Position numbers and translations under genes: made by a program. Shown piece after piece: positions 1 to 51,420 of a DNA stretch of 51,420 nucleotides. The stretch is from the NCBI GenBank assembly GCA_943704525.1, contig CALSCQ010001224.1, positions 1 through 51,420 of the forward strand, given 5' to 3'. Every line of letters begins with the position of its first letter. Within the stretch, counting starts at the first letter, position 1. The notes beneath the pieces were generated by a model. The model ran no database searches. It was not told the DNA's origin and worked only from the letters and a program-made list of their open reading frames with translations. This DNA comes from Pigoraptor vietnamica (Eukaryota; Opisthokonta; Filasterea).

Positions 1-107
1 GCGTACGACTCCTTGCGGCGCTTCGTGCGCTTCTTCTTGTCCTTGGCATCGGCGGCGACGGCCTTGCCGGCCTTCTTCTCAGCCTTCTTTCCAGCCTTGG
101 GCGGCAT
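1..107 (-). CDS. Histone H2B, N-terminal part (cut by window edge)
   Basis: The first 35 codons of a minus-strand gene starting at ATG 107-105 read as a Lys/Ala-rich tail followed by KKRTKRRKESYA, the typical end of the H2B tail just before the first histone-fold helix. H2B pairs with H2A in the nucleosome. The rest lies to the left of the window. A TATA element on the minus strand (173-186) and divergent histone H4 604 bp away support a co-regulated histone pair. The identity rests on the RKESYA junction and the Lys-rich tail; a variant H2B cannot be excluded because the core fold is missing. Confidence 0.88.
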   Translation of the reverse strand, partial: MPPKAGKKAEKKAGKAVAADAKDKKKRTKRRKESY

Positions 108-172
108 GTTTGCGAGTGTTTCGAGACGGGGGTTTCGAAAAACGGGTGAGGGATGCGATGTCGATGCGCGAT

Positions 173-186
173 GGCCTTTTATACCC
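173..186 (-). promoter_or_regulatory. TATA element of histone H2B
   Basis: The minus strand reads GGGTATAAAAGGCC here, 66 bp upstream of the H2B start codon. The same 14 bases occur in front of H4 on the other strand, so the element is very likely a true core promoter. Confidence 0.75.
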
Positions 187-633
187 GAATAGCTGTGTGT
201 GATGATTAGGCGGGAAAGATTTGCGCGCCATGGATTTTTGTGAGGGAGTCGGATAAAAGTGGTGTTCACTATGGGAAATGTATGAAAATGCGCACAAATT
301 GAGCACACGGGGCGGATCAAAGGGCTGCTCACTATGGATTAACTATGGGATCAGCAGTGTAACCAAAAATTTGAATTGAGTTAGTATGACTAACTATGGA
401 GGAGAAAAATTGACAAATGGTCGGATAAAATGCAACTTCACTATGAGTTCACTATGGAGATCCTAAATCACTATTGGATTTCCATAGTCAAATACTATTG
501 GAAAAATTCATACTTTGGCCCAACACACTTTTCGTGCCCATCACTGTTTTCGAGTGTGTCGCCACACACACACACAACACACACACCCTCCTCCTCGCAG
601 TAAATCTTCCCGCCTTTCCCCCTCGATTCCTCA

Positions 634-1022
<389 letters not shown>

Positions 1023-1083
1023 ATGCCCCTTTGCCACCGACGAACGTCGACTCGGTCTCGCGACGGCGAACCACAACCCAACT

Positions 1084-1100
1084 GGTGTTTTTTAAACACC
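1084..1100 (+). terminator. Possible histone mRNA 3' stem-loop of H4
   Basis: GGTGTTT-TTT-AAACACC forms a perfect 7-bp hairpin 62 nt after the H4 stop and is followed by ACCCCC. Animal replication-dependent histone mRNAs end in a GG-start, CC-end hairpin with a T-rich loop followed by ACCCA, so position, sequence and flank all fit. The stem is one base longer than canonical. A purine-rich AAGGA lies about 15 nt further on, where a downstream element would be expected. Confidence 0.55.
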
Positions 1101-2114
1101 ACCCCCACACCTCAAGGATCTTTTATCATACCTATGTGCTCGCCTTTGCTTGTGTGGCCTTGTGGCCCTGCGAGGTTGAATTTTGTTGTCACACGTCTGT
1201 ACTATTGGTTGGAGTTGCTGCTTCATGCCTTACGCTCCGTGTGTGGCCTCGTGCTTTAACAGATGCTGCTGTGGCGGCATGAACATGGCGCTTTGTATTG
1301 CTCAATGGTCACGGGCCCGGCGGTGTGAGTGCGTAATTGCTGACGTTGTATGTTGTCATACAATTTTGTAGGACTCAACTTTGCAGCGGATGCGTGACCA
1401 AAAATGCGCGTTATTGTGTAACAAGTATTGTATTGTTTCTGTGGACCGTGGTTGCTGGCTGATCACTTGACGGACGACTCCATGTCCCTCGTCTTGAGAT
1501 ACAATCGTTGCTATCTGACCGCGTGCGATGTGCCCTGGCTCCATTTCGGGCCTGCTTTTCCTAAACCAACCATGCAATACGTGGTACTATGGACAACATG
1601 CAGTAAGCACCTTTGTCAGATACGCTGCGCACACGCGCACACGTGCACACGCACACAGACGTCCTAACTGTGAGCAAGTCTGCGCTCGCGTGGGCGTGGT
1701 CGAAGGTACGGCCGATGCGGTTGTTGGAGGAAAGTCTCCTTGCCGAGCACCAATCGAGCAACAACAGACGCACGCGAGCAGATGCAGTAGACCCTGCGAA
1801 CCAGCGTTGTAACGAGTCGCAATGACTGCCCGTCCATTTCTTCAGCTTAAACAATATGTGACAAGGACGAGAACACAGACGTACGCCACGGGCATGCAAT
1901 CGACTGTTGCAACTACCACCTGGCCGCTCGCGCTCACCAAGGTCTCGTTTTCGCTTCGCCCCCGCGTCTCTACCCCTTCTGTCTCTACCCCTTCTGTTGC
2001 CTTTTCCTCTCTCCCACCTCCTTCGTTTTTTCCCCTTCCCTTTTTCATTGTTACGCACGCTGCGCACGCAAAAGTCGACCGACAGCCGGAATAATGGCAT
2101 CGCGGACACGGTTC
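1101..2114. other. Intergenic region between H4 and LRR1 3' ends
   Basis: No convincing gene. It contains a short CA-rich stretch near 1625-1660, a CT-rich stretch near 1970-2050 with a repeated TCTACCCCTTCTG unit, and one isolated ACTATGG at about 1586. Open frames here are short and lack recognisable protein signatures. Confidence 0.5.
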
Positions 2115-3236
2115 TCAATCTTTCCTCCGTTCCCCGCGCCCTATCACCGGTGGTTGGAAACCAGCGGCGACATCAAACCCTCTTATTCGATTGATAATGT
2201 ACGCATCAATGGTACGACTGTAGCCGTCCCATCGACGCAGTTCCAGCGGAAGGCCCTCACAGCAGACTGTGTTGAGCACTCTCACCGACGAAAGCGCCGA
2301 AATGTCCGTTATGTTGACGCAGAAGGCGATATCAAGCTCACGCACACCCCCGAGCATGCTCACGTCACGCACGGGCGTCTCGCGAAGCGACAGCCTGCGC
2401 ACGCCCGCGAGCGCAGAGACGTCCTCCACTGGGCAATGGTCGAGCACGAGGGTGTCGACCCCGCCGAGTGCAGACACATCGCGCACGTTCATGCACCACG
2501 ACAGGTCCAAATACTTGACGGAACGAAGCGACGACACGTCCGAAAATGAGCCAAATATGCGCAAGTAAGTCGCATTCCCAAGCACCGCAACATCGGCGTC
2601 GTCGGCAGCCACAACGCTCACGCACGTCGACCGCGCAAGGGGCGAGAAATCGCCAGTGAAGTCCCCCAAACACACGGTGTGGACGCCCTCCAATGCGCGC
2701 ATGTCCCTCGCGAGCGGACAACTGCTCATACCGAAGTAGCGCAGGCGACCGTTCGCCAGCGGAGACAAATCGACGAGCGAGTCCAAGAATGAAATCTCGA
2801 GCACTTCGACGTTGCGCAGCGCACTGAGGTCCGTAATGTTGTGACTGTGGCTGAAGCGCAGCGCAACGGCCGACCCAAGCACGTCGAGGTCGGCGTTCGT
2901 GAAGGGTATCGTGTTGCGCACATCGAGCGTGCGGAACCCTCGCAGCGCCGACACGTGCTTGAGCACACGGATATTGGACAAATCAACGAGTGTGTGCTCG
3001 CGCGGGAAAATCGAAGGAAACGCCGTGTCGTCCGTACACAGCCTGCTCGCTGCGTCGCATTGGAGAACGAACGGGCGCACGCGCGACACGAGCTCACGCA
3101 GGCTGCGGTTGACCTTGCGCACGGCCACAACCTCCTTGTCCCCAAGATAGGGCACGACATGCGACAGAAACACCTCCACAGGAAGGTCCAACAGGAGACT
3201 GCGCCCGTGCGAGGGAGGAAGAGAGTCTTCGCACAT
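2115..3236 (-). CDS. F-box / leucine-rich-repeat protein (copy 1)
   Basis: Intronless, 373 residues. Residues about 14-55 look like an F-box (LLLDLPVEVFLSHVVPYLGD followed by a VRKVNRSLRELV helix), the module that docks to Skp1 in SCF ubiquitin ligases. The rest is short LRRs of about 20-22 residues of the form LxLxxCxxVxDVSALxGV, many ending DVSAL or DISAL. The start at 3236 (MCEDSL) matches the start of copy 3 (MCDDAL); an upstream in-frame extension is not shared by the paralogues. Homologues lie at 15569-16695 and 17104-18270. A substrate-recruiting role in ubiquitylation is inferred from architecture; the target is unknown. The F-box is divergent, so a purely structural LRR role is the alternative. 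Confidence 0.8.
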   Translation of the reverse strand: MCEDSLPPSHGRSLLLDLPVEVFLSHVVPYLGDKEVVAVRKVNRSLRELVSRVRPFVLQCDAASRLCTDDTAFPSIFPREHTLVDLSNIRVLKHVSALRGFRTLDVRNTIPFTNADLDVLGSAVALRFSHSHNITDLSALRNVEVLEISFLDSLVDLSPLANGRLRYFGMSSCPLARDMRALEGVHTVCLGDFTGDFSPLARSTCVSVVAADDADVAVLGNATYLRIFGSFSDVSSLRSVKYLDLSWCMNVRDVSALGGVDTLVLDHCPVEDVSALAGVRRLSLRETPVRDVSMLGGVRELDIAFCVNITDISALSSVRVLNTVCCEGLPLELRRWDGYSRTIDAYIINRIRGFDVAAGFQPPVIGRGERRKD

Positions 3237-4072
3237 TGCTTCGTGACCGTGTGAACGAGCGCAGGGAGAGATGCCGGCGACGCAAGTGCCACTCTCCGCA
3301 GTCGCAGCGACGAGTGGACTCCCCCGCTCGGCCACGCCCATCGCAGCGCGCTCTGTCGCCATGGGTGAGAACAAAAGCCTTTCTCACTTGGAGATGGACG
3401 CGTCGCTGTTACCGAGCCAGTCACCACTGCCGGTCACTCTCCACAATCAAAAACTGCCCATTTACGTTCGGAAATGGAGGCGCCCTTCGACGTTCTCGGT
3501 TTTGACGCCCATCCCCCCATCGATGGGCCAACGCACTTCACAAAAAAAAACACAGCGTGACAACGGCCATCTTCGGCCATCACGTGACCTCCATATCAGG
3601 CCTAATTCGGACGCATTCCTCAAGTAAGTCCCAGCCAATCGGAGCGAGGGGTGTCGGCATGCACGGTCACACAGTCCCACACGCACGCACACACGCACGC
3701 ACACACCTCTCTCGCCTCGTACACTCTGCGTCATGGCACCCCCGCGCATTTTGACGTGCTTCATGTGGCTATCTTTACTCAAAGAGCAAAACGTAATTCA
3801 AATTTATCTTCCCGTTTGTGTTTGCGGCGACACTCAAAAGGGGCGTGTCGCCATTCGCGGCGTGGCTATTCATCTTTTCTCACCACTCGGATAACCCGTT
3901 TCTATCTCGTCACTCTCCGTCCCCACGTCCGCGCATTTGTGAGAGGGGCACCTCGTCTTCTTCGCTTCTCTGTTGGTGGCTCAAAAGCGGTTCGAGTGGT
4001 TGCTGCGTCGCGTGCACGTGCGTCGACATTGGCTGACGAGCGGTTGACGCATCGACTCCGACGTACGGTGCC
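3237..4072. other. Divergent spacer between LRR1 and ABHD18
   Basis: Upstream region of both genes. Bases 3255-3300 resemble the 5' flanks of LRR copies 2 and 3 (a GGCGACG...CACTC block), so the LRR promoter was duplicated with the gene. A CA-rich tract lies at 3680-3712. No coding exon recognised. Confidence 0.45.
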
Positions 4073-5701
4073 ATGGCGGCGACCATTGGACAGTCGGCCG
4101 CGGCGAGGGCAAGCGCGCTCGATCGCATCTTTCGTCAGTTTGTTATGCGCACGCGCTTTTTCCAGGACGGCTTTGGGACGGTGGAAGAGATCAACCGCAT
4201 CCTTACTCTCCGGTCGTGGGCCTTTTCGAGCCGGGACAACGTGCGGGCGCTCGTTGCGCCTCGCCACCCTGTGACTATTGACAAGGTACTCAGAGAGGCT
4301 GCATGCGGTCATTGTGTGTGAATTTATGCATGGCTGCTGCATGTGTGTGCCGATGTGTTTTGTGTTGCGTACATTCGCGCGTGTGACGTGTTTACGTCTC
4401 GGACAGGGATGTGCTCACACGCTCACGTCACATTGGGCACACAAAAGGCACACGTGCATATGTGCCATGTGTGTAAGAGTATGGGAGCATGTTGGGTCCG
4501 TCAGGGAGTGTAGTGTCTGTGTGTTTATATGGGCGTGCTAGCTGACCATCCCCCCCCCCTCCCCCCCCGCTTCCTTCACGGCGCAGATGGAGACCCAGCG
4601 CGACTGCCGCGTGTTCTCCGGCCACCTCCGCGCCCCACTCACCGAGTGTCTTCCCGGCGCACTCCCAAAAGAGAGCGAAACGGCGCACTTTGAAATGATA
4701 CTCCCCAAAGCACCGCAACAGCGACAGCCCATCGTCATCCACTTTGGCGGCACCGGCGACCACTTTTTCTGGCGGCGGCGCGTCTTCCTCGCCCGCCCTC
4801 TCCTCGCGCACGGCATCGGATCGATCATCCTCGAGAACCCGTTCTACGGCGTTCGCAAGCCCGCGCGGCAGTACCGTTCGTCTCTCCGGCGCCTCACGGA
4901 CCTCTTCGTAATGGGGGCGGCGCTCGTGCTCGAGTCTGTCGCGCTGTTCCAGTGGTGTGAACAGCAGGGCTACGGCCCGTTTGGAGTGACGGGGATATCG
5001 ATGGGCGGGCACATGGCGTCGCTGGCCGCGGGTGCATGGCACAAGCCGCTGGCGATCGTCCCGTGCCTGTCTGCGAGCAGTGCTGCGGCGGTGTTTACGA
5101 AGGGCGTCATGTCGCACGCGTGTGCGTGGAAGGAGCTGTCGGAGCAGCTCAAGGACGAGGGACCGGTGGGTGTTGTGGGGACAGACGCATTGGACTGCAG
5201 TGGCTGCATGGAAGTAGTATGGGCTCATAATGGGCTCACCATGTGCATATATATTTCTGTCTCGTTGCACGACTGTCAGTGGGAGTTCAACCCCTATGAC
5301 GGCGTACTGAACTGAGGTCTTTGCATGACATGTTTCACCATTCCCATTCTCACCCACGCCGCTTCTCTCTGCAGAACATTCGCAAGGTGCTCCAGGCGGC
5401 CTCCCTCCAGTACTCGACGACGCCCACAAACCTCCACGAGGAAACTGTCGCCATGATGCGCTGCCTGCTTGACGAAGCCACGTCCCTCCGCAACTTCCTC
5501 GTTCCCGTGAGCACCGCCGCCTCCATCTTTGTCGTCGCGCGCAACGACGCGTACGTTCCCCCGGAGTCTTCCGAGCCCGTGCGACAGCTATGGCCCGGCA
5601 GCGAGCTGCGCTACGTCGACGGCGGTCACGTTAGCTCGTTCTTGTTGCGGCAGAAGGATTTTCGCCGCGCGATTACCGACGCGTTCGATCGTCTGGAGTG
5701 A
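4073..5701 (+). CDS. ABHD18: ABHD18-family alpha/beta hydrolase
   Basis: Three exons, 4073-4285, 4587-5213 and 5375-5701, give 388 residues, close to the family once the variable loop of animal proteins is discounted. The match to ABHD18 (DUF2048) runs end to end: N-terminal RTRFFQDGFGTVEEI, HFGGTGDHFFWRRR as the oxyanion region, LFVMGGALVLES-like helix, nucleophile elbow GISMGGHMAS with the catalytic Ser, VVARNDAYVP with the likely acid Asp, and DGGHVSSFL with the catalytic His near the end. ABHD18 has recently been linked to cardiolipin deacylation in mitochondria; that role is from the animal family and not visible here. Introns are phase 0 with GT-AG ends; intron 1 is GT-rich and ends in a poly-C tract before its acceptor. 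Confidence 0.93.
4286..4586 (+). other. ABHD18 intron 1 (GT-rich, C-tract before acceptor)
   Basis: Intron between DK and METQRDC. It is rich in GTGTGTG motifs on the sense strand and has two C-runs (4551-4568) just before the CAG acceptor at 4584-4586. Confidence 0.8.
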
Positions 5702-6282
5702 GCGTGCACAAGTGCTCTCTCTCTTTGCCACCGTGACAATCTATGTGTATGTGCGTCTGGGCATATGCTATGTGCGTGCATTCTGCGTACATTAGGGACT
5801 TTTCCTCCTGCGTCCCTGATTAATGGTGTGTGGATGTGCTGCGAGTGCCATCGTGTGGCCTTGACGCCCCACGAGCGCGCTTCGCCCGAACTGTAAATAC
5901 TTTGCGTCGTCGTCGATTTCATTTCGTGTGTATGAGTGTGGTTACGCGCGTGCGTGCGTGTCGTGCCTTCGCCGCGACCTGGCGTTGTGACGTGTGGCGC
6001 CAACGTTTTGAACTGTGCACGCGAGGGGTTTATTCACTCTCGCGTTTGCGACTGTTCATGTAAATACAGCCGAAAGAAAAGAAGAAAAAACGTGTGAGCG
6101 TGTGTGTGGGAGCACTTTGCCAAATCACGTGCTCGATTTTGCTCCACTTGATCGATGACTCACGCAGACTGCCGTTGGACGGGTCCAACAAACAGATCAT
6201 TTTCGTTCTCACTCTATTTTGTGCGTCCCTCTGCGTTTGCACCCGTGTGCGCACGCATTGACGCGTGCGTCGTCGTTTCAGC
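5702..6282. other. Spacer between ABHD18 and CARS
   Basis: Contains the ABHD18 3' region and CARS promoter. No coding exon recognised. An A-rich patch (6070-6090) and a TG-rich stretch (6090-6110) are the only features seen. Confidence 0.4.
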
Positions 6283-6820
6283 ATGCTGCAGAGGGCGTTG
6301 CTTGTCAAAGCGCGATCTCACAAGGATGCCGTGCGACACGTGCGCGTGTCATGCGTGCGCTCCCTCTCGACCGCAACGAAGAGCAAGACGGAAGTGAACG
6401 ACACAGGCGTGCGCATATACAACTCGCTGAGGGATCGCATTGAGCCGCTTGTTGTTGCGCGTGGTCGGCCTATGTCGTGGTACGCGTGTGGACCGACAGT
6501 GTACGACGTGGCGCATCTCGGCCATGCAAGGTGTGTGATTCACGTGAGGAGTGTGCCGTCTCCTTCTGACGGTGCGGTGTGTTTTACACTGAGCTCTCTC
6601 TCCCACGTGCACTCAGACACATGCGTGCGCGCATGTGAGTGCACGCAGACACACGCTGGCATATGCTCACACTGGCATTTGTATATCGCACACCCAGTTG
6701 CTATGTGCGCTTCGACATTGTGCGTCGCATACTCCAGAACTACTTTCGCCTCCCGATTGTGCAGGTGAGTGGTTGGCCACCGAGGTGTGACGGGGGCTTG
6801 TGTGTGAGAGTGTGTGTGTG

Positions 6821-6866
<46 letters not shown>

Positions 6867-9800
6867 GTGTGTGTGCGCGCGCGCGCGTGTGTGTGTGTGT
6901 GTATGTATGTGTGTGTGTGTGTGTATGCGTGCGTGCATGAGCCTGTGTGTGCGTGCATTTTAGCTGCAAATACTTCTATTGAAACTGCGTGCGTGACACG
7001 GACTGTCCTGTTGTGCGTGTGTGTGCGCATGTGCGTGCGTGCAGGTAATGGGAATGACCGACGTCGACGACAAAATCCTCGCAAAGGCGACTGCGCTTGG
7101 CGTTCACCCGACCGAAGTTGCGCGGCAATACGAGGCCCTCTTCGCGAAGGACATGGCGGCATTAGGGGTGCGTCGGCGTGCACACTGTGTCACCATATCT
7201 CCCTTGTATCTCTCTGCGTGCCTCGCTCTGAGCCACTCGTGTATCTCTTGCTGTTTCACCCGCGTGTCCCTCTCTGTGTCCCTTTGTGTCTTCGCATTCA
7301 TCCACTCTGTAACTCCCTGTGTCTTGACATTCAATCACTCGGTGTGTCTTCGCATCCATCCACTGATGAGTTCATGCTGTGTCTTCACTCATGTATCTCT
7401 CACCGTCTCGCCCGTGTGTCACTCTCTGCGTCTCCCTGTGTCTTCGCATCCATCCACTGATGAGTTCATGCTGTGTCTTCACTCATGTATCTCTCACCGT
7501 CTCGCCCGTGTGTCACTCTCTGTGTCTCCCTGTGTCTTCACATTCATCCACTCTGCTGCACTCAATGAGTTCATGCTGTGTCTTCGTCACACGTCTTGTC
7601 GCCTCTGCCGTATTGAACGATTCCCAGTGACTCTCCCATACTCAGTTTCCCATCGCCTCACCCTTTATCGGTCGTTCTGTGCAAAGCTGAGAAACGCCGA
7701 CAGCTGTCAAACCATAGTAACGACTTGCACATTACGTGGGTGCAATTCGCGCAAGCTGACCCTCCCTTCTCGCAGGTCCTTCCCCCGCACTGGATTGCGC
7801 GCGTGTCAGAGCACATCGACGACATTGTCGCGTTCGTGCGGCGTCTCGAATCACGTGAGTTTGCGTACACTGCGGGCGACGGCGGAGTCTACTTTGACAC
7901 GCGAAAGCTGCCGAACTACGGCGCACTTGCGCGGGGGCGCGAGGCATCGCAATGGGACGACGAGTCGACAGAAGGCAAAGGTGAGCTTTCTTTCTCTCCA
8001 TCTCTCTCCACGTGCGCTGATAGAGTCGATGAGGGATCAACCCATGTGACTGTCGCGAACTGAGGTCTCTGCGTGCGCTTTAGTGGATGGACAGCTGTCT
8101 ATGAGTAAGGACTGAAGGGTGTCTGAGTGCAATTGGCGTTGTGCAGTCCAGTTGTGCATGCGGCGTTGCAACTTAGATAAGCGCACTAAATACAGTCAAT
8201 ATATACGGCGCACAGTCGCGCAGCAAGGCACGCACGCGCCTTCTCACACGCGCTCTCGTGCACCTTCGCAGCGTCCGTTAAGCGCCATCCGGCGGACTTT
8301 GCGCTGTGGAAGCCGTGGAAGGCGGGTGAATCGCTGTCGTGGGACTCGCCGTGGGGCAAGGGGCGCCCCGGGTGGCACATCGAGTGCTCGGCCATGGCAA
8401 GGTATGGCGTGTGTCGCCGTCACGTTGTGCTATAATGCCCGGCACAAGTCCTGTCTATTCTGCTGTCACTTGTGTGTGCCCCGAGTGTTACATGGGCCAA
8501 AGTAGATGGGAGAAGGGGGCTTGTATGATGACTCCATGACGTTGTATAGCCTCTCTCCTTCGTTCACTCACACGTGCAGTTAGCACTGAAAACGCAACGC
8601 GCGTTGCAATGGACTCGGCCCTTTGTGCTTTCGTTCATCCGCTGACATTGACGCAGCCGAATGTTTGGTGCGCACCTGGACTTGCACTCGGGCGGCATCG
8701 ACCTTCGCTTTCCACACCACAACAACGAAGTGGCGCAGTGTGTGGCGCATCACGGGTGTGAACAGTGGGGGAATTACTTCATGCACTCGGGTAAGTGGCA
8801 TGTGCTGTGTGTTTGAGGCACGATGCACGCCGCGCTCACTCTCACGCAGACTCAAACGCACGCGCACATCCTTAACCCATAACGCACGCATGCACATCCC
8901 GCACACACACGCGCGCGCATGCAAGCCTCCCACTCATGCATCGTCCGACGATGCCCAGGGCACGTCCACATTGAGGGCCGCAAGATGTCCAAATCACTGA
9001 AGAACTTTGTCTCCATCGCCGATTTTCTCGGCTCGGGCGACGCGGCCGCAACGCGCGCGCGCCACTTTCGCATTCTCTGCCTCCTTTCTTCGTACCGCTC
9101 AAACATTGAGATAGGGGACCCCTCGTCCGCCCTCGTCCACGCCGAAACCGTCGACAAGAAGATTTCGGCGCTTTTTGAGATCGTCGGGGCGGTGTCTGGT
9201 GTCGGGAGCGGCGGCTCAAGCGAGTGGGGCGCCTCGCTGCCGTCGATGCGCTGGGGGAAGGAAGAGGAGGAACTGCTGAAAGCGTGAGTGTGCGATTGTG
9301 TGTGTGTGTACTGCAGAGTATGCAAGACGCTGTGGACGGAAACACCTGGCACACATGCGGACTTGGATCTCCGCCCCCTTTTAGTGTTGACTATGTGTTA
9401 CCAGTCTCTTCTCAATTGCAGTCTCTCACACTAGCGGGCCTCTCTGTCGCAGGCTTTCCGATACCGAGATGGCCGTCGATGGCGCCCTTCGCAGCGACTT
9501 CAGCACGCCGGAAGTGGTCATGGCCACACTCGCGCTCGTCAGCCGGGCGCACGCGTACATTATGGGCGCGTGGACGGCGTCGTCGGGTGGCAACGTGGCC
9601 AACACGGCGGGCGCTGTGCACCTGCCCCTCGTCGCGAATGTCGCGCGCTTCATCAACGAGACTTTCTCAGTGTTCGGCGTGTCGTACAGTCACGTGAGTG
9701 AATTGCATGAAGGCTAGTGGGTTGCCATTGCTCTCTCGCTTCCCCCCGTTCCGCTGACGCGTTCGTCCCGTTGGTGCACGTGCACAGGGAAAGACAGTCG

Positions 9801-10253
9801 CGGCGGGCGGCGATTTCGACGCTGCCGTCGACGTTTTGAGCGTTTTTCGCACGAGCGTGCGGAATGCCGCGCTCGCGACTATGAGGGACGCGCGGCGTGG
9901 CGGGAAAGACGGTGGTGCGAAGGAAGTTGGCGGGAAAGCGCCGGAACTTGCTTCGTCAATACTTGCCGCGTGCGACGGCCTGAGAGACGAGAGCCTCAAG
10001 CGAATCGGTGTTGCCTTCAAGGTACGAAATGCCCCGTTGCTGTATTCGTGCGTGCGCGCTTGCGAATGTGTTGTGGTTGTCGAGTGTTGCATGGGTTTGT
10101 GCGTGTGTGCTTGTGCTTGTGTTGTTTGCGCTGGTTGTCATAGATGCATCTCATCTGCTGTTTGCGAATCGGCCTGAACATCATGTTGGCCGTGTGCAGG
10201 ACACGCCGTCCGGTGGCACTTGGACGAGAGGCACACCCGATGGGAAGAGTTGA
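6283..10253 (+). CDS. CARS2: Cysteinyl-tRNA synthetase, mitochondrial (CARS2) type
   Basis: Ten exons: 6283-6530, 6698-6764, 7045-7167, 7776-7980, 8272-8401, 8657-8790, 8959-9283, 9453-9693, 9788-10021, 10200-10253; 586 residues. It charges tRNA-Cys with cysteine using ATP. Class I signatures are clear: [16 protein letters not shown] contains the HIGH-type motif, GMTDVDDKI follows, and [11 protein letters not shown] is the KMSKS loop. Zinc ligands are conserved: Cys of CGPTVYD, Cys of GWHIECSAM, and His/Glu of [12 protein letters not shown]. Exon 2 restores the [12 protein letters not shown] junction seen in animal CARS2. The first 40 residues are rich in Arg, Lys and Ser with few acids, as in a mitochondrial leader. 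No second CysRS is in the window, so dual targeting is possible. All introns are GT-AG. Confidence 0.94.
6808..6960 (+). repeat. (GT)n microsatellite in CARS intron 2
   Basis: Long alternating GT/GC tract on the sense strand, starting about 40 nt after the GTGAGT donor at 6765. Alternating purine-pyrimidine stretches such as GCGCGCGCGTGTG can adopt Z-DNA. Confidence 0.95.
7345..7600 (+). repeat. 94-bp minisatellite in CARS intron 3
   Basis: Two nearly identical 94-bp units (7345-7438 and 7439-7532) with a partial third; each contains a TCTTCGCATCCATCCACTGA block and a CACTCATGTATCTCTCACCG block. Degenerate earlier fragments start near 7285. The intron spans 7168-7775. Confidence 0.85.
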
Positions 10254-10553
10254 GGTCAAGTCGCGGTCAGGTGCTAGCGCGAGGACGAGTGACCGACGGA
10301 AAGCAGTGTCGACTCACACGGTTGAGATGCCCGTGACGAGACGCCATTTTGCGAAACTGCAATGTGTTCATTTCGGCACTGTCCTCGCTATGATTTCGCA
10401 ATAGTTATGTATTATCACATATGCATAACGCGAAGGGGCGTCGTAAATAAACGGACTGCCGCTCGCGTGAAACACAGTATCAAGGCACAACACGCACACA
10501 CGCACTTGTATACACGCACGCACACGCACGGGAGCAGCACATCACGTGCCCGC
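10254..10553. other. Convergent 3' spacer between CARS and MFS
   Basis: Three-prime flanks of two convergent genes. A short CA-rich tract lies at 10490-10530 and AATAAA at 10446. Nothing else recognised. Confidence 0.4.
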
Positions 10554-12899
10554 TCAGTGCGCCATCATAACGCTGTGGGCAGCCGCACCGGACGGCTTCC
10601 GCGATGAGCGCTTCTTCTTCGCAACCGGCCGCTTCGGCTTCGCGGGGTCCACCGATAGCGCGAGCTCGTCGACAGACTTCATCACCGCCGACGTGTTCGC
10701 GTCAAACACCACGTCATCGTCGTCGTCCCCGCTGTCGTCAACACCGCGAATGACGCCAGAGGCGTTCGAGTACTCGGACTCGCCGTCGCCGGAGAGTCGC
10801 GTGGTCGAACTCGCGGCCATCCGCTGCTGCTCGGCGAATGGGTAGATGATGTACGGAGGCAGCTTGTACGAGAACGCGGCGGTTATGAGCGTAATGACCG
10901 ATATGCACGCGAAGGGTATCCCCTGGTGGAAGGGAAACTCCGCATGCGACGACTGCGACCACAGCACCCCCGCGAGTGCGGGACCGACCGCGCGCGCAAG
11001 GGAGGCCATCGACTGGCCGATGCCGTTGGCGCGGCCCATTAGCTCCATAGGAACGCTCGAGTTGACGAAGATCATGATGCTTGTGAACGACGTCGCGCCG
11101 AGAGCGCCGCGGATGGTGAGGTTGGTGAGGAGGACGGCCCACAGGACGCCCTGGGGGAGATGCGCCTCGACGATGTAGTGGAGGACGGGGAACGTCATGA
11201 GGACGGGGACGGTCGCGTAGAGGCACCAGCGATAGCAGTTCTGCGAAGGAACGGCAGGGATTTAGTGTTGGAAGGTTGCGCGTTTAAACAACTTAGACGC
11301 ACAAGGCCATACACAGGCACGCACGCACGCACGCACGCACGCGCACACACACACACACGCGCGCGCGCGCGCATGATCACAGAAAACAAACGCCGCACTC
11401 CGCACCCACCATGAGCCCGATCTTCGCAACGACAAAGCGGTACAGCACGAGCGTGTAGAAGAGCACCGTCCCGCCCATGATGCTCAGCGACATCCCAATA
11501 CGGCCCGAAGTGAACCCCAGCCCTCCGTGCTCCGGGGCCGTCGAGCAGAACAGCGGGTACGTCTCATCCATCATAATGTAGACAAACGCGAGCATGCCGT
11601 AAAGTGACGTCGTCAGCCACACCATCTTGCCAAGCGCAGGCGCCTTCGGTTGCGTCGACGAGGAAAATGTCCGGCGTCGCCGTGACCCCTTCGCTACGAC
11701 CGCCGTGATCTTCACCTCTTCAACGTCAACGCCGACGTCGGCGTGCTTGAGGCCGTCGTCGAGCGCTTCGCCCTCCGTCGCATCCTCCGCGTCAACGTCG
11801 TACTCGGCGTCGGACTGCTCGAGCGGCGCGTAACCACCGCGGGTGTTACGCAGCGCCGACAGGAGTCCGCGCGGGCCCCCGCGCACATGACTATTGTCAC
11901 AGTCGCCCACGCCGCTGTCGCCAAGACCGGCCTCCCCCTTCTCCTCATCGGCACAGGCCGCAGCGCTCCCGGGGCGCGAATCGCCGTCCCCTGTCTCGCC
12001 GTCGCGCTCACCAACAAGTGCGTCGAGCTCAAGGTCGCTCCCATCGCCGTCGTCAGCGGACACGCCCTCCGCCCTTCGCGGTCGGGGTGTCTCCTTGAGC
12101 AGGAACACGGTGAGCACGAAGCTCAGCGCTACAAAGGACGCCGCGACGAGGCACGGCAGGAGGTAGCGGTGCTTTCCAAACAGGCCGCTCTCCGAGAAAA
12201 GCGAGGGGTACTGGCGCGCAGGGTCCGCCAGCAAGCCGCCGACAGCAGGTGCCACGATGCTGCCGGTGCCCCACGCAAGTGACAGCACCGCAAACGCATT
12301 GCTTTGGTTCGTCGAGTCCGTCACCTTCCCAAGATAGCTCTTCAGGACGCCGATATTCCCGTTAAGGAGTCCCGCGGTGATCCGCGACGCCGCCGCCATG
12401 GCCACGGACGTGCTGAACCCAAACACGAGCGTCGACGCCATCGTACCGAGGAGACTGACCATCACGACGAGTTTTGTGCCGTAGCGGTCGGCCATGACGC
12501 CCCACACGTAGCTGCTGAGGAATTGCCCGAACGCAAAGCACGCGGCGACGGCGCCCGCGAACGTGCCGACCTGATCTGGCCTTACGCCGGGCATGTCGCG
12601 CATCATGAAGGGGATGAAGCTGTGAAGGAGGAAGAGAGGGGCGTTAGAAGAGCGTGCAGAGTGTGCGTTGGCGAAAGAGTGACTGAGTGCGTGTGCGCAG
12701 GATGTTGTGGTTCATGACGCACAAGCCAACAAACACGAGACAAAAAGAAGAAAACATTGAGGTCCGCGTGCACCGTACACAAACAAAGAGCGCGCAACAG
12801 CACTCACGGGAAGAGCACGGTAATTTGAAATGCCTCCGCAAATTGGACGACGGCGACGACCGTCATGGGCCGCCGCGGCAAAGGAGTCGCCGCCTTCAT
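10554..12899 (-). CDS. Major facilitator superfamily transporter (ZIFL-like)
   Basis: Three exons (minus): 12808-12899, 11410-12619, 10554-11240; 662 residues. Exon 1 gives the first membrane helix, continuing across the junction as VLFPFIPFMMRDM. MFS signatures follow: GQFLSSYVWGVMADRYGTK is the A-like loop 2-3 motif (G-x-MADRYG-K) and a second conserved stretch reads LAWGTGSIVAPAVGGLLADP. This combination fits the plant ZIFL/yeast YCR023C group of DHA1-type facilitators. An acidic loop of about 140 residues splits the two six-helix halves, and the tail ends in a Lys/Arg-rich segment. Substrate is unknown; metal-chelate or drug/proton antiport is typical for the group. It converges tail to tail with CARS. 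Confidence 0.86.
11305..11372 (-). repeat. (GT)n microsatellite in MFS intron 2
   Basis: CA/CG on the plus strand is GT/GC on the sense (minus) strand, beginning about 38 nt after the donor at 11409. It includes a GC-alternating stretch. Confidence 0.92.
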
Positions 12900-13370
12900 T
12901 CTCCTCAGTCACAATGTCTTCCAAGAGCCGAGTGACGGAGAGAGGGCAAACTGACAGCACAAACACACAATTACGCGTGTAGAGAGCCACTCATGGCTGT
13001 AGTAGAGAGTGCATGCGTTTGTGTGGGTGCGGAGAGGGAGACGGGCGAACTGTGCGATGTCGGGGGCGTGTGCCCAGCTATCAAACCGCAATGTCCAGTC
13101 AACTGCTGCAAGACGTGCGAAAAGACAGTTATACGCAACACATACGCAAACGCACACACACCCAGACACTCTTGTATCCTACGCACGCACACACACATGC
13201 ACTGTCTTCACGCGTGCACATGCGTGCGTGAGGAGTGCAGAACGTGAGAGCACGGGGATATTGCAGGTGTTGGCATGACGTAATATTTTCTCAGTTTCCA
13301 GGACTCAACGACTGTCACTCGGGACTTTTAATTTGAAAACACAACATTTTGTGCAAAAATTGGAGGCATC
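12900..13370. other. Spacer between MFS 5' end and TLDc copy A 3' end
   Basis: MFS promoter region and TLDc A trailer. CA-rich tract at 13145-13200. No gene recognised. Confidence 0.4.
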
Positions 13371-14632
13371 TCAATCATATCCGATCCCGTTTCCGTCCGT
13401 GACGTAAGGGTTCTCAGCCGGGCTGACTGGACGGCTGGCGTCGCACACAAACAGCTCGACGTCCGTGATGCGCTCGGGGCCGCTGCCTCCGTAGAAGATG
13501 TCCCCACGCGAGTAGGAGCCCATTTTCGACGACCAGTTGTCTCGCTTGTCCGCCAAGTTGTTGACGGTGAGTTCGCCGTTGCTCCCGAACGCGCACGTCT
13601 TCCCCGTCGGCGTCACCGTGTTGTACGTTGTGCATTCGAAGATGGCCGGCGCCATGGGCTTGCCAGTGTTTCGCAGCACGAAGAGTTTCGTCGACATGGT
13701 TGTGCCCCGCGTGAGATGCTGCGTCGAGAGATTGGGAATGCCCGCACCGAAGAGCACCGACTTGGTCCTGAAAACGGCAATGATTTGCTTCCCCGTCGAG
13801 CCCCTCGCGCCGTTCGTTGGCTGTGGAATGCGCGCGTGGAAGTCCGCGGGCGAGAACCCGTCCCGCGTCGCCCTGTAGACGAGGCTCCACACGCGTCCGT
13901 GCGACGGTGGAAACCACGCGAGGAGTTGCGTGCGCTGGGCGCCGTCCAGCAGCGCAGTGCCTTCGAACGACGGCGTCGGAAAGTAGTCGGCGCCGAGCTC
14001 TCGGAAGAGCCGCCCGAGCAGCGCGTTCATGTCCTTCGTGCTCTCCTTGATTGCGCCGTACTTGGAGGGCTGCTGCGTCGTCTGCTCATCGACCTCTCCG
14101 ACGGCGACTTGGACGATTTCGAAGTTGGCCTGGAACCGGCGCAGCGCATCGACGATAATCTCCTTCTCCTTCAGCATGTCGAACTTGTCCACGACGCGCA
14201 TCATGTCGTCGTTGAGGCGCTTGATGTCCTCCCACGTCTTGGGTGCGTAATTCAGCTTGTCGCTGCGTCAGATTACGGGCCTCAGCACATACTTCAGGGG
14301 GCACGGCATAGCTCAGGGAGTGCGCGACGGCAGCAGCCGACCCACTTGAAGATGTCCGTAATCCCGGCGTCCATTTTCCCGCGGAAGGTCCATTCGTCGA
14401 GGAGGCTGTCCATGGCAACGCTCGTCGCCGTCTCGCTCACCGTGAACTTTGGGGACGTCTCGCTGTTTCCTGCACGTGCCTTGAGCGTTGCTTTCGATGC
14501 GCCCTCCTCGCACTTGTCGACGAGGCGCAGGGGATAGGAGTACGTCGTGAAGCTGCCCTTTGCCTCGACTTTGGCGATAATCTCGTTGTTGATGGCGTGG
14601 ATCGCCCTTATCATCTGCACGAGCTCGTCCAT
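13371..14632 (-). CDS. TLDc-domain protein, copy A (Hsp70-lid-like N-terminus)
   Basis: Two exons, 14346-14632 and 13371-14262, separated by an 83-bp intron; 392 residues. The start MDEL is shared by all three paralogues. The C-terminal half (about 200-375) reads as a TLDc domain: VWSLVYRATRDGFSPADFH, a KQIIAVFRT strand, a LFVLRN strand, an FGS..GELTV strand and a final GDIFYGG...ITDVELF. TLDc domains occur in OXR1/NCOA7, where they bind V-ATPase. The first 115 residues (EIIAKVEAKGSFTTYSYPLR, then DEW, then DIF-DKL) resemble the Hsp70 C-terminal lid. That is a family-pattern judgement, not a search result. Function is unknown; stress response or V-ATPase control would be the first guesses. 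Neighbours are LRR/F-box genes on the same strand. Confidence 0.8.
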
Positions 14633-15568
14633 ACTGCCGGTGGGGTGGACGCCGCCTCTGTTTGTGGTCGTTCGTTGACAGTCTGTTTGGTTTTTGTGCC
14701 GAAGGCAAGTCGGTTGCATTGGACTTTCAAACGAGGCACGTGTTATTCCCGACGCTCGGTTAGCCGGCCAGGTTATCTTGATCCTCCGGGTTACCTTTTC
14801 GGTGTGCAGTTGTCCAACTCGGTAGTCTGATGCAGGGGTACTCCCGTGACTACCCCTGGTCTGATGTGTCCAGGGCTTAAAAGCGCCCTTGGTGTGCGTG
14901 CAAATACGTGGTGCATGTGTGCGTGTGGGCGGGGGAGGGGGAGTGAGGTCCGTGAGCTACGGGCAGTAACTACCCTGTGACGGTGCCGGCTGCCGCCTAT
15001 ACTAATACAGCCGCTGCCCGGCGCCGGCGGACGGCTGCCGCCGGCCGCCGGCGTCCTCCAACATTGGCTAAGGCGCAGACCGCCAATTGTGTTGAGCGCC
15101 GTTCAACGACGAAAACGCAGAAGGGCCTCTTAAAAATGCAAAGATTGCAATTAGAACTTGCAGATACTTTTTTGCCGTAGAAAGCTTTGAGAAGTGTGGT
15201 AGCCCAGTTCATGTTAGTTACTAAATTTAAGGCGTCCGTCTTTCACGGCGCCACTCAATCGGACACTCGAACCCCGCGATGGTCACCCACGTCGGACGAG
15301 CCAGCGCAATGTGCAGCCGGAGCCGACGCAGTGGACCCCAGCATTGCGCTTGAAGCAATTGAGTCTCCAAAATGTCCCGCACTCATTTCTCAGTTTGAAC
15401 CCCATTCATTTCAGCGATGGGTGACAACTGAGACAGGGAATACAGGCGCGCACGCACACTGACCCCAATCGGAGACGCACGCTGCGTGCACACAACTCAC
15501 CGACAGCAAGAACGACGGCACGGCGACAGCATGCTCAACGTCTAAAAAATGGAGCGCAGACAAAGTTC
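14633..15568. other. Spacer between TLDc A and LRR copy 2
   Basis: Carries TLDc A's upstream region with the hAT-like palindrome (14825-14866), an imperfect palindrome near 14871-14891, a GC-rich CCGCCGG block (15005-15060), and the 3' flank of LRR copy 2. Bases 15380-15475 match 16955-17060, the flank of LRR copy 3, so the duplication extends past the coding region. Confidence 0.5.
14825..14866. mobile_element. 26-bp hAT-like palindromic mini-element with 8-bp TSD
   Basis: GTCTGATG occurs exactly on both sides (14825-14832 and 14859-14866) of a 26-bp near-palindrome (14833-14858) that starts CAGGGGTACTC and ends TACCCCTG. Eight-base target duplications and termini beginning CAGGG are the hallmark of the hAT superfamily. 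The element consists only of its two inverted ends, so it is non-autonomous. A second copy with a different 8-bp duplication is at 22110-22153. Confidence 0.72.
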
Positions 15569-16695
15569 TCAACGTTTCCTCCGTTCCCCGCGACCTATCA
15601 CTGGTGGTCGGAGGCCAGCAGCAGTCCACCAGCTCATTCGATTCGAGATGTAGCCTCCCATGGTATAGCCGTAGCCGTCCATTCGCCGCAAATCCTCCAA
15701 AAGGCCCGTACAACCGTATGTGTTGAGCACTTCCACCGACGAAAGCGCCGAAATGTCCGTTATGTTGATGCAGAAGGCGATATCAAGCTCACGCACACCC
15801 CCGAGCATGCTCACGTCACGCACGGGCGTCTCGCAAAGCGACAGCCTACGCACGCCCGCAAGCGCAGACACGTCCTCCACTGGGCAATGGTCGAGCACGA
15901 GGGTGTCGACCCCGCCGAGTGCAGACACATGGCGCACGTTCTTGCAGTGTGACAGGTCCAGATACTTGACGGAACGAAGCGACGACACGTCCGAAAATGA
16001 GCCAAATGTGCGCAAGTAAGGGACATTCGCAAGCACCGAAATGTCGGCGCAGTCGGCTGCCCCTACGCTAACGCACGTCGACCGCGCAAGGGGCGAGAGG
16101 TCGCTGAACCGCAAATACTCCAAACACACGGTGTGGACGCCCTCCAGCGCGCTTATATCCCTCACGAGCGGACATTTGCTCATACGGAAGTAACGCAGGC
16201 GACCGTTCGCCAGTGGAGACAAATCGACGAGCGAATATAGGCCATAAATCGCGAGCACTTCGACGTTGCGCAGCGCAGAGAGGTCCGTGATGTTGCGGCT
16301 GAGGCTGAATTGCAGCGCAACGGCCGTCCCAAGCACGTCGAGGTCGGCGTTCGTGAAGGGTATCGTGCAATACACATCGAGCGTGCGGAACCCTCGCAGC
16401 GCCGACACGTGCTTGAGCTCTCGGAAATCCGACAAATCAACAAGTGTGCGCTCGCGGGGGATGGTCGAAGGAAACTCTTTCGACGCCCTGTCGTACAAAC
16501 ACAGCCTCCGCGCTGCGTCCCGTCTCAACACGAACGGGCGCACGCGCGACACGAGCTCACGCAGGCTGCGGTTGACCTTGCGCACGGCCGCAACCTCCTT
16601 GTCCCCAAGATAGGGCACGACATGCGACAGAAACACTCCAGGGGAAGGTCCAACAGGAGACTGCCGTGCGAGGGCGAAAGAGAGTCGTCGCCCAT
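15569..16695 (-). pseudogene. F-box / LRR protein, copy 2 (frameshifted)
   Basis: Homologous over its whole length to copies 1 and 3, with the same LRR series and a tail almost identical to copy 3 (MDGYGYTMGGYISNRMSWWT). Starting from MGDDSL at 16695 the frame is lost inside the F-box: where copies 1 and 3 read AAACACCTCCAC on the plus strand, this copy reads AAACACTCCAG (near 16631-16640), one base short. The LRR part stays open for over 1.1 kb in the new frame, so the lesion is recent, a sequencing error, or bypassed by another start. The F-box half MGDD..LLLDLPLE and the LRR half are in different frames. An alternative upstream start in the LRR frame gives an unrelated leader. Confidence 0.75.
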
Positions 16696-17103
16696 TGCTT
16701 CGGGGGGACGGTGTGCACGAGCGAGAAGAGAGTTGTCGGCGACGGAGTGCAAAGCCACTCGCCAGGGCGCAGTAATAAACGTTCTCCCTTGCTCCCACTG
16801 CCCGAGGCGAGCCGCTAATTTACGATCGGGATCAGATCGGAATTTTGGAGCACGACCTGTACGCTGGAGTGAGGTGGCCGGGCGGCCGCACCTTTGCTCC
16901 CTCGAAACGACGCTGCAAACCGAGCGTTGCGCCTGAATCAACTGGATCCTCAATATATCGCGCTCATTTTATCGGTTTGAACGCCATTCATTCAGCGATG
17001 AGTGCCAGAGACACTTCTGCCGATAGCGTACGCACGCACACTGAAGCCGAATAGGGAACGCACGGCCGGCACAAGCCTCAGACAGCGGCAAGATAGCCGG
17101 CAT
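16696..17103. other. Spacer between LRR copies 2 and 3
   Basis: Copy 2 promoter on its left end (GTTGTCGGCGACGGAG at about 16733, also found at 18309 before copy 3) and the copy 3 trailer. No gene. Confidence 0.45.
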
Positions 17104-18270
17104 TCAGCTGAGTTCCGAACGTTCAAAAAACCGCGCGCACACAAAACTCTCAGCGAAGTTCCTCCGTTCCCCGCGCCCTCTCACCGGGGGTACGAGCCCA
17201 GCAGCGGTCCACCAGCTCATTCGGTTCGAGATGTAGCCTCCCATGGTATAGCCGTAGCCGTCCATTCGCCGCAGATCCTCCAAAAGGCCCGTACAACCGT
17301 ATGTGTTGAGTACTTCGACCGACGAAAGCGCCGAAATGTCCGTTATGTTGTTGCAGAACGCGATATCAAGCTCACGCACACTCCCGAGCATGCTCACGTC
17401 ACGCACGGGCGTCTCGCGCAGCGACAGCCTGCGCAAGCCCGCAAGCGCAGACACGTCCTCCACTGGGCAATGGTCGAGCACGAGGGTGTCGACCCCGCCG
17501 AGTGCAGACACATCGCGCACATTCCTGCACCACGACAGGTCCAAATACTTGACGGACCGAAGCGACGACACGTCCGAAAATGAGCCAGATATATGCAAAT
17601 AAGGCACATTCGCAAGCACCGAAATGTCGGCGCCGTTGGGGACCGCGACGCTCACGCACATCGACCGCGCAAGGGGCGAGAGGTCGCTGAACTTGCCCGT
17701 CACATGCACAGTATGGACGCCCTCCAGCGCGCGTATGTCGCGGACGAGCGGACATGCACTCATACTGAAGTAGCGCAGGCGACCGTTCGCCAGCGGAGAC
17801 AGATCGACGAGCGAGTCCAAGAAACAAATGTCGAGCACTTCGACGTTGCGCAGCGCAGAGAGGTCCGTGATGTTGGGACTGTGGCTGAAGCGCAGCGCAA
17901 AGGCTGTCCCAAGCACGTCGAGGTCGGCGTTCGTGAAGGGTATCGTGCAGTACAGATCGAGCGTGCAAAACCCTCGCAGCGCCGACACGTGCTTGAGCTT
18001 GCCGAAATTCGACAACGGAACGAGCGCGCGCTCGCGGGGGATGGTCGAAGGGAACTCTTCCGACGCAGTGTCGTCCGTACACAGCCTCACTGCAGCGTCC
18101 CGTCGAAGAACGAAAGGGCGCACGCGCGACACGACTTCACGCATGCTGCGGTTGACCTTGCGCACGGTCGCAACCTCGTTGTTTACGAGATAGGGCACGA
18201 CATGCGACAGAAACACCTCCACGGGAAGGTCCAGCAGGAGATTCCGCGGAGAAAGAGCGTCGTCGCACAT
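17104..18270 (-). CDS. F-box / LRR protein, copy 3 (intact)
   Basis: Intronless, 388 residues, starting MCDDALSPRNLLLDLPVEVF. F-box-like at about residues 8-50, then LRRs of about 20-22 residues with DLSAL/DVSAL endings. Compared with copy 2 the repeats are mostly identical, with differences concentrated in the central repeats. The usual family stop after RGERR is missing: the frame runs about 14 residues further (FAESFVCARFFERSELS). The probable role is substrate recognition in an SCF ubiquitin ligase, by architecture only. Its 5' flank shares sequence with copies 1 and 2, and it sits head to tail with copy 2. Confidence 0.8.
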   Translation of the reverse strand: MCDDALSPRNLLLDLPVEVFLSHVVPYLVNNEVATVRKVNRSMREVVSRVRPFVLRRDAAVRLCTDDTASEEFPSTIPRERALVPLSNFGKLKHVSALRGFCTLDLYCTIPFTNADLDVLGTAFALRFSHSPNITDLSALRNVEVLDICFLDSLVDLSPLANGRLRYFSMSACPLVRDIRALEGVHTVHVTGKFSDLSPLARSMCVSVAVPNGADISVLANVPYLHISGSFSDVSSLRSVKYLDLSWCRNVRDVSALGGVDTLVLDHCPVEDVSALAGLRRLSLRETPVRDVSMLGSVRELDIAFCNNITDISALSSVEVLNTYGCTGLLEDLRRMDGYGYTMGGYISNRMSWWTAAGLVPPVRGRGERRNFAESFVCARFFERSELS

Positions 18271-18685
18271 CGTTTCGGGGGGACGGCGTGCACGGAGCGA
18301 AGGGAGAGTTGTCGGCGACGGAGTTCAAGTGTCACTTTCCGGTGTTATATAGCAATCGTCCCTTTTTGCTGCCGTCGCGTTTTCGCGCATGTCAGTGGGC
18401 CAAAACACAACACGGCAGTTTTACGATTCATCGGAAAAAACGCGTCGATCGGGGGGAGTCTTTCTTCAGTGTCACACTCAGCAGGGCTCAAAGAGTGCGA
18501 GGTTGAAAGTGTCGTCATGCAGCGTTGTGCCTCCATTTTCTATGGCTTCGACACTTCTGCGTTGTGCCCAAACCATGCGCAAACACTCTGACAAATTAGA
18601 GCGCCGGTCCGGAAGAGTGTCTTGCGTGTGGGACGGAGAATGGCTTCGCACTAACTGACACCGCAGAATTCTCTGGCCTTTTTCA
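18271..18685. other. Spacer between LRR copy 3 and TLDc B
   Basis: LRR copy 3 promoter (shared GTTGTCGGCGACGGAG block at 18309) and TLDc B trailer. No coding feature recognised. Confidence 0.4.
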
Positions 18686-20065
18686 TTAACTTTCTTCACT
18701 ATGATATGCCGCCCTTGCGCCAAACTCGGACGAAAACACCTCAACGTCGGCGATGCGGTCGGGTTCCGTTCCGCCGTAAAAGATGTGTTCGCCGTACTTG
18801 CCGTTGATGCCTTCCGGGTTGGAGCTCCAGTTTCGACGGTTCGCTGAGAGGTTGCCGACATTCAACTCGCCGTCGTCGCCCACACTCAGCATACTGGACT
18901 CGTGCATTGTGTCGTTGATAGCCAACGAGCGCGAGAGGACGACTGGGCCCACCCGCGGTTTTCGCAAGTTGCGTAGTACGAAAAGCTTCGCAAACACTCT
19001 CTGGCACGTGGATTCGGAAAAGTGAGCGTTCGTGTCCGACAAATACGCACCAAAGAGCGCCGCTGTCGTCCGTAATACCGCAACCATGTGATGGCGCGCG
19101 GACGATTCGGTCTGCGCGGTGGGAATGCGCGCGTGAAAGTCCGCGGGCGAGAACCCGTCCCGCGTCGCCGTGTAGACGAGGCTCCACACGCGTCCGTGCG
19201 ACGGCGGAAACCACGCGAGGAGCTGCGTGCGCTGTGCGCCATCCAGCAGCGCAGTGCCTTCGAACGACGGCGTCGGAAAGTAATCCACTCCCAGCTGTAC
19301 GGAGAGGTCGCCAAGCAACCTGTTCAAGCGACTCGTACCCTCCTGGACGCTGTCGTACTTGGAGGGCTGCTGCGTCGTGCGCTCGTCGACCTCTCCGATT
19401 GCGACTTGGACGATCTCAAAGTTGGTCTTGAACCGCCGTAGAGCGTCGACGACCGCGTCCGTCTCTCGAAGCAGAGCAAACTTGTCCACGACGCGCATCA
19501 TGTCGTCGTTCAGTCGCTTGACGTCTTCCCACGTCTTGGGCGCGTAATCGAGCCTGTTGCTGGCGGTGTGTGCATTCGGCATTGAGTTGACTGTGCCGGT
19601 GCCAGCGCAAGATTTTGTCGTGATTGCACTGCTTATAAAGAGCACGGTTTGAACGCACACAATGAGTGTCCGCGTTTGACGCAACAAGCACCACAATAGC
19701 GAATGCATGCGACATCTTTTGAACTGAAGCGCTCGCAAGAAGGCGCGGACTGTGCAGTTATCGAACGATGCCCGAGCAACCCACTTGAAAATATCCTCGA
19801 CGTTCCCGTCCAGTGTCTCGGCAAACCGCCACTCTTCCAGCACATCCTGCACGTAGACCGTCGCGGTCGTCTCGTGCACCGCAAACGTGGCGCGTGTGTC
19901 CCTATCGGCCCCGGTGTTTGCGCCTGCGCCACCGGCACAGCCGTGTGTGTTGACGATGTGCAGCGGGTACGAATAGACGCTGAAGCTCTCCTTCGCCTCA
20001 ACCTTTGCGATGATCTCCTTGTTGACGACGCCAATCGCCCTCAGTTTCTGAATGAGTTCGTCCAT
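18686..20065 (-). CDS. TLDc-domain protein, copy B
   Basis: Exons 19785-20065 and 18686-19559; 384 residues. It has the same plan as copy A: MDEL start, EIIAKVEAKESFSVYSYPLH, VLEEWRF, DIF junction, then NRLDYAPKTWEDVKRLNDDM and a C-terminal TLDc domain (LLAWFPPSHGRVWSLVYTAT, FYGG...IADVEVF). The intron sits at the same codon and phase as in A and C. Unusually, this intron is 225 nt, a multiple of three, and has no stop in frame, so an unspliced mRNA would code for 75 extra residues. Splicing is preferred because A and C share the junction and the intron translation looks random. Function unknown, as for copy A. Confidence 0.78.
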   Translation of the reverse strand: MDELIQKLRAIGVVNKEIIAKVEAKESFSVYSYPLHIVNTHGCAGGAGANTGADRDTRATFAVHETTATVYVQDVLEEWRFAETLDGNVEDIFKWVARASFDNCTVRAFLRALQFKRCRMHSLLWCLLRQTRTLIVCVQTVLFISSAITTKSCAGTGTVNSMPNAHTASNRLDYAPKTWEDVKRLNDDMMRVVDKFALLRETDAVVDALRRFKTNFEIVQVAIGEVDERTTQQPSKYDSVQEGTSRLNRLLGDLSVQLGVDYFPTPSFEGTALLDGAQRTQLLAWFPPSHGRVWSLVYTATRDGFSPADFHARIPTAQTESSARHHMVAVLRTTAALFGAYLSDTNAHFSESTCQRVFAKLFVLRNLRKPRVGPVVLSRSLAINDTMHESSMLSVGDDGELNVGNLSANRRNWSSNPEGINGKYGEHIFYGGTEPDRIADVEVFSSEFGARAAYHSEES

Positions 20066-20546
20066 GGGAGCTTCACTCTCGACGTCGGCACGGCTGCACA
20101 CCGTGTGTCGTCATCAACTTTTGGCAATCGGCCGAGTCCAGACACCTGAACCATCTGACAGCACTTACTGAACGGGCCGAGCTGCCCCGGTGCCGAGCCG
20201 GCGCCGCCGTGCATGCGCCCATGACGCGGATCCCTTTCACTGGGACCTTCAACATATTGCGCACTCAAACCGCACTCACACAGGTGCACATCCCTGGGCC
20301 GCGCCAGTGGATCGCGTCGTTCTGCCGGCTTGAATGCAATGACACGGCGCACACCGGCCACATCGGCCGGCCGCAGCCAGCCAGTTGGGGCGCCACGGGC
20401 GGCCCCGACTCAGACTTGGCCTTGCTGACCGGCTGGCTGGCCACTGAGGCGCCGGCAAAAGCGCACAACTTATTGGCTTAATTTTATGTGCACGCATATA
20501 TCATTGAGTCTGCTCTTGAGTCCACATCACTTCAGTTGACCGTCAA
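20066..20546. other. Spacer between TLDc B and decayed TLDc C
   Basis: GC-rich with imperfect inverted repeats around 20350-20460 (CAGCCAGCCAGTTGG against CCGGCTGGCTGGCC). No gene. Confidence 0.4.
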
Positions 20547-21849
20547 TTATATGTGTTCACACGCAAACATCTCAACGTCAGTGATTCGGTGCCGTTCCCC
20601 CAAAAAATGGCTGCCCGCGGTTGGCACTACTGCTCGAAGTAAACGACCAGTTCTCGCGAGCGGACGTCAAGTCTTTGACGGTCAGCTCGTAAGATCCAAA
20701 CGCGCACATCGCCCCGGACGGTGTCATGTCAGGGCGGTCGGTCGGCAATCGCCAAAAATTTCCGGCGTCAACGTCGGCTTGCAGGCGTTATGAAGCACAA
20801 AGAGACTCGTCGCCACGGACGATCCGAGGGGGGGATTGTCCGTGAGGTACTCCGTATCGCTTCGGTATGCCCCGAAAAGCGCCATTGATGAACGGAAGAC
20901 GACAATAAGCTTGCACTGCTTCCCGACCCTCCGGTTCTTTGTGGGAATGCGCGCGTGGAAGTCCGAGGGCGCAAACCCGTCCCGCGTCGCCCTGTAGACG
21001 AGGTTCCACGCCCGCCCCTGCGACGGCGGAAACCACGCAAGGAGTTGCGTGCGCTGAGCGCCGTTCAGCAACGTTGTGCCCTCAAACGACGCTGTCGTAA
21101 AGTAGTCCACGCCGAGCTCTCGGAAGAGACGACCGAGCACCTCGTTAATGCCGTTCGTGCTTTTCAGGATATCGTCGTACTTGGAGGGTTGTTGCGTCGT
21201 GCGCTCGTCCACGTCCCCGACGGCGACTTGGATTATCTCGAAGTTGGCCTGGAACCGCCGTAGAGCGTCGATCACCCATTCCCTCTCTTTCAGCATTTCA
21301 AACTTGTCCACGACGCGCATCATGTCGTCGTTGAGACGCTTGATCTCCTCCCACGTCTTGGGGGCGTAGTTCAGCTTATCGCTGGTACAAAAGTGTCCAG
21401 TTAGTGACACGCAAAGCGCTCAGTTTGACAGTACAATTAACGCGCCACCGGCTTACAAATGCACTAGTCAGAGTGCGACGTTCGAAGGCAAGCAGATGTC
21501 ACGCAAATACGCACGTGCACATGAATACAACGCACCTGCCCAGTCCACACCAACACGTATTACGCACACACGCACACGCCAGCCAACACCCACAGCACTT
21601 ACTTGAAGGTATCCACAACGTCGGCATCCAGCGTCCCGTTGAAACGCCATTCTTCCAGCACATCCCTCACGAAGATAACAGCGGCCGTCTCGCTCACCGA
21701 AAACGCGGCCTGTGGACCGCCAGCTTTCCCATCGCCAACGAGTCGTAAGGGTACGAGTATCTCGTGAAACTATCCTTCGCCTCCACCTTGGCGATGATCT
21801 CCCTGTTAACGGTGGAAAGAGCCCGCAGCTTCGCGATGGGTTCGTCCAT
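20547..21849 (-). pseudogene. TLDc-domain protein, copy C (decayed)
   Basis: Recognisable along its full length from MDEPIAKL (21849) to the TDVEMF end (near 20560) but broken at three points. Exon 1 loses one base near 21748-21751, where SYP should continue as LRLV. Exon 2 (from 21381) shifts near 20730-20735 after EIFGDC, and again near 20590-20600 within FFGGTAP. The intron (21382-21602) still has a good GTAAGT donor and CAG acceptor at the family position, so the gene was once normal. The middle of the TLDc domain is intact (AWNLVYRATRDGFAPSDFH). No function is expected. Confidence 0.8.
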
Positions 21850-21900
21850 GTCCGAGCCTGAGGCAACGCCGCAAAAAGGGACGTTCAAGCACTTCACGCT

Positions 21901-21934
21901 GCTTTATCAAGGGCTCTAAAGCCCTTGGCTTTAT
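21901..21934. repeat. 20-bp near-palindrome flanked by 7-bp direct repeats
   Basis: GCTTTAT (21901-21907 and 21928-21934) flanks a 20-bp sequence with arms CAAGGGCT and AGCCCTTG. It is built like the two hAT-like mini-elements but with different ends and only 7 bp duplicated. A related core (CAGGGC...GCCCTTG) at 14871-14891 has no flanking repeat. Confidence 0.5.
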
Positions 21935-22109
21935 GCAATGCTTTGTGCGAATGCGTGAGCCTTGCGCATGTGTGTTCGACCATCTAGATATTCGGTGCAT
22001 TTAATTTGTGTCTGTGGGGAAAACAGCCTAAAATTACGGAACAAGTTCAATAAACAGTGTTGTGCACAACTCAAGTCCTCTTGCAGACAAGTGTTCGGCC
22101 TACATGACT

Positions 22110-22153
22110 GTTAGGCCCAGGGGTACTCACGGGTGAGTACCCCTGGTTAGGCC
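22110..22153. mobile_element. 28-bp hAT-like palindromic mini-element with 8-bp TSD
   Basis: GTTAGGCC lies exactly on both sides (22110-22117 and 22146-22153) of a 28-bp palindrome (22118-22145). Its arms, CAGGGGTACTCACG and GGTGAGTACCCCTG, pair at 13 of 14 positions. The ends match the element at 14833-14858, but the target duplication differs, so these are two independent insertions of one family. The CAGGG start and 8-bp duplication indicate hAT. Confidence 0.78.
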
Positions 22154-22321
22154 CTATGATCCCACACGCAGCGCACGACGTAGGGTCACACACGGACATA
22201 GGGTCACACACGGACGTAGGGTCACAAACGGACGGACGTCTGGGCACAGTGACGCAAAAGCCGCATCAAGCGCATCCACCTGACGCGCTCGCCGCAGTGT
22301 GCGCGTGAGCGAGTGGCGCAC

Positions 22322-25300
22322 ATGGCGTCCTTTCTCGACCTCCCCGTGGACACACTCGGCGACATTGGCGCATTTCTTTACAGCGACGACCGCCGCGCCC
22401 TCTCGCGCGTGTCACGTGGGCTGCGCCGCACGGCCGTGTCTCTGTGGCCGGACGATGTCGCGGTCAGTCTCAAGCGGCGCATTTTGCGCGCCATGGTCCT
22501 GGATGCCGCCTTCTGCGCGCTCGTGCGCAACACCCTCCTCTTCGGTCCCCTTGCGCCGCTCCCGATACACGCGGAGGTGGAAGACTGCTGCAAGAGGGGG
22601 GGGGGTCAGGAAGAAAACAATCGCTTCGGCGGCCAAAGGATTTGCGATCGAGGAGGAATGTCAGGTCTGCGGTGCCCGGGAGTCTTCTTCTGCTCTTACC
22701 GCAACAGCGCGCGAACTGACATGCGTCGCCGGTTTCTATCGTGTCGACGTGATGGGCGTGCGGTCGTTGGAGAGCGTGTCGCAGCTTGCCTCCGTGAACA
22801 CGCTTGTGCTTGAGGGCTGCGGCGTGTCGGACATTGCATGCCTGGGGCAGAGTGAGACGCTCCGGAAGGTCGTATTGTCGCAATGCGATCACATAACGGC
22901 GCTCCCACACATTCCTTTCCTTCAGCGAGCGGAGATTCGCCAGTGCCCTGCGCTGACGTCGGTCGATGCGCTGGCACACGCCCGCGAAGTCGTCTTAGAA
23001 GAGTGCGAGGGCGTGTGCGATGTGAGTGCACTCGCCGGTGTGCACGCCGTTACGCTCGAGCGCCGCAATTGTCTTACGGACGTATCGGCGCTTTTTTTGG
23101 GCCGCGTGCATTCGCTGGTGCTGTACGCGGTGGTGATCGCGCCACTGCCGGAGGGCGCGCGCGTTCACTCGCTCACGCTGGTTGGGGTGCGCGTGTTACG
23201 GGGACAGCGACTGCCTCAAGAAGAGCATCCTTTCATTTCTTCGCAGCGGACGGGGTATGAGAGCGTGGACCTTGCGCGTCTCTCGGTCACGTCGCTGTCG
23301 CTGTGCAACCGTCCGCTTACGCCATACGAAGGCCTGGGTGGTGTGCCAAGCTGCTACGATAATTACGCGCCGCGGCACGGCTTTGACGCCATTGCGGCGA
23401 CTATGACGTCGGTTCGCCTCGTTGTTAAATGCTCTTTTGATCTCTCGTGGGCATGCCACCTGTCCAAGGTTGTCATTGAAATCGATCGGCGGTACATGTC
23501 TGAGCTGTCGCTGGCGCCGCTGGCGAACGTGCGGTATGTGACTGTGCGTGGGTGCGGCGAATCGTTGTACGGACTGCTCGCTGCTGTCGCCCGTGTCATG
23601 CAGGAGGCGCCCGCCGACGTGCGCGTGCAACGGCACGGGTGTGGCGCACTCGCCGGCCGCCGGTGGTCCATCGGCTGCAGAGGCGACCGTTTCCGGGACG
23701 GGAGTTACGCGAGCGCCGTCCTCGGCGCCATCGCATCGTTTCCGACGGACGAAGAGGTGGTGTACTGCGGGCTGAGGTCGCTGGCGAAGATGATTGCGCC
23801 CAACTTCAAATTGCAAAGTAACCAGTGCGACCCAGCGTGGGTGGCGGTCGCCCACGCGTGCCTTGGCAGGGACGGGCTGCCGCCGGCGTGCGTAGCGGCG
23901 GCGCTTTCGCTGCTCTTTGACGCGGCCGTAAGCACGTACTGTAGACGGGCGGATGATGGTACGCAAGAAGTGCGCGACGCCCTTCCTCTGGACGAGTTGG
24001 CTCGCGCGGCCGTTCGTGCTGCACGCGCGTGGCCGGATCACGTGGCCGTCCTGGAGGCTGCGGCGCAAACATTCGAATTCTGCGCGTCGATGCCGCGTCT
24101 CGCCGGACGGCAAAGGGCGACGATAGATGGTCGATATCTTCCCTTGTGGGTGATCCAATCTAACAACGTCACGGTGTTCCCCGAAGTCGCTGCAAATATG
24201 CTCCAGGAACGCTCGTGGGTGTCGACTGCTGTGGACGTGGCGCTTGCACTCGCGCAACGCTGTCCCCTCGACCGCCGCGTGCCTTCGGTGCAACTCCCGA
24301 TGAATCTCCTTGCGGCTATATCGCACATCGACCGCAGTTGTGCTCGTATACTGGTGGAGGCCGGTGTGCTTGACATGCTGCTGGAGCGTGCCGCCACGTG
24401 GCGGGACAGCCCTTCCATACTTGCGGACAACTCGTGGATTGGTCCTCTCGCTAGACTCGCGCAGTACGCGTCCGACGACGCAGACACCCACGCGCCCGCA
24501 CTCGTGCCGGCCAATGCGCTGCTGGACGTGGCGCGGCAGCAGTCACAGCGGGTCATCAGTGGCATCGGCTATTCCGAATTGCTGGAGCTGCTACTCGCCG
24601 GAGAGTCCCCATTTCCGTTGCGAGAGCGCGTTGGCAGCCATGTGGACGAGTCGCGAGAAGAGGGCCTCGTTTTGCGCGCCATGAATCGCCACCGCTTCGA
24701 CTACGATCTTGAGGTGGCTTCCGCTCGCGCCTTTCACAGGCGTGTGCCCGCCGTTGTTACTAGACTGTCCTCGTACGTCGCGCGTAGCCCTCACCTAGAC
24801 TGGCATTGCGCGCTAGAAATGATTTCGCTGGAGGAAAGTGCCACTGCGATCGGCCGTGCGGGCGGTGGCTTTGCGTTCCTATCGGCGGTTATAAGGGCCT
24901 CGCTCTCCCACGGGTGCGACGGGAAAAACGCGGAGCTTGAACGCAAACACCTCTGCAAACTTGCGGAGGGCCTCTGCGTGCTCGTCGCGTCCGGTGAGGA
25001 TGGAGGGTGTACGGACGCAGTGGACATGGCGCTGGAGAACTGCGTTGCGTGCCTTAGGATGGAGCGGTTGTGGGATGCTGACCTTCGGTCGTGCCTCCAT
25101 GGCATTGCGCGCGCGGCGTATCTGTTGCTTTTTGCGAAGTGCCGGCCAGATCGCGATTCTGCGGCGCCCGCAACCCTCTGCGCCCTGGCGGCGATGGCGG
25201 CGTTGGGACTGAATGCATTGGAGCCGGAATCAACGGGAACGATGAAGTTAATAGTGCTTGGCGGTTCGCGCGTTGTTGCGACGCCAGAGTCTGTGAATTT

Positions 25301-25763
25301 GCGTGAGCTTTTCGTGTCGGTTGAGGCGATCGCGGAATACTCGGCGTGCGAGGGTGTGCGCGCAAGCGGAGCCCTGCTCTCGCAAACGGCTCGGTTGGTT
25401 TATCCCGGCGTGTACGAAAGGCTGAAGGATCGGAAAGAGGGCGGGCACCGAGTGGCCATCCTCGACGGTACCGCTGGGTCAGAGGTTCGCGTCGCGCGCT
25501 CCTTGCTCACGGTCGTCGCGAGGGGCGGGCTACAGTTGGCTGCTGCCCAGAGGAAGGAGCTGCGGCGCCATCACGACAGCTTCATTGCTACGGCAACCAT
25601 CCTTGCGCTGTGCTCGATGGACGGCCAGCAACGCGCGTCGGTCGTCGAGGATGCTTCACACACGGTGCACGTGTTGCGTCGGTTGTGCGCTGCGGTCACA
25701 TTGGTCGATGCGCAGGCGGCGGATGCCGCACTGGACGAGCTTCAAAAGTTGCTTGCACTGTAA
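22322..25763 (+). CDS. Large F-box / LRR / helical-repeat protein with a frameshift
   Basis: About 1,146 residues if one base is discounted. MASFLDLPVDTLGDIGAFLY at 22322 begins an F-box; this frame is closed soon after a run of ten G (22596-22605), while the +1 frame is open from there to 25763. The second part has LRRs like those of the smaller paralogues (about residues 150-300: VNTLVLEGCGVSDIACLGQS, then DVSALAGVHAVTL) and then about 800 residues of alpha-helical, armadillo-like character. No ATG exists upstream in the second frame, so the F-box must be joined by a length change in the G-run (sequencing or true), or by frameshifting. Intronless. It is probably an SCF adaptor by architecture; the helical part is unrecognised. 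Confidence 0.7.
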
Positions 25764-26104
25764 TACAATATGGTATGCGGCGGGTGTTGGGAGTTTGTTC
25801 AATGGAACGCGCATGCACCAATACACAGTGTGTGCGGCGCAGGCATTTGGTGGCAGGCACCCGGCGGTGAGTGTTTTAAGCATTGTCGGCACCTGGTTCC
25901 GCGGGCTGAGTGAGTGGCCTTCAGTACTTAGCCACTTGAAGATTTCATTCAATTTCAACAGAGAAAACAGTTTCATTTTGCTGGACAGTCAAATTATTTG
26001 GCCGCGGACACTCCGCTAAAACTGACGTGCACCTGTCACTGAAAACGTGCTCTTCGCGCACGCGCCAACCGTGTCCATAACCCGCTTTTGCCGTGTGTGC
26101 TGTC
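25764..26104. other. Spacer before the glycosyltransferase gene
   Basis: Contains the F-box gene trailer and glycosyltransferase upstream region. No feature recognised. Confidence 0.4.
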
Positions 26105-28942
26105 ATGGAGCTCCTTCGGTCACTGAAATGCGCGCTCTTGCTGCTGGGCGCCACGTGCTGGCTGTATGTTGTGTTTGCGTTTATCCGCGCGCCAGCGATT
26201 CACGGCGCACTGGGTTCGCTCGGCACGGTATTCCCGCAATCCGCGGCGAGGCCGGGCGTTGATGTCCTTCGTAATGACGCCTTTGACGAATTACATCGAG
26301 CGAAGGCGGGGGACAAGAAGCGCGCGGATGGTGCGGCCGACCTGCAACTGGCCCTGCGACGGCCTTTACACGCTCACAGACTCAGAGTTGCCGATGTGGA
26401 AACTGACGCGACTAGCCGTCCGTGGCGATCGCTCGACGAGACAATGGAGGAGGTTATCAAGTTCGTCGACGACAAGGCGATGGCGGCGGGCAGAGGGCTC
26501 GAGGGGATGCGCGTGTGCTTCGTAGCGGCTGCCGTCGCGGGCCCGACAGCCTATGGCGGTCTCGGACAGGCCGTTCGGCGGCAAGCCGTGCTGTACGCCG
26601 AGCAGGGCGCGAACGTGGACATTGCGTACACCGGAGGGTGCGCCGCACCTTACAACCACACGCACTGGGAGGCAGAATTCGCGCGCATGGGGATCACGTT
26701 CATCCCTGTGCCGCGATCGGCGCCGAACGACACGTACGGGACCGATCTCATGCAGCGGGCATACGACGTGTACCTCTGGATGCGCCGTCGCCACTCGCAG
26801 GACGGCGTCAACTACGATCTCGTCGTGTTGCACGACTTGCAAGGTCACGGGCTGTACGTGCAGCACGCACAGCGAGCGGGCATTGCGTTCGCGAACTGGG
26901 CCATTGTGACCCACGCGCACAGCTCTCTGCGACTGGCCGACTACTTCAACGCGCGCATGCTCAAAGGCGATTCGGAGCTGGTCACGTACGCGATGGAGCG
27001 ACTCACCGTCGAAATGGCGGATGTGGCCCTGTCGCCGTCCGAGTTCTACTACGCGTGGATGCAAACCAAGGGATACGATCTCAGCCCTGCGCACGTGTGG
27101 ATGCGGCGGTGGACGGTGCAGCTCCTCACGCCACACGAGAGCACGAACGCGCCGCGCGTGTTCGACAACATTGCCCGGTACGGTCAGCACGTCATCTCGC
27201 GAAAGTTCGGCTACTTCGGGCGAATGGACCGCCTCAAGGGCCTGCTCACGCTGCTCGATGCGCTGGACCACCTCGTCGCGCACGCGTCGGCATTTGGCGA
27301 GAACTCGCTGCCGAAGGAGGTCCTGTTCGTGGGCGACTCCGCCGAGCTTGTCGTCGACGGCTACTCCATTCAGGCCGCCGTGTACGTCAACGTGCGAAGG
27401 AGGAAAGGGAATTGGCCGTTTTCCGTGAAATTCGAGGACGGCATGAAGTCTGCCGACGCCGTTCGAAAGTTCGTCACCGAGAACTACATCGTCGTGAACC
27501 CAACCAACTGCGACGTGGCGTCGACTGTTACGCTCGAACTCTTGAGCGCCGGCGTCCCCGTGATCGTAACGAACGCGTGCGCGATTCCAGAGCTCGTCGG
27601 CGACAAGAACATGTTCGACGAGTGGTCGTTTGGGCGCGGTGAGCACCTCGAACTCGCGCATCTCATGCGCAAGGCGATGAGGTACGGCGTGCCTGTGAAC
27701 CGCCCTCACTTCAACAACGCACTCTTAGCGAAGCTATACGTCGCCGTCGCGAAAGCCGCCGTTCACTACGCCCGCGAGCGCAACGTAACGGCGGAGGCTC
27801 TGCAGAGGAAGCAGGAGGACGGGGACGGCGGCGCCACGGGCGAGTGTCCGCTGACCATCGGGGTTGCCACACGTGACCGCCCGGACTACTTGCAGGAGCT
27901 CCTCGAGAGCTTGGTTGCGCAGACGTGGTACCCGCCTGGCACCGAGCTGCTGATCATCGACGTGGCGTCAGTGAATGCGACGGATGTCGAACGCGCGGTC
28001 GACTCATTCCGGGGCGCGCTTGCTACCAGGCGGGTCGCCACGCGGTTCGCGCGGTGGGAGCGACCCGCGCACATTTCGGTCGCGCGCAATGCCATTATGA
28101 CTGACGCCGCCGGCACCTTCATCCTGTTTATCGACGACGACGACATTGCTGCGCCGCACATGGTTGAATGGATGTATAGGGCGGCGGTTCGCGGTGCCGA
28201 CGTCGTGACGGGATTCGCGCGAAACTTTGAGGACGGCAGTAACGGTCGTGTGCAGAAGCACGTGTCGCTATCTGTTGGCGCGGCCCACGAGAGCACGCTC
28301 TTCGTTCACCACACGGGCAAGTCCAACGTCCTCGTGCGGGCGCAGACGCTGCGCGAGGTTGGCGGCTGCACGCTCGACGACTTCTCGGCGCCGACGCCCT
28401 TTGTCGATTGGGACATGTACGACAAACTGCTGGCGCACGGGGCGCGCGTCTTCGTCGTCCCCGAGGTGACCTTCCTTTACCGCATGCGGAGTCGCAACAC
28501 CATATTCTACGGGTCCGTCGGCAAGCAAGATCTCACGCACTTTGCCCACGCAAAGCGTGCACAGAGCGTGTGCGACATGTACGGCATTCCGCAGCACGCG
28601 TGCGCCGGGATAACGGCGGCGATGCAAGAGCTTGCACGACCTGGCGCCGGGCGCAGCTTCCAAACGGGCAATCGCCGCGAGAAAGAGGCGGCGTGTCAGT
28701 GCCAGTGTCCAAATCCGCAGCCGAACGCACCGAGCTTTGCCTCGTCCAAGGCCTCGCCGTCGTCCGTACCTCAGTCGCCGTCGTCGGTCGGTACTTTCCG
28801 TTCACCGTCGTCGGTACCTTCGCCGTCGTCGGTCGGTACTTTCCGTTCGCCGTCGTCGGTCCTTTTGCCGTCGTCTGCACCTTCCACGGGCTCCGCATCG
28901 ACGACTACGGCGAATGTCGCGAGCGAACAAGCGGGCGACTGA
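26105..28942 (+). CDS. Fused GT4-GT2 glycosyltransferase, type II membrane protein
   Basis: Intronless, 945 residues. Residues about 5-25 are a hydrophobic signal anchor (LKCALLLLGATCWLYVVFAF), so it probably sits in the Golgi or ER with a luminal catalytic part. Residues about 135-560 form a GT-B fold, family GT4: AYGGLGQAVRRQ at the start, then NPTNCDVASTVTLELLSAGV and PVIVTNACAIPELV as the donor site. Residues about 580-830 form a GT-A fold, family GT2: LTIGVATRDRPDYLQELLES, ARNAIMTDAAGTFILFIDDD with the metal-binding Asp cluster near residue 677. Two catalytic domains suggest stepwise addition of two sugars. The last 100 residues are Ser/Pro-rich with a repeated SPSSVGTFR unit. Start chosen at ATG 26105 because the hydrophobic anchor follows directly. 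Acceptor and sugars are unknown. Confidence 0.85.
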   Translation: MELLRSLKCALLLLGATCWLYVVFAFIRAPAIHGALGSLGTVFPQSAARPGVDVLRNDAFDELHRAKAGDKKRADGAADLQLALRRPLHAHRLRVADVETDATSRPWRSLDETMEEVIKFVDDKAMAAGRGLEGMRVCFVAAAVAGPTAYGGLGQAVRRQAVLYAEQGANVDIAYTGGCAAPYNHTHWEAEFARMGITFIPVPRSAPNDTYGTDLMQRAYDVYLWMRRRHSQDGVNYDLVVLHDLQGHGLYVQHAQRAGIAFANWAIVTHAHSSLRLADYFNARMLKGDSELVTYAMERLTVEMADVALSPSEFYYAWMQTKGYDLSPAHVWMRRWTVQLLTPHESTNAPRVFDNIARYGQHVISRKFGYFGRMDRLKGLLTLLDALDHLVAHASAFGENSLPKEVLFVGDSAELVVDGYSIQAAVYVNVRRRKGNWPFSVKFEDGMKSADAVRKFVTENYIVVNPTNCDVASTVTLELLSAGVPVIVTNACAIPELVGDKNMFDEWSFGRGEHLELAHLMRKAMRYGVPVNRPHFNNALLAKLYVAVAKAAVHYARERNVTAEALQRKQEDGDGGATGECPLTIGVATRDRPDYLQELLESLVAQTWYPPGTELLIIDVASVNATDVERAVDSFRGALATRRVATRFARWERPAHISVARNAIMTDAAGTFILFIDDDDIAAPHMVEWMYRAAVRGADVVTGFARNFEDGSNGRVQKHVSLSVGAAHESTLFVHHTGKSNVLVRAQTLREVGGCTLDDFSAPTPFVDWDMYDKLLAHGARVFVVPEVTFLYRMRSRNTIFYGSVGKQDLTHFAHAKRAQSVCDMYGIPQHACAGITAAMQELARPGAGRSFQTGNRREKEAACQCQCPNPQPNAPSFASSKASPSSVPQSPSSVGTFRSPSSVPSPSSVGTFRSPSSVLLPSSAPSTGSASTTTANVASEQAGD
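28764..28866 (+). repeat. Coding minisatellite in glycosyltransferase tail
   Basis: A CCGTCGTCGGT-based unit of about 24-45 bp is repeated, encoding SPSSV and SPSSVGTFR blocks. The repeat keeps frame. Confidence 0.8.
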
Positions 28943-29648
28943 ACGCGGGCTGTGCACCACGTGGATCAGCCGGAGGCTGCGTGGATCGCGCCACGAACAA
29001 TGACAACTGAAGCGACGTCCAAGAGGCTCTCAACGAAATCTGACAAAGGTAAACGCTGCTATCGGTGTGTGCAGGAATGTGCTTGCGTCGCGTCAGTCCA
29101 GATAGAATGGTCCAATTGGGCACACACACGCAAAGGTAACATGTGCGCGTTTGTTACTAGGTGAGCCTTCGAACGGCGCGAAAGGGGAACACCAGGTCCA
29201 CCGTCCCTGTCCCGAGAGAGATGCCTCGCAAGACGTTTTCTTTCTCATAAATTATATCTCGGAAGAGAATGTTTGAAGAGCATGCTTCTCCCCTAAGTCG
29301 TGATGTGTTTACCCCTTTGTGTCATGTGATGTGTTGATCGGCAAGAGATCCCCCCGGAGTCAGCCCCTTCGTTTGAAAATAAGAAAAGTTTTAATCAGAC
29401 GCTTCCCGCCAATGGTGAAGCGGAGGAAAGTGCAGACCGGCTGCTGCCCGCATCTGCGGTAGTAATTGTACAACGTTCGTGGGGGAGGGAGGGCATATTA
29501 GACAAGAGCAATAACGCAACGCGACGCGAGGCGAGGCGACGCGCGTGAAACGCAGACGCAGAGACGCGAGGAAAGCGAGCGAGGTATAAACAGAAGTCGA
29601 AGGGAAGGAAAAGAAACGACGACGTCCACGCGGCGACTTGTCTCCCGT
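28943..29648. other. Convergent 3' spacer between glycosyltransferase and HSF-A
   Basis: Three-prime flanks of two convergent genes, including a GCGACGCGAGGCG-rich stretch at 29518-29545. No gene recognised. Confidence 0.4.
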
Positions 29649-29802
29649 TCAGGGAAGCGAGAGCGTGTTGTTGTCGCCGAGCACGTCGACGGACGAGTGC
29701 TCGTCGTAGTCCGAGAAGGACACGACGTCGACTTGGACGTTGCTGCCCGTCGAGCCAAAGTTGCCGAAGTTGCCGGGGACGGCGTCAAAGCCGAACATGG
29801 AC

Positions 29803-29835
<33 letters not shown>

Positions 29836-31085
29836 GGCTGCTGGGCCGCGGGGGCGTAGGGGCGCCACTCGTCAAAGGACGTGAAGTCCACGGGCGACTC
29901 CGAGCGCGGGCGCTTGGCTGCGTGAGACGAATTGGTTAGCGCAGCTGTATGAAGCAAAGCGAAGCGAGGAACAAGAAACGCCCCAGGTGACACAAGCGAC
30001 GCTGCACATGCCGACACTCACCCATGCGCTCGCCGTTGGCCGTCTGGTTGAGCGCGGCCGCACGTGCCATGGGAATCTGGCTCGCGCCCTGGATCGAGGG
30101 GAGGTGAGGCGCACCGGCCGACGCGACGTCGTCAGCGATGCCGTACATGTTGCGGTTGAGCGAGGGGGCGTAGACGGCGGCGAGGAAGCGCATCATCTTC
30201 TGCGTCTGGATCTCGTTGCTCTTGAGGCGCTGCTGGGTCTCCTGCGAGAGCGCCTGCATGGCCTGCGAATACAAAGGAGAGGAAGGGTGAGCATGGGTGC
30301 GTGGAGATGACAACCGAACGCACGCACGCGCACACACACACACGCACACACACACACACACACATACACATAAGAACACTCACACTTAGGTCGGCCGCGA
30401 AGCGCTCGATCGTGTGGATGAGCTGCTGGCGCGTGGCCTCCATGTCGCGCAAGCACTCCTCCTTCAGGCGCTCGACCTCTTCGTTGGGCACGCGGCGCTC
30501 CTCGACGACGCTGCCGGGCGTCTTGCGCCGGACGTTCGCGAGGAGGTCGAGGCGGTTGCGGACAAAGTTGGGGTTCTGGAACTCCCAGTCCGTGTTCTCG
30601 GGGGCGCCGGGGTGCGCAGGGTTGATGACCTTGTGGAAGCCGTACATGTTGAGCTGGCGCACGAACGATGAGAAGTTGTTGTGCTTGAAGAAGCGGGGGA
30701 GCACGTTCCTCGCGACTGCGGGGCGAGTCAAGTCAGCACGGCGTGGAAAACAAAAGATCGGGCGAGGGAGGGTGCAAATCATGCGCAATCGACGAGGAAA
30801 CGCGGGATAACTCACGTGCGTCGGGGTCGTACACGAGGATGCTGTCGCCCATTGGGCTCCATCCAATGACGTCGGCGCACTCTTGATCCTCCACCATCCT
30901 GCGAAACAAATTGAGAGGGGTGTTAAAAAGGCGCACGCGCATCGAAAGGACCAAAAGGAACTGCGGGAAGGGAAGGGGAAGGGAAGAATCGCACGGCGAT
31001 TATTTTGCGCTGTGCAAATACACAAAACAACTCACTTGAGGAGCTTCTGCAGAAACGCGGGGGCGCAGGCGAGGACGTCCGACAT
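29649..31085 (-). CDS. Heat-shock transcription factor (HSF-A)
   Basis: Five exons (minus): 31036-31085, 30816-30898, 30384-30715, 30022-30262, 29649-29917; 324 residues. The DNA-binding domain is textbook [56 protein letters not shown] (residues about 9-105). A Leu/Gln heptad region follows (oligomerisation domain, about 130-200). The C-terminus has about nine Gln in a row and an acidic segment with Phe and Asp ([12 protein letters not shown]) typical of activation domains. It binds heat-shock elements as a trimer and activates chaperone genes. A TATA element at 31181-31192 and a motif shared with the histone promoter at 31492-31509 lie upstream. Confidence 0.94.
29805..29835 (-). repeat. 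CAG repeat encoding polyglutamine in HSF-A
   Basis: About nine CTG units on the plus strand are CAG on the coding strand and give a Gln tract in the activation region. Confidence 0.9.
30318..30372 (-). repeat. (GT)n microsatellite in HSF-A intron 3
   Basis: GT on the sense strand, starting about 13 nt after the GTGAGT donor at 30383. Confidence 0.92.
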
Positions 31086-31180
31086 TTTCGCTGTCAAGCC
31101 ACTGGCAGTGCTGAAGACTTGGAGGTTGTTTCGATAATCGTCGTGCGATTAATCGCTCAAATCGTGAGACGATGCGTGGG

Positions 31181-31192
31181 GGGCCTTTTATA
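31181..31192 (-). promoter_or_regulatory. TATA element of HSF-A
   Basis: The minus strand reads TATAAAAGGCCC, about 96 bp upstream of the HSF-A ATG. It matches the TATAAAAGGCC core of both histone genes. Confidence 0.65.
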
Positions 31193-32933
31193 GTGGGGCG
31201 GTGATGTGAGCAGCGGCAGATGGGCAGCTGAGCGGTGCGCGTGTGAGTCGCACGCACATGACGCTGCACTTTGGGCAACCATATGGCCGAGACAGGCTGT
31301 GCAGTAATAAAAAAATTGGAGTCTCCGTGCGCTGCCATTGGTCGGCCGCGCGACGAAAGGTGCGGATGGCGCACTCCCATTGGCTGAGGCAGTGTGCACA
31401 ACTGACAGCTTGCACAGCCCTCTTTCACTTTTTTTTGAAGGGAGAAACAACACGTGTACGTCGTCCGAATTAACGCAAAATAACGCGCGCTCACTATGAA
31501 AAATGTATGGGGTTGGAGCGGAAGGGGCACGGGATGTGGGGCTTGGACCATTGACGTCTACGCTTGCACGCGCACAGCTCGGCTTGCCGACCGGACAACC
31601 ACCATGTGGGGCATTATGTTACTTTTTATGCCATATTGGGATATTTGATTCCTTCGTAGGCTGAGTATGGCAAGTATGATAAGATGCTTTTCTATAAATA
31701 ATCTCGGGCGTTCTGAAACGGAATGATCAAAGAACAATACTTATGGCGCCCTCGTAGCAATGCCGATTCCAGTACTCAATGAAAGACGTTTAATGCACAC
31801 GAAAATCCCCTACTTATTGGGATCTTCGTGGGATGAGGGCGTCACCACCTTCCTGCGGCCTTCGTTGCCCACACTCACGCGACCATTTGCAACGCACTCA
31901 CACACGCTCACACACGCTCACACACACACCCACATCGACGCGCGCCGTGCCGTGCGAAATTGCCCCTAAATTTAAAGGCAAAAATGCCATGGGGAAGAGC
32001 GTCTGCCGAACGTGCGGCTATGGCTGTTTCCGTAAGCCACATGTTCTGGCCGTTCCGTGGAAGTCGGTCGCGCGACTGTCCACTCACTCTCGGGCGGAGA
32101 TAATAGAGGATGTGTGGACGCGTGCAACCCACTTTCCGTCGCTGCCTCCACGGGCAGTCTTCCCTCCGAAGTTCCGAAATTCCTGGTTTGCCTCTCGTCG
32201 TCAAGCAAATCGATCCACTTAACCTCAAAACTTAGTGCGGATGTTATGTCGGCAACAGCGCGCACTGCTGTTGTATGGGGCTCCCGTAAGGCCAAGCACT
32301 ATGCGCCGCATTTGCTGACGTCAGCCGTCGCTCCGTTCGTCAGCCATGTGCGCGGTCCCATTGTCGCCACTGTCTGCGGCCCCGCGTGGCTGAACGGCTT
32401 AGCGGCCGGCCACTGCCGTAGTGGTTATGGGCCGGGTCACTTAGGATCGTCACCGATGTGACGGCCTTAGTGTGCACGCGCGCCTCACTGTGTGTGGTCC
32501 TAACCCCATACACAGGCGGTTCTCCGGCGGCCGCCCCGAGGGGACATACACAGGCGGTCGCGCTAACTTGCATCTACTCAGTGGGGCCACCAGAGTGGTG
32601 ATATGATCCGTACCGCCCGCGACTGAGGCCGCCCAGCAACAGGCGGCGCGCAATGTCGTAAGAGTCTCTGATGTGCAGATAGGTGCCCAACCAGGCCTCT
32701 GCCGTTCTCAGTGCCAGGGCCGCAGCCGGCCCCCGTCCCCAGCCCTTGGTGACTGCTGGCACCGGACGGCCCGAGCACGGCCTCGGCCTTTTCGGCAGAT
32801 CTCGAGAATCACTATTGGGGTGCTGGCCACTTCGATCGCTACATGTAGTCCCGTGCTGACTCTGCCGCGAGTGTCGGCCGATTCAGTCGCATTCTGCATT
32901 GCCGACCCGTTGACTTGGCGCCCTTCAATTTTC

Positions 32934-33160
32934 ACAATAAAACACAAGCTGGCAAAAACACGCAGTGACGATCCGTTTCATTCAGTCGCACTGTGCCTCG
33001 GTACTTTCGCCCAGCGAACACGCACGCACATGCCAGCGCACGCACAATAAAACACAAGCTCGCAAAACGCAGTGGCGATCCGTTTCATTCAGTCGCCGAC
33101 TGTGCCTCGGTACTTTCGCCCAGCGAACACGCACGCACGCACACGCCAGCGCACGCAAGA
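32934..33160. repeat. 110-bp tandem duplication near HSF-B 3' end
   Basis: Two units begin ACAATAAAACACAAGCT at 32934 and 33044 and share GATCCGTTTCATTCAGTCGC and CTCGGTACTTTCGCCCAGCG. The copies differ by small indels. Confidence 0.85.
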
Positions 33161-33279
33161 AATACAGAATAGCAACGCGCCACGCAATCGCACTTGATAG
33201 CGGAAACACAGACGAGGCTCCACGCGCAAATCTTCCTTGCTCGTGCGCCCCACTCCATTTCAGTCTCCTCCGTCGCCCC

Positions 33280-35342
33280 TCAGATCGACGCGATGTCCGA
33301 AAGGCCGTGCAGAGAGAGAGCGCCGTCCTCGCGACGCTGTGTCTTGCGGCGCTTGTCCACGGGCGTGATGGCAGGCTCGGCCGTGCCGTCCGCCAGCGCA
33401 CCAAACACCATCTCCGCCTTGCGTTTCTCGCCGCCAACGAAAAGCGTGCTGTGCGTCGTCGCAAGAGGGACGACGGGGATAGGCCCTCCGGCAGACCGGC
33501 GCCTCCGATCGATGAGACGGAGCTGTTCCGTGATGCTATTCGGCGCGGCGCCGGCGGTCGGAGAGGACGGATGCGTGCCGCGACCGAACGGTGGCGTCGA
33601 CGTGAGGTCGACCAAGGAGAGGCTGGCGGGCGACTCGGCGCGCTCGTTGCCGACGCTGTCGAGACGAGTGATGTCGCCCCGCGTGCGCTGCTGCACGCCC
33701 AGTCCGGCGTTGGCGATGGAGGCACTGAGCGACGTGGTGATGCTGTTTCCGAGTTCGAGGAGGCCCAGCACTGCGGCGAGGAGGGACAATTAGGACATCA
33801 CTCGCACAACACACACACAAACACGCACGCACGACAAGCGACAGACGCTCCTATATAATGCCAGCACATATGCACGTGTACACGCACGCACGCGCAAGTC
33901 CGACGCAACTACTCACTCGGGTCGGTGCCCGCTGCCGCCGCCAGTTGCGCCGCCTGTCCCTGGGTTATCCACTGCGTGATCCGCGTGATCTGTTCCTTGT
34001 GTTGCTGGAGTTCGAATCCGTTCGTCGCCACGACCTGCTGAAGGTCCTGCACGCAACGACGGGAAGTAGTGAGTGCATGCATACACACGCACGACCAAGA
34101 GCGAAAGCAGCGAGTACACACCACTGACACACAGACACTCAGACACACTCAGACACACACAGACGCGCGCACGTACGCACAAAAAGAACAACACGAGAGT
34201 CGGCGCGCGCCGTACCTGGACCCTCTGCTTCAGAAGCGCGTTCTCTTCGCGCTGCGCCTCATGCGACGCCCGCAGCACCTCTAGCTCCGCCGCATTCTCG
34301 TGGCTCGCGCACTTGCACTTGCACGTCGACTCGGCGGAATCCGACTCGTCGTCCTCCGAGCCCTCGTCAGAGGCTGTCTGGTTGCGGGACTTGGTAGAAT
34401 GGCGGCGCTTGATCTGTGCGATGAGGTCGTAGCGACCGCGAATGAAGAATGGGTGGCTGAACTCGACAGCGCCGGGGGTCTGCGTGGAATAGCGCGACTG
34501 GACGACCTGCATGACACGTAGGGAGTCGGTGTGGCGTCGTCAGCGTGGTTGTTACGTGTGCGCACGCGTGAATGGCAAACACACGAAAACACAACGCGAG
34601 TGAGAGTAGCAGTTCGCAGAGGGAGGAGACACCGACGGCAAATCGATAGAGACACGCGGCGCATCCGCAACGCCCCTGTGCAATGGCAAACGCTGGGACT
34701 TGCCTTATGAAAGCCGTACATGTTGAGCTGGCGAACGAAGCTCGGCATGCTCTCGTGCTTGAAGTACCGCGGAATAGCGAGGCGGGCGACTGTGGGAAGA
34801 GGGGACGCCGGCGAGAGGGGGGCAAGCACTGTCAACATATGACCAAAAATGCGAGTGAATCCAACTTATGCAAGTGCAACAACCACAGACGCAACGACGA
34901 CAGAGAGCTGGAAGATAGAAAAAGTGACAAAGACACTGAGGGGACGGTGCAGACGAGACGGAAACATACTGTAAACACGCAAACACGCGGGAATAGAACG
35001 CTGTATGCGCTAAAATAGAAGCAACTGAGAGCGTGACACTCAAACTCACAGGAGGTCGGGTCGAAGACAACAATGCTAGCGCCGCTGTCGGCCCACTGAA
35101 GGTACGGCTTGCAGAGGGGGTCCTCCAGCATGCTGCGCGGTGCCAAAATGAACTCGGTCGATTAATCGGTTTCAGATTAAACAAAAACCGTCACAGAACG
35201 TGAAATGAACGCAAAAACGGCTAATAAACTGCTGTTGAACTCACGCCAAAAGCTTGGGGGGAAACGGCAGGCTAGGGCCTCCGTTGTGGGTACGGGCGGA
35301 CATCTGCTGGGCAATTCCCGACGGCGAACCCGCGCTCGCCAT
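33280..35342 (-). CDS. Heat-shock transcription factor (HSF-B)
   Basis: Six exons (minus): 35245-35342, 35050-35132, 34704-34789, 34216-34506, 33917-34046, 33280-33770; 392 residues. The HSF DNA-binding domain reads [51 protein letters not shown]. An acidic linker with CKCKC precedes a Leu/Gln coiled coil (AQREENALLKQRVQDLQQVV), the likely trimerisation region. The C-terminus is Ser/Thr/Pro-rich with basic KRRKTQRR. Its first two intron positions and phases match HSF-A, so the genes are paralogues. Intron 3 starts GC, not GT (AAG|GCAAGT), a known minor donor class. It is more diverged than HSF-A and may have a different target set. Confidence 0.92.
34118..34178 (-). repeat. GT-rich microsatellite in HSF-B intron 4
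   Basis: Imperfect CA/GA repeats on plus, GT/CT-rich on the sense strand, starting about 37 nt after the donor at 34215. Confidence 0.8.
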
Positions 35343-36769
35343 CTTGTTGTCTATCGCCGTCGCCGTTCAAAATCGAGGACTGACGGTGAACTTGCGTCGG
35401 ATCGTCGAGTGCGCTCGCTGGTCCCGCTTGAAGTAAACACAGACGAGTTGCGCGGCACTTAAACGTTGTGCGTCGCCGGTCACCACGAACTTGAGGATTT
35501 CGCAATTACGCCGGTGCACCGCGACACGTGCCGCGAGTCCCGTTGTAAGCGGCTCACGCGACCCTGCTCGTAGATAGTGCGATGGCGTGGATGAGACCGC
35601 GTTTAAGAGTGGTGCACGCAGGTGACCGTCGCATCTCATGTGTGCACGTCCGCGGCTCACGCGATCCAGTTTGCCCACGCACTGTCAGCGGGGCTGTGTC
35701 AACAAGGAACGACGAGGAAACGACGGAAATGGCTAAAATGCGCAAGTAAACGGGCGACTGAAACGCGGACATGTGAAGGGCAATTGACTGACTGCGGTGG
35801 CAGAAATGGTCGCCGGAACTCGCGTGAGGCTAAGTCGAGACTCACCGACAGTGGCGGCGCGTGCCCGATGCGGGACATTCAGTCGCGGTGGCTTTCTCTT
35901 GAGTGCGAGGCGTGAGTCTTATTGCTCACACTTGGCGATCCTGACACTGAGTAAGCGGGCCCACGCGAGCTAGTGTGTCGGGCGCTATTGTGTGGAAACG
36001 GTTCATAGTGAGTCGGTGTCACTGTGCCCGTGTGCGGAGTATTGACACATTTGGCTGTCGCGTGCTTCTGCTCAATGCGGCGATGTTCCGACCTGAGGGG
36101 GGAGCAGCACGTTCTTGCCGAAGTGACGCGGGTGGGGAAACACTCGCGGTTATCATTGGGCAGTGGAGAAACATGCATGCCACAAAAAGGGCAATTATGG
36201 GAACATGGAAGGGTAAAGCTGGTAACAGGGCAATGGGCGCCGTCATGGAAAGTATCCGCCATGGTGGACACCTTCAACGCGTTGCACTGAGTGCGGTACG
36301 CGGATCTTGACAAGCGTGTCAGCAGATCGATTCTGGAAGTCCCAATTAGTATGGCCCAGTACTTCTCGGGGCTCTACGGGTGTTTTGACAGCGCGTGCAA
36401 AATATCCCCAGCAAGGGTAACCGTTGTGCTGTGGTAAGTCGCACGCGCGCCGGACTTTCTGGTTGGACATAACGCCCGATGAAGGGCTAAATACCCCCGA
36501 TGTCACACGACTGTTTTGGAGGAATTTGGCGGGAACTCGGATAATTTGGCGCTGGCACGTGCTGGAAATTGCCGCAATCGACGACATTTGCATCCGATCT
36601 AAACGCTGAGGGCTCAACTCGTAATTTGTCGACGGCGCCTCGAACTGACCGCCTGTTTCACGCAAGGGGCATTCTTTGCTGCGGCTGCTTCGCACGGGGT
36701 GGTTGGGCCGTGCGGGGCCGTTTTGCCGCTCTTACGTTTCCGTTCTGAGAAGACCTATAACCGGCGAAA
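35343..36769. other. Divergent spacer between HSF-B and DPH3
   Basis: 1.4 kb. GCGGCTCACGCGA occurs at about 35548 and 35653. Open frames on both strands (about 35880-36700) give no recognisable protein; a minus-strand frame has a CPxC-like cluster (HNCPFCGMHV) but no homologue comes to mind. Treated as non-coding. Confidence 0.4.
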
Positions 36770-37672
36770 ATGTCTGTCTTTCATGACGAGGTGGAAATTG
36801 AGGACTTTGAGTTTGATGAGGAGACGCAGACGTACTTTTATCCATGCCCATGCGGCGACAAATTTCAGATCACAAAGGTGCGAAATCGTCTGACGATTAT
36901 GTTGTGCGTCGCATGCTGTACTCGTTCAAGCCTAGTGTCGGAGAGGCGACGTGTGATACTAACTGCCCATACACTAAGGCTTCAACTTTTTGGTATATTT
37001 TCTCATCGCTTTTGAACGTGTGTTGTATTCAGGATGAGCTTTTGGACGGCGAAGACATTGCGCGGTGTCCCAGCTGCTCGCTCATAGTGCGCGTTATTTA
37101 CAACCCGGTGGGTGGCTCTTCATTATGTGTGTTCTTTGGTGTCTGTGTGTGGCGTGAGAGAGTAAGACGGGAGTGTGTTTGTGTGCGTGTTTACGAGTGT
37201 ATTGCGTGTGCGTGTGCTTTGCTGTGTGCACGCGTGTGTAAGCATGTACATGCGTGTGCATGTGCATGTGCATTCGTGCATGTGCATTCGCGTGTATGCG
37301 CTATGTGTGTGTGTGTATGTGAGTGTGTGTGTGTGTCTGTGTGTGTGTGTGAGTGTGTGTGTGTGTGTGTGTTTGCGTGTGTGTGTGTGTGTGTGCCTGT
37401 GTGTGTGTTTGCGTGTGTGTGTGCGTGTGCGTGTGTATGTGTGTGTGTGTGCCTGTGTGTGTGTTTGCGTGTGTGTGTGTGTGTGCCTGTGTGTGTGTGT
37501 CTGTGTGTGTGTGTGTCTGTGTGTGTGTGTGAGAGTGTGTGTGTGTGTGAGTGTGTGTGTATGTGTGTGTGTGTGCGTGCACTTCTAATGGCTTTCTTGT
37601 GTGCAGGAGGATCTCGAGCCGAAGAGCGGAGATTCAATGTCTGGCGAACCGACAGCCGTAACTGTCGCTTGA
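36770..37672 (+). CDS. DPH3: DPH3, CSL-type zinc protein of diphthamide synthesis
   Basis: Three exons, 36770-36877, 37033-37107, 37607-37672; 82 residues, exactly the usual DPH3 length. The N-terminus [20 protein letters not shown] and the [10 protein letters not shown] and [12 protein letters not shown] blocks match the family; the four Cys bind one iron or zinc. DPH3 supplies electrons to the DPH1-DPH2 radical enzyme that makes diphthamide on elongation factor 2, and also serves Elongator-dependent tRNA wobble modification. The last exon ([10 protein letters not shown]) is less conserved than the rest. Intron 2 (37108-37606) is almost entirely GT repeats and is six times longer than the exon before it. 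Confidence 0.95.
37170..37582 (+). repeat. Very long GT-rich microsatellite in DPH3 intron 2
   Basis: About 400 bp of GTGTGTGT with CT, GC and TT interruptions on the sense strand, beginning about 60 nt after the donor and ending 24 nt before the acceptor. Spurious open frames in it encode only Cys/Val or His/Thr runs. Confidence 0.97.
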
Positions 37673-38053
37673 ATTTATGTCTGCGAGCGCGTTTGACTTT
37701 GCGTGCGCGTGCGTCGCCGTCCCAATGTAATTCTCTCTAACTGGCACAGTGGAATCGATGGGGACACGATGATTAAGCTGATCCGACATCTCTACCTGGC
37801 ACAGTGTGACTGTTGCTAGAGTTTTAAGTGTGAGTTGAGCGATTGCTGTTTGCATATTGTTTGTTATTTGTTGTGTGGAGTGAAAACGCTGTGGCAAACG
37901 CAGCAGAGAAAACGCGGCGCACGCACGCACGCGCAACACGCGGGCACGCCCCGCAAACGCACACGCACACACTACGCAGTGTCCAAAGCAACAGTGCCGT
38001 GAGTTCATGAGGTCAAAAGTTCGAGCGCCGGAAGCAACACTGCTCGCGGCTCT
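37673..38053. other. Convergent 3' spacer between DPH3 and VWA3-like gene
   Basis: Two direct copies of CTGGCACAGTG (about 37741 and 37796). A CG/CA-rich tract at 37917-37975. No gene. Confidence 0.4.
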
Positions 38054-38642
38054 TCACTCATCCTTATCCGCCGCGCTCTCCGCCTGCGACATCTTGATGT
38101 AGCGCTCGTTCGAGATGGGCCAGCACTCGAACTCGCCGAGACCTCGCTGCTTCTGTCCGCTCGACAGCAGCACGCTGACCGTCCCCTTCTGCGAGCGCAC
38201 AACCGTGGCCGGGCAGTACGGCTGCGTCGGGTCTGTCGCCCTCACAAGCGTCCCACGCAGAGACGCGGCGAGCTCGTCGCTCTTCATGCTGACGTCAAGA
38301 GAGCTGTCCGCCAGCGAGTCTGTCGACGCGGACAGCATGCTGCCAGCGACAAACGGAGCCAAGACCTTGTCTCCCGCGCGAAGGCGCACGTGCGGGCGCG
38401 CGTTCTTCCCGCCAATTGGGACGATGAATTCCATGTCGGTGGGTTGGACAGACTCGTGTGGGTCGCTGGCGAACTGCACGTGCACGCGGCCCTCGCGGTC
38501 GGCGCCAACGACTTCGGCGCGGTAAAAGCGCCCGTCGGACTTGCGGCAGGCAAGGACAGTGTTCGGCGGGAACTCCTGTGGGAGTGACAGAGGATGTGTG
38601 AGACGATTGAACCGTCATTACTCTGAACACACGCGTCCCACT

Positions 38643-38684
<42 letters not shown>

Positions 38685-40940
38685 CACACATGCCGTCGCT
38701 CACACACTACAAACGCAAGCCACCCACCACAATTTCCATCGCGTCCATGCTCCCGCGTCGGCTGCCAGGCTGCGGCGCCTCAAGGCTCGCCGAGCTGCCG
38801 CGGCGGCTCCCTCCGGCCACCTCCAAGTTGCCCGAATTGCTTGGCGAACCGCCGTCGTCCGAGCCAAAGGGGTAGCCGTCCTGCCTCTTCAACTCCTTCG
38901 GGCTCCGGGGCACGTCGGTGTCGTCCACGCGCCCGCTCTTCAGGCGCGGAGACGTCGCAACAACGTGACGCTCCAGCGCCTCGGCCGCGTCCTTGGCCGG
39001 CTCGAGCTTCTCCCTCAGCTTCTCCATCTTGTGCCGCACGCGCTGCATTTCGGCGTCCATCCGCGAGAGAATGTACGCGCACACCCGCCCGTGCGTGCCG
39101 GCAGACAGCGGGAACACGTGCACGTGGTTCACGTCGGCGCGCACGTCGTCAAAGAACACGACCGTCGCGTACCTTCCCGCAGCCCTCCCCTTCGAATAGG
39201 GCGCGTCGGCGAGCGTCACAATGCCGGGACGGTACTCTTCCGCATCCGGGGCACGCGCAAGCACGCGGTCGCCCGTCTTGAGCCTCCGCGCGGCATTCGC
39301 AGCCGACTCTTCGACCTGCATCGCGTCAAACGGCGACACGCGGATGCGCTCCCCGTCGTCGAATTCGACCGAGATCTCGTCCTTTCCGGCCGCGGCTCCC
39401 TTTCGCTTGCTCACCGTGCCGCAGTAGTAGAATCCCGTCAGCGGCTTGCGCGCAATTACGCGCTGTCCCGGCACAAACTCAAGCGGCTTGCGAGGCGAGA
39501 CATCCTCCTCTTTCGCAACAGCTTCCGCACGCGCGCGCGCGTCGTCCTCGTCCGCGCTCTCCTCAGAGGACGACGAAGACGACGACGAATCGGACGAGCC
39601 GCTCTCGCGCTCAAACGTGACGCTCTTTCGCTTCATGCTCTCGGTCAGCTCGGGTGTGTCCTCCTTCTTCTCGCCATCGCTATCGTGCCTCTCGTCACTG
39701 GCAGGCGATCCCTCTCCCGCCTGCTGCTGTGCGCTACCAGAGGTCCCCGCGCGCGCCGACTGCGGCCTCTTCGCCTTTGGAGTTGCCTTGCGCGGCGGCG
39801 TGTCGTTCTGCGACCCTTCCGCTTGCGGCGCTTCCTTCTTCTTGTGCGTGAGAAGTTCGCGCGCGACGCGCAAGTTGTCCTCGGTCCGCTCCAGTTCCTT
39901 CTCGAGCAGCTTGATGTCCGTACCGCCCACGTCGCCGCGGAGTCGCAGCTTCGCCACGCGCTTCCGCACGACCTCCTCATCGGACGAATCGTCGGAATTT
40001 CCCTCCGGCAGGGGCGTGGCCGACTTTCCGACGGACGAGAACGAGTGGAAGCGGCCTCCAAACTCCTTCGCAATGCGGTGGAGCGTGTCGTTCGCCTTGG
40101 CGTTGAGGCAGTTGAACGAGATGCCGTGCACGCGAAGCTGGCGTCCCCCGCGCATCTGCCGAATTTCCTCGATGAGCGTCTCCGCCGACAGCTCCGTCTT
40201 CCCGCCGAGAATAAAGTAGACAGAGTCGGCGCCCTCGATGGTCAGCGCCACGCGGAACGCCTGCAAGAGGTTGCGGCGGCCCGACGGGCGCACGCCGCGC
40301 AGCCAGTCGACAACGGTCGCGTGGACCGCCTGCGAGTAGCGCGTGAGACGGCCAAAGCACGCGCGGACGACGTCCCCGAACACGACGACGTCAAACTCGG
40401 TGCTGGCGTGGAACTGCTCCTTCAGCGTGCGCTTGAGTCCCACGACGGCCGTGTCGAATCTACATGTGTAGAAAATGGGTCACTCACGTGCGGTCGTTTG
40501 TCCAAAACTCCACGCGCATAGAGGCAAACACAGTAACTCGGACCGTGCAGAGGCCAGTTCGAACGAGGTTCGTCGGCAAGCACACAGACAACCGCAGCCA
40601 TATTGTTTGTAACTCACCCCTCGACTCCGGTCGATGCGTCGAGCAAGAAGACGACCTTTTCCTCGGTCACCGTGCCCACGACGGCACGACTGGGCGACCG
40701 AAGCAGTTCCAGCCGCGCAACGATACGCTCGCGAAGTGCGGAGAGCCGACGCTCGTACTTGACAAGCTTGGCGCCCGCCGGGTGCACGTGACGCATCTCG
40801 CCGTTCACGAGCTATGACAGGGGATAACAGACGAGGGGATAACAGACGAGGGGGCATTCAGAGCACTGAACTTGTACACACAATGCGTGCGTAATAAGCG
40901 AATAATAGACAATATTCCCCCCCCCNNNNNNNNNNCCCCC

Positions 40941-40971
<31 letters not shown>

Positions 40972-41000
40972 GCACACACACACGCACACACACACACACG

Positions 41001-41037
<37 letters not shown>

Positions 41038-44000
41038 CATCGATCCCCCACACACCTGGTAGTGGCTGAAGACGTCGTCGCAGTACTTGGCGCACACGTG
41101 CCGGTCAATCGACGGCACATACGTCGTGCGGTGCGAAAACGACGTCCCCGAAATGACGTTGAACACGTTCAGCCGCCGCTTCTCCAGGCCGTACATTGCA
41201 ATCCAATCGGCACTCGACATGCGCGACTCGTCCACGCCGGCGCGTTTGCCCCTAGAGCCCATCCCCACCGACGACGCGCGCGCGGCCTTCGCCTTCCTCC
41301 GCATCTTCTTGCGCGCAGAGACCTCCCTCGCCCGCGCGGCCTCCAGCGGCGCGAGGTCAAAGTTGGCCCCGACCATGTCCTTCAGGTCGCCCTGTATCGG
41401 ATAGCGCGGACGCGTCACGGAAAACGGCGGCCGGCTGTCTGCCGCACTCGCGCTGGCGTTACCCATGCCGCCCTTTGTGGGGGATCCGCGGCGGTCGAGC
41501 AGCTTCTTGCCTGTGAGTGACATGTCCAGACGCGTGCCGTCCATGGGTGGGGTCGCCGCCTCGTTCTCCACCCAGTCGACCTCACGCACCTCGACGGGCG
41601 GTCCCTCGCCGCGGTTGACGCACGCCGCCCGCAGCGCCCGCACCTGCTCCAGCGACCGCTTCGCTTCGGCCATCTCCTCGAGTATCGCGCGCACGTCGTC
41701 GCCGTGTCGGCGCACGATCGGCTCCCGCACAAGAGGAGAGGGGAAGATGCCCGGAATAGGCTGGTCCCCGAGCGAGCCCTCGGTCGGCCGCTCCGGGTGC
41801 GAGTACTCCATCTCGACGGAATAGACCTGGTAACGCCCTCCCGTGTCACCCGCCAGGCGCCGGAGGAACGCTTCCGTCACGTCGTCGGCGATGTGGAAGC
41901 TGATCGTGTGGACGGGCACGTTGCGCTCCCTGCTCAGCTCGCGCACGCGCGCCATCACCGCCTCTTCGGGCTGGTTCGGCCGCCCGTCCGTGAGAAAGTA
42001 AATGCCCTCCACGTCGTCGTCGCTGAACGCCATCTCGAGCGCCTGCTCCGCGTTCGTGGACCCGCCGGCCTCCAGGCGCGATATCCACTCACGAGCCGCC
42101 TCCACATTCCCGACGGTCGGGGGGAGGAGGACGGGGCTCCACGCGCTCGCGTGCGTACTGCACTGGATGAGGTTGAAGCGCTTCAGCCGGCACAGCTGCT
42201 CGTCGAGCAGGCGCGCGAGCATCTGTCTAAGGAAGGCCATCCGCGGCTGCATCGACCCCGACGTGTCGATGATCACCGTCACCTTCTCTTCCGTGAGCGC
42301 CCCAAAGACCTCGCGGGACCCCTCGCGAAGCCAGTCGGCGCGCTGTCGCATGCGCGTGACGAGTTCGCCGATGCGTCGCTCGTACGTCGTCATCGCCTCG
42401 TCCGTCACGTACACGTGCACCAGCGTCCCGTCCTTCCACACAAAGTGCGTGAGGCCGTCGCAGTACCGCGCGCTGTCGCAATGGCGGAAGGCACACCCGG
42501 CCAGCGCGTCGTACACCGTCAGCTTCTGCGCGTGTATGCCGTTGGTGGCGAGCCACTCGGACGACGTCACGGGCGCGTCGAGCTCGTGTCGCTCAAAGCG
42601 GCCGGACCGCGTCAGCGACGGGGACATGCGCTGCGATCGGAGCTGCTTCTCGCGCACAGTCTCCAGGTATTCGCCGCGCATCGAGTGAATTCGCTCAATG
42701 ACGTCCTTCCCACGGCGAATTTCCTCGCGCAGCAACTCGAGGTCGTCGCCCTGCGGCACCCAACGCGTCAGCTCGGCGTACTTGGCGCCCGTGTCGAGCC
42801 CCAACCGCACATTGCCCGGCGACGTGCCGCCAATCGTCCCCTCCCTCTCCGCGATAGACGCGAGGTCCTCCTCCCCGCCTACTATCTCCGCGTAGCAGTG
42901 AAAGCGACCCCCCGTGAGCGAGGCCATCATTCGGAGCACGTCGCGCTCCGGACCCGGTGCAATGCCGTACGCCACAGTGTGCACGGCTATCCCCGTCTCG
43001 TCGTTCATCTCGACCACGCGCTCCACAATCCCGGGCGTGATGCCGTCGCCACCTCCCATCGCCCCGGGCACGTTCCGCGCGACGAGGTAGATGGCGTCGA
43101 GAGAGCTGTCGGTAAACGCCGCCGTGAGCGCCTTGAGCGCGTTGTTGCCGTCTCCCGGGCGAAGGTTCTCGATCCACGCAGACGCCGACCGCAGAATGAG
43201 ATCGTCCGGCATGGTCGCCTTCGGTCGCCACGTGTTGACCTCGCCGCCGTAAGCGATGAGATTGAAGGCGCGCCTCGTGTGCAGCTGCTCCTCGAGAAGG
43301 AGGTGAAGCTGCTGCTTGAGCACCGTCAACCCTTCGCGGTCCAGTCCGCTCGCGTCGACGACGATCGCGACCTTGGGCTCGGCGAGTGCCCCGAAAATGG
43401 CGCGCGACCCGCTCTTCAGCCACCGCAGGCGCCGCTTGTAGTCTGCAATGTTCCGCTCGATCCGCATCTCGAAATCTGCCTTCTGCGCCTCGGTGATGTA
43501 CACGTGCTTCATCGTGCCGTCCTTGAAGCGGTAGTGGTTGAAGAGCCCGTGGCAGTACCGCGCGTGCGTCTCGCCCGTCGACACGAGCGCGGCGAGGTCC
43601 TCCGACGCCTTGCAGTGACTGAACCCGACACGCGCAAGAATCTGCTTCATCGTGAGCCCCTGTGCGTGAAGCGAGTGCTCCTCTAGCCACACTTGCGACG
43701 ACATCTGCCGGTCGTCCCTCGCCGGCAACAACCGCGCGCTCGAATTGGAGGACAGGTCGTCATCCCCAAGCACGCGCGTGCCACGCAGCGACGTGACGGG
43801 CGCCGGCACTGCCGTCCCAGGCCGCGGCGGAATCTCCGTCACTTCTGTTCGCGTGGACGATGCGCTCTGCGGCCTGCGCGCGCCTGTTGGCGACGGCGAG
43901 CGGCGGGCGTTGCCGGGTGCGTCCATGAACTTGTGCGACTGCAGCTGGGGATGCATGCGCGCCCCATTCGTCAGAGACAGCGCACTCGACCCGCGTTTGC

Positions 44001-44136
44001 CAGTTGCGGACGTCGGCCGCGGCGGTATGTGCGGCATCGAGGGTGTTGTCCCCTGCGCGCCATTTGTGGGCGCCTCGGCCGCCGAACGACCCGTCGCGGC
44101 GCGTGCGGACGCCGGGCGCGGAGGGGTCGCCCTCAT
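38054..44136 (-). CDS. VWA3-like protein: three VWA domains plus Tudor-like C-terminus
   Basis: Four exons (minus): 41056-44136, 40618-40811, 38728-40459, 38054-38575; 1,842 residues. A disordered Pro/Arg-rich head (1-150) precedes three repeats, each a WLxxxxL...ARYC motif (HARYCHGLFNHY; SARYCDGLTHFV; CAKYCDDVFSHY) followed by a VWA domain near residues 260, 622 and 1084. Only the central VWA has a full metal site (DTSGS); the others read DASGL and DASTG. After a charged linker come DUF4537/Tudor-like modules (about 1420-1560 and 1670-1842; GFYYCGTV, VEFDDGERIRVSP). VWA3A/VWA3B of animals share this plan and are linked to motile cilia, so a flagellar role is likely but inferred. Intron 1 contains an assembly gap. 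Confidence 0.88.
38645..38692 (-). repeat. (GT)n microsatellite in VWA3-like intron 3
   Basis: GT on the sense strand, about 35 nt after the donor at 38727. Confidence 0.95.
40921..41040 (-). repeat. Poly-C, assembly gap and (GT)n in VWA3-like intron 1
   Basis: On plus: C-run, ten N (40926-40935), C-run, then CA repeats to 41038. On the sense strand the order is donor, GT repeats, poly-G, gap. The gap length of ten is probably a placeholder. Coding exons are unaffected. Confidence 0.95.
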
Positions 44137-44786
44137 TTCTCACGCGCGCGCGCCGCCGTCCACCATGCGAAGACTCTCGGCCGTCGCTGGTTGCTTCTCG
44201 CTTGCGCCCCCTTTAGCTGGGCGTGTGTATGGAGAAGGCGATCGCAATCTCGCCAACAGTGTGACTGTTCCCCCGTATAAGAATTCCCCTTGTGAGACTC
44301 TGCGAGCACGAGGGGCCCTTCTTGTCCGTTAGAAGTGCAAAAGAGAGTGTGTGCGAGTGCGAGTGCGTGAGTGGAACGAAGGGCGAGAAAGGCGAGAGTG
44401 CTACTGCATGCTCAGGTGTGCTTAGAGGGCGTACGGTTGCCTTTGACAACACGCCTTTTTAACCTTATTTGGGTATTGCTAATCCCAAATAGCTTTATAA
44501 GAATAATATTTATCTTCATTCCCATATTTGGTTACTAACAGATCAATAACAAAAATGTCCACCTTTTAGTTCTCTACTTATGTAATACTACGAAATAGTA
44601 AATGGATTTGAAGTAATAGTAACGGAGAAGTGTTTCGCGCCTTTTAGCCACATGACCGCAACAGGCACACGCACACACACACAAACACACACACACACAC
44701 ACACACACACAGTCGCACGCACATTTAACTCCCTATTCTGCTATCGTCAAAACAGAGACAGCCCTCTTTCATTGGACTTGACAACA
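44137..44786. other. Divergent spacer between VWA3-like gene and CLN6
   Basis: Shared upstream region, AT-rich at 44450-44640 with TATTTGGGTATTGCTAATCCC-type dyads (about 44465-44495). A CA repeat at 44668-44713 lies about 70 nt before the CLN6 ATG. No gene. Confidence 0.5.
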
Positions 44787-44927
44787 ATGGACTCTCCATC
44801 GCGGAACCTGCGCTCTCGCGCCAAGGCGGGAGGGGCAGAGCCTGCTGCTGTCGCACCGGTCCCCGAGCCGCGTGTGATCGATGGCGAGGACCTCAAGGCG
44901 CCGAAGAAGTGAGCGATCTATGTGTAG

Positions 44928-44977
<50 letters not shown>

Positions 44978-44995
44978 ATGTGTGTGTGTGTGTGC

Positions 44996-45031
<36 letters not shown>

Positions 45032-46513
45032 ATGTGTGTGTGTGCATGTGTGCGTGTGTGCGCGTGCGTCTGTGTGGGTGTGTCGTGCGAGTGTGTGTTG
45101 TGCCTATGTAGGGGCGCTGTGTTGTGGGCGATCTGCACATCCACTGACAATCGTCTCTATGTCTGTAGGTCTGCGGCGCCCCACTTTCAGACTGCGCTGT
45201 GGCTCGTCTTCGCTGTGCAGAACTGGATCCTCGACTTCGGTCGTCCCATTGCGATGGTGTGTAGCCGTCATTTTGTGTAGCCCTCTGTCGTTGGTTGTTG
45301 TTTAAGTGGGATATGGGCTGCCACCATATCTTATCATACGACAGTTTATACGGTTGTTGAGGCGGTATGGGCTGTAAGTGTGCCCTCGGTTACCGTATGG
45401 CTGTTAGAAGCGGGATATGGACTGCCATTGTGCATTCCATCTTTGGTCCATGGCGTTGCTGTTCTGTGTGTGTGGAGTCCCTGGAGGCCCTAATCTGGGT
45501 AATGGATGGAGACTAGGCCCTTACGAGGTCTCGCACTGACCGCAATGGCCATTTCCGTCTGTCAGCTTTGGGTTCCGCTCGAGTGGTCTCCGCTGAACCT
45601 TCCCAGCGTCGGCGACTATTTCCACATGGCGTACAATGTCATCACGCCCTTCTGCATCCTCTCGGTGGGTGGTCGGTTTGTGTGTGTTGCGTGTTGTGTG
45701 CGCAAGTGTGTGTGTGTGTGCCCGTGTTGCGCCTGTGTGTTTGCGTCTGTGTCTTTGTCTTTGTGTGTGTCTCTATGTATGTGCCTGTGTCTGCATTATA
45801 AAAACCCACCCTCTTCCCTTCCTACTTTCTCACCTGTCGCACGCACACAGCTCCTCGCCCGCTCCCCCCGCAAGGTCTCCCTGAACCTCCAGTTCCTCAC
45901 CGTGATCTTCTTCGTCATGGGCGCCTCCATCCACCTTGTCGGCGATTCCGTCAACCACCGCCTCATCCACAGCGGCTACCAGAACCACCTCTCCGTCCGC
46001 GACAACCCCATCATGAAGTCCCTTAAGCCGGCCTCCCTCATCGACTCGTTCGAGCTCCTCTACTTTTACGACGAGCGCCTCGGCCATCTCATGTGGTACA
46101 TTCCTTTCTTCGCCGCGCTCGTTGCGTACTTCACGGGCTGCTTCGTGCCCAAGAAGTCCGCGGGCGCGCGCACGGGCTCCACGACCACCATCCCCGCCCT
46201 CGCCCTCTACATCCTCCTCCCGGTCTCGAGCCTCTACTACTGGTATCTCGTCACCGAGGGCCAGATCTTCTCGATCTACTCGCTGTCGCTCGTCGCCATG
46301 GTCGGCATCTACGCGTACGAGAACTCGCGCGGAAACACGCCGGACTCGAACGGTCGCTTCCTTCTCGCCACGTTCGCGCTCACCTTTGCCTTCATCGCGG
46401 TGTGGGTTGGTTACCTCTGGAACGACGCCGAGCTGCGCCGCCGTTACCCCAGCCTCATTTATGTCCCGGAGCCGTGGTCGTACTACTCGCTCTACCACGC
46501 CGCGCAGCACTGA
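44787..46513 (+). CDS. CLN6: CLN6 homologue, ER membrane protein
   Basis: Four exons, 44787-44908, 45169-45256, 45566-45664, 45851-46513; 323 residues (human CLN6 has 311). The match is dense: [97 protein letters not shown]. It has about seven hydrophobic segments. In animals CLN6 is an ER protein that, with CLN8, loads lysosomal enzymes for export; its loss causes a neuronal storage disease. All splice sites are GT-AG; exon 1 ends in phase 2 and exon 2 restores the Lys codon. Introns 1 and 3 are GT-rich on the sense strand. Confidence 0.96.
44925..45105 (+). repeat. (GT)n microsatellite in CLN6 intron 1
   Basis: GT repeat on the sense strand beginning about 16 nt after the GTGAGC donor at 44909. 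Confidence 0.97.
45677..45790 (+). repeat. GT-rich tract in CLN6 intron 3
   Basis: Imperfect GTGT/GTCT repeats on the sense strand, starting about 12 nt after the donor at 45665. Confidence 0.9.
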
Positions 46514-46889
46514 GCTCACAGCTGTGTGTGAGAGCGTGCGAGCCTCTATGTGAGCGCCTGTATCGCTCACCTTCGACGCTCACCCCTCAAAGTGATCGCG
46601 CCCTGCGCGTGCTGCGTGCATCGAATTCTGTCGAATGAACTCTTGTCGTTTGCGATATGTGCGCGCCATGTGCCGGAGGGAAAGTATTCGCCGGCCAGCC
46701 GCGCACTTCTCGTATCGCACACTAGTTTGCCATTTACCTCTCGTCGTCAACAAGGGTTGAGCCATCTATTATCGGCTCGAACTGTTTGCTACAAATGCAC
46801 GACAGTGGCCCACAAAAGCGCAATTCATTTGCTTCACACACCCGCATTACTCGGGCGCCCACACCAACGCCGTCGACGTCACTGTCGCG
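46514..46889. other. Convergent 3' spacer between CLN6 and ILK
   Basis: Trailers of two convergent genes; no feature recognised. Confidence 0.4.
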
Positions 46890-49170
46890 TCATAGCTTCT
46901 CGAGGATGGGAATGATCTGTTTGAAGAGGGGGCGCTTCGAGGGGTCCGTGTTCCAGCACACCTCGATCAACTTGGCATAGTGAGGCGCAACATTGCCGGG
47001 GATGGTCGGGCGGAGGTCCTCAAGAACGACCTGGGGACGACAGGCGCGAGAAATGTCGGATCAGCTAAAGTTATGGACGTGTGTCCATCGACTCCACACG
47101 ACGGGCGCGAGAACGAAAGGTGGGTCGTGCTATGAGACACATTGCGCATTTCATGGTACAATGCAAAGGCAGCGTAGGTCGTGCAACACCCGCAGCATAC
47201 ACACACAACTGTACACAGCGGGCGCACACGCGCAGCACGCACAGAGGCACACGCCGCACCACACGCAGTAAGCACACGCACTGCGGGCGCACGCACCTTC
47301 ATGCCAATCTGCATGGCGTTCATGCCCTGGTAAGGCGGCGTGCGAGTGACGATCTCATTCAAGATGACACCAAAAGAGTAGACGTCCGCAGACTCCTTCT
47401 TCACGGCGAGGAGGCCGCTCCGAAGCACTGCGGAACACGCAACCAGGTCAGCACACACAGCGCATTCTCGATATAATCCCCCCCCCCCCCCCCCCCCGAC
47501 GACACACACACACACGCACGCGGGACTGTACATCCTCCAACACGATGATTTTCCAACGTAAGAAGGAATTAAATCGAAGGACACTCAAACGTTTCGCGAC
47601 AGCACGCACGTACCCTCAGGGGCGGACCAGTGCGGCGTGAACACCTGGCTTGCCTCGGCATAGATGCGGTTGAGTCCGCTGTCGGCCATAGAAAGGCGAA
47701 TGGCAAAATCCTCTCCGATCTAATTGAGAAGCAAACAGCGGTGTAAGAAAATCAGAACGGCATACACTGGCAGCAGTAGGTTCTCTGCGACACGGCAGCA
47801 CCCGCACTCGCACAAGCGCTCGCATGCCCTTGCATGCACACGCGCACACGCTAGCCGTCATCGCACATTCCCACGCCCCCACAACCATCTTGCCCCACGC
47901 ACCATGAGGCTGCTACTCTTCAGCTGGACGGTGGGCGCAGGCGGCGGCAGTGTCGTCATAAAGTCCATTGCCTTCGCAATGCCCAGGGCAAAGGCGACCT
48001 CTCGGGTGGAATTGATCTGGACAGACTTGTCCGCGAGCACCGCCGAGAGCGACCCGCGTGGGGCGAGAGGGGAGACGAGGCCCACGTTCGGAGGGCGGAG
48101 AGAGACGCAGAGCACGGGGAGAATGTTCGGGTGCGTCGTAATTCTGCGCACGGTTCGTCATCAGTGTTAGGGACACTCGCAGGGTGGGAAGTCCTTACCA
48201 ATCGATCGCAGAGACACGTCTTATCTATTGAAACGGAGCATTAAAACGCAACGATTTGCAGTGTAAAGTTCCCATAAAGCCGACTGAGACTCTTTTCATA
48301 TACTGACAAACGGCGCAATGAATCGCATGGTGTAATACCAAACGCCTTCTTCAGAGGTGAACCGGCTGTGTTGCGTGAGTCACACAACGTACCTGAGCTG
48401 TTCGACCTCCGAGGCAAGCTCCTTCAATTCCGGCGCAGTCCATTCTTGCCGGTGGAGCAGCTTGAACACCACGGGACGCCCCGCATACACGCCACGTGAC
48501 ACGCCGCCGAGACTTCCGGCACCAACGGGGGCCTGGTCCGTGGACAGGGCGGTTCGGATAAGTACTCAACAGGCCGAACTTAAGTATTGACAGCAGTACA
48601 AAGACTCCACGTTTGCGCTGCGCGTGTGAACACGAGGACGTATTGCGTATACATTTTCAGCACATGTCCCTAACGATACACACGACAAACGCACGAAACA
48701 CGACAGGCGCACCTCTATCTTGATGGCGGTCGCGTCCACGACAAAGGTAGTCGGCGCCGTACTTATGGTAAACTCGATAGCTGCATGGGGCGACGTCATG
48801 CAAGAAAGAGGGGGGGACCATACGCACACTCGCGTGTAACACAGCGAGAAATACATACCGGATCCTACTCCCTCGAGACTGGGCCTTGCCGCGGAAGGCG
48901 CAACAGTGGCGGCTGCCCCAACGGAGAGAAAGGGTTAGTATGGACAAAGCAAGCATCGATTGGCGGTTCGACGAGTTCCCACTCACATGTAAAGGGGATC
49001 TTAGTGAGGGACTGGCCCTTCGACTTGGCGAGATCTGCGAAAGAGTGAGTGTGCTTCAATGGACTATGAAACGGACGATGGAGAATAGGACAAGAAGGAA
49101 GACACACACACACTCACATGCACGCACACCCGCGCACACACACACACACACACAAACACACGCACGCACA

Positions 49171-49201
<31 letters not shown>

Positions 49202-50499
49202 CACCACCACCACGCACACACACACACAACACTCTTTTCGCAATTGAGAGAGAAATGCATGCAAGTGTTGGCCATGCACGCCATGATATATCGACTACAA
49301 GCATGGACTGGAGGGGAACAGGGCGTGTGGCCGCACCTGCGAGGCGCTGCTTGATGTCTCCGGAGAGCTTGTCGAGCGGCGATTCGCCGTATTTGTTTGC
49401 GCGCGCAATAAGCGCACCCTTCGAGATGAGAAGCTGCCGTGTGGACAGGGCGGATGAAACGCACGATTAGATGTCGGATCGGCTGAGGGGATGGCTGTCC
49501 ATCAATCACAGACGGACTGATCAACGCGTGCGTAAGAGAATCCATCGACCGTGCACGGGAGAGTAAAGAACATACGTTGAGAGAGCAGCAACAACAACAA
49601 CCAAGACGCGTGGAAAGATGCCGTATTCGCCCCAGCAAGGCGCGCGTCACACACCGCAGCAGGCTCTTCCCGTCGGTAGAAGCACGCGTAGTGAAGTGGC
49701 GTGTTGCCGTGGGCGTTCGTGGCATCCACTTCGGCGCCCGCAGCAAGCAGCTGTGACCGAAGGACAATATCACCTCTCTTCACAAAAAATGCCGCGACAG
49801 TCACAATTGCACCGCGGCATTCACGAACGCCGTCCACCCCAAAAGCAGTGGCGTGCACACACACACACACGCACGCACACACGCACACACACGCACACTG
49901 CACGCACACATGCACACTGCACACACACACACATGCACACACACACACTGCACGCAGACACACACACACACACCACACACCACACACACACGCACATGCA
50001 CACACACACGCACATGCACACGCACACACACACACAGAGACACACACACGCACCTTCTCTATGAGAGGGTGGTTCTCGGTGACGGCATAGTGCAAAGGAG
50101 TGTCCCCTGCGTCGTTGCGCTTATTAGCGCTCGCCTTCGCCCGCAAGAGCGTGCCCACGACGGCGAGATGCCCTCGTCGCACGGCCCAGTGCAGCGGCGT
50201 GAAGCCGTGGGAGTCGCTGCAGAGCATAGGTGGGACTCAGTGGCAGCAGCCTGTTCTCTACCCGCGATGGCAGTCATGCAATCATACGTCAGAGTTCAAG
50301 CAATGTCCTATTTCGCTTGATGAGCCGTGCGCTCACTTCTACACACTCGAACTGCGAACTCAAACGCACACATGCTCACACACACAAAGCGGGTGACTTA
50401 CCCTGCATCCACCTTGGCGTCACCCGACGCCAGCCACCGCGAGATGGCCGCCTCGTCGCCCTCCTCCGCCGCAAAGAACGGGTTCACCGGCTCCGCCAT
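46890..50499 (-). CDS. ILK: Integrin-linked kinase (ILK) homologue, a pseudokinase
   Basis: Twelve exons (minus): 50402-50499, 50054-50216, 49655-49750, 49337-49433, 48987-49034, 48859-48912, 48713-48780, 48393-48532, 47903-48143, 47614-47719, 47297-47427, 46890-47030; 460 residues (human ILK 452). Ankyrin repeats fill 1-170 ([45 protein letters not shown]), joined by [10 protein letters not shown] to a kinase fold (209-458). The nucleotide Lys (VVFKLL, about K232) and the ILK-specific LSMAD (about D348) are kept, but the HRD catalytic Asp is absent (VQLKSSSLM), as in [19 protein letters not shown] and the IPILEKL end are ILK signatures. Ankyrins bind PINCH and the kinase fold binds parvin in focal adhesions. 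Confidence 0.93.
47480..47521 (-). repeat. (GT)n and poly-G tract in ILK intron 10
   Basis: On the sense strand a GT repeat is followed by about 18 G, the same order as in VWA3-like intron 1. Confidence 0.9.
49102..49235 (-). repeat. (GT)n microsatellite in ILK intron 4
   Basis: GT/GC repeat with a GTG trinucleotide stretch on the sense strand, about 100 nt after the donor at 49336. Confidence 0.95.
49855..50053 (-). repeat. (GT)n microsatellite in ILK intron 2
   Basis: About 200 bp of GT with GC/GCAT interruptions on the sense strand, starting directly at the GTGCGTGTG donor at 50053. Confidence 0.97.
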
Positions 50500-50721
50500 G
50501 GCAGCGAAGCGCTGATGCGCGTGTGGCGATGTTAGTAGTGCCAGTCGCCAAAAGAATTGTTTTGGTTTTGACTGTGGTGACGTCATGTCTGTGATGACGT
50601 GCATCGGATGCCTCGATATCACTTGGCAGTAGTTTTGTTCACTGGTTGTCTCCTACGTGTCAAAAAAGAGCCTCGTTTAATGAAATAAGCGCACGCGAGT
50701 GCGGATGACCGACGTCGCGCC

Positions 50722-51354
50722 TCAAGCGGCGAGAAGGCCGGCAGCGCGCCCCGTGTAGATGTAGTGGAGCACGGAGCAGACGGGGTCGTCGGCGAACTCG
50801 GCGCGGATGCTCGGGTTCTTGGTAAGGTACGTGGCGACGCTGAAGGTCGGGTGAGAGGCGCGGCGCTCGTACACGCCCCAGTTGATGTAGTGGTTGCGGT
50901 AAGAGGCCTCGTTCGCGCCGTAGGCCGCGTTGAGATCTGCGTGGGACAAGTAGAAATGCGCAGCGTTAGAATGGGCGCCATTGCCGTCCACATTCGAGTC
51001 ATATCGGCGAGTCATATCGGCGAGTTACAAATAGAAGAGTAGGGCTGTGTGTGGGTGGGTGTGTTGCGCGAGTGCGTGAGGCCAGGTGCGTGGCGGGTGC
51101 GTAGTCACTTGCTCAGACCCATTCCGCAGCCCCAAAACACCCACCGGCGTTGACGGAGCGGTAGTACTGCCAGTCGAAGGTAACGGGGTCCAGAATGCGC
51201 GTGTCGGCGACCATGCCGGGAGTGTACAGCGGCCTCCAGGGGAGGCTGTCGGGATAGAGGAAGACCTTGACGGCGGACAGCGCAAGGCTCTGCCCGCGCG
51301 AGCCGCAGAAGTGGACAGTGTTGACAGCCGTGTCGCCAGCGAACAGCCCGACGC
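50722..51354 (-). CDS. Unrecognised protein with FDWQYY repeats, 3' part
   Basis: Two exons, 51145-51354 and 50722-50936, joined G|AT to give VNADLNAAYG. The 5' end lies beyond the window. The visible 141 residues end with two related units of about 40 residues, FDWQYYRSVNADLNAAYGAN then FSVATYLTKNPSIRAEFADD, each followed by a Y-x-x-x-G element (HYINWGVYERR; HYIYTGRAAG). This D/N-P-D/S-L/I, Tyr/Trp-rich repeat occurs in many secreted or surface proteins of unknown function. Before it, LPWRPLYTPGMVADTRILDP is not recognised. The acceptor chosen for the 51354 exon end (CCCAG) is plausible but not proven. Confidence 0.6.
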
Positions 51355-51402
51355 CTGGGTGGAGAGGTTGAGTGTCAGTTTCCGTTGTGACGTATGATTT
51401 TC

Positions 51403-51420
51403 GGGGGGGGGGGGGGGGGG
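51403..51420. other. Poly-G end of window
   Basis: The window ends in a long run of G, like the C/G-runs beside the N gap at 40926; this is probably an assembly break, not biology. Confidence 0.7.

Follow-up and report, generated by a model that had tools for sequence, protein, structure and literature searches.

Palindromes of 26–28 bp between 8-bp duplications in Pigoraptor vietnamica as probable excision scars of a P-like DNA transposon

Two duplication-flanked palindromes near TLDc genes

The window, by which we mean the whole analysed stretch of 51,420 nucleotides of Pigoraptor vietnamica DNA (contig CALSCQ010001224.1), corresponds to contig C497 in an assembly of 32.5 Mb and 1395 contigs, among which none under about 10 kb was met. 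Three minus-strand TLDc-like ORFs lie inside the window within a stretch of ~8 kb (13371–14204, 18686–20101 and 20724–21410) and constitute a local family, with two members above the Pfam cut-off (Table 1). The minus-strand ORFs at 2115–3374, 15569–16798 and 17104–18270 are likewise similar to each other and represent a local gene family with leucine-rich repeats; LRR_4 matches both of the two ORFs scanned, and the start of all three presumably resembles an F-box.

The earlier note on this DNA had placed two palindromes with exact 8-bp duplications upstream of TLDc genes, and indeed they are located 708 and 629 bp upstream of the two ORFs above the PF07534 cut-off (distances to ORF starts, not to established gene starts). 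At 22110–22153, a perfect palindrome of 28 bp is enclosed by two copies of GTTAGGCC, and at 14825–14866 the duplicated octamer GTCTGATG surrounds a palindrome of 26 bp. The duplications and both lengths are as had been described, except that the shorter palindrome carries a single arm mismatch at 14850, because of which the exact-match count for its right tip ends at 8 nt.

Table 1 Positions in the window of the parts of the two sites and of the neighbouring TLDc ORFs
Feature	Position	Strand	Basis
8-bp target duplication, left copy GTTAGGCC	22110–22117	+	direct reading, window scan
Left element tip kept, 15 nt, equal to intact end CAGGGGTACTCACGG	22118–22132	+	intact-end comparison, census
Right element tip kept, 13 nt, reverse complement of CAGGGGTACTCAC	22133–22145	-	intact-end comparison, census
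8-bp target duplication, right copy GTTAGGCC	22146–22153	+	direct reading, window scan
8-bp target duplication, left copy GTCTGATG	14825–14832	+	direct reading, window scan
Left element tip kept, 11 nt, CAGGGGTACTC	14833–14843	+	direct reading, census
Right element tip, 15 nt, substitution at 14850 (C; intact tip has G)	14844–14858	-	intact-end comparison
8-bp target duplication, right copy GTCTGATG	14859–14866	+	direct reading, window scan
ORF with TLDc match, near scar at 22118	20724–21410	-	PF07534, 29.0 bits, cut-off 24.5
ORF with TLDc match, near scar at 14833	13371–14204	-	PF07534, 26.0 bits, cut-off 24.5

A motif-free scan of the window for exact 8-mer pairs (at least three different letters) 10–60 bp apart, with 5-bp complementary insert ends, returns these two sites only. 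As 100 Markov-1 control sequences of the same length gave nine hits in total (six with 6-bp ends) compared with two in the window, a chance origin of the palindromes was rejected. The flanks of both sites have no other match in the assembly contigs searched, and segmental duplication is therefore not their cause; flanks and duplications also differ between the sites, which supports the proposal of independent insertions. When the flanks of each site were joined and used to look for empty sites, the window itself was the sole match.

Intact ends, shortened inserts and target site in the assembly

The assembly does contain a larger parental element with these ends, as the earlier note had envisaged. 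We located five intact ends of two kinds (A and B) that have 24 exact bases in common and form an inverted repeat of ~31 bp (94% over 33 bp). On contig C336, the A end is bordered by 8 bp complementary to those beside the B end on C620, and the same applies to C996 and C719; these four ends can be read as two insertions split by assembly gaps, which together with the fifth end on C1212 would bring the intact insertions seen to at least three. Since all five end-bearing contigs stop after 115 bp of element, its interior and the class of its own transposase lie outside reach. The exact 24-nt element end gave 0 matches in viral_contigs and genome_contigs, collections that may omit records near the window's genome.

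Both kinds of end harbour a subterminal motif with 17/18 shared bases at unequal distances from the tip (about 48 and 7 bp, by hand count), and 0/300 shuffles were as good. The 15-base core of this motif, GCGTCGTTTTAATTC, additionally occurs twice, pointing apart, at one locus of contig C723 (L098; 89980–89998 and about 90251–90265), where no element end was seen within 2 kb and tblastn with the C888 transposase (see below) matched nothing in 9.5 kb. Outside the element ends and C723, the core was found nowhere in the 252 kb examined (window and loci, overlapping). Owing to its occurrence at C723 away from the element, the subterminal motif is a candidate binding site at most.

The exact palindrome pattern is found at nine places genome-wide, compared with 0 for the reversed control pattern; 7/9 display an exact 8-bp duplication, one a duplication matching at 7 of 8 positions and one none. 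The window site at 14833 is absent from these nine because of its mismatch. The single tip CAGGGGTACTC, an 11-mer, has 68 matches versus 8 for its reversed control, namely 18 from the nine palindromes on both strands, 5 intact ends and 45 single occurrences. With ten GTAC joints described below, the palindromes and single occurrences amount to 64 tip-bearing non-intact places, whose duplications are exact over 8 bp in 32 cases, differ by one substitution in 8 (including L084 and L087, for which a 1-nt shift is the better reading) and by one deletion in 2, and are partial in 2 and lacking in 20. The last group probably includes some chance 11-mers, given the eight matches of the reversed control; its other members may be scars with flank deletions. 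Thus, of the two observations that the earlier note had regarded as speaking against insertion, copies without duplications do exist (1/9 exact palindromes and 20/64 places), whereas flanks identical for all copies were not encountered.

Because the census was built on the 11-mer and the 14-bp GTAC joint, and hence records scars keeping at least 11 nt of one tip plus these joints, scars that are shorter or have no tip escape it, and the distribution of tip lengths is cut off below. Two places, L017 and L018, belong to one local repeat. L031 (C431) and L044 (C663) have an identical insert, similar flanks in the bases compared and no right duplication; they are perhaps not independent and perhaps represent a single scar in a segment that is duplicated or allelic.

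Among the 32 places with exact duplications we counted, by hand from the census rows, 21 different inserts of 13–37 bp. Comparison with the intact end CAGGGGTACTCACGGAGGGG resolves them into one or two shortened copies of one terminal sequence, some with filler. Expressed as nucleotides kept from the left plus the right end, they comprise 15+13 (the window site at 22118), 15+9, 15+0, 13+0 and 9+9 with a common GTAC, and many scars carry a single tip only. The 26-bp insert 11+15 stands at three places with different flanks, and the window site at 14833 has the same joint with one substitution, given which it may be an older scar. Also recurrent at exact-duplication places are CAGGGGTACCCCTG (seven) and CAGGGGTACTCCTG (three). 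By reading the sequences, the filler in L053 and L067 was found to repeat neighbouring tip sequence. No left tip is longer than 15 nt at any of the 64 places (one orientation measured per place); right tips, measured at places with a located duplication, extend up to 15 nt, with 17 reached at two places (L002 and L007) whose final bases also belong to the other arm. A search with a 22-nt end pattern, allowing at most three mismatches, retrieved the five intact ends, the window scar and two three-mismatch matches in one C145 repeat, and nothing else.

By inspection, the longest self-complementary stretch in the tails CAGGGGTACTCACGG is GTAC, and this predicts the 14-bp joint CAGGGGTACCCCTG. A subsequent search recovered this joint at 10 places versus 0 for the control, 7/10 with an exact 8-bp duplication, and the commonest insert is the one expected from GTAC annealing. 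These data bear on the suggestion that the palindromes are mini-elements of 26–28 bp, mobilised autonomously and copied as units. Recurrence of identical inserts in different flanks (three, seven and three places, as given above) is what such units would produce. Copies of a MITE, however, have one sequence in common, whereas here 21 kinds occupy 32 places, single-sided ones without inverted repeat and some with filler among them, and the most frequent of them is the one predicted from annealing; we regard the mini-element explanation as extremely improbable.

The target site was analysed with 35 duplications. The 32 exact places contributed 31 strings, L048 and L089 having the same one, and to these were added that of L006 (7 of 8, taken in a shifted register) and those of three intact insertions. 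The symmetrised consensus of all 35, GTCCGGAC, is the best among all 256 palindromes, and the mean match to it is 4.31/8 versus 2.16 (s.d. 0.21) for random 8-mers, with 0/20000 sets as high. In PMC3276498 (Table 4), the target consensus of the P element is GTCCGGAC and that of the hAT element hobo is GTNCGNAC, so that P is favoured by positions 3 and 6 only, and modestly (31/70 symmetrised versus 29% background).

Excision model and transposase genes

We consider it highly probable that the palindromes arose when a P-superfamily-like DNA transposon, known here by its ends and scars, was excised and the break was closed by end joining. The previous suggestion of a product left by deletion of a larger parent comes close to this reading, with excision of the larger element as the event. 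The element would have entered a site resembling GTCCGGAC and generated the 8-bp duplication. Later, its transposase would have made a staggered cut, precisely at the element end on one strand and about 15–17 nt further into the element on its partner, leaving each flank as a duplex up to the duplication with a 3′ single-stranded tail of element sequence, and host end joining would have united the two tails. Annealing of the tails at the self-complementary GTAC would yield the 14-bp product, partial trimming of both tails the palindromes of 24–28 bp, for example the two window sites, and removal of an entire tail down to the duplex the 13–17-bp single tips with intact duplications; some joints may have been closed with short templated filler. 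We infer this cleavage geometry and end-joining route from the scars. Cleavage inside the element is supported, and with tails deduced from scar sequences its position could be either 15 or 17 nt.

Precedents come from Drosophila. According to PMC7776569, the cuts made by P transposase are staggered, one lying flush with the end of the element and that on the opposite strand 17 nt further in, so that 17-nt 3′ extensions result, and PMC2895639 (Tables 1–3) documents sequenced P excision junctions from Rad51-lacking flies with the 8-bp duplication, up to 17 nt per end and microhomology or templated filler. The heterogeneity of the inserts, the many single tips and the occasional filler are as expected for repair scars. 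Among the literature matches listed, none described P-type scars in a protist genome, judging by titles and the openings of abstracts.

CA..TG termini are a feature of hAT elements. Both these termini and the 8-bp duplication are observed here, and P has both too. If a hAT transposase had made the duplications, the fused ends would have moved as a unit or stayed behind after excision; 8-bp duplications and CAGGG termini agree with such an origin, and GT....AC within the duplication is also seen in hobo (PMC3276498). The assertion in the earlier note that CAGGG termini and 8-bp duplications define hAT does not hold, as P elements also make 8-bp duplications (PMC7776569). The hAT scars described in PMC3499496 are small insertions or deletions derived from hairpins on flanking DNA, whereas the present scars keep tips of 9–15 nt between intact duplications, which fits P-type cleavage within the element. 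The hAT models PF05699 and PF14372 had 0 matches in the contigs searched, but neither model gave a match in the controls either, so that a hAT transposase may still be present. Overall, a hAT origin, whether as scars or as mini-elements, appears very unlikely.

Abortive gap repair would also leave the duplications intact: the break would be filled in part by copying from a sister and then sealed prematurely, the interior being deleted and both ends left, and internally deleted P elements are known (PMC7776569). However, tips of widely varying length would be expected from this process, whereas besides the intact ends none extends past 15–17 nt in the contigs searched (22 nt, up to three mismatches), and many scars retain a single tip. 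We judge gap repair to be very unlikely, and retain excision followed by end joining as the preferred explanation.

P-type transposases combine an RNase H fold with a GTP-binding insertion, and the genome contains candidate genes for a transposase of this kind. PF21787 (TNP-like RNase H, N-terminal) has matches over the cut-off at two places, on C179 (L079) and C888 (L080), the latter barely at the cut-off with 24.6 bits. Relatives of the C888 protein are found on C179, C944, C1148, C127 and C597 and match in parts only. PF21789 had no match in the contigs searched, and no Pfam match for the THAP DNA-binding domain of P-superfamily transposases was detected in the four P-type transposase pieces scanned. 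Compared with solved structures at an E-value ceiling of 1, the C888 protein returned no transposase and one weak lectin match. The C888 frame (584–3733) is open for >1000 codons and shows no recognisable element ends; it is possibly an old or domesticated copy. Around C888 and C179, a first search for inverted ends with a duplication gave two weak pairs, both at C179 (5 mismatches in 14), and a second gave 5 pairs at C888 and 10 at C179 versus 6 in a control region of C888, and thus nothing beyond chance. Inspection of C944, C1148 and C127 for inverted repeats and CAGGG-like motifs, in stretches partly cut by contig ends, revealed no recognisable ends. We infer that the element's own transposase is of P type from the form of the scars, the target site and the presence of P-type genes in the genome rather than from direct linkage. 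P elements are described as preferring promoter surroundings and hopping locally (PMC7776569); both habits would suit two scars ~7 kb apart, although two sites prove nothing.

The 64 candidate places, 44 of them with a full or partial duplication, exceed the intact insertions, of which at least 3 are seen. In ciliates, DNA elimination of a comparable kind is driven by a transposase. The element might likewise be removed so regularly, by programmed or somatic elimination and not by occasional excision, that scars outnumber intact insertions. This seems very unlikely: the assembly breaks at intact copies, and contigs of small size are apparently absent, so that the number of intact insertions is underestimated; some scars, moreover, have since acquired mutations, as would be the case for old, fixed scars.

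The scars are real, non-random and well explained. The layout of P-type excision scars is already known from Drosophila. The scars described here offer a natural genome-wide collection of P-like excision junctions in a protist genome, in which recurrent joints, GTAC annealing and filler make host end-joining habits readable from an assembly. For annotation, CAGGG ends with 8-bp duplications are insufficient for a hAT call, and a palindrome of very small size between duplications can be an excision scar instead of a mini-element. Of interest are the apparently non-animal host, the number of scars relative to intact copies and the target consensus common with P. Our data suggest that two traits of Drosophila P, its widely staggered cleavage and its GTCCGGAC target, extend to a distant relative.

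Comparison with known transposon systems

With the hAT elements hobo and TcBuster the present element has the 8-bp duplication in common, but their reported target consensus sequences are GTNCGNAC and nnnTAnnn, respectively, and hAT scars are described as hairpin-derived flank changes (PMC3499496) without the element tips that are kept here. The zebrafish P-like element Pdre2/THAP9 resembles it in its 8-bp duplications, CA...TG ends and subterminal inverted repeats (PMC7776569 and PMC10983969), yet Pdre2 has 13-bp inverted repeats, CATACCTGTCAAC, and 400-bp spacers to the subterminal repeats. Compared with the Drosophila melanogaster P element, the termini differ (CAGGGG here, CATGAT in P), as do the tip limit (15 nt, or 17 only ambiguously, versus 17) and the spacing of the subterminal motif (about 48 and 7 bp versus 21 and 9); moreover, the fly junctions used for comparison are from Rad51-deficient flies, and the transposase of the present element lies outside the available sequence. 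Nevertheless, like Drosophila P, it has an 8-bp duplication, the target GTCCGGAC, inverted repeats of ~31 bp and a subterminal motif at unequal distances from the two ends, and like P it leaves scars with up to 15–17 nt per end between the duplications, joined at microhomologies or through templated filler.
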